NCBI RefSeq assembly: GCF_013409365.1
Contig: NZ_JACCBA010000001.1
Span: forward strand, 7,068,001-7,132,000
Source of the DNA: Actinomadura luteofluorescens
GTDB lineage: Bacteria > Actinomycetota > Actinomycetes > Streptosporangiales > Streptosporangiaceae
Length of the DNA stretch: 64,000 bases
Direction: 5' to 3'
The notes under the pieces are model-generated. The model was not told the origin of the DNA. It saw only the letters and a list, made by a program, of their open reading frames with translations, and made no database searches. A program made the position numbers and the translations under genes. This document shows, piece by piece, positions 1 to 64,000 of the stretch (positions within the stretch are counted from its first letter, which is position 1; each line of letters opens with the position of its first letter).

Positions 1-1320
1 CAGACGTTGCTCAAGCGGGCCGAGGACGACCGTGACAACCTCGTCATCATCCTGGCCGGGTACGAGACCCAGATGGCGGAGTTCCTCGACTCCAACCCTG
101 GGCTCGCCTCCCGGTTCGGCACGCGCGTGCTCTTCCCGTCCTACCGCCCCTCTGAGCTGTTGCAGATCGCCGACTACCACACCGCCCTGCGCGATGACCG
201 GCTCGACGTGGAGGCCCGCCAACGGCTCGCCGCGCGCTTCGAAGAGGTCGAGCGGCGCGGCATCGTCGACGACCTCGGCAACGGCCGGTTCGTCAGGTCG
301 CTGGCCGAGGCTGCGGCTCGCGCGCGGGACGTGCGCGTGGTCGAAGCCGTCTCGTCGTCGGGCGCACCGGCCAGGCCCACCGCCGAAGACCTGGTCACCG
401 TGCGCGCCGAGGACGTGGAGACCGCCTTCGCCGAGGTCACCGAGCGGTTCCGCGGCTACGCCGAGACCCCGACCCTGGACGAGGCGCTCGGCTCCCTCGA
501 CGCGATGATCGGGCTGGAGCCGGTGAAGCGGCAGGTCCGCGAGATCGCCGCCCAGTTGCAGGTGGCCCGGATGCGGCAGGAGCAGGGCCTGGTCACCCGC
601 ACTCCGACCCGCCATTTCGTGTTCACGGGACCGCCGGGCACCGGCAAGACCACCGTCGCGCGGGTCCTCGGCAGCATCTTCGCCGCGTTCGGGCTGCTCG
701 CGCGCCCGGAGGTGGTCGAGGCCCAGCGCGCCGACCTCGTCGGCGAGCACCTGGGCGCGACGGCGTTGAAGACGAACAAGATCGTGGACTCCGCGCTCGG
801 GGGCGTCCTGTTCGTCGACGAGGCGTACGCGCTGAGCAACTCCGGCTACTCGGGCGGTGACGCGTTCGGGGCGGAGGCGGTGCAGACGCTGCTCAAGCGG
901 GCCGAGGACGACCGCGACCGCCTCGTCGTCATTCTCGCCGGATACGACGCCGACATGACCCGGTTCCTGGCCTCCAACCCTGGGCTCGCCTCCCGGTTCG
1001 ACGTGCGCGTGGACTTCCCGTCCTACGGCCCGGACGAACTGCTCCGCATCGCCCAGCTCATGGCCGAGCAAGGCGGCGACCAGTGGGAGGAGCGCGCCCT
1101 GGACGACCTGGCCCTCGTGTTCCAGCGCGCATGCGGAACGGGCCGGATCGACGAGTTGGGCAACGGTCGCTTCGCCCGCTCCATGTACGAGAAGGCGAGC
1201 GCGTGCCGGGCGCTTCGAGCGGCCCGGCTCGGGTCCGCGGCGACCGCCGCCGACCTGACGCTCCTCACCACCGACGACGTCCGGGACGCCTTCGCCGAAC
1301 TGTCCCACCGTCTCGCCTGA
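1..1320 (+). CDS. Tandem CbxX/CfqX-type AAA+ ATPase (5' end outside window)
   Basis: The reading frame is open from base 1, so the gene starts upstream. The visible part begins just after the Walker B region of a first AAA+ module (sensor-1 stretch ILAGYETQM, then NPGLASRF, then the lid). A complete second module follows: Walker A GPPGTGKT near bases 631-654, Walker [11 protein letters not shown] near 808-837, sensor-1 ILAGYDADM near 934, and the arginine-finger segment NPGLASRF near 979. This is the CbbX/SpoVK/EccA-like class, whose members remodel or unfold protein partners with ATP. The two modules are nearly identical around [10 protein letters not shown], so they arose by duplication. 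The partner is unknown; some relatives serve type VII secretion or conflict systems. The next gene starts 49 bases downstream with its own promoter. Confidence 0.85.
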
Positions 1321-1357
1321 CGGGGCGACCGCGGTCCGGAGTGTCGGTGAGCTGCGA

Positions 1358-1363
1358 TGTAAT
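1358..1363 (+). promoter_or_regulatory. Likely -10 element of a leaderless promoter for the gene at 1370
   Basis: TGTAAT lies six bases before the ATG at 1370, the spacing at which transcription would begin on or next to the start codon. No Shine-Dalgarno sequence is visible upstream of that ATG. No clear -35 hexamer is seen. Confidence 0.4.
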
Positions 1364-1369
1364 CGGGCC

Positions 1370-2455
1370 ATGGCCTCGGTGACGTGGAAGCAGGTCCTCG
1401 CCTGGCGGATGCGGCGGCAGTTCGTCGAGCAGGCGGGGGACGTGTCCGCCCTGGAAATCGCGCGGAGACTGGCGGGCGTGCAGGCGCAGGTGGCGTCCGC
1501 CGCCGAGTTCGCCATCGCGGTACGCCGGCGGGCGCCCGTCTCCGGCGAGGTGACACGGGCCCTGCTGGACGAACGGACGCTCGTCAAGACCTGGGCCGCG
1601 CGCGGCACCCTGCATCTCCTGCCCGCCGACGAGGCCGCCGCCCACCTCATGCTGTGCTCGTCCATCCGCAACTGGGAGAAGGGGGCCTGGCAGAGGACCT
1701 TCGGTGCCACACCCGCCGACCTCGAAGCGATCGCCGCCGCCGCCGACGGAGCGCTGTCGGACGGAGCGGCGCTCACCCGCGAGGAGCTCACCCGGGCCGT
1801 CGTGGACGAGACGGGCTCGCGGCATCTGGCCGAGGTGCTCGGGTCCGGTTGGGGCACGCTGCTCAAGCCGCTGGCCTGGTGGGGAGTGCTCTGCTACGGG
1901 CCGCCACAGGGCACCAAAGTCACTTTCACGTCACCGGCGCGATGGCTCCCGGGCTGGACGGGCCTTCCCTCCATGGAGGACGCCGCCCGCACCGTGATCC
2001 GCGCTTATCTGGGCGCCCATGGGCCCGCTACCCCTGACATGTTCGACAACTGGCTGATGCGTAAGCAGAGCAGGAAGAAGGACGTCCGGGCCTGGTTCGC
2101 GGCCGTCGAGGAAGGGTTGGCCACCGTTGAGGTCGAAGGTGTCCCCATGTACGTCCTGGAAGAGCACAGGGACGAACTCCTCGATACCGCGCCCACCACG
2201 TCCGTCCGGCTGCTCGGTGGGTTCGACCAGTACATCCTTGGTGCCGGGACGGGCTCGACCTACCTGGTGCCCGCCGAGCACAAGGCTCAGGTGAGCCGGG
2301 CAGCGGGATGGATTTCTCCAGTTGTCCTGTATGAAGGGCGGGTCGCAGGTGTCTGGGAAGCCGCAGACGACGACGTGACCGTGACTCCGTTCGTGGACAT
2401 CCCCGCCGCGCCCCTCAAAGAGGAACTGGACCGTCTGGCCCCGTTGCTTGGCTGA
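1370..2455 (+). CDS. Winged-helix HTH_42 (AlkZ/YcaQ-like) DNA-binding protein
   Basis: The 361-aa protein has the layout of the HTH_42 family: an N-terminal segment with the motif GVQAQ (the QxQ signature at residues 38-40), tandem winged-helix domains, and a C-terminal beta-rich domain around LLGGFDQYILGA. Characterised relatives (AlkZ, YcaQ) are DNA glycosylases that unhook bulky or crosslinked alkyl adducts, and QxQ is the catalytic motif of the AlkZ branch. The glycosylase role is therefore plausible but unproven; many actinobacterial members are known only as winged-helix proteins. The start is an ATG without a ribosome-binding site, preceded by a -10-like TGTAAT. It may form a loose stress/repair group with the phosphatase downstream, but nothing shows cotranscription. 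Confidence 0.85.
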   Translation: MASVTWKQVLAWRMRRQFVEQAGDVSALEIARRLAGVQAQVASAAEFAIAVRRRAPVSGEVTRALLDERTLVKTWAARGTLHLLPADEAAAHLMLCSSIRNWEKGAWQRTFGATPADLEAIAAAADGALSDGAALTREELTRAVVDETGSRHLAEVLGSGWGTLLKPLAWWGVLCYGPPQGTKVTFTSPARWLPGWTGLPSMEDAARTVIRAYLGAHGPATPDMFDNWLMRKQSRKKDVRAWFAAVEEGLATVEVEGVPMYVLEEHRDELLDTAPTTSVRLLGGFDQYILGAGTGSTYLVPAEHKAQVSRAAGWISPVVLYEGRVAGVWEAADDDVTVTPFVDIPAAPLKEELDRLAPLLG

Positions 2456-2517
2456 CTCACATCCCGCCAAGAGCGAGACGACCGAACCCCACTGATATCC
2501 AGTTCGGATCGGTCGTC

Positions 2518-2523
2518 TAGGGT
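2518..2523 (+). promoter_or_regulatory. Possible -10 element for a leaderless start at GTG 2531
   Basis: TAGGGT is followed after seven bases by GTG at 2531, in frame with the phosphatase gene. If this is the promoter, translation starts at 2531 and not at the upstream GTG at 2522, which overlaps the element. Confidence 0.3.
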
Positions 2524-3226
2524 GCCCAGCGTGGACGAGCGGGATGAGCCGACCGAGTATCGGCAGACGCCGTACAAGGCGCCGGACGGCGCCACCGAAG
2601 TCCTTCTCATCAGGCACGGCGCTTCCGCACCGGCACGCCCCGACCGGCCTTTCCCACTGGTGGACGGCCACGGCGACCCCGAACTCGCGCCCGAAGGACG
2701 GGATCAGGCCGAGCGGGTCGGCGAGCGGCTCGCGGACGAGCCCTTGGACGCCATCTACGTGACGCCTCTGCGCCGTACGTCGCAAACTGCGGCGCCGCTG
2801 GCCCGCCGCCTCGGCCTGGAGCCACGGGTCGAGCCGGGCCTGCGCGAAGTTCACCTCGGCGAGTGGGAGGGCGGCCTCTTCCGCAAGATGGTCGCCGAGA
2901 ACGACCCGGTGGCGCAGCGGATGTTCGCCGAGGAACGTTGGGACGTCATCCCAGGGGCGGAGAAGAACGAGGCTTTCGCCGCGCGCGTCGAGGAGGGGCT
3001 CGTCCGGCTTGCGGCGGCCCATGCGGGTGGCCGGATCGCCGTGTTCACCCACGGCGGGGTGATCGCCCAGGCCCTCGCGGCCGCCACGGGCTCCAGGCCG
3101 TTCGCGTTCCTCGGCGCGGACAACGGCTCGATCTCACGGCTGGTGAGGCTCGGTGGCCTGTCGTCGCTCCGTGGCTTCAACGATGTCTCCCACCTGGGCT
3201 GGTCCGTTCCCGCGCCGCTGACCTGA
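2522..3226 (+). CDS. Histidine phosphatase (phosphoglycerate-mutase-like) family protein
   Basis: The protein carries the family signature LLIRHGAS (about residues 28-35), whose histidine becomes phosphorylated. The second catalytic motif is REVHLGEWEGG, and the late motif is VFTHGGVIAQAL, with the second catalytic histidine. At 234 aa it is a single-domain enzyme of the common length. The substrate cannot be read from sequence: relatives dephosphorylate sugar phosphates, nucleotides or phosphoproteins. The start is GTG at 2522 or, if the mRNA is leaderless, GTG at 2531. It converges with pxpC, leaving only eight bases between the two stop codons and no room for a dedicated terminator. Confidence 0.85.
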   Translation: MPSVDERDEPTEYRQTPYKAPDGATEVLLIRHGASAPARPDRPFPLVDGHGDPELAPEGRDQAERVGERLADEPLDAIYVTPLRRTSQTAAPLARRLGLEPRVEPGLREVHLGEWEGGLFRKMVAENDPVAQRMFAEERWDVIPGAEKNEAFAARVEEGLVRLAAAHAGGRIAVFTHGGVIAQALAAATGSRPFAFLGADNGSISRLVRLGGLSSLRGFNDVSHLGWSVPAPLT

Positions 3227-3234
3227 ACGCCGGG

Positions 3235-4083
3235 CTACACCCGGAAGCGGAGCTTCTGCCCGGGGCGCAACTGGGCGGCCTCGGCCACGGCGGCCGAGGC
3301 GAGCACGGCGACCACCGGATAGCCGCCGGTGGTCGGATGGTCGGCCAGGAAGATGATGGGCAGCCCGCTGGGCGGCACCTGGAGAGAACCGATGACCATG
3401 CCCTCGCTGCCGAGTTCGCCGTCGCGCGCACGCACGAGGGGCGGACCGTTCAGTCGCACGCCCACGCGATTGCTGTCCGGCGTCACCTCGTAGGGCGTGG
3501 ACGTGAGCGTGGCCAGCGCGTCGTGGGCGAACCAGTCGTCGCGCGGTCCGGGCAGGATTTGCAGGATCGGGGTCTCCGGCATGGCCGCCACAGGCACCAC
3601 GTCCACATTGATGTGCCGGAGCCCCGCGGCAGAGCCGATCGGCAGACGGTCGCCAGGCGCGAGCGGCGCCGGCCCGAGGCCGGACAGCAGGTCGGTCGAC
3701 CGGCTGCCCAGCACTTCGTCAACGGCGATACCGCCTCGCACGGCGACGTAGCTGCGAAGCCCGGACGCGGGCGTGTCCAGTTCGACGACGGCACCGGACG
3801 ACACGGAGCAGGGCGCGTTCATCCCGTGAGGGCGACCGTCGATGCGCAGCGTCACCGGAGCGCCGGTCACCGAGATCCAGGCGCGCACGTGGAAGCGCAG
3901 GGCCGCCCCACCGAAGGTGACCTCCACGCCCGCCGCGCCTTCCGGATTGCCCACGAGGCGGTTGGCCAGCCGGAACGCCCGCTGGTCTGCGGCACCGGAC
4001 CGGGGGACGCCGAGATGCGCGCGACCGGGCCTGCCGAGATCCTGGACGGTCGCCAGCGGCCCGGGCCGCACGACCTCGATCAA
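3235..4083 (-). CDS. pxpC: 5-oxoprolinase subunit C (biotin-dependent carboxyltransferase-like, AHS2)
   Basis: The protein belongs to the KipA/PxpC (AHS2) family, with the N-terminal motif RPGPLATVQDLGRPG and a C-terminal segment near IIFLADHPTTGGYPV. PxpABC together hydrolyse 5-oxoproline (pyroglutamate) to glutamate with ATP, clearing a damage product of glutamine and glutathione metabolism. The start chosen is TTG at 4083, which overlaps the pxpB stop and gives LIEVVRPG, matching the conserved N-terminus. A longer reading frame reaching 4158 lies inside pxpB and is unlikely. It is the last gene of a pxpA-pxpB-pxpC run with overlapping ends. Product length is 282 aa, normal for the family. 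Confidence 0.9.
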   Translation of the reverse strand: MIEVVRPGPLATVQDLGRPGRAHLGVPRSGAADQRAFRLANRLVGNPEGAAGVEVTFGGAALRFHVRAWISVTGAPVTLRIDGRPHGMNAPCSVSSGAVVELDTPASGLRSYVAVRGGIAVDEVLGSRSTDLLSGLGPAPLAPGDRLPIGSAAGLRHINVDVVPVAAMPETPILQILPGPRDDWFAHDALATLTSTPYEVTPDSNRVGVRLNGPPLVRARDGELGSEGMVIGSLQVPPSGLPIIFLADHPTTGGYPVVAVLASAAVAEAAQLRPGQKLRFRV

Positions 4084-4694
4084 GAACGCTCCTCGGGGAC
4101 GAACCGGACCCGCGTCCCCGGCCGGAGCAGGGACGGCGGATCGCGCGACACGTCCCACAGCGGCAGGCGGCTGCGGCCGAGGAGCCGCCAGCCGCCCGGC
4201 GACCGGGACGGGTACACGGCCGCGTACGGGCCCGCCACCGCCACCGAACCGGCAGGGACGGCCTTCCTCGGTGATGCGCGCCTTGCCACGTGCAGTGCCG
4301 GGTCCAGCCCGGACAGGTAGCCGAAGCCGGGGGAGAAACCGAGGTAGGCGACCGTGTACGAGCCCGCGGAGTGCCGCCGGACGACCTCCGCGCGCGTCAG
4401 CCCGGTCAGGGAGGCGACCTCGTCGAGATCCTCGCCGTCGTAGACGACCGGTATCTCCAACGGCTCGGCGTCGCTCACCGTGTCGTCGGCCAGGGGCAGA
4501 CGTGGGAGGAGCGCGGCCAGGCGGTTCAGGTCGGCGGAGTGGTCCGCCACCACCAGGACGGTCCGCTCCCCAGGGACGACGTCCACGACACCGGGTAGCG
4601 GGACGTTCCTGAGGGCGGCGTTCATCCGGTGGGCGGTCGCCAGATCCCCGGTCTCCACGAGCAAGGCGGTGTCACCGACCCGCCGCACCTTCAC
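4080..4694 (-). CDS. pxpB: 5-oxoprolinase subunit B (KipI-like, AHS1)
   Basis: The 204-aa product has the AHS1/KipI signature GFSPGFGYLSGL and a conserved RHSAGSYTVAYLG region. In the PxpABC complex, subunit B acts with C in the carboxyphosphate/biotin-like part of the 5-oxoproline hydrolysis machinery; the Bacillus KipI relative was first described as a kinase inhibitor. The start is GTG at 4694, overlapping the pxpA stop by three bases (GTGA), so translation is probably coupled. A longer open frame to 4958 is an artefact of high GC. The 3' end overlaps the pxpC start. Confidence 0.9.
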   Translation of the reverse strand: MKVRRVGDTALLVETGDLATAHRMNAALRNVPLPGVVDVVPGERTVLVVADHSADLNRLAALLPRLPLADDTVSDAEPLEIPVVYDGEDLDEVASLTGLTRAEVVRRHSAGSYTVAYLGFSPGFGYLSGLDPALHVARRASPRKAVPAGSVAVAGPYAAVYPSRSPGGWRLLGRSRLPLWDVSRDPPSLLRPGTRVRFVPEERS

Positions 4695-5458
4695 GCGAAC
4701 GGTTCCAGGGTGACGCCCGCTTCGGACAGCGCGGACCGGACGGACCTGGCGAGTACCACCGCGCCCGGGGTATCGCCATGCACGCAGATGGAACGGGCCT
4801 TCAACGCGACCTCGGTGCCGTCTACGGCGACGACGGTGCCGTCCACCGCCATCCGCACCGCGCGCTGCACGACCGTATCGGGGTCGTGGACGACCGCCCC
4901 CTGCTCGCGGCGGGACACGAGCGCGCCGGACGGCGTGTAGGCGCGGTCGGCGAAGCACTCGGCGACGACGGTGAGCCCGTCAGCGACGTCGTGCACTGCG
5001 GAGGCCGGAAGCGTGAGCAGGGGGAGCGACGGGTCGTACGCCCGCACCGCGTCGGCCACGGCACGCGCCTGGACGGGGTCACGCGCGACCCTGTTGTACA
5101 GGGCGCCGTGCGGCTTCACGTACGCCACGCGTCCGCCTTCCGCGCGCGCGATGCCGTCCAGCGCCGCGAGCTGGTACAGGATCTCCGCGGTCAGCTCCGG
5201 GGCGGCCACGTCCATCTCCCGCCGGCCGAAACCGGCGAGGTCCCAGTAGGAGACCTGCGCGCCGATCGTCACGCCGCGTTCGACGGCCGCCGAGCACACC
5301 CTCCGCATGATGAGCGGATCGCCCGCGTGGAACCCGCACGCCACGTTCGCGCTCGTGATGACGTCGAGCAGCGCCGAGTCGTCGCCCAGCTTCCAGACCC
5401 CGAACCCCTCGCCGAGGTCGGCGTTGATGTCGATGACCGTCATGGCCCGACCCGTCAT
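4691..5458 (-). CDS. pxpA: 5-oxoprolinase subunit A (LamB/YcsF family)
   Basis: The protein begins with the family hallmark DINADLGEGFG and contains NVACGFHAGDP, VKPHGALYN and ECFADRAYTPSGALVSR, all typical of LamB/YcsF proteins. PxpA is the subunit thought to bind 5-oxoproline. Two starts are possible: ATG at 5458 behind a GGTGG-like ribosome site, or ATG at 5443, which gives the shorter N-terminus usual in the family. The gene begins only 22 bases after the stop of an unrelated small gene on the same strand. The pxp genes may therefore be transcribed with the TY-Chap/SseB genes upstream. Confidence 0.92.
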   Translation of the reverse strand: MTGRAMTVIDINADLGEGFGVWKLGDDSALLDVITSANVACGFHAGDPLIMRRVCSAAVERGVTIGAQVSYWDLAGFGRREMDVAAPELTAEILYQLAALDGIARAEGGRVAYVKPHGALYNRVARDPVQARAVADAVRAYDPSLPLLTLPASAVHDVADGLTVVAECFADRAYTPSGALVSRREQGAVVHDPDTVVQRAVRMAVDGTVVAVDGTEVALKARSICVHGDTPGAVVLARSVRSALSEAGVTLEPFA

Positions 5459-5480
5459 GCCCCCACCACCGTTCCCGTGC

Positions 5481-5849
5481 TCAGACGGTCTCCTCGCGCA
5501 GATCCTCGACCTCGTGCCGGGACGCCCACGCCTGGTACACGCCCCGGTCGAACGGCTCCAGGCCGAGCTGTTCGGCCACCGGGGCCTTGCCGCCGCTGTA
5601 CTCCACGCGCAGCCAGCCCTCGTGCTCGCCGAGGACCACGAACGGCTCGCCGCGCCACGTGCAGTGTGTGGTCACGTACTGGAGACGGTCGACGTCCGCC
5701 AGAGGCACCACCTGGACGTACCGGTCCGGGGAGACCTGCAGGAACCCGTCCGCGTGCCGCGAGGCGTAGAGGCGCACCTTGTCGCCGTCCGGGCTCGCCT
5801 CGTACTGGGCGTCCCGCCAGCCCGCGTAGTAGCCGTGCCGGATGCTCAC
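5481..5849 (-). CDS. Small protein of unknown function, coupled to the upstream SseB-like gene
   Basis: This 122-aa acidic soluble protein has no membrane segment or signal peptide. Conserved-looking stretches are HGYYAGWRDAQYEASPDG, WRGEPFVVLGEHEGWLRVEY and a closing PFDRGVYQAWASR. The GTG start at 5849 overlaps the stop of the 663-aa TY-Chap/SseB gene (GTGA), so the two are translationally coupled and probably act together. A small protein coupled to a large multidomain protein with a long linker resembles an effector/immunity arrangement, but that is only a hypothesis. I do not recognise a named family with certainty. Confidence 0.75.
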   Translation of the reverse strand: MSIRHGYYAGWRDAQYEASPDGDKVRLYASRHADGFLQVSPDRYVQVVPLADVDRLQYVTTHCTWRGEPFVVLGEHEGWLRVEYSGGKAPVAEQLGLEPFDRGVYQAWASRHEVEDLREETV

Positions 5850-7837
5850 CCCTGGCCTCCCGGCAGTTTCACGAGCCACCTGCGCAGATCAGCGTCGTAA
5901 CCCGCCACGAGGGACTCCCTGCCCTGCGCGTCGAGCCGGTACATCTCGGCCCCGTGCGGCAGGCGCTGGCTCTCGATCTTGAACTCGGGGATCGCGGGCC
6001 CGTCGCCCGGCGCGTACCCCGATCCCGGGAACGGCGCCTTCTCGATCACCCATCCGTCCGGGATGATCCCCATGCTCCATTCGTCGATGCCGCCCAGCGG
6101 GCGGCGGAACAGGGCGGGCTTCACGGCCGGCCAGCGGATCACGAAGATCTGCTCGTCCGCCGGAGCGAACGGAGACCCCTCGTACACCAGCCCGAGCGCC
6201 CGGATCAGCGCGGCGGGACTTCTCAGCTCCTGGACGTCCTGGAGCCGGTGCACGTATCCGGCGACCAGGTCGTAGCCGCCTTCCAGATAATGCTGTACAT
6301 GCTCGGGCCGCACGGCCTTCTGCATCACCACGACCTGGGATGGGTCAGCGGGCCCCTGCGCCCGGGGCGCCGGGCCCCGCCCCCCTGAGGGGGCCCGGGC
6401 TCCGCGTTCGACGATGCTGGGCGTTCTCTCTGCCCGAGTCTGCGCGGCCGCGGCCGGGACGCTCTGCTTCCGGGTGTCCGTGCTTGGACGCCTGGGGTCT
6501 GTTCGCGGTTGTCTGGTGTCGGCGCGTGCCCGCTCCCGCTGGCCGTAGAGCGGCGCTACTGGGAGCCCCTGTGGGTCGCTCGGCGTCTCCCGGGCCACCG
6601 ATGGTTCCTTCGCGGCCGGTCTTTCCCGCGGGATCGGCGTCTCCCTGGTCACCGGGGCCTGCCCAGCGGCAGGGATCTCGGGACGGCGCGGCGGAGCCGG
6701 GGGCGCCTGGGGCGGAGCCGGCCGCCGCGGGGCTGGCGTGCGGACCGCGGGCGCGGGCGGGCCGTCCGGCGGCGCTGTGCTCGCGTGTGAGGGCGCCGGC
6801 GGCGCGGAGGGTGCCTCGGCCCGGGGGCGCGCCGGTTCCGGGCGCTGAGGCGGCCTGGGGGCCTGGCGGCCGCCGGCCGGGGTGGCGCGGCCCTCAGGAC
6901 GGGACGCGGAACCGCGCGCCGGGGGGCGGCGCGACGACGGGCCGGCCACGTGGACGTCGGTCGGCACCGGCGGCGTGGGCGTCCGGGGCTCCTCGGGCTC
7001 GAGCAGCGCGTTGGCGTCCAGGTAGCACGCACTCGGCAGGCCGGGGTTCACGGCGAGCTGCCACTCCGGGTGCGGCCAGCGCCGCGACAGCTCCGCCAGC
7101 GAGGCCTGCCGGTGGTGGACCGCCTGCCCCTGGAGGGAGCGGTCCATGGCCTCGGGGGAAGTGAACGCGAGCACGAACGTGCCGTCGCCGAACTGGGCCG
7201 TGGCGAACTGGTGGTCGCCGCCCTCCGGATCGCCGGGCGAGGGCAGGTACAGCGTCGCGCGCGCCAGGAGCTCCAGGTAGCCGTGCTGGTCGCCGCGCTC
7301 GCGGGCCTCGGAGAGGGCCGCCTCCAGGGTCGACCCGGACGGGCGCGCCGGGCGCGCTGACGCCTGTGCGGGACGCTCGTCCTCAGGGACGGCGAGCGCG
7401 ATGCCGAGACCGGGCAGGGCCAAGGGCCCGCCGTCGGGCCCGGCCTTGCTCGCCTGGTAGACGAGTTCGAGCGGGGACTCGATGCCGTAGACGTCTCGGA
7501 ACGCGCCCATCATCTGCCCGGCGAGCAGGGCGCACGCCTCCAGCAGCTCCGAGGAGGCGCGGCCGCCACGCTCGCGGAAGGTGAGCCTGTCCCACCAGTT
7601 CTTGCGCTCCTCCTCGTCTGGCGGCTCCCAGCCGAGCGCTCTCAGCCGCCGCTCCTGCCGTGACGCGAGGGGGCGGGGCAGGAACGCGCTGCCGACGGCC
7701 TCGGCGTCGAGCGTCCCTTCGGAGCGCATCGCCTGGACGTAGGGCAGGCCGCTCGGACCTTGCAGGATGAGGAACGACGTGACCGGCAGCCGTGAAAGCT
7801 CCAGTGTCAGCCGTCTGGCGAAGTCGTTCCAGTCCAC
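5846..7837 (-). CDS. TY-Chap/SseB-like multidomain protein with Pro/Ala-rich linker (paralogue 1)
   Basis: The 663-aa protein has four parts. Residues 1 to about 135 resemble the YbjN/TY-Chap (type III secretion chaperone-like) N-terminal domain: DWNDFARRL, YVQAMRSEG, LGWEPPDEEE, FRDVYGIESPLELVY. Residues about 165-285 resemble an SseB-type domain (GDGTFVLAFTSPEAM, WQLAVNPGLPSACYLD). Residues about 285-500 are a Pro/Ala/Arg-rich disordered linker. Residues about 500-663 form a separate compact domain (RALGLVYEGSPF, IFVIRWPA, GGIDEWSMGIIPDGWVIE) that I cannot assign. The start is GTG at 7837, matching its paralogue. It is coupled to the small gene downstream. The modular layout suggests a secreted or delivered effector or its chaperone; that is inference. 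Confidence 0.75.
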   Translation of the reverse strand: MDWNDFARRLTLELSRLPVTSFLILQGPSGLPYVQAMRSEGTLDAEAVGSAFLPRPLASRQERRLRALGWEPPDEEERKNWWDRLTFRERGGRASSELLEACALLAGQMMGAFRDVYGIESPLELVYQASKAGPDGGPLALPGLGIALAVPEDERPAQASARPARPSGSTLEAALSEARERGDQHGYLELLARATLYLPSPGDPEGGDHQFATAQFGDGTFVLAFTSPEAMDRSLQGQAVHHRQASLAELSRRWPHPEWQLAVNPGLPSACYLDANALLEPEEPRTPTPPVPTDVHVAGPSSRRPPARGSASRPEGRATPAGGRQAPRPPQRPEPARPRAEAPSAPPAPSHASTAPPDGPPAPAVRTPAPRRPAPPQAPPAPPRRPEIPAAGQAPVTRETPIPRERPAAKEPSVARETPSDPQGLPVAPLYGQRERARADTRQPRTDPRRPSTDTRKQSVPAAAAQTRAERTPSIVERGARAPSGGRGPAPRAQGPADPSQVVVMQKAVRPEHVQHYLEGGYDLVAGYVHRLQDVQELRSPAALIRALGLVYEGSPFAPADEQIFVIRWPAVKPALFRRPLGGIDEWSMGIIPDGWVIEKAPFPGSGYAPGDGPAIPEFKIESQRLPHGAEMYRLDAQGRESLVAGYDADLRRWLVKLPGGQG

Positions 7838-7897
7838 TGGGGATCCACTTTCACGTGCGGGGCGGGATTCCGTACTCGACGGTAGCCGAAGGCTGCG

Positions 7898-9544
7898 TCA
7901 CTCGGTCCAGGGAGACGGAACAGCGTCGGCCCGCACCGGTGTCCAGATGCCGCCGATGGCGTCGTAGACGGCGACCGGTGCGTGCTCGCCCTCGCCCGCC
8001 GAGCGCCACAGGCGCGTGCCGTGCGGGGGGCGCAGCGGAACGCCGGCGGGGCGCGGCCCAGGAGCGGGCGCCTGACGCGCCGGCCGGTCAGGCGGACCGT
8101 CGGCCGGTCGGGTGTCGGCCCGTGGTGAGTCGGCCCGTGGTGAGTCGGCGAGCGGTGAGTCGGCCCGTGTTGGGTCGGCCCGTGGTGGGTCAATCGGCGG
8201 TGGGTCGGCCGGCGGGTCGTCGGTCGGTGCGCCGAGAGGCGCCGCCGCCGGCTCCGGGGCCTTGGGCGGGGCACCGGCTTCGAGGGCCGCCCTCAGGTCG
8301 GCCGCCGTGTACGGGTCGATCGCCGTGTGGGAGTCGTCGTAAGGGCCGTCGGCCGCCTCACGCGGCGGCATTCCGCCCGGAGTCGGCCCGCTTGGAGCCG
8401 CCCCGCCTGGGGCGGGCATGCCGTGGGCCGAACCGTTGACCGGGGGAGTCGAGCCGCCTGCGACGGGGTTCGGCCCAGCGAGCGCGTTGGGGTCGACTGT
8501 TCCGTACGGGTTGGGTTCGTTCGGCAGAGGGTCGTATTGGAGGGGATCGGGCACCCCGCCTCTGCCGCCCTGCAACCGGCCGATGACGGACGAGTCCAGT
8601 AGCACTTCGCTGGGCAGCCCCCAGTTGATGGCCAGGCGCCACGCGGGGTCGGGCCAGCCGGCGGCCAACCGGGCGAACGAGGTGCGCCGGTACAGGCCGG
8701 GGTGCCGGTCACCGGTGCGCGCCAGTGCCCCGGGCGAGGTGAACACCGTGACATAGGTGCCGCTGCCGATGGTGATGGTGGGGAACTCGGCCCGGTCAGG
8801 GTCTTCCACGGCGGAGGCGGTCGCCGGCAGGACCAGGTCGGCGTTCTCCAGAAGCTTGAAGTAGGTGGTGTTGTCGCCGTTCGCCTTGGCTTCGGCGAGA
8901 CGCGGTTCGAGCAGTTCCGCGTCCATGCCGGGCAGCGCCTGCTCCGGCAGCGGCAGCCGCGTCCCCGCCGGGGGAGGGCCGGCAGGCAAAGGGTCTGCGC
9001 CCGACAGAGGGTCTGGGCCGGACAGGGGGTCGGCGACGGAACGGACGCCGCCGGACGACGCGCGGCGCTTGTTCACCCGTGACGGGTCGGCCACCTCGAT
9101 CCCGAAGTCGAGCAGTTCGATGAGGCCGGACCCGTGCCGGTGGAACGACTCGTACACGAGGTCGGACGGGCGCCGGACGCCCTGGACGTCCCGGAGCGCC
9201 GTGACCATCACGTCGGCCAGGCGCGAGAAGTCGGCTTCGGTCACGCTCAGCATCCCGCCGGGCATGCCCGCCTCCGGCAGTTCCGTCCACCAGTTGCGCG
9301 GCGCGGGGTCGGCGGGCGGGCGCCAGCCCGACTCGCTCATGACCTCTTCGTCGGCCAGGGTGAGCAGCAGGGGCCCTTCGAGGAAGTTGTTGCTGACGGC
9401 CTCGGCGTAGAGCCGGTCGGGCTCGCGCATGGCCTGGACGTAGTGACGGCTCTCGTCGCGTTCGCGCACGATCAGGATCGTGTCCCGTTCGAGCCCCGCC
9501 AGCTCACGTCCCAGCCGCCGGGCGAACTCGGACCACTCCAACAA
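7898..9544 (-). CDS. TY-Chap/SseB-like multidomain protein (paralogue 2)
   Basis: This is a paralogue of the 663-aa protein 60 bases downstream, with the same order: a TY-Chap-like N-terminal domain (LEWSEFARRLGREL, HYVQAMREPDRLYAEA, LRDVQGVRRPSDLVY), an SseB-like domain (SGTYVTVFTSPGAL, WRLAINWGLPSEVLLD), then a long Pro/Ala/Asp-rich tail. The tail ends in a short motif (HGTRLWRSAGEGE ... YDAIGGIWTPV) and not in the large C-terminal domain of paralogue 1. The TTG at 9544 follows the ribosome site GGGAG by five bases and is preferred; the GTG at 9550 lies inside that site. The tail contains near-identical 15-base repeats near 8107-8226. Function unknown; peptide- or protein-binding is inferred from the domain families. 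Confidence 0.75.
   Translation of the reverse strand: MLEWSEFARRLGRELAGLERDTILIVRERDESRHYVQAMREPDRLYAEAVSNNFLEGPLLLTLADEEVMSESGWRPPADPAPRNWWTELPEAGMPGGMLSVTEADFSRLADVMVTALRDVQGVRRPSDLVYESFHRHGSGLIELLDFGIEVADPSRVNKRRASSGGVRSVADPLSGPDPLSGADPLPAGPPPAGTRLPLPEQALPGMDAELLEPRLAEAKANGDNTTYFKLLENADLVLPATASAVEDPDRAEFPTITIGSGTYVTVFTSPGALARTGDRHPGLYRRTSFARLAAGWPDPAWRLAINWGLPSEVLLDSSVIGRLQGGRGGVPDPLQYDPLPNEPNPYGTVDPNALAGPNPVAGGSTPPVNGSAHGMPAPGGAAPSGPTPGGMPPREAADGPYDDSHTAIDPYTAADLRAALEAGAPPKAPEPAAAPLGAPTDDPPADPPPIDPPRADPTRADSPLADSPRADSPRADTRPADGPPDRPARQAPAPGPRPAGVPLRPPHGTRLWRSAGEGEHAPVAVYDAIGGIWTPVRADAVPSPWTE
8107..8226 (+). repeat. In-frame tandem repeats of about 15 bases inside paralogue 2
   Basis: Variants of GTCGGCCCGTGGTGA recur about eight times, one every 12-15 bases. 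On the coding (minus) strand they encode a series of short ADSPRADSP-like units within the disordered tail. The copies differ by one to a few bases, as expected for slipped-strand expansion. Confidence 0.7.
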
Positions 9545-9641
9545 GATCACTCCCTACGACCAGGGGCCGGTGCCGACCCCCGCGAGACCGCGCCCGGGAT
9601 CCGATGATTGTCGCCGGGAGCGCGACGCGCAAACCGGGAGT

Positions 9642-11270
9642 TCAGTCGGGCGGAGGTTCGTGACGAAGCACACGCAGCGCCTCCCGGAGGGCCCCCGGAT
9701 CGTCCCCCCAGAGGTCGAGGACGTCGATGAGCCTGTGCAGGATCTCATGGCGTTCGTACCCGACGTCCAGCAGCGACTGGGCGGTGTCCCACAGGTGCGG
9801 CGGCTCACCGTCCCACAGCATGGCCGCGAGCCGCATGTGCGCGTCGAGGTGCTCCTCGTCGCCGCCGGGGTGCTCGAACTCCATTAGGACGCGGCGGTCG
9901 CCGGGGTCGGCCGGGTCGAGCTCCGACAGGTCGACGAGGCCGTGCCCGTCCGCGCGCCGGTGCGTGCCCGACAGGAACGGCAGGGCGAACGCGCGGCGGG
10001 GGAGGGCCTCCAGGTCGCCGTCGGGCAGCAGCCGGTCGACCAGAGCCCTGTCGAGGCCGAAGGCGGCCGGGTCGCGGTAGGCCGCGGAGAACTTCGCGGT
10101 GGCGTCCCAGAGGGCGTCCAGGGTCGCCCTGACCCCCTCCTCCGGCAGCCCCGTCCGCCGGCCTGCCCAGCGGACCCACGCGGCCAGCACGTGGGGGACG
10201 GCCTCCTGTTCCGACGGGGAGAGCAGGACCTTGCGCGGCAGCCAGTCGAGCAGGAACAACTCGCACTTGATCGGGCTGACCCGCAGCGGCCGCCCGAAGT
10301 CGTGCGCGCAGCCGTAGTCGATGATCCGGTCCACGCACCGGATCGCCGCGGAGATGTCCGACAGCTCGCCCGCCTCGTCAGAGGCGAGGAACCGCGTCGC
10401 GATCGTGGCGCGCCTGTCGCGCCCGTACACCGGAGGCTGGGGGAGGCGACCGCCCGGCGGGAGGATGTCCACACGTGCGCGGACGAACGCGTGGTAGGAG
10501 CCGAAGTTCTCGTTCACCGGCGGGCCGTCTGTCTCGTCGGTGAGATCCAGGGCGCTCTGCAGCAACGCTTTGGTGTCGCGCGGGTCGAGCTCTTCGAACC
10601 GCATCAGCGGGTTGTCACGGCCTTCGCGGCGGCAGTGGTCGAGGAGCCGGTCCACCCTGGAGGAGACCCAGGCGTCCCGGACCATCCCGCTCGCCGGCGT
10701 CCGCACCGCAGGCGCGGCGGACGCGAACGGGCCGCCGTGGGTCTGGACGGCCCCGGCCCTGTTGCGGTCGACCAGGATGACCAGGGCATGCCTTTCGGTG
10801 CCCCCGTAGGTGTAGGTGCAGATGACGGAGTCTTGGTCGCCGTAGACGTCACGGGACGCGAAGCACGCCTCGGGCTCGACCATGCCGACGCGGTCGGCCC
10901 AGCCGGGCCTGGCGACGCCGTCGCTCATCAGCTGCAATGCCGCGCGCTCTGCCTTGGCCGCCTGCCGCGGGGTGCCCATGTAGGCGATCCCGGTGAGCAG
11001 CGCCAGCGCCGCCGGCGTGGCGGCGGCTGTGGCGTAGCCGACCAGGGCCTCGCCTATGACCTCTTCCACGTCGCCGTCCGGGATGCGCTGCCCCCACCAG
11101 GAGCCGAGGATCTCGCTGACGATGAGCTCCGCGTCCAGGGGACTGCGCACCGCCAGCAGTTCGCGGGCGTGCTGGAGCATTCCGTCGAAAATCGCCGAGA
11201 CCTCGTCCGGGGGGTTCGGTCCGTCCCGGGCCGGGTCCCCGGAGGAGCGGCTGCGGCTGCGGGGACTCAC
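9642..11270 (-). CDS. Uncharacterised 542-aa protein
   Basis: The codon use is typical of the genome and the frame is uninterrupted, so this is a real gene, but I do not recognise a firm family. The protein looks soluble, with no signal peptide. An alpha-helical N-terminal half (LLAVRSPLDAELIVSEILGSWW; GIAYMGTPRQAAKAE) is followed by a central helical domain (SPIKCELFLLDWLPRKVLL). The C-terminus, LDAHMRLAAMLWDGEPP then LLDVGYERHEILHRLIDVL, loosely recalls DUF1841-type endings (low confidence). It is first in a same-strand run with the two TY-Chap/SseB genes, separated from paralogue 2 by about 90 bases. The start is GTG at 11270. Confidence 0.75.
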   Translation of the reverse strand: MSPRSRSRSSGDPARDGPNPPDEVSAIFDGMLQHARELLAVRSPLDAELIVSEILGSWWGQRIPDGDVEEVIGEALVGYATAAATPAALALLTGIAYMGTPRQAAKAERAALQLMSDGVARPGWADRVGMVEPEACFASRDVYGDQDSVICTYTYGGTERHALVILVDRNRAGAVQTHGGPFASAAPAVRTPASGMVRDAWVSSRVDRLLDHCRREGRDNPLMRFEELDPRDTKALLQSALDLTDETDGPPVNENFGSYHAFVRARVDILPPGGRLPQPPVYGRDRRATIATRFLASDEAGELSDISAAIRCVDRIIDYGCAHDFGRPLRVSPIKCELFLLDWLPRKVLLSPSEQEAVPHVLAAWVRWAGRRTGLPEEGVRATLDALWDATAKFSAAYRDPAAFGLDRALVDRLLPDGDLEALPRRAFALPFLSGTHRRADGHGLVDLSELDPADPGDRRVLMEFEHPGGDEEHLDAHMRLAAMLWDGEPPHLWDTAQSLLDVGYERHEILHRLIDVLDLWGDDPGALREALRVLRHEPPPD

Positions 11271-11368
11271 CCCACTAGCCTCTCAGATCCGGCGCGGACG
11301 GTGGCCCGGACGCCGCCGAAGGCCGGAATGGGTCGCCGTCGCGCCACACGGGCGGGCAACGGTTCCGC

Positions 11369-11617
11369 TCAGCCGTCCACGCCGCTCGCGGGCTCGCGCC
11401 CTGAGGGCGGCTGCGATTTCAGGATCCCGGTGAGCTGCTCTCGCGCCATCCGCTCGACTCTTGCCGGCGTGGCGTCCAGACCAAGATGGGCCATGCAGGC
11501 CTGGACGTCGGCCACACACCGGTGCACCGCGTCTGAGGGGAAGGACGCGAACTCGTCGCAAAGCCGTCGTGCGAGCTCGTCGCGTGTCTCGTTCCGGTGA
11601 TCGGCCAGTGCAGGCAT
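11369..11617 (-). CDS. Three-helix-bundle dimerization domain protein
   Basis: The 82-aa protein has the pattern of a small actinobacterial family: LARRLCDEFASFPSDAVHRCV, then a helix with the MAHLGLD turn, then a helix ARVERMAREQLTGIL. These are predicted to form a three-helix bundle that dimerizes. No catalytic residues are evident, and such proteins have no established biochemical role. It is separated from its neighbours by about 100-140 bases on either side. The ATG at 11617 is the only sensible start. Confidence 0.75.
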   Translation of the reverse strand: MPALADHRNETRDELARRLCDEFASFPSDAVHRCVADVQACMAHLGLDATPARVERMAREQLTGILKSQPPSGREPASGVDG

Positions 11618-11759
11618 CAGCGCACACCTCCGCGCACGGGGTTCCGGCAGGCGGGGACGCCGCCGGTGAGACGGAGCACGCCTCGGACCGGCCCTGGCAT
11701 GGGAGCTTCAACGAGAACCCCGCCTCGATGTCACATTTCAGGCCCCTGCCCGGGGAGAG

Positions 11760-12440
11760 TCAAGACGTGCCGGGAGGTCGTTTCGCAAATTCTGGACTCC
11801 GTTCACCGGAGCTCTCCATGGCGTCGGCCCAGCTCGCGTGATGCCGTGCGGCCCAGTCGCGGTCCACCCGTCCGGTCAACATCCCCCCGAGCGCCCCGCG
11901 GTCCCGCAGCGCTTCCCAGAGGTGCCCGGCGGTCACCACGAGGACGGCGAGGAAGAGCCAGTCGTGGACGAAGGTGGAGCCCGTCCGCCACCGATCGCCC
12001 CACGGCCCGGGGAACGTCAAGATCTCGCCGGTGCCGAGCATGACCAGGATCGCGCCCGCCGTGAACGCCGCGTTCAGCTTCTGGCCCGCGTTGAACTTGC
12101 CCACGGGCAGGACCCCGCGACCGTCCCGCACGGCCCTGCGGTCACCGCGCCTCAGCCACTGCCAGTCGGCGGGCGCGAATCTGTTCAACCTGCGAAGGTC
12201 GGCCCTGAACGCCCGGGACAGCAGACCGAGCACGATCGGCACGGGCAGGGCGAACCCGCACCAGACATGGACGGTCTTGACCATCTCCCTGCGGCCCACC
12301 AGCGTCGACAGCGACGGCAGGTAGAGCAGCGCCGCGGTCACCAGGCAGACCAGCATCAGCAGCGCGGTGACATGGTGGATCGAGCGTTCGGCCCGGGTGA
12401 ACCGCACGAGCCACCCTGGCGACGACTCAGGTCGGCGCAT
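11760..12440 (-). CDS. Membrane cytochrome b (cytochrome b561/formate dehydrogenase gamma-like)
   Basis: The 226-aa protein has about four hydrophobic segments with histidines where haem ligands lie in this family: SIHHVTALLMLV, KTVHVWCGFALPV, FVHDWLFLAV and VTAGHLWEAL. It would carry electrons across or within the cytoplasmic membrane. Its start overlaps the 3' end of the molybdopterin oxidoreductase gene by 14 bases. It is therefore the likely membrane electron partner of that enzyme, comparable in role to YedZ/MsrQ with YedY/MsrP although not the same family. Confidence 0.85.
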   Translation of the reverse strand: MRRPESSPGWLVRFTRAERSIHHVTALLMLVCLVTAALLYLPSLSTLVGRREMVKTVHVWCGFALPVPIVLGLLSRAFRADLRRLNRFAPADWQWLRRGDRRAVRDGRGVLPVGKFNAGQKLNAAFTAGAILVMLGTGEILTFPGPWGDRWRTGSTFVHDWLFLAVLVVTAGHLWEALRDRGALGGMLTGRVDRDWAARHHASWADAMESSGERSPEFAKRPPGTS

Positions 12441-13131
12441 CGCTACGTCCGTTCGACCGTCCCACCCAGGCGTCCACGTCGTAACCGAGTTCCTCCCAGT
12501 AGCCGGGCTTCACCCGGTCGGTCAGTTCGATGCCGCCGAGCCACTTCAGCGACTTGTAGCCGTACATGGGCGCGACGTACAGCCGCGTGGGGCCGCCGTG
12601 GTCGTGGGTGACGGGCTTGCCGTCCATCTGGGTCGCGACCAGGACGTCCCGGCGTCGCGCCTGCTCCAGCGTCAGCGACTCGGTGTAGACGCCGTCGAAC
12701 GACGTGAAGCGCACGGCCCGGGCGTCGGAGGACACTCCGACCGCGTCCAGCAGGTCGGGCAGCGCGACCCCGGCCCACCGCACGTCCGGCACCCGCCAGC
12801 CCGTCACGCACTGGAAGTCCCTGTCGAGGACTGTCTGCGGAAAATGCGCCAGATCGGCCATCCCAAACGATTGCGGCTTGTCGATAAGGCCGGAAACGGT
12901 CACCCGGTGCGTCGCGACGCTGTGCCGCTTCACACCGGGCGTGACCGAGTAGTAGCGGAACCCGCCGGCCGCCGGCAGGACGTCCCCGATCGGCCCGACC
13001 GGCGCCAGGGTCCGGCTCACCTTGTCCTGGACCGATGCCCCCACGGCGACCCCCGCCACGCCGAGGCCGAGCATCCCCAGGACGACTCTCCGCCCTACCG
13101 GGCTGCCTTCCGCCCGTTCGTCCTCGCTCAC
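12427..13131 (-). CDS. Molybdopterin-dependent oxidoreductase (sulfite oxidase/YedY-like), Tat-type signal
   Basis: The 234-aa protein has a twin-arginine start (GRRVVLGMLGLGVAGVAVG), so folded export is likely. A sulfite-oxidase-fold domain follows. The cysteine in DFQCVTGW is the expected molybdenum ligand; the later THDHGGPTRLYVAP and YGYKSLKWLGGIEL stretches are conserved in the family. YedY/MsrP-type enzymes reduce oxidised methionine in periplasmic proteins, while other members oxidise sulfite; the substrate here is not determined. The start is GTG at 13131 (VSEDERAEG); the much longer open frame is a GC artefact. It overlaps the cytochrome b gene, its probable electron donor or acceptor. 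Confidence 0.88.
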   Translation of the reverse strand: MSEDERAEGSPVGRRVVLGMLGLGVAGVAVGASVQDKVSRTLAPVGPIGDVLPAAGGFRYYSVTPGVKRHSVATHRVTVSGLIDKPQSFGMADLAHFPQTVLDRDFQCVTGWRVPDVRWAGVALPDLLDAVGVSSDARAVRFTSFDGVYTESLTLEQARRRDVLVATQMDGKPVTHDHGGPTRLYVAPMYGYKSLKWLGGIELTDRVKPGYWEELGYDVDAWVGRSNGRSDAPT

Positions 13132-13236
13132 CGCTCCATTCGAGCACCACCGCCCGCGGCCCGCCAGGGATCGGCCGACCTTGTAAGACTTCCGACAGAT
13201 TCGGGCGCCGCCCCTGAGCGGATCCGGTTGCCGCCC

Positions 13237-13242
13237 TAAGCT
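13237..13242 (+). promoter_or_regulatory. Likely -10 element of a leaderless promoter for the HhH-GPD gene
   Basis: TAAGCT ends six bases before the ATG at 13249, and no ribosome-binding site is present. The spacing matches other TAnnnT-N6-start arrangements in this window. Confidence 0.5.
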
Positions 13243-13248
13243 GGGCTC

Positions 13249-13830
13249 ATGGCCACGAAGGTTCATCTCGCACAGCGTCCCGAGGCCGACGAGCTGCTCG
13301 GACGCAGTCCGCTGGCCGCTCTCGTGGGCATGCTGCTCGACCAGCAGATCCCGATGGAATGGGCGTTCTCCGGCCCCTACACCATCACGCGGCGGCTCGG
13401 CTCGGACGACCTGGACGCCCACGAGATCGCCGCCTACGACCCCGAGCGGTTCGCGGCGCTCCTGGCGGAGAAGCCTGCCGTCCACCGCTACCCGGGTTCG
13501 ATGGCCAAGCGCGTCCAGCAGCTTTGCCAGTACCTCGTGGACCACTACGACGGGGACGCCGAGAAGGTCTGGAAGGGCGCTGACAGCGGCAAGGAGCTGT
13601 ACAAGCGGCTGAACGGCCTTCCTGGCTTCGGCAAGCAGAAGGCGCAGATCTTCCTTGCCCTGCTCGGCAAGCAGTACGGAATCCGGCCGGACGGCTGGCG
13701 CGAGGCGGCCGGCGCCTACGGTGAGGAGGGCTCGCACCGGTCCGTCGCCGACATCACCGGCCCTGACTCCCTCGCCAGGGTGCGGGCCTTCAAGCAGGAG
13801 ATGAAGGCCGCCGCCAAGGCCGCCAAGTAG
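13249..13830 (+). CDS. HhH-GPD-type base-excision DNA repair protein
   Basis: The 193-aa protein belongs to the helix-hairpin-helix GPD superfamily. Evidence is the N-terminal ALVGMLLDQQIPMEWAF segment, the hairpin LNGLPGFGKQKAQIFLALLGKQ (residues about 124-145) and a C-terminal helical segment. Such proteins flip out and excise damaged bases. The usual catalytic aspartate context is diverged (TGPDSLARVRAF), so the specificity, and possibly the activity, is uncertain. The mRNA appears leaderless. It is divergent from the molybdopterin oxidoreductase gene, with 117 bases between starts. Confidence 0.85.
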   Translation: MATKVHLAQRPEADELLGRSPLAALVGMLLDQQIPMEWAFSGPYTITRRLGSDDLDAHEIAAYDPERFAALLAEKPAVHRYPGSMAKRVQQLCQYLVDHYDGDAEKVWKGADSGKELYKRLNGLPGFGKQKAQIFLALLGKQYGIRPDGWREAAGAYGEEGSHRSVADITGPDSLARVRAFKQEMKAAAKAAK

Positions 13831-14153
13831 GAGCGGGACTGGGCGGAACTCGCCGAACGGGGCGAGTTGACACCCCGTGACGCACGCACGCCGTAACATC
13901 TCCTACTTGCCGTCCGAGCCGGGCCGCCCCGCGCGCCCTTCCAGGACGGTGTCCGAAACCGACGAGTTCGTCCGAGGCCGATGGGACAAGGATGTTCAGC
14001 AGGGCTTCCGTACGCGGCGAACCATCGGGATGATGAGTACCTGACTCCGACCGGTGTTGTGATGGAGGCGGGAGCGTTAACCTGCTCCCATTCACTCATA
14101 GTGATGAATAATTGCCGCGCGGTACGGGACCCTCTGGGGCGGAGGTGTTGTCG
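13831..14153. other. Intergenic region with several inverted repeats upstream of the SpoIIE-type gene
   Basis: This 323-base gap holds no convincing gene. It has a perfect 8-bp hairpin at 13847-13868 and a TTGACA at 13867-13872, with a TAACAT 21 bases further on, which is too far for a standard promoter. Close to the gene are two short perfect inverted repeats: GGGAGC/GCTCCC near 14073-14092 and TCACT/AGTGA near 14093-14105. These two would suit a repressor or activator site for the SpoIIE-type phosphatase gene. Confidence 0.4.
13847..13868 (+). terminator. Hairpin after the HhH-GPD gene
   Basis: AACTCGCC and GGCGAGTT form a perfect 8-bp stem around a 6-base loop, 16 bases after the stop codon. 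There is no U-tract, as is common in high-GC actinobacteria. It could instead be a regulatory site for the downstream gene, since it abuts TTGACA. Confidence 0.45.
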
Positions 14154-16289
14154 TTGAGCACCGAGACGTCCGTTCCGCATCCCCGCGTCTCAGGGGTGGA
14201 GGGGCAGCCCATGGATGCGTCCGACGCCGCGCTGTACGCGACCTTGCTGAAGGAAGCGCCCGAAGGGCTGGCGTTCTTCGACCGTGACCTGCGCTGCCGC
14301 CGGGCCAACGACGCGCTCGCCGAGCTGCTGGACGTGCGCGTGCGAGATCTCCAGCAGCGCCGGCCGTCGGAGGTGCTGCCCGAGACCCTGGCGGCCGCGT
14401 TCGAGGCGGCGCTCCGGAAGGTGATCACCGAAGACCGCCCGGTGAGCGATCTGGAACTCGTCGTCCCGGCGCGCGCGCCCGAGGCGTCCGGTGCGGCGCC
14501 CGGCGTGGCCACCGCCGTCGAGGAGCGCATCCTCGCGTGCACGTGGCTGCCCGCCAAGGGCGGCGGCGGCGAGCGGGAGGGCGTCGTCCTGACCGCCCTG
14601 GACGTGACCGAGCGGCGCAGGGCCGAGGAGGTCATCCGCCGCAAGGAGCAGCGCTACCGCTCGCTCGTGGAGGCCAGCGCCCAGGTGGTGTGGGTCGCCG
14701 CGCCGGGCGGCGGCGTGATCGACGACGCGCCCGAGTGGCGCGCCATCACCGGCCAGACGCCGGACGACTACGCGGTCGGCGGCTGGCTGTCGGTCGTGCA
14801 CCCCGAGGACCGGCCCCGCATCGAGGCGCACTGGCGCGACTGCGTCGAGGAGAACCGGGTCTTCGAGACCAACTACCGCATCCGCACCAAGAGCGGCACG
14901 TACCGGCACTTCGACGTCCGCGCCGTGCCGATCTGGCGGGGCGACGCGGTGATCGAGTGGGTCGGCGCCAACACCGACGTCACGGGGCAGCGCGAGGCCG
15001 AGGAGATGCGCGGCCGGCTGACCGAGCAGCTGTCGGCGGCGGCGCTGCGCACCGCGCGCCTCCAGCAGGCCACGTCCATGCTCGCCGAGGCCCTGACCGT
15101 CTCCCAGGTGGTCCAGGTCATCACCGAGGTCGGGCGGTCCGCCATCGGCGCCGACTACTCCGCGGTGGCGCTGCTGGACGACGACAAGCTGCGGCTCAGC
15201 ATCGTGGCCCCGTCCCAGCCGGGGTCGGAGGGCGAGACGCCCTCGGCGTCCCGCGACGAGATCAAGGTCAGCGACCAGACCGTGATGTCGGTGGCGGTGC
15301 GCGAGAGCCGGCCGTTCCTGGCCGAGCACCCCGACAGCCTGCGCCTGCAACTGGGCCACGGCGAGCGGGACCTGTTCGCCCAGCACACGGAGGAGCGCGC
15401 CTGGGTGGGCCTGCCGCTGCTCGCGGCCGGCGCCCCGATCGGCGCGCTCCGCTTCTCGTTCACCCGGCCCCGGGAGATCACCGAAGAGGAGCGGGTCTTC
15501 CTGGAGGCGCTCGCGGGCCAGTGCGCGCTGGCCGTGGAGCGGGCCCTGCTGTTCGAGCGCGAGCACAAGACCGCCGAGGAGCTCCAGCGGAGCCTGCTGC
15601 CCAGCGACCTGCCGCAACTGCCGGGCATGGCGCTGGCCGCCCGCTACAACCCCGCGACACGCCACGTGCAGGTGGGCGGAGACTGGTACGACGTCTTCCG
15701 GCTCGCCGACAACCGTCTCGCGGTGGCCGTCGGCGACGTGATGGGCAAGGGCGTGCTTGCCGCGGCCGGAATGGGCCGCGTCCGCAACGCCCTGCGCGCC
15801 CTCGCGCTGAACGATCCGCGCCCCGCCGCCGTCCTGGCCGGGCTCGACCGGCTGTTCAGCGCCACCGAGGACGAGGAGCAGTTCACCACCGTCGTCTACG
15901 CGGTCATCGATCCCGAGACCGGGCAGGGGGAGCTCAGCAACGCGGGCCATCCTCCGGCCCTGCTGATCTCGCCCGACACGCCCGCGCGCGTGAGCACGCG
16001 GGAGCCCGGAACCCCCCTCGGCTGGCCGAGCCAGCGGCAGCAGACAAGTTTTTCCATCGATACCGGCAACACTGTGGTCTTCTATTCCGATGGACTTGTG
16101 GAGAACCGTAGGCGTGGGGTGGACGCCGGGCTGGAGGAGCTTGTCGCCGTCGCGGCGGACGCCCCACCTGAAGTGGTAGGAGATCCCGAGAGACTCGTCG
16201 ACTTCCTGGTCGATCGGATGCTTGCCGGGTATGAGCAGGTAGACGATGTGACCGTGCTTGCCCTGCACGTCCCGCCCAAGTCCGAGTGA
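14154..16289 (+). CDS. PAS-PAS-GAF SpoIIE-type serine/threonine phosphatase
   Basis: The protein of about 711 aa has a first PAS domain ([18 protein letters not shown]), a second PAS/PAC ([14 protein letters not shown] ... [14 protein letters not shown]), a GAF domain (about residues 300-460) and a C-terminal PP2C/SpoIIE phosphatase with metal motifs [16 protein letters not shown] and [10 protein letters not shown]. Relatives of RsbU/RsbP type dephosphorylate anti-sigma-factor antagonists after sensing ligand or redox state. There is no HATPase domain and no membrane segment, so it is a cytosolic sensor-phosphatase. The start is TTG at 14154, eight bases after the strong site GGAGG; the TTG at 14112 lacks one. 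It lies 253 bases upstream of the principal sigma gene in the same direction. Confidence 0.9.
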
Positions 16290-16542
16290 ACCCCGCCGAA
16301 GACGGCGCCGAGACGGTCCGAGACGTTCGAAGGACCGCCCCGCGCCCTCTAAGGTGGAGTGTTACCGGGTAGGACTCCAAGGCGGAATGCGCAGCAGTGC
16401 CAGAATGCTTGACCCAGAGAGAGCGGGTACGCTGCGGTCCCGCACCGGGAGGTCCGCTCCGTGTGTGGTCCCACCCAGTGTGAGGCCGAGCCCGTCAGGG
16501 CACTTGGGTCAACCAAGCCACACGTTCGTTCGAGAGGTATTT

Positions 16543-18183
<1,641 letters not shown>

Positions 18184-18212
18184 CCGGCCGCGTCTCGAAC
18201 CGTCCGACGGCC

Positions 18213-18240
18213 AGGACCCCGGCGATCTCGCCGGGGTCCT
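18213..18240. terminator. Bidirectional terminator between the sigma gene and yaaA
   Basis: A perfect 13-bp inverted repeat (left arm AGGACCCCGGCGA, two-base turn) starts 30 bases after the sigma factor stop and 32 bases before the yaaA stop on the other strand, so it can serve both convergent genes. Confidence 0.8.
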
Positions 18241-18271
18241 GCCGCGTCCAGGCCCGGGTCTGCCGGGTGCG

Positions 18272-19015
18272 TCAGTCGTGCAGGACGACGTCGAGGTTCG
18301 CGCCGTTCAGCTCGGCGGTGTGGCCGAGGCCGGCGACGGCCTTCAGCAGGTCCTCCGGCGTGCGCGGCGCTGCGCCCGCCTTGATCAGGTCGTGGGCGAT
18401 GCGGCCGCGGGTCGCCTTGGCCATGTGGCTGACGACGGTCCGCTTGGCGACGCCGCCGTCGAGCCGTTCCCGGAACACCCGGACGGAGACCGCCGGGCCG
18501 GGCGCCTTCCACACCGACGCGTACGGTCCGGACCGCATGTCGACGATCAGATCGTCGTCCAGCCGGAGGGCCTTGCGCATCGCCGGACGCCACGACGCCC
18601 CCAGACTCCCTCCAGGCGGCAGTGACGTCCCCATGGACAGCCGGTACGGCGGAACGCGGTCGGTGAGCCTCAGCGCGCCCCACAGGCCCGAGAACACGAT
18701 GATCTGCCGGGCGGCCGCCTCGGCGTCGAGATCCGCCAGGTCGAGGTTGTCGTAGAGGACGCCGGTGTAGAGCCGCGCCGCAGGCAGGGTCGGTGCCTTG
18801 CGCACCGACCTGTTGCGCGCGAGGGCCTCGGCGGCCTGGCCGGGCGGAAGGCCGAGCACCTCCGCGGCGCCGGCGCCCCGGCACGCCTTCGTCAGGGCGG
18901 CGAGGACGCGCCGCCGCACCGGCGTCAGGCCGGGAAAGCTGAGCGAGGCCAGGTCGAGGGGCGGACCGTCCCCCTCGGTAGCCTTCTTCTCCGACGGCGG
19001 CAGCAGGATGTGCAC
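18272..19015 (-). CDS. yaaA: Peroxide stress protein YaaA
   Basis: The 247-aa protein matches the YaaA/UPF0246 family end to end: it starts MHILLPPSEKK, with LYTGVLYDNLDL, IIVFSGLWGALRLTDRVPPYRL and a closing RTVVSHMAKATRGRIAHDLI. YaaA proteins bind DNA and lower intracellular iron during peroxide stress, limiting Fenton damage. The gene is divergent from a GNAT acetyltransferase with only 23 bases between starts, so promoters must overlap. It converges on the sigma factor terminator. Confidence 0.93.
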   Translation of the reverse strand: MHILLPPSEKKATEGDGPPLDLASLSFPGLTPVRRRVLAALTKACRGAGAAEVLGLPPGQAAEALARNRSVRKAPTLPAARLYTGVLYDNLDLADLDAEAAARQIIVFSGLWGALRLTDRVPPYRLSMGTSLPPGGSLGASWRPAMRKALRLDDDLIVDMRSGPYASVWKAPGPAVSVRVFRERLDGGVAKRTVVSHMAKATRGRIAHDLIKAGAAPRTPEDLLKAVAGLGHTAELNGANLDVVLHD

Positions 19016-19038
19016 GATCCCCCCGAAAGCGGTGACAG

Positions 19039-19770
19039 ATGGCGCGGCCCCTGGACAGGCGGTTGGACGAACTGGTCGCCGAAGCGTGGCCCGCGCCGTC
19101 CGCCCAGGATATTGGCGGCTGGGTGCTGCGCCACGCCGACGGCGTGACCAAGCGGGCCAACTCCGTCCTGCCCGTGGACGACCCGGGGGACGTGGACCTG
19201 GCCGTCGAGGAGGCCGAGCGCTTCTACACCGCGCTCGGCCTGCCGACCGTGTTCATGATGGACGCCCAGGCGCGGCCAGAGGGACTCGACGGAATTCTTG
19301 CGGGACGAGGTTACGAGCTGGTCGAACCCACGATCGCTATGACGGCCGACCTGAGCGGCCCCGGCGAGCGGGAGCGCGTGGACGTCATGGACGCCCCGTC
19401 CCGGGAGTGGCTCGATCTGTGGTGGTCGGTGGACGGTCGCTACGACCACCAGCTGCCGATGGCGGAGAAGATCCTCACGGGCGTGAGCGCCGGCTACGCC
19501 TGCGTGGACGGTCTGGCCGTGGGACGCGGCGTCCCCCAGGGGGAGTGGCTCGGCGTCTACGCCATGGCCGTCGCCCCTGACGCGCGGAGGCGGGGCCTGG
19601 GCCGGCGCGTCCTGCGGGGCCTCCTCGGCTGGGGAAGGGAGCGGGGATGCGAGCGGGCGTACCTGGTCGTCGTCGAGCGGAACGCCCCCGCCAGGGCGCT
19701 GTACGAATCGGAGGGGTTCGTGCAGGCGGGCGCTTATCACTACCGCGTAAGGAATGTCACCGAGAGGTGA
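19039..19770 (+). CDS. GNAT family N-acetyltransferase
   Basis: The C-terminal half of this 243-aa protein carries the acetyl-CoA-binding signature of GNAT enzymes: YAMAVAPDARRRGLGRRVLRGLL (residues about 174-196), then LVVVERNAPARALYESEGF. The N-terminal half (GGWVLRHADGVTKRANSVLP) is the extra domain seen in many actinobacterial GNATs with two tandem folds. The substrate is unknown. The start is ATG at 19039, just outside the divergent yaaA gene. Downstream is a 176-base stretch before the next gene. Confidence 0.88.
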   Translation: MARPLDRRLDELVAEAWPAPSAQDIGGWVLRHADGVTKRANSVLPVDDPGDVDLAVEEAERFYTALGLPTVFMMDAQARPEGLDGILAGRGYELVEPTIAMTADLSGPGERERVDVMDAPSREWLDLWWSVDGRYDHQLPMAEKILTGVSAGYACVDGLAVGRGVPQGEWLGVYAMAVAPDARRRGLGRRVLRGLLGWGRERGCERAYLVVVERNAPARALYESEGFVQAGAYHYRVRNVTER

Positions 19771-19892
19771 GAAGCCGAAGCGCGAGGGCATCTCGGCACT
19801 GTCCCAATATGGCTACGATATGCAACCACTCATATACTCTCCGCAGTTGTCGCTGCATGGTGCTACGTGGAGCGCCATAGGAATGAAAGCGA

Positions 19893-19922
19893 ACGGCGGC
19901 CACCGTCTCCGGTGACCGCCGT
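19893..19922. terminator. Hairpin terminator for the DUF7455-type gene
   Basis: ACGGCGGC..CACC pairs with GGTG..ACCGCCGT (one mismatch) around a six-base loop, 25 bases after the stop of the minus-strand gene at 19947. It could also stop transcripts from the plus-strand acetyltransferase. The adjoining stretch at about 19800-19892 is unusually AT-rich for this genome and holds no gene I can support. Confidence 0.65.
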
Positions 19923-19946
19923 CCTTGGCTCGCTCTATTTGGAGGT

Positions 19947-20177
19947 CTACCGCTCCTCGTCCGTAGCGGCGGCCGGGGTTTCGGTGAGCCGGTCGGTCTC
20001 GTCCTGTATGTCGGCCCCATTGGAGCGGAGGGCCTCTGCGTACTTGCGCCCGTGGTGGGCGCAGAACAGAAGGTCGCCGCCGCCTACCAGGACTGCACGG
20101 ACGTAGGCCTGAGCGCCGCAGCGGTCGCATCGGTCGGCGACGGTCAGCGGCTTGGTTGGGGCAAGGGCTCCAGTCAC
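19947..20177 (-). CDS. Small zinc-binding protein (DUF7455-type)
   Basis: The 76-aa protein has a zinc-ribbon-like arrangement: CDRCGAQAYVRAVL, then LLFCAHHGRKYAEAL. This CxxC ... CxxH spacing and the start MTGALAPTKPLTVADRCD are typical of a small family found throughout actinobacteria, often near the principal sigma factor gene, as here. Function unknown; metal binding is inferred from the cysteines and histidines. The start is GTG at 20177 after the ribosome site GAGGAAGG. Confidence 0.85.
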   Translation of the reverse strand: MTGALAPTKPLTVADRCDRCGAQAYVRAVLVGGGDLLFCAHHGRKYAEALRSNGADIQDETDRLTETPAAATDEER

Positions 20178-20296
20178 GGCACCTTCCTCATGCTCGGGGT
20201 CGGTACTTAGGACAACATCTAACCCGACGCTGGCGTTCCCAACCTGGTTCTTCGTACGCCCACAGCAGAATGGCCCAATAAGTGACCGAGGTCACA

Positions 20297-21370
20297 TTAG
20301 GCGGCGTCCCAGCGGAACAGGCGCACGGCGATCAAGGCGCCGACGACCGCGACCCCCAGCAGAACGGCGATCTGGGGCAGTGCGGAGGTCGGCCCGAGGC
20401 CCCGGCCCATCACATTGAGCATGCCCTCGTTGAGATAGCGCAGCGGGAAGATGTAGGACAGCGTCCGCATCCAGGCAGGCGAGGCGTCCAGCGGGAAGAA
20501 CGAGCCGCCCAGGAACGCCATCGGCAGCACGATCAGCTGGGTCACCGCCTGGGCGGTCTCCTGCGTCTTGGCCCACGCTCCGATCAGCATGCCGATCGAC
20601 AGGAAGGCCAGCACCCCCGCGACCACCATCGGGATCGCCATCCACCAGGCGCCGCTCAGCTTCAGGCCGAACATCGGGAGCTGCGCCACGATCACGAACA
20701 GCGCGAACTGGACGAGGGCCACGGCGAGGCTGACCGCCACGCGCGCGGCGAACACGGTGGGGATGGGCGCCGGGGAGAGCTGGAGTCGGCGCAGGATGCC
20801 CTTGGTCCGCCACGTGACGAGCGTCTGGGACGCCCCGAAGACGCCCGCCGACGCCAGCGCCCAGCCCAGCAGGCTCGGCGTGAAGAACTGGATGGCCTTC
20901 AGCGAGTCGTCCTCCACCTGCTGGTCGGTCAGCCGGTAGGCGGGCGGCTTGCCGGAGACGGAGAGGTTCGCCGACTGGACGAGCGAGTTCATCAGCCCCC
21001 GCACCGTCCCGGACTTGACCTGGTCGGCAGCCGAGTAGTGGACGACCAGCTCGCCCCCGCGCTGCTCCACGACGGCGTCCGCGTCGCCCTTCTCCACCGT
21101 GCGCAGGGCGGCGGCGCGGTCGGAGGCCTTCTCGACCTTCATGACCTTGGACAGTTCGCCCGCTCCCTGCGCCACCGCCTGGTCGAGGACCGGCGCCTTG
21201 CCCACCTCCAGGACCTTCACCTTGGACGTCGACTGGTGGCCGAAGATCCCGCCGAAGACGACCAGGAACATCAGGGGGAACAGCACCGTGAAGAACAGCG
21301 CGGTGCGGTCGCGCCGGAAGCCCAGGAACATCGCCCTGGACAGGCTCTTGAAACTCTCGAACGTGCTCAC
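20297..21370 (-). CDS. ABC-2 type transporter permease
   Basis: The 357-aa protein has one N-terminal membrane segment (TALFFTVLFPLMFLVVFGGIF), a large extracytoplasmic region of about 130 residues, and about five C-terminal membrane segments including MAFLGGSFFPLDASPAWM, the usual ABC-2 exporter signature. It forms an exporter with the ATPase gene immediately upstream, whose stop overlaps this start (GTGA). The cargo (drug, lipid or polymer) is not predictable. No terminator is obvious after the gene. Confidence 0.9.
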   Translation of the reverse strand: MSTFESFKSLSRAMFLGFRRDRTALFFTVLFPLMFLVVFGGIFGHQSTSKVKVLEVGKAPVLDQAVAQGAGELSKVMKVEKASDRAAALRTVEKGDADAVVEQRGGELVVHYSAADQVKSGTVRGLMNSLVQSANLSVSGKPPAYRLTDQQVEDDSLKAIQFFTPSLLGWALASAGVFGASQTLVTWRTKGILRRLQLSPAPIPTVFAARVAVSLAVALVQFALFVIVAQLPMFGLKLSGAWWMAIPMVVAGVLAFLSIGMLIGAWAKTQETAQAVTQLIVLPMAFLGGSFFPLDASPAWMRTLSYIFPLRYLNEGMLNVMGRGLGPTSALPQIAVLLGVAVVGALIAVRLFRWDAA

Positions 21371-22269
21371 GCCCTGTACTCCCGTCCGGTGAGCTCCAGA
21401 AAGACGTCCTCAAGGGTGGCGCCGCGGATCTGGACGCCGTCCAGCGCGTCCTTGGCGGCCATGGCGGCGACCACCGCGGAGGGGTCGCGGGTGGAGATGG
21501 TGAGCGAGACGCCGTCGTCCTCGGCCTCGTCCGCGCCCGGGAGGAGCCGCGCGTCGGCGACGTCCAGGACGCCGCTGGCGATGCTGATCCTGGCGGGGGC
21601 GTCGAGCCCGCGCACCAGGACCGCCGGCGGGCCGAGGCGCAGGATCCTGCCCGCGTCCATGATGGCGACGCGGTCGCAGAGGCTCTCGGCCTCGTCCATG
21701 TAGTGCGTGGTCAGGACGATGGTGCGGCCCTCGGTGTTGATCGACCGGAGCACGTCCCACAGGTTGCGGCGCGCCTGCGGGTCCAGCGCGGCGGTGGGTT
21801 CGTCCAGGAAGACGAGCTCGGGGTCGTGCACGAGCGCGCACGCGATGGACAGGCGCTGCGCCTGGCCGCCCGAGAGCTTCTCGACACGGGTGTCGGCCTT
21901 GTCGTCCAGGCCGACCAGTTCGAGCATCGCGTCGGCCTTCTTCGCCGGGACGCCGTAGAGGGAGCCGAACGTCCGCAGTTGCTCGCGCGCGGTCAGCCGC
22001 TCGAAGAACGACGACGCCTGCAACTGGACGCCGATCCTGGGGAGCAGCTTGGAGTTGCGGGGCCAGGGGGACAGGCCGAGGACGGTGAGGTCCCCCTCGT
22101 CCGGCTCCCGCAGTCCCTCGATGATCTCCAGCGTGGTGGTCTTGCCCGCGCCGTTCGGCCCGAGGATGCCGAAGAACTCGCCCTCCTCGACGGCGAACGT
22201 CACCCCGTCCACGGCCCGGACGTCCCCGTATCGCTTGCGGAGGCCCGTGACCTCGATCGTTTGCGCCAT
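21367..22269 (-). CDS. ABC exporter ATP-binding protein (DrrA-like)
   Basis: The 300-aa protein has the Walker A motif GPNGAGKTT (residues about 36-44), the signature KLSGGQAQR, Walker B ELVFLDEPTAALD and the H-loop LTTHYMDEAE. A C-terminal regulatory extension of about 80 residues ends LEDVFLELTG, which is diagnostic of DrrA/CcmA-type exporters. It powers the ABC-2 permease encoded next. The start chosen is ATG at 22269, giving MAQTIEVTGLRKRYG; upstream in-frame codons extend into the promoter region. It is divergent from the topoisomerase subunit B gene. Confidence 0.9.
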   Translation of the reverse strand: MAQTIEVTGLRKRYGDVRAVDGVTFAVEEGEFFGILGPNGAGKTTTLEIIEGLREPDEGDLTVLGLSPWPRNSKLLPRIGVQLQASSFFERLTAREQLRTFGSLYGVPAKKADAMLELVGLDDKADTRVEKLSGGQAQRLSIACALVHDPELVFLDEPTAALDPQARRNLWDVLRSINTEGRTIVLTTHYMDEAESLCDRVAIMDAGRILRLGPPAVLVRGLDAPARISIASGVLDVADARLLPGADEAEDDGVSLTISTRDPSAVVAAMAAKDALDGVQIRGATLEDVFLELTGREYRA

Positions 22270-22480
22270 GCGAGGACAGTAGGGAGAAAACAGGCTTTCG
22301 CACACCCATCCAAAGGTGGAGGTCCGGGTCTAGAAGTCGGAGTGCGGGTAGCCTGGCGAACCGTACGGGCCCTCCCGCGCCGGCGTGCGGAACGTCGGCG
22401 GCGGCGAGCCTTTCGGTGGATTGTCGGCGGCCGGGGGTACCCTGCTGCCGACCGTCCTACCCCCGAGGAGCACACGCACG

Positions 22481-24571
<2,091 letters not shown>

Positions 24572-24576
24572 GCGAG

Positions 24577-24600
24577 GGCCTCCACCCTGGGGTGGAGGCC
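24577..24600 (+). terminator. Terminator hairpin after the topoisomerase subunit B gene
   Basis: GGCCTCCACC and GGTGGAGGCC form a perfect 10-bp stem with a four-base loop, six bases after the stop codon. Confidence 0.8.
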
Positions 24601-24645
24601 GGGAAGTCCAGCCGGGCGCCGATTCTCGCAGGGGCCGTCCCTGCC

Positions 24646-24651
24646 TACCCT
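24646..24651 (+). promoter_or_regulatory. -10 element of a leaderless promoter for the two-component operon
   Basis: TACCCT is followed after six bases by the ATG at 24658. The element is the left half of a perfect palindrome, TACCCT-C-AGGGTA, that runs into the start codon. No ribosome site is present. Confidence 0.55.
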
Positions 24652-24657
24652 CAGGGT

Positions 24658-24870
24658 ATGACCACGCTGGACGACACACTCGCCGCTGCCATCACCGCTC
24701 CGGTCCGGCACCGGCGGACGCGAGCGCGCCCCGCCGAGGCGCACCTGGCGCACGGCGTCCCGCCCGTACTCGCGGCGGCGCTCGCCCAGGACCCGGCCGG
24801 CGAGCGGGGGGCGACGAGCCCGCAGGCGACCGTGCCTGACGGTGCGGTGCCGGGCGGTGTCGTGCCGTGA
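24658..24870 (+). CDS. Small protein (70 aa) coupled to a sensor kinase
   Basis: The frame shows the strong G/C third-position preference of real genes here, has a plausible leaderless promoter, and its stop overlaps the start of the histidine kinase (GTGA). The product begins MTTLDDTLAAAITAPVRH and is rich in Ala, Arg and Pro, with no membrane segment. I do not recognise a family. As the first gene of a kinase-regulator operon it could modulate the kinase or act as a translational leader. Confidence 0.55.
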   Translation: MTTLDDTLAAAITAPVRHRRTRARPAEAHLAHGVPPVLAAALAQDPAGERGATSPQATVPDGAVPGGVVP

Positions 24871-25994
24871 GGAATCCCGGGGAGCGGACCATCCGTCTCG
24901 TGCTCTTGGGCGTCCTGCTGACCTGGGCTCTCATCGCTTACCTTCGCGGGCTCCTCAGGGCCGATCCCGCTCCCGCGCTGCACGGTGCCGGCCTGGCCCT
25001 CGTGGTGCTCAACGCGGTCATGCTCGCCCTGCTGGGGAGCGGCATCTGGTTCGGAAGGGAGAGCGGGGCGCCGCACCGGCGCCTGGGCGTCGTCCTCCTG
25101 CTGGGGGCCCTCGGTACGGCGATGGCGCTGTACGCGCTCGCCCCTGACGTCGGCAGCGGGTTCTTCATCTCCATGGCCGGGCTCTGGATGCTGCTGATGT
25201 GGCTGCCGGTGCCGGGGGGCATCACGGTGAGCGCGCTGACGATCGCCGTGATCGGCGGGCTGGGGGAGGTGTTCGCCTCAGGCGGCGCCGACCTCGGCCA
25301 GATGGCGGCGGTCGCGGGCATCACCCTGGGCGCGCTCGCGAGCCGCCGGGGCAAGGCCGCGCAGGAGGCGACCCGGCGCGCGGAGGCGGCCAACGCGGTC
25401 CTGGCGGAGCGGTCGCACATCGCGCGGGAGATCCACGACATCCTGGCCCACTCGCTGTCGGCGCAGATCGTCCACCTCGAGGGGGCGCGGCTGCTGCTGG
25501 CGCGGGACGGCGACCGCGTCCAGGCCCTGGACCGGGTCGAGCGCGCACGGAACCTCGCCCGCTCCGGCCTGGAGGAGACCAGGCGGGCCCTGGCCACGCT
25601 CCGCGGGGAGATACCGCAGCCCAAAGAGGTCATCCAGGAGCTCGCCGAGGAGTTCTACGCCAGTACCGGGCGGCCCTGCGACGTGCGCGTGACCGGCGCA
25701 CCGCGCGAGCTGCCCCCGCAGGCCGGGCTCGCGGTCGTCCGGACGGCGCAGGAGGCGCTCACCAATGTCCGCAAGCACGCCCCCGGCGCGCGCGCCCAGG
25801 TCGCTCTGCGCTACCTCACCGGCAAGGTGGAGCTCGAAGTGACCGACACGGGCGGCACGGAGCCCGTCGAGGAGCTGGGCGGCGGCGGTTACGGCCTCGT
25901 GGGGATGCGGGAGCGTGCGGAGTTGATCGATGGCACGCTGGTCACCGGACCGGACGGCAAGGGATTCCGCGTGTCCCTCAGCGTGCCGGCCTGA
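24867..25994 (+). CDS. Sensor histidine kinase (NarL/DesK type, HisKA_3)
   Basis: About five membrane segments occupy residues 8-155. A HisKA_3 dimerization region follows, with the phospho-acceptor histidine in REIHDILAHSLSAQ (H190). The HATPase domain has the N-box-like AQEALTNVRKHAPG and the G-box GGGGYGLVGMRERAEL. It phosphorylates the response regulator encoded 15 bases downstream. The input is probably sensed in or at the membrane, as there is no large extracytoplasmic domain. The GTG start at 24867 overlaps the stop of the small upstream gene. Confidence 0.92.
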   Translation: MRNPGERTIRLVLLGVLLTWALIAYLRGLLRADPAPALHGAGLALVVLNAVMLALLGSGIWFGRESGAPHRRLGVVLLLGALGTAMALYALAPDVGSGFFISMAGLWMLLMWLPVPGGITVSALTIAVIGGLGEVFASGGADLGQMAAVAGITLGALASRRGKAAQEATRRAEAANAVLAERSHIAREIHDILAHSLSAQIVHLEGARLLLARDGDRVQALDRVERARNLARSGLEETRRALATLRGEIPQPKEVIQELAEEFYASTGRPCDVRVTGAPRELPPQAGLAVVRTAQEALTNVRKHAPGARAQVALRYLTGKVELEVTDTGGTEPVEELGGGGYGLVGMRERAELIDGTLVTGPDGKGFRVSLSVPA

Positions 25995-26009
25995 CGGGAG
26001 GGGCGAGCG

Positions 26010-26669
26010 GTGAGCGACTCGGCGAGGATCCTGGTCGTCGACGACCAGACCGTGGTGCGGGAGGGGCTGGTCCTCCTGCTGGAACTGCTGCCCGGCATCG
26101 AGGTCGCGGGCGCGTGCGGCGACGGCGAGCGGGCCGTGGCGATGGTCGGTGAGCTGCGTCCCGACGTCGTCCTGATGGACCTGCGCATGCCGCGGATGGA
26201 CGGCGTGGAGGCGACCCGCCGCATCAGGGAGGCGTACCCGGACGTCGGGATCGTCGTCCTCACCACCTACGCCGACGATGAGTCGATCTTCGCCGCGCTG
26301 CGTGCCGGAGCCCGCGGCTACCTCACCAAGGACGCCGACGCCGACGAGATCGCCCGCGCCGTCGCCGCCGTCCGCGGGGGCGCCTCGCAGCTCGACCCGG
26401 CCGTCCAGCGCCGCCTGGTCGAGGCCGTGGCCGCCGGCGACGCCCCTCGCCGGGCCGCGGGCGGCGGGCTGCCGGACGGCCTGACCCGGCGCGAGGCGGA
26501 GGTGCTTGCCCTCATCGCCCAGGGGCGCTCCAACGCCGAGATCGCGGGCGACCTGTTCATCTCCGAGGCGACCGTCAAGACGCACATCAACAACCTGTTC
26601 GCGAAGGCGAACCTCCGCGACCGGGCCCAGGCCGTCACCTACGCCTTCAGGCACGGCCTCGGCGGATGA
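26010..26669 (+). CDS. NarL/FixJ-family response regulator
   Basis: The 219-aa protein has a receiver domain with the acidic pair VVDDQ, phosphorylation site D57 in VLMDLRMP, a threonine in LTTYADDES and lysine in LTKDADA. The C-terminal LuxR-type HTH has LTRREAEVLALIAQGRSNAEIAGDL and EATVKTHINNLFAKANLRDR. It is the output partner of the kinase just upstream. Targets are unknown, but the ABC-2 exporter genes at 20.3-22.3 kb and the operon itself are reasonable candidates. The start is GTG at 26010. Confidence 0.93.
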   Translation: MSDSARILVVDDQTVVREGLVLLLELLPGIEVAGACGDGERAVAMVGELRPDVVLMDLRMPRMDGVEATRRIREAYPDVGIVVLTTYADDESIFAALRAGARGYLTKDADADEIARAVAAVRGGASQLDPAVQRRLVEAVAAGDAPRRAAGGGLPDGLTRREAEVLALIAQGRSNAEIAGDLFISEATVKTHINNLFAKANLRDRAQAVTYAFRHGLGG

Positions 26670-26730
26670 TCTTCGGTCAGCGTCCGGCAAGGCGCTGGTC
26701 AAAGCCCCCTCCCGGGCGTCCGCGCCGCCC

Positions 26731-26736
26731 CAGCAT
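26731..26736 (+). promoter_or_regulatory. Weak -10-like element before GTG 26743
   Basis: CAGCAT is followed by six bases and then GTG 26743. The sequence matches the actinobacterial -10 only partly (no initial T), but the spacing fits a leaderless start and no ribosome site is visible. Confidence 0.25.
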
Positions 26737-26742
26737 GGGACC

Positions 26743-27123
26743 GTGCTCAGAACCTGCATGATCGCGGACTACCTGCGCCCCTACGCGCAATGGCGGATCA
26801 ACCGCCCCGACCCGTGCGACGACGGCCGCAACGCCCGCGCCGCGATCGGCCTCATCGACGCGGCCGCCTACGTGACCGGGCTGGACGACAGCGAGCGCGT
26901 CATCGTGCGCATGGCCATCGCCGGCTGCTTCACCCTGGGCCGCTTCAACCCGGGGGCGGAGGGGGAGAAGGTCATCCGGTTCTGGCACTACGACGACGCC
27001 TCCGGCGGCCCGGCCGACCTCCTGCGGACCCTGGCGGACTGCGCCGAACGCGGCCTGCGGACCCCGGTGCCGCGTCCGCGCGAAGCCCAGAGCACCCTGG
27101 CGCGACCCTCCGCCTCAGGGTAA
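26743..27123 (+). CDS. Hypothetical protein (about 126 aa)
   Basis: The protein starts around LRTCMIADYLRPYAQWRINRP and continues with RAAIGLIDAAAYVTGLDDSERVIVRMAIAGCF, which looks helical and soluble, then an acidic-aromatic stretch (KVIRFWHYDDAS) and a Pro/Arg-rich end. Codon use is normal for the genome, so I take it as real. The longer upstream frame overlaps the response regulator and is discarded. The start is GTG at 26743 or ATG at 26758. No family recognised. Confidence 0.65.
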   Translation: MLRTCMIADYLRPYAQWRINRPDPCDDGRNARAAIGLIDAAAYVTGLDDSERVIVRMAIAGCFTLGRFNPGAEGEKVIRFWHYDDASGGPADLLRTLADCAERGLRTPVPRPREAQSTLARPSASG

Positions 27124-27124
27124 C

Positions 27125-27138
27125 CAAGCGATCGCTTG
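27125..27138. promoter_or_regulatory. Perfect 14-bp palindromic operator
   Basis: CAAGCGATCGCTTG is a perfect palindrome sitting directly upstream of the -10-like TAGGCT at 27140. It thus occupies the promoter spacer of the SnoaL-like gene. Its form is typical of TetR-family operators; the regulator is not known. Confidence 0.6.
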
Positions 27139-27139
27139 C

Positions 27140-27145
27140 TAGGCT
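27140..27145 (+). promoter_or_regulatory. -10 element of a leaderless promoter for the SnoaL-like gene
   Basis: TAGGCT lies six bases before the ATG at 27152. Repressor binding to the adjoining palindrome would block this promoter. Confidence 0.5.
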
Positions 27146-27151
27146 TCGGAC

Positions 27152-27515
27152 ATGCCCTCCCAGGACCACATGAAGCAGGCGCTCCAGGCCTACGTCGACA
27201 CCTTCAACGCCGGCGACGCGACCGCCGTCTGCGGCCTCTACGCCGACGACGCCGTCATCGAGGACCCGGTCGGCCACCCCCCGATCAGCGGCCGCGCCGC
27301 CATCGAGGAGTTCTACTCCAACGCCATCGCCGGCGGCGCCAAGCTCACGCTCGACGCGCCCATCCGCGGCTCCCACGGCGACCGCGCCGCGATGGCCTTC
27401 ACCGTCGACGTCCCCGGCCCTGCGCGTCCACGCCATCGACGTCATGACCTTCGACGAGGAAGGCAAGATCGTCCGCATGGAGGCCCACTGGGGCCCCGAC
27501 GACATCGAGACCTGA
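27152..27515 (+). pseudogene. SnoaL-like/NTF2-fold (steroid isomerase-like) gene with a frameshift
   Basis: The first 90 codons encode an NTF2-fold start (KQALQAYVDTFNAGDATAV, GLYADDAVIEDPVGHPP, FYSNAIAGGAKLTLDAPIRG). Near 27417-27425 (CCCCGGCCC) the frame breaks. The family continuation (LRVHAIDVMTFDEEGKIVRM, then EAHWGPDDIET) is found one base over and ends with TGA at 27513-27515. Removing one base restores a protein of about 120 aa, the normal length. Family members are small isomerases or hydrolases of hydrophobic substrates. The break could be a real mutation or a sequencing error in a GC-rich run. The intact promoter and codon use argue that any mutation is recent. Confidence 0.75.
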
Positions 27516-27831
27516 CCTCCGGGGCCCCTCGCCGCGCCGCCACGGGAGGCGGTCTCAAGGTGTGGCCGGATCTGGACGGCGACTTTCTGTGGTCGAGCGG
27601 CTATCACAGGTGAGAGCTTCGCGACGCGAACAGGCCCTCGCTCTAATGCCGGTATGTGCACACTCCGTAATCAAGTGAGCCATCGAGACCTCTGGCGCCC
27701 GAGTGTGACGGGGTGAACACTCCTTGTGTTCGGTCCCTGGCTCACCTGCCGTCGCTCACGCCTCAGACTCGCCCCGCGCCTGCGGGGTGCGTGGACTCCG
27801 GCGGCGGGGAGCCACCGTCGAAGGAGAACAC
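27516..27831. other. Intergenic region upstream of the small secreted protein gene
   Basis: This 316-base gap has no convincing gene. It holds a perfect inverted repeat GAACAC/GTGTTC (27715-27731) and a small CCCCGC/GCGGGG hairpin (27772-27787), either of which could control the secreted-protein gene. It ends with the strong ribosome site AAGGAG. The part before about 27700 shows nothing I can interpret. Confidence 0.4.
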
Positions 27832-28194
27832 ATGCCGTCGATCAAGACCACCGCTCTGGCCCTGGCCGCGACCGCCGCGGTGACCGGCCTGGCCACCGCC
27901 GGAGTCGCCAGCGCCCAGACCCCCACCGAGCCCGCCGCGGCTCGGGCCGCCGCCGTTCCGCCGGGCTATCAGATCGTCACCCTGCCGAACGCCAACGTCC
28001 CCAACTTCCAGCGCCGGACCGTCTACTGCCCCGGCAGCAAGCACGTCCTCGGAGGCGGCGGGGAGGCGCAGGGCAACGGCGCCATCCTCGTCGGCTCGTT
28101 CCCCACCCCCGACGGGCGCGGCTGGATCGCGCTCGGCCGCCAGATCGGCTACAACGACGTCGGCATCAGCGTCTACGCGATCTGCGCCGACTGA
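27832..28194 (+). CDS. Small secreted protein of unknown function
   Basis: The 120-aa product has a Sec signal peptide (TALALAATAAVTGLATAG, cleavage probably after VASA-Q near residue 28). The mature part of about 90 residues has two cysteines (VYCPGSKHV and YAICAD), which could pair once exported, and the Gly-rich core HVLGGGGEAQGNG. Actinobacteria encode many such small secreted proteins; no function is established. The ATG at 27832 follows AAGGAG at 27821-27826. It converges on topoisomerase subunit A, with a shared terminator between them. Confidence 0.75.
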   Translation: MPSIKTTALALAATAAVTGLATAGVASAQTPTEPAAARAAAVPPGYQIVTLPNANVPNFQRRTVYCPGSKHVLGGGGEAQGNGAILVGSFPTPDGRGWIALGRQIGYNDVGISVYAICAD

Positions 28195-28250
28195 CGTAAC
28201 CCCTTCCGCCGCCCGGCAGGCCTCTCCCGCGCCGGGCGACGAAGGGCAGA

Positions 28251-28277
28251 GGCCCCGGGCGGGTTCCGCCCGGGGCC
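28251..28277. terminator. Bidirectional terminator between the secreted-protein gene and topoisomerase subunit A
   Basis: GGCCCCGGGCGG and CCGCCCGGGGCC form a perfect 12-bp stem with a three-base loop between two convergent genes. Confidence 0.8.
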
Positions 28278-28284
28278 TCGCGCG

Positions 28285-30777
28285 TCATTCCTCTTCGGAC
28301 GGGCCGTCGTCTTCGGGAACGGGGCCGATGGGGCCGCTGACGGCGGTCAGGGGCTTGTCCAGCGGCTCACCGGAGCCGTCCCGGCGGCCCATCGTGACGT
28401 TGAGCGTCGCCGGCCTGCCGCTCGGGCCCGCGGCCCGCAGGGGCGTCAGGGCCGCCCACGCCTGGACCAGGACGTCCTCGCCCTTGAGGAAGCGGTGGGC
28501 GCGGACGCCGCCGGTGGCGCGGCCCTTCGGCGGGAAGTCGGCGAAGTCGGCGAGTTTGATCGCGCCGGCCTGGGTGCCGGGCAGCGCCGAGGACGAGCCG
28601 GAGACCGTGATGACGCGCGCCTCGCGGGACGGGTCGAGGGCGCCGAACCACAGCACGCTCGCGCCGGAGCCGAGCTTGATGCCCGCCATGCCTCCGGCGG
28701 CCCGGCCCTGGGGACGGACGAGGGAGGCGGCGAAGTGCAGGAGCTGGGCGTCGGTGCTGATGAAGACGAGGTGCTGCTCTTCGGACATCAGCTGGACCGC
28801 GCCGATCACGCGGTCGCCGTCCTTGAGGCCGATGACCTCGAACTCGTCGCGGTTGGCGGGGAAGTCGGGGACGACCCGTTTCACCACGCCCTGGGCGGTG
28901 CCCAGCGCGAGGCCGCCGCCTTCCTCGCCGACGGAGGCGATGCCCACGACCGTCTCGTCCGGCTCCAGGTCGACGTACTCGGTGACCGGTGCCCCGCCCG
29001 CCAGGGACGGGGGCGTCGCGGACGGCGGCAGCGTCGGCAGGTCGAGGACGTCGATGCGGATCATCCGGCCCAGCGAGGTCACCGCGCCGACCTGGCCGCG
29101 GGCCGTGGCGGGCACGACCGAGGTCAGCACGTCGTGCGCGGCGCGGGGGCCGCTGTCGGGCAGCGGCGAGGCGTCGTGCGTGCGGGCCATGAGGCCGGTG
29201 GCGGACAGCAGCACCGTGCACGGGTCGTCGGCCACCTCCAGCGGAACGGCCTCCGCGGCGGTGTGGCCCGAGGACTCCAGCAGGATGGTGCGGCGCGGGG
29301 TCGCGAACTCCTTGACGACCTCGCCCATCTCCCGGGAGACGACGCCGCGCAGCTTGCGCTCCGAGTCGAGGATCGCGGTCAGCTTGGCGATCTCCTTGGC
29401 GAGCTGCTCCTTCTCCTTCTCCAGCTCCAGGCGGTCGAAGCGGGTGAGGCGGCGCAGCGGGGTGTCGAGGATGTACTGCGCCTGGATCTCCGACAGCTCG
29501 AAGATCTGCATGAGGCGCTGCTTGGCCTGGGCGGCGTCGTCGCTCTGCCGGATGACCTGGATGACCTCGTCGATGTTCAGCAGGGCGACGAGCAGGCCCT
29601 CCACCAGGTGGAGGCGGTCCTCGCGCTTGCGGCGCCGGAAGAGGGAGCGCCGGCGGACGACGTCGATGCGGTGGTCGATGTAGACCTGGAGCAGGTCGCG
29701 CAGGCCGAGGGTGCGGGGCTGGCCGTCGACCAGGGCGACGTTGTTGATGCCGAACGTCTCCTCCATCGGCGTGAGCCGGTAGAGGTCGGCGAGGACGGCC
29801 TCGGGGTTGAAGCCGTTCTTGATCTCGATGACCAGGCGGAGGCCGACCGTGCGGTCGGTGAGGTCCTTCAGGTCGGCGATGCCCTGGATCTTCTTGGCGT
29901 TGACCAGTTCCTTGATCTTGGCCTTCACCCGCTCGGGGCCGACGGCGTAGGGCAGCTCGCTCACGATGATGCCCTTGCGGCGGGGCGTGACGCTCTCGAT
30001 GGAGACCGTGGCGCGGGTGCGGAACGTCCCCCGGCCGCGCTCGTAGGCGTCGCGGATGCCGTCCAGCCCGACGATCTTCCCGCCGGTGGGCAGGTCGGGG
30101 CCGGGCACGAAGCGCATCAGCTCCTCGAGCGTGGCGTCCGGGTGGTCGATCAGGTGCCGGGCCGCGGCGACGACCTCGCCGAGGTTGTGCGGCGCCATGT
30201 TCGTGGCCATCCCGACCGCGATACCGGACGCGCCGTTGACCAGCAGGTTCGGGAACGCGGCGGGCAGCACCTCCGGCTCCTGCTCCTGCCCGTCGTAGTT
30301 GGGCCGGAAGTCGACGGTGTCCTCGTCGATGGAGGTGACCATCAGCATCGCCTCGCGGGACAGCCGCGCCTCGGTGTACCGCATGGCGGCGGGCATGTCG
30401 TCGCCGCCGAGCGACCCGAAGTTGCCGTGCCCGTCCACGAGCGGCATCCGCATCGCCCAGGGCTGCGCCATCCGCACCATCGCGTCGTAGATGGCGCTGT
30501 CGCCGTGCGGGTGCAGCTTGCCCATGACCTCGCCGACGACGCGGGCGCACTTGACGTGCCCGCGGTCGGGGCGCAGCCCCATCTCGTTCATCGAGTAGAG
30601 GATCCGGCGCTGGACGGGCTTCATGCCGTCGCGCGCGTCGGGAAGCGCCCGCTGGTAGATGACCGAGTAGGCGTATTCGAGGAAGCTGCCGCGCATCTCG
30701 TCGGAGACGTCGACGTCGACGATGTTCTCCTCGAAGTCCGGCGGAGGTGGAGGGGCTTGGGATCCGCGTCGTGCCAT
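28285..30777 (-). CDS. parC: DNA topoisomerase IV subunit A (GyrA/ParC family)
   Basis: The protein of about 830 aa has the winged-helix and tower domains of type IIA topoisomerases, with the catalytic tyrosine in [10 protein letters not shown] (Y134) and the region [12 protein letters not shown], where Ser and Asp sit at the positions of E. coli GyrA S83 and D87. The C-terminal part has degenerate beta-pinwheel blades and no clear GyrA box, which favours topoisomerase IV over gyrase. It pairs with the B subunit encoded at 22481. The start chosen is ATG at 30777 ([13 protein letters not shown]); ATG at 30786 or a longer start at 30807 is possible. Confidence 0.9.
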
Positions 30778-30944
30778 GCCCCACATTGTGGCCGGTCCCG
30801 GGGACATCTTTGGCCCGCCTCACCGGGTGATCCGGCCAAGTCGGCGGATCGATCCCGTTTCGTCACCTCCGCGGACCTGGCAGATTGAGCGGGAACCGTT
30901 TCGGTTTTCCCAGGTGGGAGTTCGTCGAGCAGGTGGAGGTTTCG

Positions 30945-32108
30945 TTGAGCGGGCTGGCCGACTTCCAGAACTCGATCTATCTGCAGGGGCTCGGGGACGT
31001 CCTGCCGGCGCTGCCGACGGACCTGACGAGGCTGGAGGGCCTCGCGGAGCGGGCGCTGTCGGCGCGGGCGTTCGGATACGTGGCGGGGTCGGCGGGCAGC
31101 GAGGCGACCGCGCGGGCCAACCGCGCCGCGTTCGACCGGTGGCGGATCGTCCCGCGGATGCTGCGGGACGTCGCCGAGCGCGACCTGTCGGTGACGGTCC
31201 TCGGCACTCCGATGCCGTCGCCGGTCCTGCTCGGCCCCATCGGCGTGCAGTCGATCTTCCATCCGGACGGCGAGCTGGCCGTCGCGCGGGCGGCCGCTGC
31301 CGAGGGGCTGACGATGGTGCTGAGCACCGCGTCCTCGTTCGGCATCGAGGAGGTCGCGGAGGCGAACGGGGACGGGCCGCGCTGGTACCAGCTGTACTGG
31401 CCCAAGGACAGGGAGCTCGCCGTCAGCTTCCTGGAGCGGGCGAAGGCGGCCGGGTACACCGCCCTCGTCGTCACGCTCGACACGTTCACGCTGGCGTGGC
31501 GTCCGCGCGACCTGGACCAGGCCTACCTGCCGTTCCTGCGCGGCATCGGGGTGGCGAACTACTTCAGCGACCCGGTGTTCCAGAAGGCGGTCGGCGGGCC
31601 CGTGACGGAGGCCAACCGCGACATGGCGCTGCTGCACTGGGTCGCCAACTTCGGCAATCCCAGCCTGACCTGGGACGACCTGCTCTTTCTGCGCGAGCAC
31701 TGGGACGGGCCGATCGCGCTCAAGGGCATCCAGCATCCCGACGACGCCCGGCAGGCGGTGGACGCCGGGATGGACGCCGTCATCGTCTCCAACCACGGCG
31801 GGCGGCAGGTGGACGGCGCGGTCGCCTCGCTGGACGCGCTGCCCGGCGTGGTCGACGCCGTCCGCGACCAGGCGACGGTCCTCTTCGACAGCGGTATCCG
31901 GACCGGGGCGGACATCGTCAAGGCGCTCGCCCTCGGCGCCAGGGCGGTCCTGGTCGCGCGCCCGTACGCGTACGGGCTGGCACTGGGCGGCCAGACGGGT
32001 GTCCAGCACGTCCTGCGCTGCCTCCAGGCCGAACTGGAGCTGACCATGGCGCTATCCGGCGTCAAGCGTCCGGACGAGCTGAAGCCGGAAATCCTCGTCC
32101 GCGCCTAG
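30945..32108 (+). CDS. FMN-dependent alpha-hydroxy-acid oxidase (lactate 2-monooxygenase-like)
   Basis: The 387-aa protein is a TIM-barrel flavoenzyme. FMN and substrate residues are seen in PVLLGPIGVQSIFHPDGE, WYQLYWPKD, TLDT, IALKGIQHPDDA and the catalytic SNHGGRQVDGA, with the active-site histidine. Relatives oxidise L-lactate or other 2-hydroxyacids; the N-terminal DFQNSIYLQGLGD matches the lactate 2-monooxygenase branch. The start chosen is TTG at 30945, five bases after GGAGG. A TTG at 30885 would add 20 residues not seen in the family. It is divergent from topoisomerase subunit A. Confidence 0.9.
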   Translation: MSGLADFQNSIYLQGLGDVLPALPTDLTRLEGLAERALSARAFGYVAGSAGSEATARANRAAFDRWRIVPRMLRDVAERDLSVTVLGTPMPSPVLLGPIGVQSIFHPDGELAVARAAAAEGLTMVLSTASSFGIEEVAEANGDGPRWYQLYWPKDRELAVSFLERAKAAGYTALVVTLDTFTLAWRPRDLDQAYLPFLRGIGVANYFSDPVFQKAVGGPVTEANRDMALLHWVANFGNPSLTWDDLLFLREHWDGPIALKGIQHPDDARQAVDAGMDAVIVSNHGGRQVDGAVASLDALPGVVDAVRDQATVLFDSGIRTGADIVKALALGARAVLVARPYAYGLALGGQTGVQHVLRCLQAELELTMALSGVKRPDELKPEILVRA

Positions 32109-32185
32109 ACGGCGCGTACGAGCACGGTGGGTAGGAGCAGGGCCCGCCCGGACTTTCGCGGGCGAATGCGGGTAGGGAGACGCGC

Positions 32186-33457
32186 ATGCGCTGGCCCGAT
32201 CACGCCATCTGGTGGCACGCCTATCCCCTCGGTTTCGTCGGCGCCGAACGCGAGGCCGCCGTCGCGCCGGAGCCGCGGCTCGGACGGATCGGCGGCTGGC
32301 TCGACCATCTCGTCGGCCTCGGCTGCAACGGCCTCGCGCTCGGCCCGGTGTTCGCGTCCGAGACGCACGGCTACGACACCGTCGACCACTACCGGGTCGA
32401 TCCCCGGCTCGGCGGCGAGGACGACCTGCGGCGACTGATCGACGAGGCGTCGGACAAGGGCGTCCGCGTGCTGCTCGACGGCGTCTTCAACCACGTCGGA
32501 CGCGGGTTCGCCCCGTTCGCCGATGTCGCCTCCAAGGGCGACGCCTCCGCCTACCGGAAGTGGTTCCATGCCGACCTGCGCACGTTCGAGGGCCACGACC
32601 GGCTCGTCACCCTGAACCACGCCGAACCCGAGGTCGCCGACTACGTCACCGACGTCATGACCCACTGGCTGGCGCGCGGCGTGGACGGATGGCGCCTCGA
32701 CGCCGCCTACGCCGTCCCGCCGGACTTCTGGCGGACGGTCACAGACCGCGTCCGCGCGCGTTTTCCCGATGCCTGGCTCGTCGGCGAGGTCATCCACGGC
32801 GACTACGCGGGCCTTGTGAAACAGACCGGTTTCGACTCCGTCACCCAGTACGAGCTGTGGAAGGCCATCTGGAGCTCGCTGAACGACCGGAACTTCTTCG
32901 AACTCGCCCACGCGCTCGACCGCCACAACGGGATGCTGGCCACGTTCGCCCCGCAGACCTTCCTCGGCAATCACGACGTGACCCGCATCGCCACCCGGCT
33001 GACCGAACGGCGCGCTCTGGCCCACGCGCTCGTGGTCCTGATGACCGTCGGCGGCGTCCCGACCATCTACGCCGGTGACGAGTTCGCTTTCGAAGGCGTC
33101 AAGGAGGAGCGCGAAGGCGGGGACGACGCCATACGGCCGCCGTTCCCCGACCGTCCCGGCGACGTTGCCGGGCACGGCGGCGCACACCACCGCCTTCACC
33201 AGGACCTGATCGGCGTGAGGCGGCGCCACCCCTGGCTCGTCCGGGCGCGGACCACGGCGGCCACCTTGACCAATACGGCCTTCTCCTACACCGTGGAGGA
33301 CGGCCCGGAGCGGCTGGCGGTCGTCCTGAACACGGGCGATGAGCCCGCCCGGGTGAGTCTGCCCGCCGCCGGCTGGACACGCGTGGCCGGTGAGGCGGCC
33401 TTCACTGGGGACGGCGCGGAAGTCCCGCCCTCCGGATGGGCGATCGCCGAACCATGA
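32186..33457 (+). CDS. GH13 alpha-amylase family glycoside hydrolase
   Basis: The 423-aa protein contains the GH13 conserved regions: LLDGVFNHVG, DGWRLDAAY with the nucleophile D172, WLVGEVI with acid/base E201, and FLGNHD with the transition-state aspartate D264. There is no signal peptide, so it acts inside the cell, probably on maltodextrin-, trehalose- or sucrose-type substrates; the exact one is not clear. It starts IWWHAYPLGF and lacks extra binding modules. The ATG at 32186 follows GGGAGA. It lies 77 bases after the flavoenzyme gene with no terminator seen between. Confidence 0.9.
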   Translation: MRWPDHAIWWHAYPLGFVGAEREAAVAPEPRLGRIGGWLDHLVGLGCNGLALGPVFASETHGYDTVDHYRVDPRLGGEDDLRRLIDEASDKGVRVLLDGVFNHVGRGFAPFADVASKGDASAYRKWFHADLRTFEGHDRLVTLNHAEPEVADYVTDVMTHWLARGVDGWRLDAAYAVPPDFWRTVTDRVRARFPDAWLVGEVIHGDYAGLVKQTGFDSVTQYELWKAIWSSLNDRNFFELAHALDRHNGMLATFAPQTFLGNHDVTRIATRLTERRALAHALVVLMTVGGVPTIYAGDEFAFEGVKEEREGGDDAIRPPFPDRPGDVAGHGGAHHRLHQDLIGVRRRHPWLVRARTTAATLTNTAFSYTVEDGPERLAVVLNTGDEPARVSLPAAGWTRVAGEAAFTGDGAEVPPSGWAIAEP

Positions 33458-33539
33458 CATCCGTCATGGGTCACCCCTGAGAACTTCATGATCGTTTCCT
33501 GACGTCCGTGACTGCGCGCCCGCGCGGTCGCCGGACACC

Positions 33540-34193
33540 ATGGAAGCCATGAAGGCACCTGTGATCGAGGTACGCGACCTGGACCTGAACGAGGCCGTGC
33601 GCAACGTCTCGTTCACCGTGGCGCGGGGCGAGGTCTACGCGCTGCTGGGCCGCTACGGGTCCGGCAAGACGGCCCTCCTGGAGATCCTCGCGGGGCTGCG
33701 GCGCCCCACCGGCGGAACCGTCCGGCTTCGCGGCGCCGACCCCTACACCGACCGCGACGCCGCGCGCGCCGGCGCCGTGTGGCGCGACGGCGGCCTCTTC
33801 CCGGGGCTGACCGTCGCCGAGGTCGTCGACACCTGGCGGCGCTGGACCCTCGACCCGATCACCCGCGACCAGGCGCTGCGCATGACCGGCCTCGCCCGCC
33901 ACGCCGGCGTGCCGTTCGAGCGGCTGACGGCCGGGCGGCGGCGCCTGCTCGACCTGGCCCTGGCCCTGGTCGGACGGTCGGACGTGCTCGTCCTCGACGA
34001 GCCCACCGCCGGGCTCGACGGCGCCGCCGCGCGCGAGGTGTGGTCGGTGCTGGCGAGGCTGGCCGCGGACGGCGTCGCCGTGGTCGTCACCACCCGCGAC
34101 CCGGCCGAGGCGTGCCGCGCCGACCGGGTCGGGATCCTGGACGAGGGCCGCCTGGTCACCGGCCGGGACGCCGCCCGGCTCCGCGCCGCCTGA
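33540..34193 (+). CDS. Orphan ABC transporter ATP-binding protein
   Basis: The 217-aa protein is a minimal ATPase domain with Walker A GRYGSGKT and Walker B VLVLDEPTAGLDG. The signature motif is degenerate (RLTAGRRR where LSGGQ is expected) and the H-loop is replaced (VTTRDPAEA, no histidine). No permease gene is next to it. It is followed 41 bases later by a two-component pair. It may work with a permease elsewhere, as the ATPase of a kinase-linked exporter, or may have become a regulatory protein. Confidence 0.85.
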   Translation: MEAMKAPVIEVRDLDLNEAVRNVSFTVARGEVYALLGRYGSGKTALLEILAGLRRPTGGTVRLRGADPYTDRDAARAGAVWRDGGLFPGLTVAEVVDTWRRWTLDPITRDQALRMTGLARHAGVPFERLTAGRRRLLDLALALVGRSDVLVLDEPTAGLDGAAAREVWSVLARLAADGVAVVVTTRDPAEACRADRVGILDEGRLVTGRDAARLRAA

Positions 34194-34222
34194 GCCCCCC
34201 GCGCCCCCCCCTGACGGCCGCA

Positions 34223-34228
34223 TACGCT
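34223..34228 (+). promoter_or_regulatory. -10 element of a leaderless promoter for the second sensor kinase
   Basis: TACGCT ends six bases before GTG 34235, with no ribosome site. This gives the kinase-regulator pair its own promoter, separate from the ABC ATPase gene. Confidence 0.5.
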
Positions 34229-34234
34229 GGGCGC

Positions 34235-35362
34235 GTGCAGCCCAGGATCCCCCGTCCCACCGTCATCGCCGCGATCATCGTGGGGATGACGATGCTGACG
34301 CTGGCCGGATCCCTGCTGCAGGCACTCTGGTACGAGATCGTCGACAGGAGGGACGCCGGACGCCTGCTCCTGGCCCTCGCCGGGACCGGTGCGGCCTTCG
34401 GCCTCTACGCCCGCCTCCTGTGGCAGAACCTGATGCGCCGCACCGCCCCCGCGCACCGGCTCGGGCTCGCCGCGATCGCGGTGATCTGCTGGGCGCTGCC
34501 CCCGCTGCTCGGCACCGGTCAGGGCTGGGGCAACGCGCTCCTGGTCCCCGCCGGGCTGATCGCCGTCGTGCTCCCGGTGCGCGAGGCGATCGTCACGGCC
34601 GCCGCGGCGACCGTCCTGACCCCGGTCTACGGCCAGCTTCTCGGGCTCCCCGCGCTCACGGTCCTGTACGAGGTGGCGGGCGTGCCGCTCGGCGCCTTCT
34701 CCGGATACGTCACGGTCTGGCTGTTCCACGTCGTCCAGGAGCTCCGGGAGGCGCGCGCGGAGCTGGCCCGGTCCGCGGTGGGGGAGGAGCGCCTCCGGTT
34801 CGCCCGCGACCTGCACGACGTCCTCGGCCACAGCCTCCAGGCCGTCGCGCTGCGCGCCGAGGTGGCCGAACGGTACCTCGAACGCGACGACGGCCGCGTC
34901 CGCAAGGAGCTGACCGAGATCCAGACGATGTCGCGGGACGCGGTGCGGGACGTGCGCGAGGTCGTCCGCGGCTACCGCGCCACGTCCCTGCGCACCGAGC
35001 TGGACGGCATGTCCGCCGTCCTGCGCGCCGCCGGGATCCGCTGCGAGCGCCCCGAGGTCTCGCCGGAGCTGCCCGCCCACGTCCACGAACCGCTCGGCTG
35101 GGTCGCCCGCGAGGCCGCCACCAACGTCCTGCGGCACTCCAGCGCCACCTGGTGCGAGATCACCGTCCGGGCCGGCCGCGACCGCGTCCAGCTGGAGATC
35201 GTCAACGACGGCGCCGCGCGCCGCGCCGCCGGGGACGCCGGCAGCGGCCTGGCAGGCCTCGCCGAACGGATCACGGCCGCCGGCGGCCGCTTCCGGGCGG
35301 GCCCCGGGGGCGACGGGACGTTCCGGGTGACGGCCGCCGTCCCCGCGAAGGGAGACGCATGA
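34235..35362 (+). CDS. Sensor histidine kinase (NarL/DesK type)
   Basis: The 375-aa protein has about five or six membrane segments in residues 10-165, the phospho-acceptor in ARDLHDVLGHSLQAV (H194), and an HATPase domain with AREAATNVLRHS and the G-box GSGLAGLAERI. The DesK-like arrangement suggests a membrane-state sensor, though the signal is unknown. It partners the regulator encoded next, whose ATG overlaps its stop. The start is GTG at 34235; the longer frame to 33779 overlaps the ABC gene and is false. Confidence 0.9.
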   Translation: MQPRIPRPTVIAAIIVGMTMLTLAGSLLQALWYEIVDRRDAGRLLLALAGTGAAFGLYARLLWQNLMRRTAPAHRLGLAAIAVICWALPPLLGTGQGWGNALLVPAGLIAVVLPVREAIVTAAAATVLTPVYGQLLGLPALTVLYEVAGVPLGAFSGYVTVWLFHVVQELREARAELARSAVGEERLRFARDLHDVLGHSLQAVALRAEVAERYLERDDGRVRKELTEIQTMSRDAVRDVREVVRGYRATSLRTELDGMSAVLRAAGIRCERPEVSPELPAHVHEPLGWVAREAATNVLRHSSATWCEITVRAGRDRVQLEIVNDGAARRAAGDAGSGLAGLAERITAAGGRFRAGPGGDGTFRVTAAVPAKGDA

Positions 35363-35964
35363 TCCGCGTGCTGCTCGCCGACGACCACCTCCTGATCAGG
35401 GAGGCGCTCGTCCTGCTGCTGGAGACCGAGGACGGCATCGAGGTCGCCGCCGACGTCGGGCGCGGCGACGAGGCGGTGGAGCGCGCCCTCGCCCTCAGGC
35501 CCGACGTCGCCGTCCTCGACATCGACATGCCCGGCCTGGACGGCCTCGCCGCGGCCGAGCGGCTGTCCCGCGAGCTGCCCGCCTGCCGCCTGGTGATCGT
35601 CACCGCGCACGGCCGCCCCGGCAACCTGCGCCGCGCCATGGCCGCCGGAGTCCGCGGCTTCCTCGGCAAGGACGCGCCCGGCCGCCGCCTCGCCCAGGTC
35701 ATCCGGCAGGTCGCCGGCGGCGCCCGCTACATCGACCCCCAGCTCGCCGCCGACGCCCTCGCCGCCGAGGAGTGCCCCCTCACCCCACGCGAACTCGACA
35801 CCCTCCGCGCCGCCGCCGACGGCGCCCCCGTCTCCCGCATCGCGCGCACCCTGGGCCTCTCCGAGGGCACCGTCCGCAACTACCTCTCGGCCGCCGTCAC
35901 CAAACTGGGCACCGACAACCGCCACACCGCCGCCCGCACAGCAAGAGACCTGGGCTGGTTGTAG
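35359..35964 (+). CDS. NarL/FixJ-family response regulator (DesR-like)
   Basis: The 201-aa protein has a receiver (LLADDH, D54 in VLDIDMPGLDG, TAHG, LGKDA) and a LuxR-type HTH (LTPRELDTLRAAADGAPVSR, SEGTVRNYLSAAVTKLG). The ATGA overlap with the kinase stop indicates translational coupling. DesR-type regulators control membrane-lipid or exporter genes; here the upstream orphan ABC ATPase is the nearest candidate target, by inference. Confidence 0.92.
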   Translation: MIRVLLADDHLLIREALVLLLETEDGIEVAADVGRGDEAVERALALRPDVAVLDIDMPGLDGLAAAERLSRELPACRLVIVTAHGRPGNLRRAMAAGVRGFLGKDAPGRRLAQVIRQVAGGARYIDPQLAADALAAEECPLTPRELDTLRAAADGAPVSRIARTLGLSEGTVRNYLSAAVTKLGTDNRHTAARTARDLGWL

Positions 35965-36167
35965 CGCTCCCGACAGCGAACACAACGCCTGCACCGACCT
36001 CGATGGCCGCGATCGCGTCCGAAGGCAGATTCGAGCGAAGCAAGAATCTGATCGCGAAGCGAGCCTTTGGGCGAGTCGGAGCGATGCCAGCGATCGCCGC
36101 AGTTCCCGACGATGGAGGGCCGCCAAGGCCCGAAGGAGGAGGGCACTGCAATAGGCACAGCAATGAA
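35965..36167. repeat. Non-coding island rich in short palindromes, possible dispersed repeat
   Basis: This stretch has lower GC than its surroundings and many GCGATCGC- and TCGCTTCGC-like palindromic fragments. Several short frames are open but none has normal codon use or a ribosome site. It lies between two convergent genes. It looks like an intergenic repeat of the kind found scattered in actinobacterial genomes, but a second copy is not present in this window, so dispersal is inference. Confidence 0.35.
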
Positions 36168-36857
36168 TCAGCGTCTGGCTAGGACCAGGGAGCCTCGTTT
36201 GGTTATGGGAAGGGGGGTGCGTAGGCGGGTGGCGGCCTCGGTGGCCTGGGGGCGGGGGACCGCGCGGGCGATCAGGTAGTCGCGGACGGCGGCCTGGTCG
36301 GGGAGGGTGATCAGCGGGGCGTCCCAGCGCTCCACCTCGACCTCGCCGAAGAGTTCGCCGACGCGGGCCGGGGCCTCCTCGGCGTCGAACGTGGTCGGCT
36401 CGGGGCGCCACACCGGCGACAGCTCGGGGCTGTCGGTCCGGCAGATCGCGGTGACCAGCAGGAGGCCGCCAGGGGCGAGGACGCGGCGGGCCTCGCGCAG
36501 CGCCCGCTCGGGGTCGTCCAGTTGGGGGAGCAGGTTCACGGCCACGGCGGCGTCGAACGTCCCGTCCCGGAAGGGCAGGCGCAGCGCGTCGGCCCGCAGG
36601 CGCGGCGCCGGGTGGGCGGACACGAGGTCGGCGGAGACGTCCAGCCCGACGAGCCGGAACGGCGGCGGGTGGGGGAGGGCGTCGCTGAGGGCGCCCTCCC
36701 CGCAGCCGATGTCCAGGACGCGGGACGCGCCCGAGCCCAGCAGCTTGGAGGCGATGTGGTCGTGCAGGCTCCGCGCCCCGATCAGGTACTTCCTGACGAC
36801 TCTGGCGGCGAGGCGGAAGCGTTCGGAGCCGGAGTCGTGGTCGGGTGTGAGGGCCAT
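36168..36857 (-). CDS. Class I SAM-dependent methyltransferase
   Basis: The 229-aa protein has the SAM-binding glycine motif RVLDIGCGEGALSDAL (motif I), an acidic residue ending the next strand (VGLDVSADL), motif ALRLPFRDGTFDAAVAVNLL and the post-motif VLAPGGLLLVTA, all typical of the UbiE/Methyltransf_11 group. The substrate is unknown. The start is ATG at 36857 (MALTPDHDSG); the longer frame to 36968 overlaps the upstream control region. The gene ends against the palindrome-rich island at 35965-36167. Confidence 0.9.
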   Translation of the reverse strand: MALTPDHDSGSERFRLAARVVRKYLIGARSLHDHIASKLLGSGASRVLDIGCGEGALSDALPHPPPFRLVGLDVSADLVSAHPAPRLRADALRLPFRDGTFDAAVAVNLLPQLDDPERALREARRVLAPGGLLLVTAICRTDSPELSPVWRPEPTTFDAEEAPARVGELFGEVEVERWDAPLITLPDQAAVRDYLIARAVPRPQATEAATRLRTPLPITKRGSLVLARR

Positions 36858-36895
36858 GCGGACAGTCTTCCCGGTGTACCGTCCGGAAAGCGTCG

Positions 36896-37645
36896 TCAGG
36901 CGGTGACGCCTCCGTCGACGACCAGGTCGTGTCCGACGACGTGGGACGAGGCGCCGGAGGCCAGCCACAGGATGGTCTCGGCCACTTCTCCGGTTTCGGA
37001 CACCCGGCCGGACGGCGCGGAGGTGCGCATCCGCTCGGCGCGCTCGGCGTGCGACTCGCCCGGGAGCAGCGACATCGGCGTGTCGGTGGCGCCCGGGCTG
37101 ACCGCGTTGACGCGGACGCCGTCGGCGACGTGGTCGAGGGCGGCGGTGCGGGTGAGGACGCTGACCGCCGCCTTGGAGGCCGCGTAGGCCGCGAGGCCGG
37201 GCCGGCGCCCGTGCGCGCCGATGTTGGACGAGACGTTGACGATCGCCCCGCCGCCGTGGGCGCGCATGTGGGCGATCTCGTGCTTCATCGACAGGAACAC
37301 GCCGGTCAGGTTCACCGCCAGGACGGCGTTCCAGGCGGCGGGGTCGATGTCGGCGACGGGTCCGGCGGCGCTGAAGATCCCGGCGTTGTTGACGGCGACG
37401 TGGAGGCCGCCGTGGCGGCCCGCGACCGCCTCGACCATTCCGGCGGCCGACGCGGGGTCGGCCACGTCCGCGACGACGTGGTCGGCCCGGTCCGAGCCGA
37501 TCTCCTTCACGGCCGCGGCCAGCGCGGCCTCGTCGCGTCCGGCCAGGACGACCAGCGCGCCCTCGCGGGCGAAGGCGTGCGCGGTGGCGCGGCCGATGCC
37601 GCCCGCGCCGCCGGTGATGAGGACGATCTTGCTGTCGAATCGCAT
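36896..37645 (-). CDS. SDR family NAD(P)-dependent oxidoreductase
   Basis: The 249-aa protein is a classical short-chain dehydrogenase: cofactor motif TGGAGGIGRA (TGxxxGxG), NNAG in AVNNAGIF, catalytic serine in VNVSSNIG, YxxxK in YAASKAAV, and the C-terminal substrate-loop region. Redox substrate unknown. The ATG at 37645 follows GGAG by seven bases. An operator-like site overlaps its -10 region, and the tetR-type gene lies just upstream on the same strand, so that repressor probably controls it. Confidence 0.92.
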   Translation of the reverse strand: MRFDSKIVLITGGAGGIGRATAHAFAREGALVVLAGRDEAALAAAVKEIGSDRADHVVADVADPASAAGMVEAVAGRHGGLHVAVNNAGIFSAAGPVADIDPAAWNAVLAVNLTGVFLSMKHEIAHMRAHGGGAIVNVSSNIGAHGRRPGLAAYAASKAAVSVLTRTAALDHVADGVRVNAVSPGATDTPMSLLPGESHAERAERMRTSAPSGRVSETGEVAETILWLASGASSHVVGHDLVVDGGVTA

Positions 37646-37657
37646 ACCGGGCTCCAA

Positions 37658-37663
37658 ATAATA
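37658..37663 (-). promoter_or_regulatory. -10 element of the SDR promoter
   Basis: TATTAT on the minus strand is a near-consensus -10, unusual in this GC-rich context. It directly adjoins the operator at 37663-37676. No clear -35 is seen. Confidence 0.5.
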
Positions 37664-37676
37664 GATCGATCGGTCT
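37663..37676. promoter_or_regulatory. TetR-type operator in the SDR promoter
   Basis: AGATCGATCGGTCT is palindromic at 12 of 14 positions and abuts the -10 element. Its AGACCGATCGATCT form (minus strand) resembles operators bound by TetR-family repressors. Confidence 0.55.
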
Positions 37677-37695
37677 TGAATAAGGGGCGAAAGAA

Positions 37696-37715
37696 GCCCC
37701 GCCGGGCGGCGGGGC
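37696..37715 (-). terminator. Intrinsic terminator after the tetR-type gene
   Basis: GCCCCGCC and GGCGGGGC form a perfect 8-bp stem with a four-base loop, followed on the minus strand by the T-rich run TTCTTTC. It begins eight bases after the regulator's stop codon and separates its transcription from the SDR gene. Confidence 0.8.
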
Positions 37716-37723
37716 GGGTCCGG

Positions 37724-38305
37724 TCAGGTGAGCAGGGCGGCGGCCTGGCGGGCCGCGTCGCGGAGGCGGTGGTCGTCGGCGGGGGCGCGGCCGAGGACGC
37801 GCATGCCCTGGAACAGGACGAGCAGGAGGCGGGCGAGCGCCCGGGGGGCCTTGTCCGCGGGCAGCTCGCCCTGGGCTCTCGCGCGGGTCAGCGCGGTGGT
37901 GAGGGAGGCCTCCAGGAAGTTCCAGCTCGACTCGACCAGGCGCGCGGCCTCGGTGTCGCGCGCGCCCAGTTCGACCGCGGTGTTCACCACGAGGCAGCCG
38001 AGCCGGGGCCGGTCGCGTGCCGACTCCTCGGCGTAACGCTCGATCAGTGCGCGGACCGCGGGCAGCACGGGCCCGGGCTGCGACAGCGCCTCGGCGATCT
38101 TCGGGTCGGTGTCGTGGAGGTAGCGTTCCAGGGCCTTCAGGTACAGCTCGCGCTTGCCGCCGAACGTGGCGTAGACGCTGGCCCGGGCGATGCCGAGGTG
38201 CGCCACGAGGTCGGCCATGGAGGTCGCCTCGTAGCCGCGCTCCCAGAACAGCTCCAGCGCCCGCCGCAGCGCGGCGTCCGGATCGAACTCCTTCGTCCGT
38301 GCCAT
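37724..38305 (-). CDS. TetR/AcrR family transcriptional repressor
   Basis: The 193-aa protein has an N-terminal HTH of the TetR type (LELFWERGYEATSMADLVAHLGIARASVYATFGGKRELY, residues about 15-55) and a helical ligand-binding C-terminal domain ending with the TetR_C-like RALARLLLVLFQGMRVL. It most likely represses the adjacent SDR gene and itself, since palindromes sit in both promoters. The ligand is unknown. The mRNA appears leaderless, with TATCGT seven bases before the ATG at 38305. Confidence 0.92.
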   Translation of the reverse strand: MARTKEFDPDAALRRALELFWERGYEATSMADLVAHLGIARASVYATFGGKRELYLKALERYLHDTDPKIAEALSQPGPVLPAVRALIERYAEESARDRPRLGCLVVNTAVELGARDTEAARLVESSWNFLEASLTTALTRARAQGELPADKAPRALARLLLVLFQGMRVLGRAPADDHRLRDAARQAAALLT

Positions 38306-38312
38306 GCCGACG

Positions 38313-38318
38313 ACGATA
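38313..38318 (-). promoter_or_regulatory. -10 element of the tetR-type gene (leaderless)
   Basis: TATCGT on the minus strand is followed by seven bases and the ATG at 38305. No ribosome site is seen. Confidence 0.5.
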
Positions 38319-38340
38319 GGCCGTTCAAGAACGAACGGTC
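38319..38340. promoter_or_regulatory. Autoregulatory operator of the tetR-type gene
   Basis: GGCCGTTC and GAACGGTC form an inverted repeat (7 of 8 positions) around six bases, directly upstream of the -10 element. It shares the GACCG half-site with the SDR operator. Confidence 0.5.
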
Positions 38341-38345
38341 AAATA

Positions 38346-38915
38346 TCAGGCCCGTGCCGCCGCCGGAACGGACGGGTGGTCCAGGTCCATGACGTCCAGC
38401 ACCGCGCCGTCGGCGGCGAGCGCCTCCACGACCGGTCCCCGGCGGGCGCCCCAGACCACGACGACGTGCCCGTGCTCGGGGACGTCCAGGATCCGCTTGC
38501 CGACCCGCACCCGCGCGACCTCGGCCGATGCCCGCAGCCGCGCCTCGTTCACCCACTTGGCGCCCCACGGCAGCAGCCGGTTGGCGTTGCGCACGGTCCG
38601 GCCCGACCCGTACTTGAGCAGGTGGCGCCCCATCTCGCCGGACGAGCGGCGCGCCAGCGGCTCCTCGGGGGCCGACCCGCCCGCGCCGCCGAGCTCCATC
38701 CACTCGCCGTCGCGGCGGTGGAACGTCCAGCCCTCGATGAACGAGGGCGCGGAGTCCCCCCACTGGTAAAGGAACGTGACAACGGCGATGTCGCCGTCCT
38801 TGTCGAGCCCGAGCGGAAGGTAGTCCCGGCCTTCGGCGAAGGCGGCGGGAGCGGGGACGGGAAGGCCGTCCCGGAGGAGCCGCAGGCACTCCTCGTGCAC
38901 CTCGTGGTCGTTCAT
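38346..38915 (-). CDS. Hypothetical protein (189 aa)
   Basis: The soluble protein starts MNDHEVHEECLRLLRDGLPV and continues with DIAVVTFLYQWGDSAPSFIEGWTFHRRDGEWMELGG and a C-terminal beta-rich domain (VGKRILDVPEHGHVVVVWG). The middle part looks like a small alpha/beta domain seen in other actinobacterial hypothetical proteins. I see no catalytic signature. The start is ATG at 38915. It lies upstream of the tetR-type gene with its own orientation-matched spacing, but an operon is unlikely given the operator between them. Confidence 0.7.
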   Translation of the reverse strand: MNDHEVHEECLRLLRDGLPVPAPAAFAEGRDYLPLGLDKDGDIAVVTFLYQWGDSAPSFIEGWTFHRRDGEWMELGGAGGSAPEEPLARRSSGEMGRHLLKYGSGRTVRNANRLLPWGAKWVNEARLRASAEVARVRVGKRILDVPEHGHVVVVWGARRGPVVEALAADGAVLDVMDLDHPSVPAAARA

Positions 38916-39010
38916 GATGGGGGACCTCTGATCGTGCAGGCAGGGCAAAGGGCCCTCCCGCGAGAGGGCCCCACGTGGAAACTCACTCTAGAGGTCCGGC
39001 TCGTCTGGTT

Positions 39011-39562
39011 TCACCCGTCTGGCGTACTCCCGACAAGCCTTTGCCATCTGTCCTTCATCTCATGGTCGATCACTGGCCCGCGTGGCCGGAACGCCCGCGC
39101 GGCGAGGACGGCGCACAGGGCGGCCACCGGCAGTTCCACCCCCGCCGCGAGGGCGATCGCCATCGCCCGCTCGGCGCCGGGCGCGGCGGTCGTCACGTCG
39201 AACCACGCGTCGACGGCCAGCAGCGTCGCGGCCGCGGCGGCGCCCAGGCCGTGGCGCGGATCGCGGCGGACGAGCAGCACCCCGGTGCCGAGCAGCGCGG
39301 CGGCCTCCATCGCGTCCAGTCCCAGCCAGGCGGCGGACCAGTTCGACACCGTGGTGGTGGACGGCATCGTGGAGGCGAGCATCCACATCCAGGGCACCAG
39401 CGCCGCGGCGCCTCCGATGAGCGCCCATCCGAGGCGGCGGCCCCCCACCGCCCGCCGTGCAAGGGGGGCGGGCGCCCCGTGCGGTCCCGGGCGTGGGCGG
39501 CGCCGGACGGTGGTTCCGGAAAGGCGCGAGGGATGACCGGGGCGGGCGACGACGGCGACCAT
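39011..39562 (-). CDS. Integral membrane protein of unknown function
   Basis: The 183-aa protein has four predicted membrane segments: WALIGGAAALVPWMWMLA, AMEAAALLGTGVLLV, GLGAAAAATLLAVDAWF and AIALAAGVELPVAALCAVL, with an Arg/Pro-rich cytoplasmic N-terminus. The conserved-looking DAWFDVTTAAPGAE between segments recurs in small actinobacterial membrane proteins. Function unknown. The ATG at 39562 follows AGGAG. The gene is divergent from the third sensor kinase, which is a possible functional link. Confidence 0.75.
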   Translation of the reverse strand: MVAVVARPGHPSRLSGTTVRRRPRPGPHGAPAPLARRAVGGRRLGWALIGGAAALVPWMWMLASTMPSTTTVSNWSAAWLGLDAMEAAALLGTGVLLVRRDPRHGLGAAAAATLLAVDAWFDVTTAAPGAERAMAIALAAGVELPVAALCAVLAARAFRPRGPVIDHEMKDRWQRLVGSTPDG

Positions 39563-39729
39563 GGGGACTCCTGCGGACGGTGATCGGTGCGCACCCGCTG
39601 CCGGATGCCTGATCAAAGCCTCGCCGGAATCCGGCGCGCGATCAGTAGCGCACCCTTCCGGCCCGGGGTGGCACTGGGTTCACCCCCGGGCCTGCACCCT
39701 GCTTCATGGCGGCGCCCGAAGTGGGGCAA

Positions 39730-39735
39730 TACGGT
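39730..39735 (+). promoter_or_regulatory. -10 element of a leaderless promoter for the third sensor kinase
   Basis: TACGGT is followed by seven bases and the ATG at 39743. No ribosome site is visible. Confidence 0.5.
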
Positions 39736-39742
39736 TTCTCCC

Positions 39743-41002
39743 ATGGCATCCCTCTCCGCGGCCCTGCGCGTCCGCGTGCACGCTCCGTGGTCGGCCACGG
39801 CGTGGCGCGACACGGTGTTCGTCGCCTCCGGGGTGCCGCTGCAACTCGCCGGGTGGCTGATCCTCGGCTCCCTCTGGTCGTTCTGGACGCCGGTGCGCGT
39901 GACCCCGATCGTCCTGCTCACCTTCGCGTCGGTGCTCCTGCTGCTGCTCGCGCTGCGCCCGCTGACGTCCTGGCAGCGGGAGCGGTGCTGGGCGATGCTC
40001 GGCTTCGACATCCCGCGGATGCCCGGCTTCGACGGCGGGCGCGCCTGGGACGTCCTGCGCGACCTGCGCTCGCCCGAGCTGTGGCGGGTGCTCCAGTACC
40101 ACCTGCTGGTCGCGCCGTTCCTCGCCCTCGGCGGGCTGGCGGTGATCGGGGCGTGGACGGCCGGGCTCGCCCTCGCCACGTCCGCGACCTACGCGTGGGC
40201 GGTGCACCCCGGCGACCCGCTGGCCGGCCATCCGCAGCGCGTCGCCGTGCTCACCGCGGCCGGGGTGCTGCTCCTGGTCGCGGCGCCGTGGGCGGCCGCG
40301 GGCGTCCGGCGCCTGGACGCCCGCGCCGCCTCCGCGCTGCTCGGCCCCGACCGCGCGAAGGAACTCCAGCGGCGCGTCGAGGACCTGGCGGAGAAGCGCG
40401 CCAGCGTGGTGGACGCCGCCGACATCGAGCGCCGCCGCATCGAGCGGGACCTGCACGACGGCGCCCAGCAGCGGCTCGTCTCCCTCGCGCTCAACCTCGG
40501 GCTGGCGCGCGAGACGCTCACCGGCGTCCCGGACGAGGCCATGCGGGTGATCGTGGAGGCGCACGAGGAGGCCAAGGCGGCGCTGACCGAGCTGCGCGAC
40601 CTGATCCGCGGCCTGCACCCGGCCGTGCTGGAGGACCGCGGCCTGGACGCCGCCCTGTCCGGCGTCGCCGCGCGGGTGCCGCTGCCCGTCCGGCTCCGCG
40701 TCGACATCGAGCCGCGCGCCTCCTCCACCGTCGAGGCCGTCGCCTACTTCGTGGTCTCCGAGGCCCTCACCAACGTGGTCAAGCACGCGCGGGCGAACGA
40801 GGTGGACGTCAGCGTGGCGCGCGGCGGCGACGTGCTGCGGGTGATGGTCCGCGACGACGGCGCGGGCGGCGCCGACCCGTCCGCCGGGACCGGCCTGACG
40901 GGGCTCGCGCGCCGCGTCCGGTCCGTGGACGGTACCTTCCGGATCACCAGCCCCGCGGGGGGCCCGACGACCGTCACCGTGGAGTTGCCGTGCGCATTGT
41001 GA
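39743..41002 (+). CDS. Sensor histidine kinase with an N-terminal membrane sensor domain
   Basis: The 419-aa protein has a four-helix membrane sensor in residues about 25-190 (LQLAGWLILGSLW, VLLLLLALRPL, LLVAPFLALGGLAV, GVLLLVAAPWAA). The HisKA_3 segment RRIERDLHDGAQQRLVSLAL has H238, and the HATPase domain has SEALTNVVKHA and the G-box GTGLTGLARRV. The DLHDGAQQRL variant is characteristic of the LiaS-like group that responds to envelope state. It overlaps the regulator gene by 13 bases. Confidence 0.92.
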   Translation: MASLSAALRVRVHAPWSATAWRDTVFVASGVPLQLAGWLILGSLWSFWTPVRVTPIVLLTFASVLLLLLALRPLTSWQRERCWAMLGFDIPRMPGFDGGRAWDVLRDLRSPELWRVLQYHLLVAPFLALGGLAVIGAWTAGLALATSATYAWAVHPGDPLAGHPQRVAVLTAAGVLLLVAAPWAAAGVRRLDARAASALLGPDRAKELQRRVEDLAEKRASVVDAADIERRRIERDLHDGAQQRLVSLALNLGLARETLTGVPDEAMRVIVEAHEEAKAALTELRDLIRGLHPAVLEDRGLDAALSGVAARVPLPVRLRVDIEPRASSTVEAVAYFVVSEALTNVVKHARANEVDVSVARGGDVLRVMVRDDGAGGADPSAGTGLTGLARRVRSVDGTFRITSPAGGPTTVTVELPCAL

Positions 41003-41637
41003 TCGCCGAGGACTCGGTCCTGCTGCGAGCCGGGCTGATCAAGCTCCTGGAGACCTCGGGGTTCGAGGTCGCCGCGGCCGTCGGCGAGGCCGAGGGGCTC
41101 CTCGCCGCCGTCCGCGAGCACCGGCCCGACGCGGCGATCGTGGACGTCCGGATGCCGCCCGGCTTCACCGACGAGGGGGTCCGCGCGGCGCTGGTGATGC
41201 GGCGCGAGACGCCCGGGACCGCGGTGCTGCTGCTGTCGCAGTACGTCGAGGAGCGGTACGCGGCGGACCTGCTGTCGACCAGCACCAGCGGGATCGGCTA
41301 CCTGCTCAAGGACCGCGTCGCGGACGTGTCGGTGTTCCTGGACGCGCTGCGCCGGGTCGCCTCCGGCGGCACCGCCCTGGACCCCGAGGTCGTCTCGCAG
41401 CTGCTGCTGCGCCGGCACCGCGACCCGCTCGACCGGCTCACCCCGCGCGAGAAGGAGGTGCTCGGCCTCATGGCCGAGGGCCGTTCCAACGCGGGCATCG
41501 CCGCTGCGCTGGTGGTGAGCGAGAGCGCGGTCGCCAAGCACATCAACGGCATCTTCGCCAAGCTCGACCTCCCGCACGCCGAGGGCGACCACCGCCGCGT
41601 CCTCGCGGTGCTGCGCTTCCTGGGCGGCGACGGGTGA
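40990..41637 (+). CDS. NarL/FixJ-family response regulator
   Basis: The 215-aa protein has an acidic pair AEDS, phosphorylation site D52 in IVDVRMPPGF, serine LLLSQY and LLKDR, and a LuxR HTH (LTPREKEVLGLMAEGRSNAGIA, SESAVAKHINGIFAKLDL). It is cotranscribed with the kinase (overlap) and with the DUF4097 protein (GTGA overlap downstream), which is therefore a likely accessory or output protein of this system. The start is GTG at 40990. Confidence 0.92.
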   Translation: MRIVIAEDSVLLRAGLIKLLETSGFEVAAAVGEAEGLLAAVREHRPDAAIVDVRMPPGFTDEGVRAALVMRRETPGTAVLLLSQYVEERYAADLLSTSTSGIGYLLKDRVADVSVFLDALRRVASGGTALDPEVVSQLLLRRHRDPLDRLTPREKEVLGLMAEGRSNAGIAAALVVSESAVAKHINGIFAKLDLPHAEGDHRRVLAVLRFLGGDG

Positions 41638-42434
41638 CGGCGACGGACGCCCCGGACCGGCCGCGGCGCCGCGCCGTCTGGATCGCGCTGGCGGTCGTGA
41701 CGGCGCTGGCCGTGGTCGCGCCGGTCGGGCTCACGGCGTTCGGCCGGGCCGTCCAGCGGACCTCGACGTCCATGACCCCCTACCGGCACGCGATCCGGGA
41801 GGTGCGGCTCGACGTGGGCAGCGCCGAGGTCTCGGTCGGGCCGGGCACGGACGGCGAGGCGCGCGTCTACAAGGACCTCCGGTGGGGGCCGCGGAAACCC
41901 GAGCTCACCGAGTCGCTGGTGGACGACGTCCTGTTCGTGACCTTCCGCTGCCCGGGCCCCGGCTGGCCGGGCGCGGGCTGCGGCGCGGAGATCGACATCC
42001 AGGTCCCGGCCGCGGCGCGCGTGTCGGCGGTCGCCGGCTCCGGGCGGATCGACGTGCGCGGGGTGACCGGCGACCTCGACCTGCGGACCGGGTCCGGGGA
42101 GATCGACGTCGCCGGCGCGCGGGGGCGGCTGCGGCTGCTGGCGCGATCCGGAACGATCAACGGCCGCGGCCTCGCCTCGCCGAAGACGCGGGCCGACGTG
42201 TCGTCGGGCACGCTCGACCTCCGCTACGCCGAGCCCCCGGACGCCGTGGACGCCTCCGCGGGCTCGGGCACCGTGAAGATCATCGTTCCGGCGGGCTCGC
42301 GCTACCGGGTCGCCGGATGGACGGGCGCGGGCAACGCCCACCTCAACCCGGCCGTCTACGACGACCGCTCGTCCCGCCTGCTCTCCGTCCGCAGCGGATC
42401 GGGCGAGACCTACGTCGACTACCGCGATGACTAG
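41634..42434 (+). CDS. DUF4097-type beta-strand-repeat membrane protein
   Basis: The 266-aa protein has an N-terminal cytoplasmic tail, one membrane segment (AVWIALAVVTALAVVAPVGL) and an extracytoplasmic region of repeated short strands with the rhythm VAGSGRIDVRG, LRTGSGEIDV, ARSGTINGRG, DVSSGTLDLRY and VDASAGSGTVKI. This is the DUF4097 beta-solenoid-like pattern, related to LiaG-type proteins found with LiaRS-type two-component systems. It overlaps the regulator stop (GTGA), so it belongs to that operon. Function unknown; an envelope-stress role is inferred from context. Confidence 0.85.
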   Translation: MTATDAPDRPRRRAVWIALAVVTALAVVAPVGLTAFGRAVQRTSTSMTPYRHAIREVRLDVGSAEVSVGPGTDGEARVYKDLRWGPRKPELTESLVDDVLFVTFRCPGPGWPGAGCGAEIDIQVPAAARVSAVAGSGRIDVRGVTGDLDLRTGSGEIDVAGARGRLRLLARSGTINGRGLASPKTRADVSSGTLDLRYAEPPDAVDASAGSGTVKIIVPAGSRYRVAGWTGAGNAHLNPAVYDDRSSRLLSVRSGSGETYVDYRDD

Positions 42435-42553
42435 GGCGAACGCCGCGATCCGGAGCGATGAGCATCACACCGGTTGGAGTTGCGTCATAGGTGTGCGGCC
42501 GGTTAACTGCTGACATGCCTTCCGTACGCCCGTGCCACGAGCACCGCCCGCAG

Positions 42554-42604
42554 ATGCCGCGGGCCATGCGGCGTACGTGTTGCAGGCGAATGTGTGACCG
42601 CTGA
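42554..42604 (+). CDS. Possible Cys-rich leader peptide for the methionine transporter operon
   Basis: A 16-residue frame reads MPRAMRRTCCRRMCDR, with three cysteines, and lies 240 bases before metN. Short Cys-rich peptides precede sulfur-metabolism genes in many actinobacteria and are thought to sense cysteine supply by ribosome stalling. There is no good ribosome site and GC-rich DNA gives many short frames, so this call is tentative. Confidence 0.3.
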   Translation: MPRAMRRTCCRRMCDR

Positions 42605-42799
42605 GGGCCCCCGCCTGAGACTCGCGCCCCGAAGCGAGCGAACTCCGAACCCCTGAGTCGCGCATGTTCTTCGAACGCCATCTGCTGAGCCACGCGCCGT
42701 ACCCGCCCGGCCTTTCCTGACCGCGCGGCGCCGCCCTGGCGCGATGCACTGACGCAATGCCCTGACGCGGCACATCGTGACCGCCGACCCGTCCTGAAC

Positions 42800-42819
42800 G
42801 CCGCCGCCCGTCCGGCGGC
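42800..42819 (+). terminator. Hairpin shortly before metN, possible attenuator
   Basis: GCCGCCG and CGGCGGC form a perfect 7-bp stem around a six-base loop, ending 24 bases before the GTG start of metN. There is no U-tract. It could terminate early transcripts or mask the ribosome site. Confidence 0.3.
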
Positions 42820-42843
42820 CCCCGTCCGCATGGGTGATTCCCT

Positions 42844-43866
42844 GTGATTCAGATCGAAAAACTTCGAAAGGTCTACCGCGGCCGCGGCCGCGAGGTGACC
42901 GCCGTCGACGGCGTCGACCTGACCGTCGCCGAGGGCGAGGTCTTCGGCGTGCTCGGCCGCAGCGGCGCCGGAAAGAGCACCCTGCTGCGCTGCGTCAACC
43001 TCCTGGAGCGCCCGGACGAGGGCCGCGTCGTGGTCGGCGGCCGGGACCTGCTCGCGCTGCGCGGCGGGGAGCTGCGCCGGGCGCGCCAGGGCATCGGCAT
43101 GATCCACCAGCACTTCGGGCTGCTCGGCAGCCGGACCGTCGCCGGGAACGTCGCGTTCCCGCTGGAGGTCATGGGCGTCCCGCGCGCCGAGCGGGCCGGG
43201 CGCGTCGCCGAACTGCTTGACCTCGTCGGGCTCACCGAGCACGCGAAGGCCCGCCCGGCGCAGATCTCCGGCGGGCAGAAGCAGCGCGTCGGCATCGCCC
43301 GGGCGCTCGCGGGACGGCCGAAGGTGCTGCTGTCGGACGAGGCGACGTCGGCGCTCGACCCGGAGACGACCGCCTCGATCCTGGAGCTGCTGCGCGACCT
43401 CAACCGCCGGCTCGGCCTCACGATCCTGCTCATCACCCACGAGATGGAGGTGGTGAAGCGCATCTGCGACTCGGCCGCGGTCATGCGGGAGGGCCGGTTC
43501 ACCGAGTCGGGGCCGGTGCCCGAGCTGCTCGCCCGCCCGGGTTCGGAGCTGGCGCGCGGCCTGTTCCCGCTGCCGCCCGCCGAGCCCCGCGACGGCACGA
43601 CGCTGGTCGAGGTCACCTTCACCGGCGGCGCGACCGACGAGCCGTTCGTGTCGGCGCTGGCCCGCAGGTACGCGCTGGACGTCAACATCCTCGGCGGCGC
43701 CGTGGAGACGGTCGGCGGCGAGCGCGTCGGCCGGCTCCAGCTCGAACTGCCGGGCGACCCGGCGGACAACGCCGCGCAGCTGGCGTTCCTGCGCGAGTCC
43801 GGCCTGGCCGTGCAGGTCCGGAACGCCGGGCAGGTCGCGAACCCCCTGGAGGTGGACCCCCGATGA
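42844..43866 (+). CDS. metN: Methionine ABC transporter, ATP-binding protein
   Basis: The 340-aa protein has Walker A GRSGAGKST, Q-loop region GMIHQHFGLL, signature ISGGQKQR, Walker B VLLSDEATSALD and H-loop LITHEME. A C-terminal NIL (ACT-like) domain of about 75 residues follows (VEVTFTGGATDEPF ... ILGGAVETVGGERVGRL), which in MetN binds methionine and inhibits transport when the cell is replete. With MetI and MetQ it imports D- and L-methionine. The start is GTG at 42844. It overlaps metI by four bases. Confidence 0.95.
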   Translation: MIQIEKLRKVYRGRGREVTAVDGVDLTVAEGEVFGVLGRSGAGKSTLLRCVNLLERPDEGRVVVGGRDLLALRGGELRRARQGIGMIHQHFGLLGSRTVAGNVAFPLEVMGVPRAERAGRVAELLDLVGLTEHAKARPAQISGGQKQRVGIARALAGRPKVLLSDEATSALDPETTASILELLRDLNRRLGLTILLITHEMEVVKRICDSAAVMREGRFTESGPVPELLARPGSELARGLFPLPPAEPRDGTTLVEVTFTGGATDEPFVSALARRYALDVNILGGAVETVGGERVGRLQLELPGDPADNAAQLAFLRESGLAVQVRNAGQVANPLEVDPR

Positions 43867-44519
43867 GCTGGGACGAGGTCATGCCGCTGCTGTGGCCCGC
43901 CACCCGCGAGACCCTCTACATGACCGGTGTCGCGACGCTGTTCACCGCCGTCCTCGGGCTGCTGCTCGGGGTGCTGCTGGTGATCACCGAGCGGGGCGGG
44001 CTGCTGCCCGCGCCGCCGGTCAACGGCGTGCTGGGGATCGTGGTCAACATCGGCCGGTCGCTGCCGTTCCTGATCCTGATGGTGGCGATCATCCCGTTCA
44101 CCCGGGCGGTCGTCGGCACCAGCATCGGCAACGCCGCCGCGATCGTCCCGCTGACCGTCGGCGCCATCCCGTTCTACGCGCGGCTCGTCGAGATCGCGCT
44201 GCGCGAGGTCGACCCGGGCGTCCTCGCCGCGGCGGACGCGATGGGCGCCACCCGCCGCGAGATCGTCGGCAAGGTCCTGCTGCGCGAGGCGCGGCCGGGC
44301 CTGGTGTCCGGGCTGACCGTCACCGTCATCGCGCTCATCGGCTACACGGCCATGGCCGGGACGGTCGGCGGCGGCGGGCTCGGCAACCTCGCCGTCGTCT
44401 ACGGCTACGAGCGCTTCGAGACCAAGGTCATGGTCTCCACCGTGGCCCTGCTGGTCGTCATCGTCCTGATCATCCAGGCCGCGGGGGACCTCGTCTCCCG
44501 CCGGCTGACCCACAAGTAG
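43863..44519 (+). CDS. metI: Methionine ABC transporter, permease
   Basis: The 218-aa membrane protein has about five segments and the BPD_transp_1 EAA-type loop (EIALREVDPGVLAAADAMGATRREI) that contacts MetN. The start MSWDEVMPLLWPATRETLYM and the length are typical of MetI. It forms the channel for methionine uptake. ATG at 43863 overlaps the metN stop (ATGA), giving coupled translation. metQ follows 36 bases later. Confidence 0.95.
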   Translation: MSWDEVMPLLWPATRETLYMTGVATLFTAVLGLLLGVLLVITERGGLLPAPPVNGVLGIVVNIGRSLPFLILMVAIIPFTRAVVGTSIGNAAAIVPLTVGAIPFYARLVEIALREVDPGVLAAADAMGATRREIVGKVLLREARPGLVSGLTVTVIALIGYTAMAGTVGGGGLGNLAVVYGYERFETKVMVSTVALLVVIVLIIQAAGDLVSRRLTHK

Positions 44520-44555
44520 CACCCGTCCCCTGGACCGCAGAGAAAGGCACTCCCC

Positions 44556-45371
44556 GTGCTCCGCAAAATCACCGCCGCGCTGGCCTCCGCCGCCCTCCTC
44601 GCGGGCCTCACCGCCTGCGGCTCCTCCTCGGCGTCCGACGACCCGGACGCCCCGCTGAAGGTCGCGGTCAACCCCGTCCCGCACGGCGACATCCTCAAGT
44701 ACGTCAAGGACGACCTGGCGGGCAAGGCCGGGCTCAAGCTGGAGATCGTCACCTTCAGCGACTACCAGCAGCCGAACACCGCGCTGAAGGAGAAGCAGGT
44801 CACCGCCAACTACTTCCAGCACGTGCCGTTCATGGAGGAGTTCGAGAAGAAGTCCGGGACGAAGCTGGCGTTCGTCGCGCCCGTGCACCTGGAGCCCCTC
44901 GGCGTGTACTCGAAGAAGGTGAAGAGCCTGCTGGCCGTCCCGCAGGGCGCGACCGTCGCGGTGCCGAACGACCCGGCCAACGAGGGGCGCTCGCTGAAGC
45001 TGCTCGCCGACAACGGCCTGATCACCCTCAAGCCGGGCGCGCCGGCGAGCGCGACCGAGCGGGACGTCGCGAGCAACCCCAAGGGCCTGAAGTTCAAGCC
45101 GCTCAAGGCCGCCCAGCTGCCCCGCTCGCTGGAGGACGTCGACCTGTCGGTGATCAACGGCAACTACGCCATCGAGGCCGGGCTCGCCCCGAACAGGGAC
45201 GCGCTCGCCGCCGAGAAGGCCGAGGGCAACCCCTACGCCAACGGCGTCGTCACGCTGCCGGAGGACAAGGACGACCCTCGCGTGAAGAAGCTCGTCCAGC
45301 TGCTGCAGGGCCCCGAGGTGAAGAAGTTCGTCGAGGACAAGTACAAGGGGTCGGTGCTGATCGCCTCCTGA
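44556..45371 (+). CDS. metQ: Methionine-binding lipoprotein
   Basis: The 271-aa protein has a lipoprotein signal peptide with the lipobox LTAC (C21 becomes lipid-modified), then a NlpA/MetQ solute-binding fold: LKVAVNPVPHGDILKYV, FSDYQQPNTALKEKQVTANYFQH and VINGNYAIEAGL, where the asparagine contacts the amino acid. It is anchored to the outer face of the membrane and delivers methionine to MetNI. The start is GTG at 44556. The STM4015 cluster begins 92 bases downstream on the same strand. Confidence 0.95.
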   Translation: MLRKITAALASAALLAGLTACGSSSASDDPDAPLKVAVNPVPHGDILKYVKDDLAGKAGLKLEIVTFSDYQQPNTALKEKQVTANYFQHVPFMEEFEKKSGTKLAFVAPVHLEPLGVYSKKVKSLLAVPQGATVAVPNDPANEGRSLKLLADNGLITLKPGAPASATERDVASNPKGLKFKPLKAAQLPRSLEDVDLSVINGNYAIEAGLAPNRDALAAEKAEGNPYANGVVTLPEDKDDPRVKKLVQLLQGPEVKKFVEDKYKGSVLIAS

Positions 45372-45463
45372 CCCCCCGGCCCGGTCCTCGAACCGCGGAA
45401 AGCGGCGCGGTTTGTCCGTCGGTCCTGATAGGAAATGTGCCGACGATCAGGCGAAGGGGACCC

Positions 45464-46441
45464 ATGGCCATATATGAGCACCTTGAGGAATATGTCGGCC
45501 TTCCGGTGGCCACGTTCAACGAGGACACCGGCACCGAGGAGGAGGACGACGGCCGCGGCTCGGGCGTCGATCCCGTCAGCGGGGAGGACTTCCCGCCCGC
45601 GGGCGAGGCCGCCTGGTTCGTCGGGACCTCCTTCGACGAGGAGCCGTTCGGCGACGTCTGGGCGCGGTTCCGGGAGACGGTCGACACCACCGAGGTGACG
45701 GCGCTCATCATCGGCTACTGGGGCGCGTCCTACGAGCTGGAGAACGTCCCCGACCCGGTGCAGCTTCTGATCGGGGCGGCCGCGTCGTTCCCGAAGCTGC
45801 GGTCGCTGTTCCTCGGCGACATCACCGGCGAGGAGGCGGAGATCTCCTGGATCGAGCACGGTGACATCACGCCCCTGTTCGCCGCGTTCCCCGACCTGGA
45901 GCGGGTGGAGGTGCGCGGAGCGCAGGGGCTCGTCCTCGACCCGATCAAGAGCGGGAAGCTGAAGGTGCTGCGGTTCGAGTCGGGCGGGCTGCCGGCGCGG
46001 ATCGTCCGTGCCGTCGGCGCGAGCGACCTGCCCAACCTGGAGCACCTCGACCTCTGGCTCGGCGAGGCGAACTACGGCGGCGACGCCACCGTCGCCGACC
46101 TCGCGCCGTTCCTGTCCGGCGAGCGGCTGCCGGCGCTGCGCCACCTCGGCCTGGAGGACAGCGAGATCCAGGACGAGGTCGCGGCGGCGGTCGCCGGCGC
46201 GCCGGTCGTCGCCCGGCTGGAGTCGCTGAGCCTGGCGATGGGCATCCTGACCGACCAGGGCGCCGAGGCGCTGCTGGCCGGCCAGCCGCTCACCCACCTG
46301 CGCAAGCTGGACCTGCACCACCACTTCCTGTCGGACGCGATGGTCGAGCGGGTGCGGGCGGCGCTGCCCGGCGTCACGGTCGACCTGGACGAGCAGGAGA
46401 AGCCGGACGGCGACTGGCACTTCATCGCGGTGTCCGAGTGA
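45464..46441 (+). CDS. STM4015 family protein (leucine-rich-repeat-like), copy 1
   Basis: The 325-aa protein has an N-terminal segment (EHLEEYVGLPVATF), an acidic stretch, then four to five LRR-like units: LRSLFLGDITG, LEHLDLWLGEA, LRHLGLEDSEI, LESLSLAMGIL and LRKLDLHHHFL. It ends WHFIAVSE. STM4015 proteins are named for a Salmonella gene and accompany STM4011-STM4014; their role is not established, but an LRR fold suggests substrate or partner binding. The ATG at 45464 follows AAGGGGA. It is first in a six-gene run, with only 13 bases before copy 2. The longer upstream frame overlaps metI/metQ and is false. Confidence 0.9.
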   Translation: MAIYEHLEEYVGLPVATFNEDTGTEEEDDGRGSGVDPVSGEDFPPAGEAAWFVGTSFDEEPFGDVWARFRETVDTTEVTALIIGYWGASYELENVPDPVQLLIGAAASFPKLRSLFLGDITGEEAEISWIEHGDITPLFAAFPDLERVEVRGAQGLVLDPIKSGKLKVLRFESGGLPARIVRAVGASDLPNLEHLDLWLGEANYGGDATVADLAPFLSGERLPALRHLGLEDSEIQDEVAAAVAGAPVVARLESLSLAMGILTDQGAEALLAGQPLTHLRKLDLHHHFLSDAMVERVRAALPGVTVDLDEQEKPDGDWHFIAVSE

Positions 46442-46454
46442 CGGCGGCCTCCGA

Positions 46455-47408
46455 ATGATCCAGAAGCGCCTCTCGACCTTCGCGGGGCTGCCCGTCCACA
46501 CCTTCGACGGCGAGCCGGACGGCCCGCTGCCGGAGCCGGGGGACGTGGCCTGGGGCGTCTACCACCACGTCCACGACAACGGCGTGTGGGGCGCGGAGGT
46601 CCCCGCGAACCTCGACCTCCTTCTGGAGACGGTCGACACCGCCCAGGTCACCCATCTCGTCATCGGCTTCTGGGGGTTCACCCGCGAGGAGTTCGACCCG
46701 GTGGGGTGGCTGGTGGACCACGCCGGGCGGTTCCCCCGCCTGCGCGCGCTGTTCTTCGGCGACATCCTCGACTGGGAATGCCACATCTCCTGGATCCAGA
46801 ACGGCGACATCTCGCCGCTGTTCGACGCCTACCCGGGGCTGGAGCACTTCGAGATCCGCGGCGCGTCCGACCTGCGGTTCGAGCCGCTGCGGCACGAGCG
46901 GCTGAAGGCGCTGCGGATCGAGTCCGGCGGGCTGCCGGCCGAGGTCGTGCGGGCCGTCGCGGGCGGCGAGCTGCCCGCGCTGGAGCACCTGGACCTGTGG
47001 ATCGGTTCGGACATGCACGGCGGATCGTCCTCGCCCGATGACTACGCGCCCATCCTCACCGGCGAGCGGTTCCCTTCGCTGAAGCACCTCGGCCTGGAGA
47101 ACGGCCCGTTCCAGGACGAGCTGGCGGAGGCCCTGGCGAGCGCCCCGGTCGTCGCCCGGCTGGAGTCGCTCAGCCTGGCCATGGGGATGCTGTCCGATCG
47201 TGGAGCGGAGGCGCTGCTGTCCGGGCAGCCCCTCACCCACCTGCGCAGCCTCGACCTGCACCACGCGTTCCTGAGCGAGCCGATGGCCGAACGCCTTCAG
47301 GCGGCTTTGCCCGGCGTCGAGCTCGACCTTGAGGACGCGCTGGGCGAGGCGTCATGGGTGGGCCAGGAATGGGCCTTCAGCGACTCCTACGTCGCGGTGG
47401 CGGAATGA
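46455..47408 (+). CDS. STM4015 family protein (leucine-rich-repeat-like), copy 2
   Basis: The 317-aa protein is a tandem paralogue of copy 1. It shares the N-terminal GLPVHTF motif, ISWIQNGDISPLF (copy 1 has ISWIEHGDITPLF), LEHLDLWIG, LKHLGLENG, LESLSLAMGML and LRSLDLHHAFL, and ends in the same kind of tail (SYVAVAE). The copies have diverged throughout, so the duplication is not recent. Its stop overlaps the STM4014 start (ATGA), indicating a tight functional link. It may bind or present the substrate of the modifying enzymes encoded downstream. Confidence 0.9.
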   Translation: MIQKRLSTFAGLPVHTFDGEPDGPLPEPGDVAWGVYHHVHDNGVWGAEVPANLDLLLETVDTAQVTHLVIGFWGFTREEFDPVGWLVDHAGRFPRLRALFFGDILDWECHISWIQNGDISPLFDAYPGLEHFEIRGASDLRFEPLRHERLKALRIESGGLPAEVVRAVAGGELPALEHLDLWIGSDMHGGSSSPDDYAPILTGERFPSLKHLGLENGPFQDELAEALASAPVVARLESLSLAMGMLSDRGAEALLSGQPLTHLRSLDLHHAFLSEPMAERLQAALPGVELDLEDALGEASWVGQEWAFSDSYVAVAE

Positions 47409-48475
47409 CGCTCGCGGTGGTCGGCACGCCCGGCGACCGGCGACCCGCGCTGTTCGCCGCGGCGTGCCGGTCCGCCGGGCTGCCCGAGCCGCGGCTCGTC
47501 CCGTGGACGGACGTGCTGCGCGGCGCGCCGCTCACCTTCGGCGCCGGCGAGAGGGTCCGCGTCGACTCGCCCGGCGAGGATCCCGAGGCCGACGCGCTGC
47601 TGCGCGGCCCCGGCCCGCCCGAGCGGGTCGGCGGCGGGGCGCGCTGGCACCGGACGTTCACGGCGGCGCTGCGGCGGCTGTCGGCGTCGGCGTCGGCGTC
47701 CGGCGCCCGCTTCCTCGGCGACGTCGAGGAGATCGCGGTCATGTTCGACAAGCGGCTCACCCACGCCCGCCTGCTTTGCGCGGGTGTGCCCGTCCCGGCC
47801 GCTCTGCCCGAGGTCAACGGGTATGCGGCACTCCGTTCCCGGATGGACGAGGCGGGCGAGCGGAGGGTGTTCGTGAAGCCGGCGCACGGCTCCTCGGCCT
47901 CCGGGGTGGTCGCGCTCCAGACCGCCCCGGGCCGTGTGCGGGCCGTGACGTCGGCGTCCCTGACCGGTGACCGGCTGCTCAACTCGCTGCGCGTCCGCTC
48001 CTACGAGTCCGAGGAGGAGGTCGCGACGCTGGTCGGCCTGCTCGCGCCGGACGGCCTGCACGTCGAGCGTTGGCTGCCCAAGGCGACGCTCGGCGGGCGC
48101 GTGTTCGACCTGCGGGTCGTCGTCATCGGAGGCGAGCCCACGCACGTGGTCGTCCGGACCAGCCGGACCCCGATGACGAACCTGCACCTGGGCGGTGCCA
48201 GGGGTGACCTGGGAGCGGTGCGGCGCGCGCTCGGCGAGGACGGTTGGAAGCGCGCCATGGACGTGTGCGCGCGGGCCGCCGCGTGCTTTCCGGGCAGCCC
48301 GATGGTCGGCGTCGACCTGCTCGTGGGATTCGGGTTGAAGCGGTTCGCGGTGTGCGAGGTGAACGCCTTCGGCGACCTGCTTCCGGGCCTGACCGGCCTG
48401 CCCGGAAGTTCCGGCGAGGGCCTGGACACCTACGGCGCCCAGGTCAGGGCGATGGTGCAGGCATGCACGACATGA
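47405..48475 (+). CDS. STM4014 family protein (ATP-grasp-like)
   Basis: The 356-aa protein shows an ATP-grasp-like layout: an N-terminal Rossmann-like part (LAVVGTPGDRRPALFAAACR), the ATP-binding segment RVFVKPAHGSSASGV (residues about 154-168), FDLRVVVIGGEPTHVVVR, and the metal-binding end CEVNAFGDLLPGLTGL. ATP-grasp enzymes join a carboxylate to an amine or thiol, as in RiPP macrocyclization and peptide ligation. The substrate here is unknown. ATG at 47405 overlaps the stop of the second STM4015 gene. Its 3' end contains the first copy of a 26-base tandem duplication. Confidence 0.85.
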   Translation: MTLAVVGTPGDRRPALFAAACRSAGLPEPRLVPWTDVLRGAPLTFGAGERVRVDSPGEDPEADALLRGPGPPERVGGGARWHRTFTAALRRLSASASASGARFLGDVEEIAVMFDKRLTHARLLCAGVPVPAALPEVNGYAALRSRMDEAGERRVFVKPAHGSSASGVVALQTAPGRVRAVTSASLTGDRLLNSLRVRSYESEEEVATLVGLLAPDGLHVERWLPKATLGGRVFDLRVVVIGGEPTHVVVRTSRTPMTNLHLGGARGDLGAVRRALGEDGWKRAMDVCARAAACFPGSPMVGVDLLVGFGLKRFAVCEVNAFGDLLPGLTGLPGSSGEGLDTYGAQVRAMVQACTT

Positions 48476-48505
48476 ACACGGTGCAGACATGCACGACATG
48501 AACGA
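48454..48505 (+). repeat. 26-base tandem duplication at the STM4014/STM4013 junction
   Basis: GGTGCAG-G/A-CATGCACGACATGAACA (48454-48479) is repeated at 48480-48505 with two or three differences. It contains the STM4014 stop and a candidate STM4013 start. Before duplication the two genes would have overlapped at ATGA like the other genes of this run. Confidence 0.8.
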
Positions 48506-49289
48506 AGTCATCGGCAGCCACGACGTGCTGCTGGTGACCCTCGACACTCTGCGCTACGACGTGGCCGCCGAACTGGCCGCCGCGGGGGAGACCCCCACCC
48601 TCACCGGGCTGCTCCCGGAAGGCCGCTGGGAGCGCCGCCACACGCCCGGCAGCTTCACCTACGCCGCGCACGCGGCGATGCTGGCGGGCTTCCTGCCCAC
48701 GCCCGCGTCGCCCGGCCCGCATCCGCGCCTGTTCGCCGGCGCCTTCCCGGGCAGCGAGACCACCGCCGCCGGCACCTGGACGTTCGACGCCGCCGACCTG
48801 CCGGGGGGCCTTGCAGCCGCGGGCTACCACACGGTCTGCGTGGGCGGCGTCGGGTTCTTCAACAAGCTGACGCCGCTCGGATCGGCGCTCCCGTCGCTCT
48901 TCGCCGAGAGCCACTGGGAGCGCGGGTTCGGCGTGACCGACCCGGAGTCGCTGCCCAACCAGATCGACCGGATCGCCGAAGTCATGGCGCGGCTGCCTGC
49001 CGAACGCCGCCTGTTCCTGCTGCTGAACGTCGCGTCCCTGCACCAGCCCAACTGGTTCTACCTGGACGGCGCCACACGCTCGCACGGTGACACCCGCGCG
49101 ACCCACGCCGCCGCCCTCCGCCATGTGGACGCGCACATCGGCAGGTTGTTCGGGCTGATGCGCCGCCCGTGCTTCGTCATCGTCTGCTCCGACCACGGGA
49201 CGGCGTACGGCGAGGCCGGCCACACGGGCCACCGCATCGGCCACGAAGTCGTCTGGACCGTTCCGTACGGGGAGTTCGTTCTTTCGTGA
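48498..49289 (+). CDS. STM4013/SEN3800 family hydrolase (alkaline phosphatase/sulfatase fold)
   Basis: The protein of about 263 aa begins with the metal-binding strand VLLVTLDTLRYDVA and has the nucleophile region GSFTYAAHAAMLAGF and a late motif VIVCSDHGTAYGEAGHTGHRIGHE. These are the features of the alkaline phosphatase/sulfatase superfamily, which hydrolyses phosphate or sulfate esters with a Thr/Ser/formylglycine nucleophile. No signal peptide is present, so it works in the cytoplasm. The start is ATG at 48498 or, in the same frame, ATG at 48489, both within the duplicated 26-base unit. Its stop overlaps the STM4012 start. Confidence 0.88.
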   Translation: MNEVIGSHDVLLVTLDTLRYDVAAELAAAGETPTLTGLLPEGRWERRHTPGSFTYAAHAAMLAGFLPTPASPGPHPRLFAGAFPGSETTAAGTWTFDAADLPGGLAAAGYHTVCVGGVGFFNKLTPLGSALPSLFAESHWERGFGVTDPESLPNQIDRIAEVMARLPAERRLFLLLNVASLHQPNWFYLDGATRSHGDTRATHAAALRHVDAHIGRLFGLMRRPCFVIVCSDHGTAYGEAGHTGHRIGHEVVWTVPYGEFVLS

Positions 49290-50566
49290 ATCCATACCAG
49301 GCGTACGTGTACGCCTACCCGCACAAGACCGCCTACCGTCCGCTGCGGCCCGCACCCGGGTTGCGGGACGTGTGGGCGGGGGAGTCGCTCGACGCGCTCT
49401 TCCTGTACCTGCACGTCCCCTTCTGCGAGATGAGGTGCGGCTTCTGCAACCTCTTCACCCGCACCGGCGCGCCCGAAGAGCTGACCGGCGCCTACCTGGA
49501 CGCGCTCGACCGCCAGGCGACCGCCGCCCTGGACGCCCTGGACGGCGCCGCCTTCGCCACCGCGGCCTTCGGCGGAGGAACGCCGACCTACTTCACCGCG
49601 TCCGAACTGGAACGGCTCTGCGGCATCGCCGGACGGTTCCCCGGGTTCGGGTCGATACCGCTAGGCGTGGAAACGTCCCCGGCGACCGCCACCACCGACC
49701 GGCTGGCCGTCCTCGCCGACCACGGAACCACGCGCGTCTCCATCGGCGTGCAGAGCTTCCTGGACGAGGAGGCACGCGCGGCCGTCAGACCGCAGAAACG
49801 CGCCGAAGTGGAGGCCGCGCTGGACCGCATCCGCGCCGCGGGGTTCCCGATCCTCAACATCGACCTCATCTACGGCATCGACGGTCAGACGCCCGCGACG
49901 TGGCTGCACTCCCTGAACGCCGCTCTCACGTGGCGTCCGGAGGAGATCTACCTGTACCCGCTCTACGTCCGCCCGCTGACCGGCCTCGGACGCCGCGCCC
50001 AAGACTGGGACGACCAGCGCCTCATGCTCTACCGGCTCGGTCGCGACCACCTTCTTGGCGAAGGCTACGAGCAGGTGTCGATGCGGATGTTCCGGCTGCC
50101 GTCCTCAGGTGCGGGCGGCACGGAGTACTGCTGCCAGACGGACGGCATGGTCGGCCTGGGCTGCGGAGCACGCTCCTACACCTCCCGCCTCCACTACTCC
50201 TTCGAGTACGCGGTCGGAGCCGGGCAGGTGCGGTCCATCATCGACGACTACGTGCGCGAGACCGACTTCACCACCGCCCGGGTCGGCTTCTCACTGGACG
50301 ACGACGAACGCCGCAGGCGACATCTCGTCCAGTCACTTCTGCAAGCGACCGGTCTTGACCTGGGCACCTACCGCGCGCGCTTCGGAAGCGACCCGATGGA
50401 CGACTATCCCGCCGACCTGAAGCCGTTCGCTGAGCGTGGATGGCTGGAGACCTCTGAGGACGTCCTCCGGTTGACCCCCGAGGGGCTCGCCTACTCGGAC
50501 GCCATCGGCCCGGCACTGTTCTCGTCCCGCGTGCAGGCGCTGATGGCGTCCTACGAGGCGCGGTGA
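49286..50566 (+). CDS. STM4012 family radical SAM protein (HemN-like)
   Basis: The 426-aa protein has the radical SAM cluster motif in HVPFCEMRCGFCNLF (C47, C51, C54), the glycine motif FGGGTPTYF, an SAM-binding strand in LGVETSPAT and RVSIGVQSF, and a C-terminal winged-helix-like region of the HemN/HemW type (LDLGTYRARFG ... DVLRLTPEGLAYSD). HemN-type enzymes can use two SAM molecules. The reaction here is unknown. GTG at 49286 overlaps the STM4013 stop (GTGA), and the 3' end overlaps STM4011. Confidence 0.92.
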   Translation: MNPYQAYVYAYPHKTAYRPLRPAPGLRDVWAGESLDALFLYLHVPFCEMRCGFCNLFTRTGAPEELTGAYLDALDRQATAALDALDGAAFATAAFGGGTPTYFTASELERLCGIAGRFPGFGSIPLGVETSPATATTDRLAVLADHGTTRVSIGVQSFLDEEARAAVRPQKRAEVEAALDRIRAAGFPILNIDLIYGIDGQTPATWLHSLNAALTWRPEEIYLYPLYVRPLTGLGRRAQDWDDQRLMLYRLGRDHLLGEGYEQVSMRMFRLPSSGAGGTEYCCQTDGMVGLGCGARSYTSRLHYSFEYAVGAGQVRSIIDDYVRETDFTTARVGFSLDDDERRRRHLVQSLLQATGLDLGTYRARFGSDPMDDYPADLKPFAERGWLETSEDVLRLTPEGLAYSDAIGPALFSSRVQALMASYEAR

Positions 50567-51420
50567 TGGACCATCTGACGATCCTCTACCGGGGTCCGCT
50601 GGCCAGCTGCGACTACGACTGCCCGTACTGCCCGTTCGCCAAGCGCCGCGACACCCCGGAACAGCTCCGCGCCGACCGCGCCGCGCTCGAACGCTTCACG
50701 GAGTGGGTGTCGGGCTGCGGCCACCGCGTCTCGGTCCTGTTCACGCCATGGGGCGAAGGGCTCGTCCGCTCCTGGTACCGGCGCGCCCTCATCGACCTCA
50801 GCCACCTTCCGCATGTGGAACGGGTCGCGATCCAGACGAACCTCAGCCACCGCGTGTCGTGGACGGCGGACGCCGACCCCACACGGTTGGCGCTGTGGGC
50901 GACCTATCACCCCGGCCAGGTCCCGTACGAGCGGTTCCTGGGCAAATGCCTGGACCTCTCTGCGCGGGGGATCCGGTTCAGCGTCGGCATCGTCGGCCAG
51001 CCGGAGCACCTCGATGCCGCCCGCAGGCTCCGCGCGGACCTTCCCTCCGGAACGTACCTCTGGGTCAACGCGGCCGAGGGGCGCACCTACGACGACGCCG
51101 AGGCCGCCTCCTGGGCCGAGATCGACCCGCTGTTCCCCGTGAGCCGCCACCCGCACGCGAGCCGCGGCCTCCCCTGCCGGACGGGCGACACGGTCATCTC
51201 AGTCGACGGCGACGGGACGGTCCGCCGCTGCCACTTCGTCCCGTCCGTCCTGGGCAACCTCTACGACGGCTCGTTCCGGAACGCCCTGGCGCCCCGCCCG
51301 TGCCCTCTCGACACGTGCGACTGCCACATCGGCTACGTCCACCTCGAACCCCTCGGCCTCTACGACACCTTCGCCGACGGCATCCTCGAACGGATCCCAG
51401 CCCTGTTCGGCAAGCCCTGA
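50563..51420 (+). CDS. STM4011 family radical SAM protein with SPASM-like C-terminus
   Basis: The 285-aa protein has a radical SAM motif ASCDYDCPYCPF (C16, C20, C23) and, at the C-terminus, five more cysteines (C205, C223, C247, C252, C254) in the pattern LPCRTGDTVISVDGDG ... RRCHF ... RPCPLDTCDCHIG. This resembles SPASM-type auxiliary cluster sites, which are common in enzymes that modify ribosomal peptides. It starts GTG at 50563, overlapping the STM4012 stop. It is the last gene of the run and is followed by a strong terminator. Confidence 0.92.
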   Translation: MMDHLTILYRGPLASCDYDCPYCPFAKRRDTPEQLRADRAALERFTEWVSGCGHRVSVLFTPWGEGLVRSWYRRALIDLSHLPHVERVAIQTNLSHRVSWTADADPTRLALWATYHPGQVPYERFLGKCLDLSARGIRFSVGIVGQPEHLDAARRLRADLPSGTYLWVNAAEGRTYDDAEAASWAEIDPLFPVSRHPHASRGLPCRTGDTVISVDGDGTVRRCHFVPSVLGNLYDGSFRNALAPRPCPLDTCDCHIGYVHLEPLGLYDTFADGILERIPALFGKP

Positions 51421-51427
51421 CCACCGT

Positions 51428-51470
51428 CCAGGCCGCGGATCAGAGCGCCCGGCCCTGATCCGCGGCCTGG
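51428..51470. terminator. Bidirectional terminator closing the STM401x run and the WYL gene
   Basis: CCAGGCCGCGGATCAG and its exact complement (51455-51470) form a perfect 16-bp stem with an 11-base loop. It starts seven bases after the STM4011 stop and covers the last codons of the minus-strand WYL gene, so it serves both convergent genes. Confidence 0.85.
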
Positions 51471-52438
51471 CCCTGCCCGCTCTGCCGCTCTGGATCGCCG
51501 TTGTAGCGGCCGGCGAGTTCGGCGCCGATCCGGGCGAGTTCCCGCTGGACGGCAGGCGGCTCGACGACGTCGAGCAGCGCGCCCCACCCGGCGAGGTGGC
51601 GGGCGATGTCCAGCGGGGTCGGGGCGGCGACACGGACCCGGACGCGCCCGCGACCGGCCTCACCGTCGGTGCGGCAATGCCGTCCGAACTGGTCGCGCAG
51701 GACGGGCACGAACCGCTCCTCGACGAGCACCGTCGCCCACGTGCGCGAACGCCGCCTCTCGATCTCGTCGGCGACCTCCTGCCAGGCGGCGGCGAGGGTG
51801 AAGTCGTCGGGGCGTTCGGCGGGGAGGGCGGTCGGCTCGGCCCGGGTGATCCGGTCGACGCGGAAGGTCCGCCGCCCTCGCCCGGTGTCCGCCAGCAGGT
51901 ACCAGACGTCGTCCTTGTCGATCAGGCCCCACGGGTCGACCAGCCGTTCCGCCGGGTCTCCGGTGCGGCCGGCGTAGGTCAGGCGGATCTTGAGGCGGCG
52001 GATCACGGCGGTCTGCAGCAGGTCGACCATCGCGGGCCGGGGACGGTCCCGCTCGCCCCACCGGACGGGGTCGACGATCGTCGCGTCCAGGGCCGCCTCG
52101 GCGTCGGTGCGGAACGTCCTCGGCAGGGCGCCCAGGAGCTTGCGCAACGCCGCTCTGGCCTCGGGTGACACCGCGGCGGCGGGACCGGCCTGCAGGAAGA
52201 GCGCCTGCGCCTCGGACGCCGTGAGGCCGCTGAGGTCGGTGCGGGCGCCGCCGACCAGCTGCCAGCCGCCACCGCGACCCGGCTGCGGATAGACCGGGAC
52301 CCCGGCCGACGCGAGCGCCTCCAGGTCTCGGCGGGCGGTCGCCACCGACACCTGGAGCTCGGCCGCCAGCTCGGCCGCGGTCACCCGGCCGCGGACCTGC
52401 ATCAGCAGCAGGACGGCGACGAGACGGTCAGCGCGCAT
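51440..52438 (-). CDS. WYL-domain transcriptional regulator (DeoR-type HTH)
   Basis: The 332-aa protein has an N-terminal HTH_11/DeoR-type helix-turn-helix (RLVAVLLLMQVRGRVTAAELAAELQVSVATARRDL), a WYL domain (RLKIRLTYAGRTGDPAERLVDPWGLIDKDDVWYLLA, residues about 148-183) and a WCX-like C-terminal domain. WYL regulators bind ligands or nucleic acids and often control stress or defence genes. The gene is divergent from a YdeI-like gene. A perfect 9-bp inverted repeat sits between them as a likely operator. Start ATG at 52438. Confidence 0.92.
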   Translation of the reverse strand: MRADRLVAVLLLMQVRGRVTAAELAAELQVSVATARRDLEALASAGVPVYPQPGRGGGWQLVGGARTDLSGLTASEAQALFLQAGPAAAVSPEARAALRKLLGALPRTFRTDAEAALDATIVDPVRWGERDRPRPAMVDLLQTAVIRRLKIRLTYAGRTGDPAERLVDPWGLIDKDDVWYLLADTGRGRRTFRVDRITRAEPTALPAERPDDFTLAAAWQEVADEIERRRSRTWATVLVEERFVPVLRDQFGRHCRTDGEAGRGRVRVRVAAPTPLDIARHLAGWGALLDVVEPPAVQRELARIGAELAGRYNGDPERQSGQGQAADQGRAL

Positions 52439-52456
52439 GAATCCAGATCATCCGAC

Positions 52457-52481
52457 AAAGTGCTCAGAAGATGAGCACTTT
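52457..52481. promoter_or_regulatory. Divergent operator between the WYL regulator and the YdeI-like gene
   Basis: AAAGTGCTC and GAGCACTTT form a perfect 9-bp inverted repeat with a seven-base centre, 18 bases upstream of the WYL gene start. The arms are much more AT-rich than the surroundings. It is probably bound by the WYL regulator to control itself and the divergent gene. Confidence 0.7.
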
Positions 52482-52525
52482 ACCCGGAACCATGGGTGTC
52501 ACCGCCCAACGAGAGGGAACCGCCG

Positions 52526-53092
52526 ATGCCGCCAGCAGATCGTGGACCGATGATGCATTTCGCGGACGCCGCCGAGTGGGAGGCCTGGCTGGCCGAGCAT
52601 CACGAGAGCGGGGAGGGCGCCTGGCTGAAGATCGCCAAGAAGGGGGCGGGCACCGCCTCCGTCACGATCACGCAGGCGCTGGAGGTCGCGCTGTGCTACG
52701 GCTGGATCGACAGCCGGCGCAGGTCCCATGACGAGAACTTCTACCTGCAGCGGTACTCGCGCCGCCGCAGGGGCGGCGCGTGGTCGCGCAAGAACGTCGA
52801 GCGCGTGGAGGCGCTGATCGCCGCCGGACGGATGCGACCGCCGGGCCTGGCCGAAGTCGCGGCCGCCCAGGCGGACGGCCGCTGGGCGGCGGCCTACACC
52901 GCCCAGCGCGACGCCGAAGTCCCGGCCGACCTGGCGGCCGCGCTGGCGGCCTCCCCACAGGCCGCCGCGCGTTTCGAAGCACTCGACAGAACCACCCGCT
53001 ACGCCCTGATCCTCCCCCTCCTCAAGGCCCGCACCCCGGCCGGACGCGCCAGCCGCCTCCACAGGACGATCTCCGAACTACGGAACCCATGA
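52526..53092 (+). CDS. YdeI/OmpD-associated family protein
   Basis: The 188-aa protein has the family features FADAAEWEAWLAEHHESGEGAWLKIAKKG, ALEVALCYGWIDSRR and YLQRYSRRRRGGAWSRKNVERVEALI, with a C-terminal helical end. Relatives are small cytosolic proteins sometimes linked to bacteriocin protection or stress; no reaction is established. The ATG at 52526 follows GAGAGGG by about nine bases. A GTG at 52496 would add ten residues. The shared operator suggests control by the WYL regulator. Confidence 0.88.
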   Translation: MPPADRGPMMHFADAAEWEAWLAEHHESGEGAWLKIAKKGAGTASVTITQALEVALCYGWIDSRRRSHDENFYLQRYSRRRRGGAWSRKNVERVEALIAAGRMRPPGLAEVAAAQADGRWAAAYTAQRDAEVPADLAAALAASPQAAARFEALDRTTRYALILPLLKARTPAGRASRLHRTISELRNP

Positions 53093-53150
53093 ACCGCGAC
53101 CCCGCCCGGACCGGCTTGACCAGGGGAGCGGGCCAGTTAGAGCCCTGGGG

Positions 53151-54305
53151 TCAGGTCTGCTTCTCGGGGTGGTAGTCGGCCTCGTCCACGCCGAACGTCC
53201 ACGCGACGCCCGCGCGCGCCGTGCGCGTGTCGGGCGGGACGCGCAGGTAGTAGGTCCGGTGCGTGCCGTCCGGTTCCGGGGTGGAGTTGACCACCTCCAC
53301 CATGACCACCGGCTCGTCGCCCGGCAGCTCGATCGACCACAGGACGCCCGTCTCGTCCCGGTGCAGGGGACGCGCGCCCGTCTCGGCCAGGTAGCGGTCG
53401 TAACCGAAGATCTCCAGCATCACGCGGCGCAGCTCGGCGTTCTGCTCGGAGGAGATGCGGTCCGGCGTCAGACCGGTCAGCGACGCGACGAAGTCGGGCG
53501 GGATGGGCATGCCGCGCCAGGCGTGCAGCGCGAATCCGTCCGGATAGCCGAGGGCGGGACCGTCCCCGCGGTGCAGCCGCCCGGGCTCGTCGCGGTACAG
53601 CTCGCCCGGCCGCTCCGAGAGGATCGCCAGCCGCTCGTAGGGCCACCACCAGCCGGCCGACCGGGCCACCTCCGCCAGCCCCGCCAGCGGGCCGTCGAGG
53701 CGCCCGAGCGATTCGAACAGCGCCAGCCACGGCCCGTCGTGCTGGCCGAGGACGGCGTCGAGCGTGGCCGCGCGCAGCAGCGCCCCGGCCGCGTCCTCCT
53801 CCGGGGAGGGCCGCCTGTTCCCCGCCCTGCCGGGCCTGCCCTGCGCCTGTTCGCCGATCGCGCCGCGCACGCGCGTGACCAGCGCCTGCACCTGGCCCCA
53901 CAGCAGGCCGCCGGTCTCGGCCCACGTGCGCGGCCACTGCTCCGGCCCCTGCTCGGAGCAGGCGGCCGCACGTTCGGCCTCCCAGGGGCGGGTGCGCACG
54001 TCCGTCAGGACGCTCGGCCCGGCCTCACCGTCACCGAGGTCGGCGCGGGCCTGTTCGAGCAGTACGTCCAGCCCGGCCTTCTCCAGCGCCTCGCCGTGCC
54101 CGGCGATCACGGCGGCCACCGCGGCGCCGCGCGCGGGGGAGGGCACCCACAGGTACCGCTCGGGGGGCCTCAGCCCGGCGGAGGCGTAGGCGGCGGCCAC
54201 GCCCGCCTCGGCACGGGCGCGGTCGGCCGGCCCGGTGGCGAACGCCGCCGCCTGCCAGTCGCCGACCACGTAATGGGTCTCGCGTACCGTTTCGGTGAGC
54301 ATCAC
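53151..54305 (-). CDS. DUF6745-type protein
   Basis: The 384-aa soluble protein has an N-terminal WQAAAFATGPADRARAEAGV, a middle segment with many tryptophans (GWWWPYERLAILSERPGELYRDE), then GPALGYPDGFALHAWRGMPIP and a conserved C-terminal part (LEIFGYDRYLAETGARPLH ... MVEVVNSTPEPDGTHRTYYLRVPP), which I recognise as DUF6745. Function unknown. It starts with GTG at 54305, ten bases after the stop of the small upstream gene on the same strand, so the two form an operon. Confidence 0.8.
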   Translation of the reverse strand: MMLTETVRETHYVVGDWQAAAFATGPADRARAEAGVAAAYASAGLRPPERYLWVPSPARGAAVAAVIAGHGEALEKAGLDVLLEQARADLGDGEAGPSVLTDVRTRPWEAERAAACSEQGPEQWPRTWAETGGLLWGQVQALVTRVRGAIGEQAQGRPGRAGNRRPSPEEDAAGALLRAATLDAVLGQHDGPWLALFESLGRLDGPLAGLAEVARSAGWWWPYERLAILSERPGELYRDEPGRLHRGDGPALGYPDGFALHAWRGMPIPPDFVASLTGLTPDRISSEQNAELRRVMLEIFGYDRYLAETGARPLHRDETGVLWSIELPGDEPVVMVEVVNSTPEPDGTHRTYYLRVPPDTRTARAGVAWTFGVDEADYHPEKQT

Positions 54306-54315
54306 GTCCCCCTTC

Positions 54316-54642
54316 TCAGTCGGCCACGACGCGGACGGACCCGGGCACGTACTCGCGCTGCCGGATCACCCGGTACCAGCCCTTGGGCAGCGTGATCGCC
54401 GCGTGCTCCTCGTGCACCAGCCGCCCGCCGGAGGGCAGGTGCAGGTGGTCCGGCACGAGCGGGTCGGGGGTGCGCAGCAGCGTGCCGGGCCCGGCCAGCG
54501 CGTGCGCGTGCCCGGTGGCCTCGCCGAGGGCGAGCACCATGCGGCCGCGGCCGTCGCGCGGGGACGGCGGCAGCCCGCGCACGGACTGCGGAACCGCCTC
54601 CTCGGGCACGGGCAGGATCAGGACGTCTCCCTGTCGGTACAT
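54316..54642 (-). CDS. Small phage-like protein upstream of the DUF6745 gene
   Basis: The 108-aa protein reads MYRQGDVLILPVPEEAVP, LALGEATGHAHAL, and ends GWYRVIRQREYVPGSVRVVAD. This is a compact beta-rich family also seen in phages and in actinobacterial chromosomes next to DUF6745 genes. Function unknown. The ATG at 54642 has a leaderless-type promoter (TACGTT six bases upstream); the longer frame to 54708 runs into repeated control sequences. It is first in a two-gene operon. Confidence 0.75.
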   Translation of the reverse strand: MYRQGDVLILPVPEEAVPQSVRGLPPSPRDGRGRMVLALGEATGHAHALAGPGTLLRTPDPLVPDHLHLPSGGRLVHEEHAAITLPKGWYRVIRQREYVPGSVRVVAD

Positions 54643-54648
54643 GCGGCG

Positions 54649-54654
54649 AACGTA
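54649..54654 (-). promoter_or_regulatory. -10 element of the leaderless promoter for the DUF6745 operon
   Basis: TACGTT on the minus strand is followed by six bases and the ATG at 54642. Direct repeats lie just upstream, where a regulator would contact RNA polymerase. Confidence 0.5.
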
Positions 54655-54661
54655 ACCCCCG

Positions 54662-54712
54662 CCACCGACAGAACCACCCCCGACAGAACCGCCCCCCGAC
54701 AGAATCACCCGC
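54662..54712 (-). repeat. Three direct repeats upstream of the DUF6745 operon promoter
   Basis: TTCTGTCGG occurs three times on the minus strand at a spacing of about 15-17 bases, each within GGTTCTGTCGGGG-like context. Iterated sites in phase near a promoter are typical binding sites for an activator or repressor. Confidence 0.6.
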
Positions 54713-54772
54713 CGGTGGGAGCGGTCGGCGGCGGCGGGTGGTCGCCGGTCGGGACGGTGGGCGGGGGAGGGG

Positions 54773-56143
54773 TCAGAAGCCGCGGGTTCGGCGGGCCGCG
54801 GGGCGGGCCCAGCGGCCGGACGCGCTCAGGCCGACGTGCTGGAACGCGCGGACGAGTTCGCCGCCGAGGTTCACTCCGGCGCCGAGGGCGAGCGCCACGG
54901 ACACCGCTCCGATGAGGCTCAGCACGCCCGCCTGCGGCGAACCGGTGTTGAGCTCGACCATGCCGCGGTAGAGCGCCGTCCCGGGGAGCAGCGGGCCGAT
55001 GGCGGGGACCACGAACGGCATGACCGGCTCCCCGTGCCTGCGGGCGAGCCAGCTCGCCATCACGCCGACGACGGTGGCGGCCATGGCCGCGGCCAACACG
55101 GGTGGAACGTGCCATCCGCGGGCCAGGACGTAGAGCACCCAGATCAGCGCGCCGCCGAGGGCGACGGTGGTCAGCACGTCGCGCGGGGCGGCGAGGGACA
55201 CCGCGAACGTCAGCGAGATGGCGGCGGCGGCGATGACGGCGACGGGTTCCAGGCTCGCCGACGGGGTGGGCAGGTGCCGGACGTCGATCGGCACGCCCAT
55301 GCTGACCCCGAGGTACACCACGGCGCCCAGCCCGGCGACGATCGCCGCGATCATGAAGAAGACCTCCAGCACCCGCGCCCCGGCGCTGACGAGGTCGCCG
55401 GTGATGCCGTCCTGGATGCTCGCGACCAGCGGACGTCCCGGAAGCAGCGCCAGGATCGAACCGGTGACGATCGTGGCGGCCTGGCCGGGGTTGCCCAGTG
55501 CCACCACGATCGCGGCCGCCGCCGCGCCGATCGCGGCGGCCACCGTCAGCTGGAAGAACTCCGCGATGCCCCGGCGCGCCAGCGCGGCGGCCGTGCGGTC
55601 GCCCAGCATCGTGGCGACGAACGCGGTGGTCGCCACCAGCGGTCCGCCGCCCGACAGCACGCTGCCCGAGGCGGCGATGAGCCCGAGGGACACCACCAGC
55701 AGCCAGGTCGGGTACGGCGGGCCGTGCCTCTTGATCTCCGCGAGCCGCTTGTGGGCCTCGTCCAGTTCGAGCATGCCGATGGACGCGTCCTGGACGAGCT
55801 GGTGCAGCGCGGTGAGCCGCCAGTAGGCCGGGGTCCGCCGCCGGATGGAGCGCGCGCTCGTCATCGGCGCCGCGCCCCCTCCCGGATGCGCCGAGACGAG
55901 GATGCTCGTCAGTGTGACCTGCACCTCGCACCGGGGGAGTTCGTAGGCCACGCCCAGGCCGAGCATGGCCTCGTTCACGCGCTCGGTGGTCTCGCCGCTG
56001 GCGAGGAGGAGTTCGCCGACCCGCAGGACGAGGTCGATGACCCGCGGGTCGACGATCTCGCCGGGCTCGTCCTCGGGCGGTTCGGGGGGCGACCCTTCCA
56101 TGAGGACCTGCCATGTCCGCCGCAAGCGTTCAGCCGCGCCCAT
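54773..56143 (-). CDS. Threonine/serine exporter family protein (ThrE-like)
   Basis: The protein of about 456 aa has the two-part ThrE layout. A cytoplasmic/enzyme-like first half has the signature GELLLASGETTERVNEAMLGLG and SILVSAHPGG. A membrane half of about ten segments follows (LVVSLGLIAASG, VVYLGVSMGVPI, WVLYVLARGWHVPP, PFVVPAIGPLLPGTALYRGM). ThrE exports threonine and serine driven by the proton gradient. The ATG at 56143 is preferred over 56200 because residues before it are not family-like. It is divergent from the RecQ-type helicase gene. Confidence 0.9.
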   Translation of the reverse strand: MGAAERLRRTWQVLMEGSPPEPPEDEPGEIVDPRVIDLVLRVGELLLASGETTERVNEAMLGLGVAYELPRCEVQVTLTSILVSAHPGGGAAPMTSARSIRRRTPAYWRLTALHQLVQDASIGMLELDEAHKRLAEIKRHGPPYPTWLLVVSLGLIAASGSVLSGGGPLVATTAFVATMLGDRTAAALARRGIAEFFQLTVAAAIGAAAAAIVVALGNPGQAATIVTGSILALLPGRPLVASIQDGITGDLVSAGARVLEVFFMIAAIVAGLGAVVYLGVSMGVPIDVRHLPTPSASLEPVAVIAAAAISLTFAVSLAAPRDVLTTVALGGALIWVLYVLARGWHVPPVLAAAMAATVVGVMASWLARRHGEPVMPFVVPAIGPLLPGTALYRGMVELNTGSPQAGVLSLIGAVSVALALGAGVNLGGELVRAFQHVGLSASGRWARPAARRTRGF

Positions 56144-56312
56144 ACCCCCGCCGGTGTCCCTTCCCGCCCATGAACTGATCTTGACTGGCAGGCTACCCAC
56201 CGGCCGGGTGTCCCCAATCCGTGGCCTTCGTCAATCCCTGGCCCGCGCCCCGCCTTATCCACAGAACGTGATTCTGGTGCGGTCCCTTCCGAGGCACTGG
56301 TACCAAGGACGC

Positions 56313-58406
56313 ATGAGCTCTTCGGACGGTCTTCGCGACGAGGCCGAGCGGTGCCTGCGCGCCCTCGCCGGTGACCACGCGCGGCTGCGCGACGACCAGT
56401 GGACGGCGATCAGCGCGCTCGTCGTGGAGCGGCGGCGCGCCCTCGTCGTCCAGCGGACGGGCTGGGGCAAGTCCGCCGTCTACTTCGTGGCGACCCGGCT
56501 GCTGCGCGAGCGCGGCGCCGGGCCGACCGTGATCGTCTCGCCGCTGCTGGCGCTGATGCGCAACCAGATCGACGCCGCCCGCCGGGCGGGCATCGCCGCC
56601 CGCACGATCAACTCCTCCAACACCGGCGACTGGGACCAGATCTTCGCCGAGGTCGAGGAGGGCGCGGTCGACGTCCTGCTGGTGAGCCCCGAGCGGCTCA
56701 ACAACCCCGACTTCCGCGATCTCGTCCTGCCCAAGCTGGCCGCGGGCGCGGGGCTGGTCGTGGTCGACGAGGCGCACTGCATCTCCGACTGGGGGCACGA
56801 CTTCCGCCCCGACTACCGGCGGCTGCGCACCCTGCTGGCCGAGCTGCCGCCGGGCATCCCGGTGCTCGCCACCACCGCGACGGCCAACGCCCGCGTCACC
56901 AAGGACGTCGCCGAGCAGCTCGCCGGCGACGACGCCCTGGTCCTGCGCGGCCCTCTCGAACGCGACTCGCTGCACCTCGCGGTGGTGAACCTTCCCTCCG
57001 CCGAGCAGCGCATCGCCTGGCTGGGCGAGCATCTCGGCGACCTCCCGGGCTCCGGCATCATCTACACCCTGACCGTCGCGGCGGCGCACGAGATCACCGG
57101 CTGGCTCCGCGACCGCGGGTACGAGGTGGCCGCCTACTCCGGCCAGACCGAGCAGGCCGAGCGGCTCCAGGCCGAGCGTGACCTGCGCGACAACAAGCTC
57201 AAGGCCCTCGTCGCCACCAGCGCCCTCGGCATGGGCTTCGACAAGCCCGACCTCGGCTTCATCGTCCACGTGGGCGCCCCGCAGTCCCCGGTGGCCTACT
57301 ACCAGCAGATCGGACGCGCGGGCCGCGGCGTCGACCGCGCCGAGGTGATCCTGCTCCCCGGCCGGGAGGACCGCGAGATCTGGGCCTACTTCGCGAGCCT
57401 CGCCTTCCCGCCTGAGCACATCGTCCGCAGCACGCTCGACGTCCTGGACTCCGCCGACCGTCCCCTCTCCACCACGGCCCTGGAACCGCTGGTCGACCTC
57501 AACCGGGCCCGCCTGGAGATGATGCTCAAGGTCCTCGACGTGGACGGCGCCGCGCGCCGCGTCAAGGGCGGCTGGACGTCCACCGGCCAACCCTGGTCCT
57601 ACGACCGCGAGCGCTACGAGCGCGTCACTGCCGAACGCCGCCGCGAACAGCAGGCGATGCTCGACTACATCACCGCCACCGGCTGCCGTGAGGAGTTCCT
57701 GCGCCGCCAGCTCGACGACCCCGCCGCGGCCCCCTGCGGACGCTGCGACAACTGCACGGGCCGCCACTGGCCCACCGACGTCACGCAGGAGAGCGCGACC
57801 CGGGCCCGCGACCGCCTGCACCGTCCCGGCGTCGACATCGCCCCCCGCCGCATGTGGCCGACCGGCGTCAAGGACGACCTCGGCGTCTCCGGCCGCATCA
57901 AGCCCGAGCTCCAGGCCGAGACGGGCCGTGCCCTCGGCCGTCTCACCGACATCGGCTGGGGCAACCGCTTGCGCGACCTGTTCGCCGGCGGCGACACCGA
58001 CGTGCCCGCCGACCTGGTCGACGCCGTCGTGCAGGTCCTCGCCGCCTGGGACTGGAAGACCCGCCCCACCGGCGTGGTCACCATCGGCTCCCACTCCCGC
58101 CCCCGCCTGGTCACGACGTTCGGGCAGCGCATCGCGCAGATCGGCCGCCTGCCCTACCTGGGCGAGCTCGTCCCGGTCGGGGAGCCCGTCCCGCGCCGCC
58201 ACAACAGCGCCCAGCGCCTTGCCTCCGTCTGGCACACCCTGACCGTCCCCACCGACCTGGCGGAGGCCCTCGCCGACAACCCGGGCCACATCCTTCTGGT
58301 GGACGACCGCATGGAAACCGGCTGGACGATGACCGTGGCCACCCGCCTCCTGAAGGAATCCGGCGCCCAGTCGACCCTCCCCCTGGTCCTGGCGACCCCC
58401 AACTGA
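56313..58406 (+). CDS. recQ: RecQ-family DNA helicase with C-terminal phosphoribosyltransferase-like domain
   Basis: The 697-aa protein has RecQ helicase motifs: VVQRTGWGKSAVYF (I), SPLLALMRNQ (Ia), VVDEAHCISDWGHDFRPDY (II and RecQ-specific loop), ATTATAN (III), TSALGMGFDKPDL (V) and QIGRAGRGVDRAE (VI), then a zinc-binding CGRCDNC. In place of an HRDC domain the last 200 residues look like a phosphoribosyltransferase, with the PRPP-loop-like ILLVDDRMETGWTMTVATRL (about residues 661-680). RecQ enzymes unwind DNA ends and forks in the 3'-5' direction. The role of the second domain is unknown. The ATG at 56313 follows AAGGAC. Confidence 0.9.
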   Translation: MSSSDGLRDEAERCLRALAGDHARLRDDQWTAISALVVERRRALVVQRTGWGKSAVYFVATRLLRERGAGPTVIVSPLLALMRNQIDAARRAGIAARTINSSNTGDWDQIFAEVEEGAVDVLLVSPERLNNPDFRDLVLPKLAAGAGLVVVDEAHCISDWGHDFRPDYRRLRTLLAELPPGIPVLATTATANARVTKDVAEQLAGDDALVLRGPLERDSLHLAVVNLPSAEQRIAWLGEHLGDLPGSGIIYTLTVAAAHEITGWLRDRGYEVAAYSGQTEQAERLQAERDLRDNKLKALVATSALGMGFDKPDLGFIVHVGAPQSPVAYYQQIGRAGRGVDRAEVILLPGREDREIWAYFASLAFPPEHIVRSTLDVLDSADRPLSTTALEPLVDLNRARLEMMLKVLDVDGAARRVKGGWTSTGQPWSYDRERYERVTAERRREQQAMLDYITATGCREEFLRRQLDDPAAAPCGRCDNCTGRHWPTDVTQESATRARDRLHRPGVDIAPRRMWPTGVKDDLGVSGRIKPELQAETGRALGRLTDIGWGNRLRDLFAGGDTDVPADLVDAVVQVLAAWDWKTRPTGVVTIGSHSRPRLVTTFGQRIAQIGRLPYLGELVPVGEPVPRRHNSAQRLASVWHTLTVPTDLAEALADNPGHILLVDDRMETGWTMTVATRLLKESGAQSTLPLVLATPN

Positions 58407-58414
58407 TGGGAGCC

Positions 58415-58442
58415 GCGTCGGGGCCCGGGTGGGCCCCGACGC
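58415..58442 (+). terminator. Terminator hairpin after the helicase gene
   Basis: GCGTCGGGGCCC and GGGCCCCGACGC form a perfect 12-bp stem with a four-base loop, eight bases after the stop codon. Confidence 0.8.
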
Positions 58443-58762
58443 GCCGGCCTGGAGGGGGTGTGCCGCCCGCGCGCCCCCGTTGGGCGCGGGCGGGACGTCT
58501 TCGGGCCGGCCCGTGCGCGCGGCCCCGCGCACGGGCCGGCGTCCTGCCCCGGCGCCGCGGCGGAGAAGAGCCGCGGCGAACGGGAGACCAGGGCGCCGGG
58601 CGGCGGCCCCGGTGGCCGGCACCACCGGGGCGCGCCCGGGAGCGCCGCCGTCCTGGGAGTGGGACGGGTGACGGCGGCGAGGAGCGGCTCGAAGGAAAGT
58701 GTTCTAGAGGTTAGAAAACTCTGTCCAGTTGTTTGGGAGAACATCTTGAGATAAGTTCAGGC

Positions 58763-58780
58763 GGAAATGTCATCATTTCC
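58763..58780. promoter_or_regulatory. Operator-like inverted repeat before the LysR-type gene
   Basis: GGAAATG and CATTTCC form a perfect 7-bp inverted repeat around four bases, about 50 bases upstream of the ATG, with a third half-site at 58801-58810. It is a candidate site for autoregulation by the LysR-type protein. Confidence 0.45.
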
Positions 58781-58830
58781 CGCTTAGTTGGCCCCGCGGC
58801 CATTTCCGCGCGGTCCCGGAAGAGGTAGTA

Positions 58831-59868
58831 ATGTCCCTCCCCGTGCCACCGACCCTCGACTCGCTGCTGGAGTGTCCGCCCGGTCTGCTCGACATGACGT
58901 TCGACCAGTTGCGGACCCTGCTGGTGGTGCACGAGACGGGGTCGGCGCTGCGGGCGGCGCGGGTGCTGGGCCGCGAGCAGTCGAGCGTCCAGAAGCAGCT
59001 CGACACGCTGAACCGCAACAGCCAGGTGCTGTGCGGCGAGGTCCTGACCGTCCGGCAGGGGCGCGGAAAGGACTACCTGTTCACCCCGACGGGGGAGACC
59101 ACGGTCGAACTGGCGCGGACGACGTTCGGGAAATGGCTGGAGTCCATTCACTGGAGCCGGCGCCGCCTCGGCCGCATGCTGACGGTCGGCACCACCGAGT
59201 TCACCCTTCCGATCGTCTCCAGGGCCTGGGACCGGGTCTCGGAGGAGTTCCGGCAGCGCGAGGTCGAGTTCAAGGTCGCCCACGTCCGCACCAAGGACCT
59301 GTGGTCGCGGCTGGAGACCCGCCAGGTCGACCTCATCTGCGGCAGCATCGTCAGCACCCCGGAGGGCGACCTGCGCCTCCAGGAGTACGAGGTCATCGAG
59401 TACGCCCGGGGCCAGGCGCTGCTGCTCACCAACCTGCCGGAGGCCGAGCTGCCCGGCACGCCGGTGCGCACCAGCCGCCTCGGGCGGATCCCGCTGGTGG
59501 TGCCGCCCGCCGGGCTCGTCGCCGACCTGCTCGCCACCTGGTACGGGACGAACTTCCGCGAGCGGCTCAACGTCGTCGCCGACATCGACGACGTGCACTA
59601 CGGGCTGTCGCTGCTGCGGTCGGGGTTCGTGCGCGGCTGCATGATCGTCACCGGTTCGATCGGGCGGGGCATGGCCGCGCAGGAGGACCCCGACGCCGTC
59701 CCGCTGCGCGCGATCGGGCTGCACGACGACCTGGAGCCCAAGGCCGAGCTCATGACGGGCGCCTTCGTGCGCCGCGCCGACCTCGAACGCTACGACGCGG
59801 GCCACCCCCTCAACCGCCTCTGGGACGCGGTCAGGGAGGACGTCCGCACCTACACCCCGCTCGCCTGA
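58831..59868 (+). CDS. LysR-type transcriptional regulator
   Basis: The 345-aa protein has an N-terminal LysR HTH (MTFDQLRTLLVVHETGSALRAARVLGREQSSVQKQLDTLN, residues about 22-61) and a periplasmic-binding-protein-like effector domain (LTVGTTEFTLPIVSRAWD, VDLICGSIVSTPEG, RIPLVVPPAGLVADLLATWY). The N-terminal extension of 20 residues and the QKQLDTLN recognition helix are unusual for the family, which often has KRQLxxLE. Targets unknown; it likely regulates itself. The start is ATG at 58831 after AGAGG. Confidence 0.88.
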   Translation: MSLPVPPTLDSLLECPPGLLDMTFDQLRTLLVVHETGSALRAARVLGREQSSVQKQLDTLNRNSQVLCGEVLTVRQGRGKDYLFTPTGETTVELARTTFGKWLESIHWSRRRLGRMLTVGTTEFTLPIVSRAWDRVSEEFRQREVEFKVAHVRTKDLWSRLETRQVDLICGSIVSTPEGDLRLQEYEVIEYARGQALLLTNLPEAELPGTPVRTSRLGRIPLVVPPAGLVADLLATWYGTNFRERLNVVADIDDVHYGLSLLRSGFVRGCMIVTGSIGRGMAAQEDPDAVPLRAIGLHDDLEPKAELMTGAFVRRADLERYDAGHPLNRLWDAVREDVRTYTPLA

Positions 59869-60076
59869 GCGTCCGCCGAGCCTCGGCCGCCGGACGGGAG
59901 GTGCGGACGGCGCCGGGCACGCCGCGGGGCCGGCACCGGCCCTCGCCGCGTCGGCGGCGCCGGGGGTCATCGGCGTACCCCGCGCTGGTAGGTGCGTCCG
60001 CGTGCGGCTCGCGCCCGCCGACGCACTGCGGCGCGTCGTCAGCCGACGGCCGCGACCGCTCCGGCGGGGGCCCGCC

Positions 60077-61000
60077 CTACTTGATCTGGTTGTCCACCAC
60101 GTCGAGGGTCGGGCGGGCGCCCAGGTGCTGCATGGCGCGGGCGGCCAGGCGGCAGCCCGCGGTGAGGGCGTCGGCCGGCTGCTTGCCGTCGAGCCACGGC
60201 GGGAGGAACCCGGCGACGAACGCGTCGCCGGAGCCGGTGCCGTCGATGATCTTCTCGACGGGCTCCGCCGCGACGGTGACCGGCTCGGGCCGGCCGTTGG
60301 TGTACCACAGGGCCCCGTCGGCACCGGTCGTGATCACGACCTGCGGGTACCAGGCGGTCAGCACCTTGGCGGCCTGCTCGGGCGTGTCGCGGCCGGTGAG
60401 GATCTCGGCCTCCTTGGCGTTGACGACCAGGAGGCGGGCGCCCTGCGTCCACTCCAGGAAGGGCTCGGCGCCCATCCGCTTGAGCGGGGAGGACGAGCCG
60501 CCGTCCACGGAGACCGACATCTGCGTCTTGCGGGCGATCTCCAGGGTGTGGATGGCCGCCTTGCGGGACCCCTCGTTGATCAGGGCGTACCCCGACAGGT
60601 GCAGATGGGTGCCGCCGGAGAACAGGTCCTTGCAGCGCTCGATGTCCTCCGGCAGGAGGGCGGCGTTGGCGCCGGGATCCGACAGCATCGTCCGGTCGCC
60701 CTTGTGGGTGACCATGACCACACAGGTGCCGGTGGGACGTTCCTGGTCCATGACGAGGCGGGCGTCGACGCCGTAGCCCATCAGCTCCATGTCCCGGTTA
60801 CGGCCGGCGATGTCGGAGCCGCGGCGGCCGACGAATGCGGCGTCGGTCCCCTCCACGGCGAGCCATGCGGCCACGTTGGCGCCGGAGCCGCCACCGTGAG
60901 TCGTCACGGCGGCGGGCGTGTCGCTCCCCTTGGCCAGGGGATACGCGGCACGCGCCACGGTGTCTGTCATAAGATCGCCGACCACGACCACGCGCGTCAT
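60077..61000 (-). CDS. PfkB-family carbohydrate/nucleoside kinase (ribokinase-like)
   Basis: The 307-aa protein has the ribokinase N-terminal strand RVVVVGDLMTDTV, the GG motif THGGGSGANVAAWLAVEGT, the ATP/anion-hole signature DGTGSGDAFVAGF (residues about 256-268, catalytic aspartate) and TGADGALWY. It transfers phosphate from ATP to a sugar or nucleoside; ribose, fructose-1-phosphate and adenosine are all possible. The start is ATG at 61000 behind GAGGTG. It is divergent from the Pat-type acetyltransferase, with 168 bases between. Confidence 0.9.
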   Translation of the reverse strand: MTRVVVVGDLMTDTVARAAYPLAKGSDTPAAVTTHGGGSGANVAAWLAVEGTDAAFVGRRGSDIAGRNRDMELMGYGVDARLVMDQERPTGTCVVMVTHKGDRTMLSDPGANAALLPEDIERCKDLFSGGTHLHLSGYALINEGSRKAAIHTLEIARKTQMSVSVDGGSSSPLKRMGAEPFLEWTQGARLLVVNAKEAEILTGRDTPEQAAKVLTAWYPQVVITTGADGALWYTNGRPEPVTVAAEPVEKIIDGTGSGDAFVAGFLPPWLDGKQPADALTAGCRLAARAMQHLGARPTLDVVDNQIK

Positions 61001-61155
61001 GGAGTCATCACCTCGATCAACACGGCCCGCGCGAGCGGCAATTCTTGGGCGTGTGGTCGACCGTAACAGCTCCGGAGCCCGGATTAGGTCTCGAACGCGC
61101 AGCGAAACCGAGGAAGCCGGTTTTTTCGTCGCGGGGCCGTCACGCATCCGTGCCT

Positions 61156-61161
61156 TACCCT
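61156..61161 (+). promoter_or_regulatory. -10 element of a leaderless promoter for the Pat-type acetyltransferase
   Basis: TACCCT is followed by seven bases and the GTG at 61169. No ribosome site is present. The same hexamer precedes the start at 24658. Confidence 0.55.
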
Positions 61162-61168
61162 CGGGTAC

Positions 61169-63607
61169 GTGACCGAGCGTTATCCGGATCAGTGGGAGGC
61201 CGACGTCGTCCTCAGCGACGGCGGGACGGCCCATCTGCGTCCCATCCGGCCCGAGGACGCCGATCTCCTGCGCACGTTCCACGCGCGGCTGTCCCCGGAG
61301 TCGATCTACTACCGGTTCTTCTCGCCGCGCCCCCAGCTGTCGGACCGCGAGGTCGAGCACTTCACGACCGTCGACTACGACCGGCGCGCCGCGCTGATCG
61401 CCACGATCGCGGGGGAGATGGTGGCGGTCGTCCGCTACGACCGGCTCGCCGACCGGCCGGAGACGGCGGAGGTGGCGTTCCTCGTGGAGGACGCGCACCA
61501 GGGCCGCGGGCTCGGCGCGGTGCTGCTGGAGCACATCGCGGCGGCGGCGCGGGAGCGGGGGGTGCGCCGGTTCGTGGCGAGCGTCCTGCCGGACAACCGC
61601 CGGATGACCCGGGTGTTCCGGGAGGCGGGGTACCGGGCGGAGCAGCGCTTCGAGGAGGGCGTGATCGAGCTCGTCCTCGACCTGGAGCCGACCGACACCT
61701 CGCTGGAGGTCATGACGGCGCGCGAGCACCGGGCCGAGTCGCGGTCGATCCAGCGGCTGCTGTTCCCGGGGTCGGTGGCGGTGATCGGGGCGAGCCGGGC
61801 CGAGCACAGCGTCGGCCAGACGGTCCTGCGGAACCTGCTCTCCGGGGACTTCAGCGGCCCCGTGTACCCGGTGCACCCGACGGCGGTCGCGGTGGCCGGG
61901 GTCCGTGCGTACGCGTCCGTCCTGGAGATCCCGGACGACGTGGACCTCGCGGTCGTGGCGGTGCGGGCAGACGCCGTCCACGAGGTCGTGGAGGAGTGCG
62001 CGGGCAAGGGCGTGCGGGGGCTGGTCGTCGTGTCGTCCGGCTTCGGCGAGGTGGGGGAGGAAGGACGGGCGGCCCAGGAGCAACTGGTGCGCCTGGCGCG
62101 CGCCTACGGGATGCGGGTCGTCGGCCCCAACTGCCTCGGCATCGCCAACACCGACCCCGACGTGCGGCTGAACGCGACCTTGGCGCCGACCATGCCGGGG
62201 CGGGGTCCGGTGGGGTTCTTCTCCCAGTCGGGTGCGCTGGGCATCGCCATCTTGCAGCGGACCGCCGCACGCGGCCTCGGCCTGTCGACGTTCGTCTCGG
62301 CGGGGAACCGGGCGGACGTCTCCGGCAACGACCTGATGCAGTACTGGGAGGAGGACCCGGCCACCAGGGCCGTCCTGCTGTACCTGGAGTCGCTGGGCAA
62401 CCCCCGCAAGTTCGCGCGGCTGGCGCGCAGGCTCGGCCGCCGCAAGCCGATCGTGGCGGTGAAGAGCGGGCGCAGCACGCAGGGCGTCCCGATCGGGCAC
62501 GCGGCGCGGGCGCTCACCCTGCCCGACCACGCGGTCAGCGCGCTGTTCGAGCAGGCCGGCGTGATCCGGGTGGAGGACCTGGCGGAGCTGTTCGACGTGG
62601 CGCAGGTGCTGGCCTACCAGCCGCTCCCGGCCGGCGACCGCATCGCGATCATCGACAACTCCAACTCGCTGGGCCTGCTGGCACAGGACGAGGCCGTCGC
62701 GCTCGGCCTGGAGGTCCGGCCCCGCATCGACCTCGGCCCCCGCGCCGACGCCGACGACTACGAGGCCGCCCTCGCCGGGGCGCTGGACGACGACACGGTC
62801 GACGCGGTCGTGGCGCTGTTCACGCCCCCGACGATCGGCGGCTACGACCTGCGCGTCCCCGAGCGGATCCTCCGGCTGTCCGCCGAGGGCAGGAAACCGA
62901 TCGTGGCGACCTATCTCGGCACCGAGGGCATGCCCGCCGACCTGCGCGTCACCGGCCCCGACGGGATGGCGGCGGAGGGCTCAGTGCCGTCCTACACGGC
63001 GCCCGAGGACGCCGTCCGGGCGCTGGCGTACGTGATCCGGTACGCGCGGTGGCGGCAGCGTCCCCCCGGCCGCATGCCGGTGTTCGAGAACGTGGACCGC
63101 GCCAAGGCGCGCGAGCTGGTCGCCGCGTGGCTGGGCGACGGCGGCCCCGTGGAGGTCGCGCCCGAGCAGGCGGCGGAGCTTCTGGCCTGCTACGGCATCG
63201 GGCTCGCCGGCGGGACGGACGGGGTCGCGACCCGCATCGTCGTGAGGGAGGATCCCTCGTTCGGGGCGCTGATCTCCTTCGGGATCGCCGACGAGACCGC
63301 CGAGCTGCTGGAGGACCGCGCCTACCGCCTGTCGCCGCTGGCGGACGCGGAGGCGGCGGAGATGATCCGCGCGATCCGCACCGCCCCGCTGCTGCTGGGG
63401 CACCGGGGCGCCGATCCGGTGAACCTCGGGGCCCTGGAGGAACTGCTGCTGCGCGCGTCCCGCCTCGGCTACGACCTTCCGGAGGTGGCGCGGCTGGAGC
63501 TGAGCCCCGTCATGGTCGGCCCGTCCGGTGTCGCGGTGCGGGCGGTGACGCTCACCTTGCAGCGCCCCCTCGGCCCACGCCCCGAACTGGAGCCGCGCCA
63601 CCTCTGA
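61169..63607 (+). CDS. Pat-type protein acetyltransferase: GNAT plus NDP-forming acyl-CoA synthetase domain, shortened
   Basis: The 812-aa protein has an N-terminal GNAT domain (FLVEDAHQGRGLGAVLLEHI, residues about 106-125), then a CoA-binding domain (VAVIGASRAEHSVGQTV), a ligase domain (GFFSQSGALGIAIL) and an ATP-grasp-like end. Pat enzymes acetylate lysines of acetyl-CoA synthetase and other proteins in response to ligands bound by the large domain. Family members are usually about 900 aa. Here the ATP-grasp region jumps from LLACYGIGLAGG directly to RIVVREDPSFGALISFG, so about 100 residues seem missing without breaking the frame. The acetyltransferase part is intact. Confidence 0.9.
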   Translation: MTERYPDQWEADVVLSDGGTAHLRPIRPEDADLLRTFHARLSPESIYYRFFSPRPQLSDREVEHFTTVDYDRRAALIATIAGEMVAVVRYDRLADRPETAEVAFLVEDAHQGRGLGAVLLEHIAAAARERGVRRFVASVLPDNRRMTRVFREAGYRAEQRFEEGVIELVLDLEPTDTSLEVMTAREHRAESRSIQRLLFPGSVAVIGASRAEHSVGQTVLRNLLSGDFSGPVYPVHPTAVAVAGVRAYASVLEIPDDVDLAVVAVRADAVHEVVEECAGKGVRGLVVVSSGFGEVGEEGRAAQEQLVRLARAYGMRVVGPNCLGIANTDPDVRLNATLAPTMPGRGPVGFFSQSGALGIAILQRTAARGLGLSTFVSAGNRADVSGNDLMQYWEEDPATRAVLLYLESLGNPRKFARLARRLGRRKPIVAVKSGRSTQGVPIGHAARALTLPDHAVSALFEQAGVIRVEDLAELFDVAQVLAYQPLPAGDRIAIIDNSNSLGLLAQDEAVALGLEVRPRIDLGPRADADDYEAALAGALDDDTVDAVVALFTPPTIGGYDLRVPERILRLSAEGRKPIVATYLGTEGMPADLRVTGPDGMAAEGSVPSYTAPEDAVRALAYVIRYARWRQRPPGRMPVFENVDRAKARELVAAWLGDGGPVEVAPEQAAELLACYGIGLAGGTDGVATRIVVREDPSFGALISFGIADETAELLEDRAYRLSPLADAEAAEMIRAIRTAPLLLGHRGADPVNLGALEELLLRASRLGYDLPEVARLELSPVMVGPSGVAVRAVTLTLQRPLGPRPELEPRHL

Positions 63608-63622
63608 CCCGGCCCTGAGGCG

Positions 63623-63940
63623 TCAGCCCGGGGGCGGGGGAGGGCTGGGCTCCGGGGTCGGCGGGACGGGGTCGGGCGCGGGCCCCGGCGGGAACGGCTC
63701 CGGTCCGGGAGCGGGCGGGGACGGCTCGGGCGGCGGTCCGGGAGGCATGGGCTCCGGCGGCGGGCCCGGCGGCACCGGCTCCGGCGAGGGACCGGGCGGG
63801 ACGGGGCCGGGCGGCTGCGGCGCGGGACCCGGGGCGGGGCCGGGCGGCGGCTGGGGCGGCACCGGGGGCTGCGGGGGAGGCGCCGGGTCCGGCGTGGGCG
63901 GCGGCACCGGCGGCGGGGTCGGCAGTGGATGCTCGTCCAT
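63623..63940 (-). CDS. Proline-rich low-complexity protein
   Basis: The 105-aa frame consists almost wholly of PPGPxPEP-type repeats after MDEHPLPTPPPVPP. Such frames can be chance products of GC-rich DNA, but the start codon, the steady repeat rhythm and the position just inside the convergent Pat gene favour a real gene. It would be an extended, disordered chain with no membrane segment. Function unknown. The start is ATG at 63940 or GTG at 63946. Confidence 0.45.
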   Translation of the reverse strand: MDEHPLPTPPPVPPPTPDPAPPPQPPVPPQPPPGPAPGPAPQPPGPVPPGPSPEPVPPGPPPEPMPPGPPPEPSPPAPGPEPFPPGPAPDPVPPTPEPSPPPPPG

Positions 63941-63965
63941 GCCCACCCTCTACCCCGCACACGGA

Positions 63966-63995
63966 CATATGACCGTGCGCCGCGGCGGTCATGTG
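63966..63995. promoter_or_regulatory. Inverted repeat upstream of the proline-rich gene
   Basis: CATATGACCG and CGGTCATGTG form an inverted repeat (9 of 10 positions) around ten bases. It lies upstream of the proline-rich gene and of whatever begins beyond the window edge, and looks like a repressor site. Confidence 0.4.
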
Positions 63996-64000
63996 CGCGT

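Follow-up and report, generated by a model that had tools for sequence, protein, structure and literature searches.

A conserved STM4011–STM4015 gene set that may modify the C-terminal glutamate of its own LRR-type proteins

Introduction

RimK is a glutamate ligase that extends ribosomal protein S6 at its C-terminus with amino acids, a modification that is not known to involve radical SAM enzymes. In graspetides, Asp/Glu residues of the core peptide pair with a Ser/Thr or Lys that is conserved, and ATP-grasp ligases of the PsnB type act on carboxylates of the ribosomal product. In lysine and arginine biosynthesis, the ATP-grasp ligases LysX and ArgX work with the carriers LysW and ArgW, in which an acidic stretch leads up to a C-terminal Glu that is free. 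The other enzymes of the LysW pathway are a kinase, a reductase, an aminotransferase, and a peptidase. PMC10433800 defines LysW as a small carrier whose Cys residues bind Zn and whose sequence ends in EDWGE, with the terminal Glu of LysW/ArgW as the attachment site. PEARL-type scaffold systems (TglA, 3-thiaglutamate) add to a ribosomal scaffold at its C-terminal end and use aminoacyl-tRNA; the opening of the abstract names neither an ATP-grasp ligase nor an LRR scaffold (PMC9016710).

The gene set described here lies in a 64,000-nt stretch of DNA (the window) and resembles these systems in part. Its ligase, STM4014, is predicted to share the fold of LysX/ArgX, the best structural match, of RimK, which is tied with LysX, and of PsnB. 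Its LRR protein, STM4015, likewise has a free C-terminal Glu that follows an acidic stretch. In contrast to LysW, STM4015 is a protein of about 300 aa that lacks the LysW Cys motif and the EDWGE ending, and two radical SAM enzymes and a phosphodiesterase replace the kinase, reductase, aminotransferase, and peptidase. Unlike graspetides, the STM4015 tails have no conserved Ser/Thr or Lys partner, and the substrate would be a large LRR protein. A graspetide-type linkage within the tail is considered improbable, given that conservation does not extend to the adjacent Ser/Thr. The conserved terminal Glu, together with a LysX/RimK-like ligase, gives this unexplained cassette a testable role. If STM4015 is truly a carrier, LRR proteins and radical SAM chemistry would join a rare route for making small molecules.

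Organization and distribution of the operon

Six plus-strand genes run in a single direction within positions 45464..51420 of the window (Table 1), and 4-base overlaps occur at three junctions (47405-47408, 49286-49289, and 50563-50566), in agreement with an earlier sequence-only reading of this DNA. The families named in that reading also hold, since all six proteins exceeded the NCBIfam curated cut-offs in a profile search. The five family names derive from Salmonella and Salmonella Enteritidis locus tags.

Table 1. Features of the operon and its surroundings (positions in the window)
Feature	Position	Strand	Evidence or remark
STM4015 copy a, LRR-type protein, 325 aa	45464..46441	+	NF038076 376.6 bits, cut-off 275
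Copy a tail HFIAVSE, ending in conserved Glu	46418..46438	+	
STM4015 copy b, LRR-type protein, 317 aa	46455..47408	+	NF038076 330.8 bits, cut-off 275
Copy b tail YVAVAE, ending in conserved Glu	47388..47405	+	
STM4014, ATP-grasp ligase of LysX/RimK type, 356 aa	47405..48475	+	NF038074 422.5 bits, cut-off 175; overlaps copy b by 4 bases
STM4013, alkaline-phosphatase-superfamily phosphodiesterase-like hydrolase, 266 aa	48489..49289	+	NF038075 398.9 bits, cut-off 250
STM4012, HemN-like radical SAM enzyme, 426 aa, GTG start	49286..50566	+	NF006067 625 bits, cut-off 380; overlaps STM4013 by 4 bases
STM4011, radical SAM enzyme, 285 aa	50563..51420	+	NF038073 408.1 bits, cut-off 200; overlaps STM4012 by 4 bases
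Strong hairpin without T tract, between operon and convergent gene	51428..51470		inverted repeat and folding
DUF6745 protein, 384 aa, frequent cassette neighbour	53151..54305	-	PF20530 360 bits
Small His-rich protein, 108 aa, paired with DUF6745	54316..54642	-	alignment

Among 200 genomes of the host's family, STM4011 and STM4014 were above cut-off in the identical 96 genomes, and STM4015 was found in those 96 and one more, showing that the grouping is not due to chance. The order 4015(1-7)-4014-4013-4012-4011 is kept across Actinomycetota, and the whole cassette is also present in Salmonella, Methylobacterium, Deinococcus, and Paenibacillus. Complete copies occur in at least four of the phyla sampled, and a fifth phylum has a decayed one. 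Co-occurrence in other genomes, on which the sequence-only reading depended, is thus borne out, with the same order retained across phyla. The Salmonella operon had no match in 5,426 E. coli genomes at megablast sensitivity, and a single-protein query with STM4011, which reaches close relatives only, found none in viral contigs. An anti-phage defence system was rejected, as PADLOC models run on eight proteins gave a lone weak match (STM4012 to PDC-M51A, 1e-4, 19 bits).

That these families have no established product or pathway agrees with the open-licence literature, outside which subscription journals and preprints mostly fall: no functional study of the five STM4011-STM4015 families was found among its 5.39 million papers. 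Any of the five locus tags turned up in two papers, where the passages containing them are tables only.

STM4015 and its C-terminal glutamate

STM4015 proteins end in a tail with a terminal Glu, preceded by a variable acidic linker. The Glu is present in 387 of 388 distinct sequences, which are related rather than independent and were gathered with family profiles that cover the tail and may favour tail-bearing matches; the lone exception is a frameshifted piece. Among sequences of the four cassette enzymes, a C-terminal Glu occurs in 2 of 350. In two proteins that consist of a pair of fused STM4015 units, the tail is retained at the free C-terminus only. The only intact STM4015 found in an enzyme-less genome (one genome) ends in Asp, with an otherwise similar tail. 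Copy a contains no Cys and has the C-terminus WHFIAVSE. The STM4015 body is conserved rather than diversified, and a Bacteroides copy has an N-terminal WGR domain.

A solved structure of the family exists, PDB 2ra8 (Bacteroides fragilis Q64V53), which matches the family profile at 2.3e-119. The entry is labelled uncharacterised, and no paper with the code 2ra8 or the accession Q64V53 was found in the open-licence literature.

STM4014, the putative ligase

ArgX/LysX and RimK are the nearest relatives of the structure predicted for STM4014 (pLDDT 91.9), and the model indicates LysX/RimK-type ATP-grasp similarity across the whole protein. LysX and RimK are left as a tie because rows with a Z difference under 1 were treated as ties; the RimK-RpsF complex 5zk6 is among the ranked structures. 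These nearest relatives are ligases that act on the C-terminal Glu of proteins. Together with the invariant Glu of STM4015, this predicted relationship supports the earlier suggestion that the LRR-like protein itself may be the substrate.

Some results count against a ligase of this kind. Other ATP-grasp types score closely behind (DcsG 21.8, PurK 21.1, D-Ala ligases about 20), the five best Foldseek matches include PsnB, and STM4014 lies far under the cut-offs of the LysX model TIGR02144 (21.5 bits, cut-off 275.6) and the RimK model TIGR00768 (26.5 bits, cut-off 143.4). By sequence, its best profile match is biotin carboxylase (7.7e-5), slightly ahead of LysX and RimK.

STM4012, STM4011, and STM4013

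STM4012 matches the radical SAM family PF04055 with 68.8 bits (cut-off 29.5) and the HemN structure 1olt at 4.6e-26. It falls under the cut-offs for HemW (128.7 against 205.4 bits) and HemN (123.3 against 324.95 bits). The cysteines of its CxxxCxxC motif (47, 51, and 54) are present in 89 of 89 sequences. STM4011 also has a CxxxCxxC motif, along with five further cysteines, and all eight are invariant in 96 of 96 sequences. Its matches to PF13186 (17.3 bits, cut-off 21.5) and PF04055 (16.2 bits, cut-off 29.5) are both under cut-off.

STM4013 had been described as a sulfatase-fold hydrolase, and it does exceed the cut-offs of both PF00884 (32.7 bits, cut-off 25) and PF01663 (32.5 bits, cut-off 23). 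Sulfatases have a C/S-x-P-S-R nucleophile motif, whereas Thr57 occupies the nucleophile place in all 74 STM4013 sequences. The nearest PDB relative is the nucleotide pyrophosphatase/phosphodiesterase 2gsn (3.5e-7), with the Thr aligned. The formylglycine sulfatase reading was set aside for these two reasons, despite PF00884.

Proposed role and alternatives

The gene set has about an even chance of attaching and remodelling something on the last residue of STM4015, as a protein-carrier or protein-maturation system. Behind this proposal stand the family assignments, the conservation of the cassette, a C-terminal Glu that is nearly invariant and that the two fusions keep at their free end only, and the fold and relatives of STM4014, all of them observed; we infer the action of STM4014 on this Glu, the nature of the amine, and the order of the steps. 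STM4015 would be the substrate or carrier, whose LRR body may dock the enzymes while the flexible acidic linker presents the short tail. STM4014 would use ATP to activate a carboxylate of the terminal Glu and join it to an amine-bearing compound. STM4012 (HemN-like) and STM4011 (SPASM-like) may act on the tail or the tethered compound by radical chemistry, and STM4013 would hydrolyse a phosphodiester or phosphoester.

The carrier form, in which the product is released, is slightly preferred over the maturation form, in which it stays. In a more specific and tentative version, the LRR proteins are reusable carriers: the LysX-like ligase tethers a small molecule to the Glu, the two radical SAM enzymes rebuild it, and the phosphodiesterase trims it. 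Such carriers would form an undescribed carrier-protein class, with DUF6745 and the small His-rich protein as possible partners, although this version is less likely than not. The cassette has no peptidase for product release, which counts against the carrier form. Permanent maturation would need no release, as STM4014 would extend the tail for good in the manner of RimK and the radical SAM enzymes would build a lasting activating group. This is considered unlikely: tail extension alone would not call for a phosphodiesterase and a pair of radical SAM enzymes, and diversification of the body might be expected if LRR proteins had different jobs.

Conserved C-termini can also serve for docking. 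The tail could be a docking or recognition signal only, with STM4015 as scaffold or regulator and a separate small molecule or protein as the true substrate. Members of the STM4013 family are also found apart from the cassette; in Kitasatospora their neighbours are a MoaA-like radical SAM enzyme and a thymidylate-kinase-like protein, a setting that suggests chemistry on small molecules or nucleotides. This explanation is judged quite improbable, as it leaves unexplained both the requirement for Glu as the very last residue and the fact that the nearest structural relatives of STM4014 modify a protein C-terminal Glu.

The sequence-only reading had also raised a modified-peptide pathway while reporting no classical precursor. 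In fetched loci from L047 onward, non-STM4015 ORFs with a tail-like ending were sought within 4 kb of operon genes. The scan gave three matches, namely an apparent frameshifted STM4015 end (L084), an opposite-strand ORF (L100), and a mini-ORF (L117), and the operons covered had no short ORF nearby that could be a conserved precursor. For these operons the earlier statement on precursors is supported, and a hidden one was set aside. A RiPP pathway with the tail as core peptide and the LRR body as a giant leader, the modified end being cleaved and exported, would suit the rank of PsnB in Foldseek (third, within the top five) and the L117 mini-ORF, which ends in HFYVAVPE, replaces STM4015, and overlaps the STM4014 start; it is nevertheless very unlikely, as the five conserved genes include neither protease nor exporter, the mini-ORF may be a remnant because that genome has an intact STM4015 elsewhere, and a Ser/Thr ester is not required because Ala or Gly precedes Glu in 50 of 164 sequences (top four residues: S 97, A 27, G 23, D 8).

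Neighbouring genes and the hairpin

The run had been called complete, which left out the DUF6745 and small-protein pair downstream. The DUF6745 gene occurs in 75 of 97 genomes with STM4015 and in 0 of 103 without it, among the 200 genomes of the host's family. The pair, or one member of it, lies near 69 of 80 named loci. No paper on the function of either protein was found in the open-licence literature, and the small protein had no sequence match in the PDB.

A very strong terminator had been proposed to close the run. No T run lies 3' of the hairpin and a terminator scan found no terminator, so only the strong hairpin stands. It consists of a 19-nt inverted repeat with 95% complementarity, and folding of 51415-51480 gave -39.6 kcal/mol (z = -5.5), equalled by 0 of 200 shuffles. 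A convergent gene that encodes a WYL regulator (51440-52438, minus strand) reaches into the hairpin with its 3' end.

Conserved C-terminal glutamate of STM4015

STM4015 is an LRR-type protein whose short C-terminal tail ends in glutamate. This residue closes all 240 homologues listed in two protein searches (best 120 of 3,843 and best 120 of 1,685) and 387 of the 388 distinct sequences pooled from search homologues and fetched loci (387 of 389 with the copy of genome G261), counts that include related sequences rather than independent events and may be biased to tail-bearing matches because the family profile takes in the tail. The sole exception among the 388 comes from a gene at locus L141 that an apparent frameshift has broken in two, and represents its N-terminal part. 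As a control, only 2 of 350 sequences of the four cassette enzymes (STM4014, STM4013, STM4012, and STM4011) end in Glu.

The commonest residues inward from the Glu are S (then A, G), V, A, V (then I), Y (then F), and R in 164 distinct locus sequences. Tails from other lineages read IYMNAMYTE in Salmonella, WRYPSLTE in Paenibacillus, WRYVALGE and WRFVALGE in Deinococcus, IYRSIAVSE in Methylobacterium, and WYYPMITE in Bacteroides. The protein extends 13–36 residues beyond a conserved Asp that closes its body, and Asp/Glu make up 45% of those preceding the last eight. A genome-wide search for the tail-coding pattern (at most one mismatch; some codon choices omitted) returned only the two STM4015 genes.

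Several natural variants bear on the tail. In the double-length proteins P0121 and P0122, which consist of two fused STM4015 units, the tail occurs on the second unit only, at the free end, and the inner unit has none. Orphan STM4015 copies at loci L050 and L066 retain the terminal Glu, and both genomes also have the operon. The orphan of a single genome, G261, ends DPYFPAIID, with a terminal Asp and an otherwise similar tail, and this genome has no STM4011, STM4013, or STM4014 above cut-off. At locus L117, the operon has no STM4015; a mini-ORF there ends MSVHRDPHFYVAVPE (HFYVAVPE) and overlaps the STM4014 start. Because an intact STM4015 lies elsewhere in that genome, the mini-ORF may be either a functional peptide or a relic.

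The best-supported reading is that STM4014, an ATP-grasp ligase of LysX/RimK type, would ligate at the terminal Glu of STM4015, and that radical SAM chemistry would follow, with STM4015 being used as a carrier or permanently matured. With 22 columns invariant across 43 diverse sequences, the LRR body shows a conservation that suits docking to shared enzymes more than the recognition of differing targets. No functional paper on the cassette families was found in the open-licence library searched.

Operon structure and distribution of the cassette

The genome is a single 9.62-Mb contig. The sequence-only reading described six same-strand genes with three 4-base overlaps, and this holds; the proteins exceeded the NCBIfam cut-offs for STM4015 (two copies), STM4014, STM4013, STM4012, and STM4011. 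The very strong terminator proposed after them stands only in part: a 19-nt hairpin is present and shares bases with the end of a convergent gene for a WYL regulator, but a T tract is absent. The 5' neighbour is an NlpA/MetQ-type lipoprotein gene. The first STM4015 gene, copy a, encodes a protein with 98% identity to a database entry from Actinomadura luteofluorescens. A tree of 128 tips places the two STM4015 copies in different clades, both of which also contain copies from other loci, and so, judged from the tree, the pair is old.

Table. Coordinates of the features discussed
Record	Positions	Strand	Feature
Window	45464–51420	plus	Six-gene operon
Window	53151–54642	minus	DUF6745 gene and 108-aa His-rich protein
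L117	8833–8940		Mini-ORF
L150 (Salmonella)	10910–11644		HAD-type phosphatase gene overlapping STM4011 end
L156 (Bacteroides)	8328–9893		STM4011 fused to HAD-type phosphatase domain
L157 (Kitasatospora)	9828–12786		STM4013-family gene outside the cassette, and neighbours
L154 (Streptomyces albidoflavus plasmid)	9744–11907		STM4013-family gene and neighbours

The families co-occur in other genomes, as the earlier proposal demanded. Among 200 same-family genomes, matches above cut-off were found in 97 for STM4015, 97 for STM4013, 96 for STM4014, and 96 for STM4011; STM4011 and STM4014 occur in one identical set of 96, all within the STM4015 set, whose additional member is G261. The STM4013 list, compared by eye, omits G261 and includes genome G219, which otherwise lacks the cassette. 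Distribution over the phylum as a whole is uneven, with STM4015 in 5 of 198 genomes.

A named-genome scan with an STM4013 alignment gave at least 585 relatives, of which 80 loci were kept and STM4012 was scored in these. In 76, one to six STM4015 copies are followed by STM4014, STM4013, STM4012, and STM4011 in constant order on a single strand. The others are L080 and L083, which start within STM4014 at a contig end, L117, and L144, which has a lone STM4013; neither the L144 genome nor G219 has STM4015. The complete five-gene cassette also occurs on plasmid records from Salmonella (L150), Paenibacillus (L151), Deinococcus (L152 and L160), Methylobacterium (L153), and Streptomyces (L161); the version from Bacteroides (L156) is partly decayed.

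DUF6745 gene and its small partner

Beside the operon lies a gene pair overlooked by the initial reading. The 108-aa protein contains GEATGHAH and HEEH motifs, and 79 of 79 distinct relatives end in V-x-Asp. Of the 80 named loci, 69 contain a match to at least one member of the pair. Strong DUF6745 matches (at least 309 bits) occur in 75 of the 200 genomes, namely 75 of 97 with STM4015 and 0 of 103 others; weaker matches (at most 129 bits) form a separate group found also in genomes without the cassette. The strong DUF6745 match and STM4011 share a contig in 74 of the 75 genomes, always on opposite strands (74/74; median gap 132 bases, maximum 4,075). Annotation and profile search found no such pair in the stretches fetched around the Salmonella, Paenibacillus, and Bacteroides cassettes.

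Cassette enzymes

STM4012 is HemN-like (1olt, 4.6e-26; NocN, 1.8e-13), with Cys47, 51, 54, and 283 in 89/89 sequences. In STM4011, eight cysteines, three of them forming a CxxxCxxC motif, are present in 96/96 sequences; the pattern is SPASM-like, with both Pfam matches below cut-off, and a PDB search by sequence gave no match.

The sulfatase-fold label first given to STM4013 gives way to nucleotide pyrophosphatases/phosphodiesterases, its best PDB relatives (2gsn, 3.5e-7, versus 0.014 and worse for sulfatases). T57, D235, H236, and H252 occur in 74/74 sequences, and a Thr occupies the place of the sulfatase formylglycine. In Kitasatospora, an STM4013-family gene neighbours MoaA-like radical SAM, thymidylate-kinase-like, and small genes, and in S. 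albidoflavus another adjoins NUDIX and truncated-looking lasso-peptide B2 genes. Three phage-collection records (H20–H22) also match STM4013; two are 2.2 and 5.9 kb, one is labelled Salmonella Infantis, and host DNA is a likely source of these matches.
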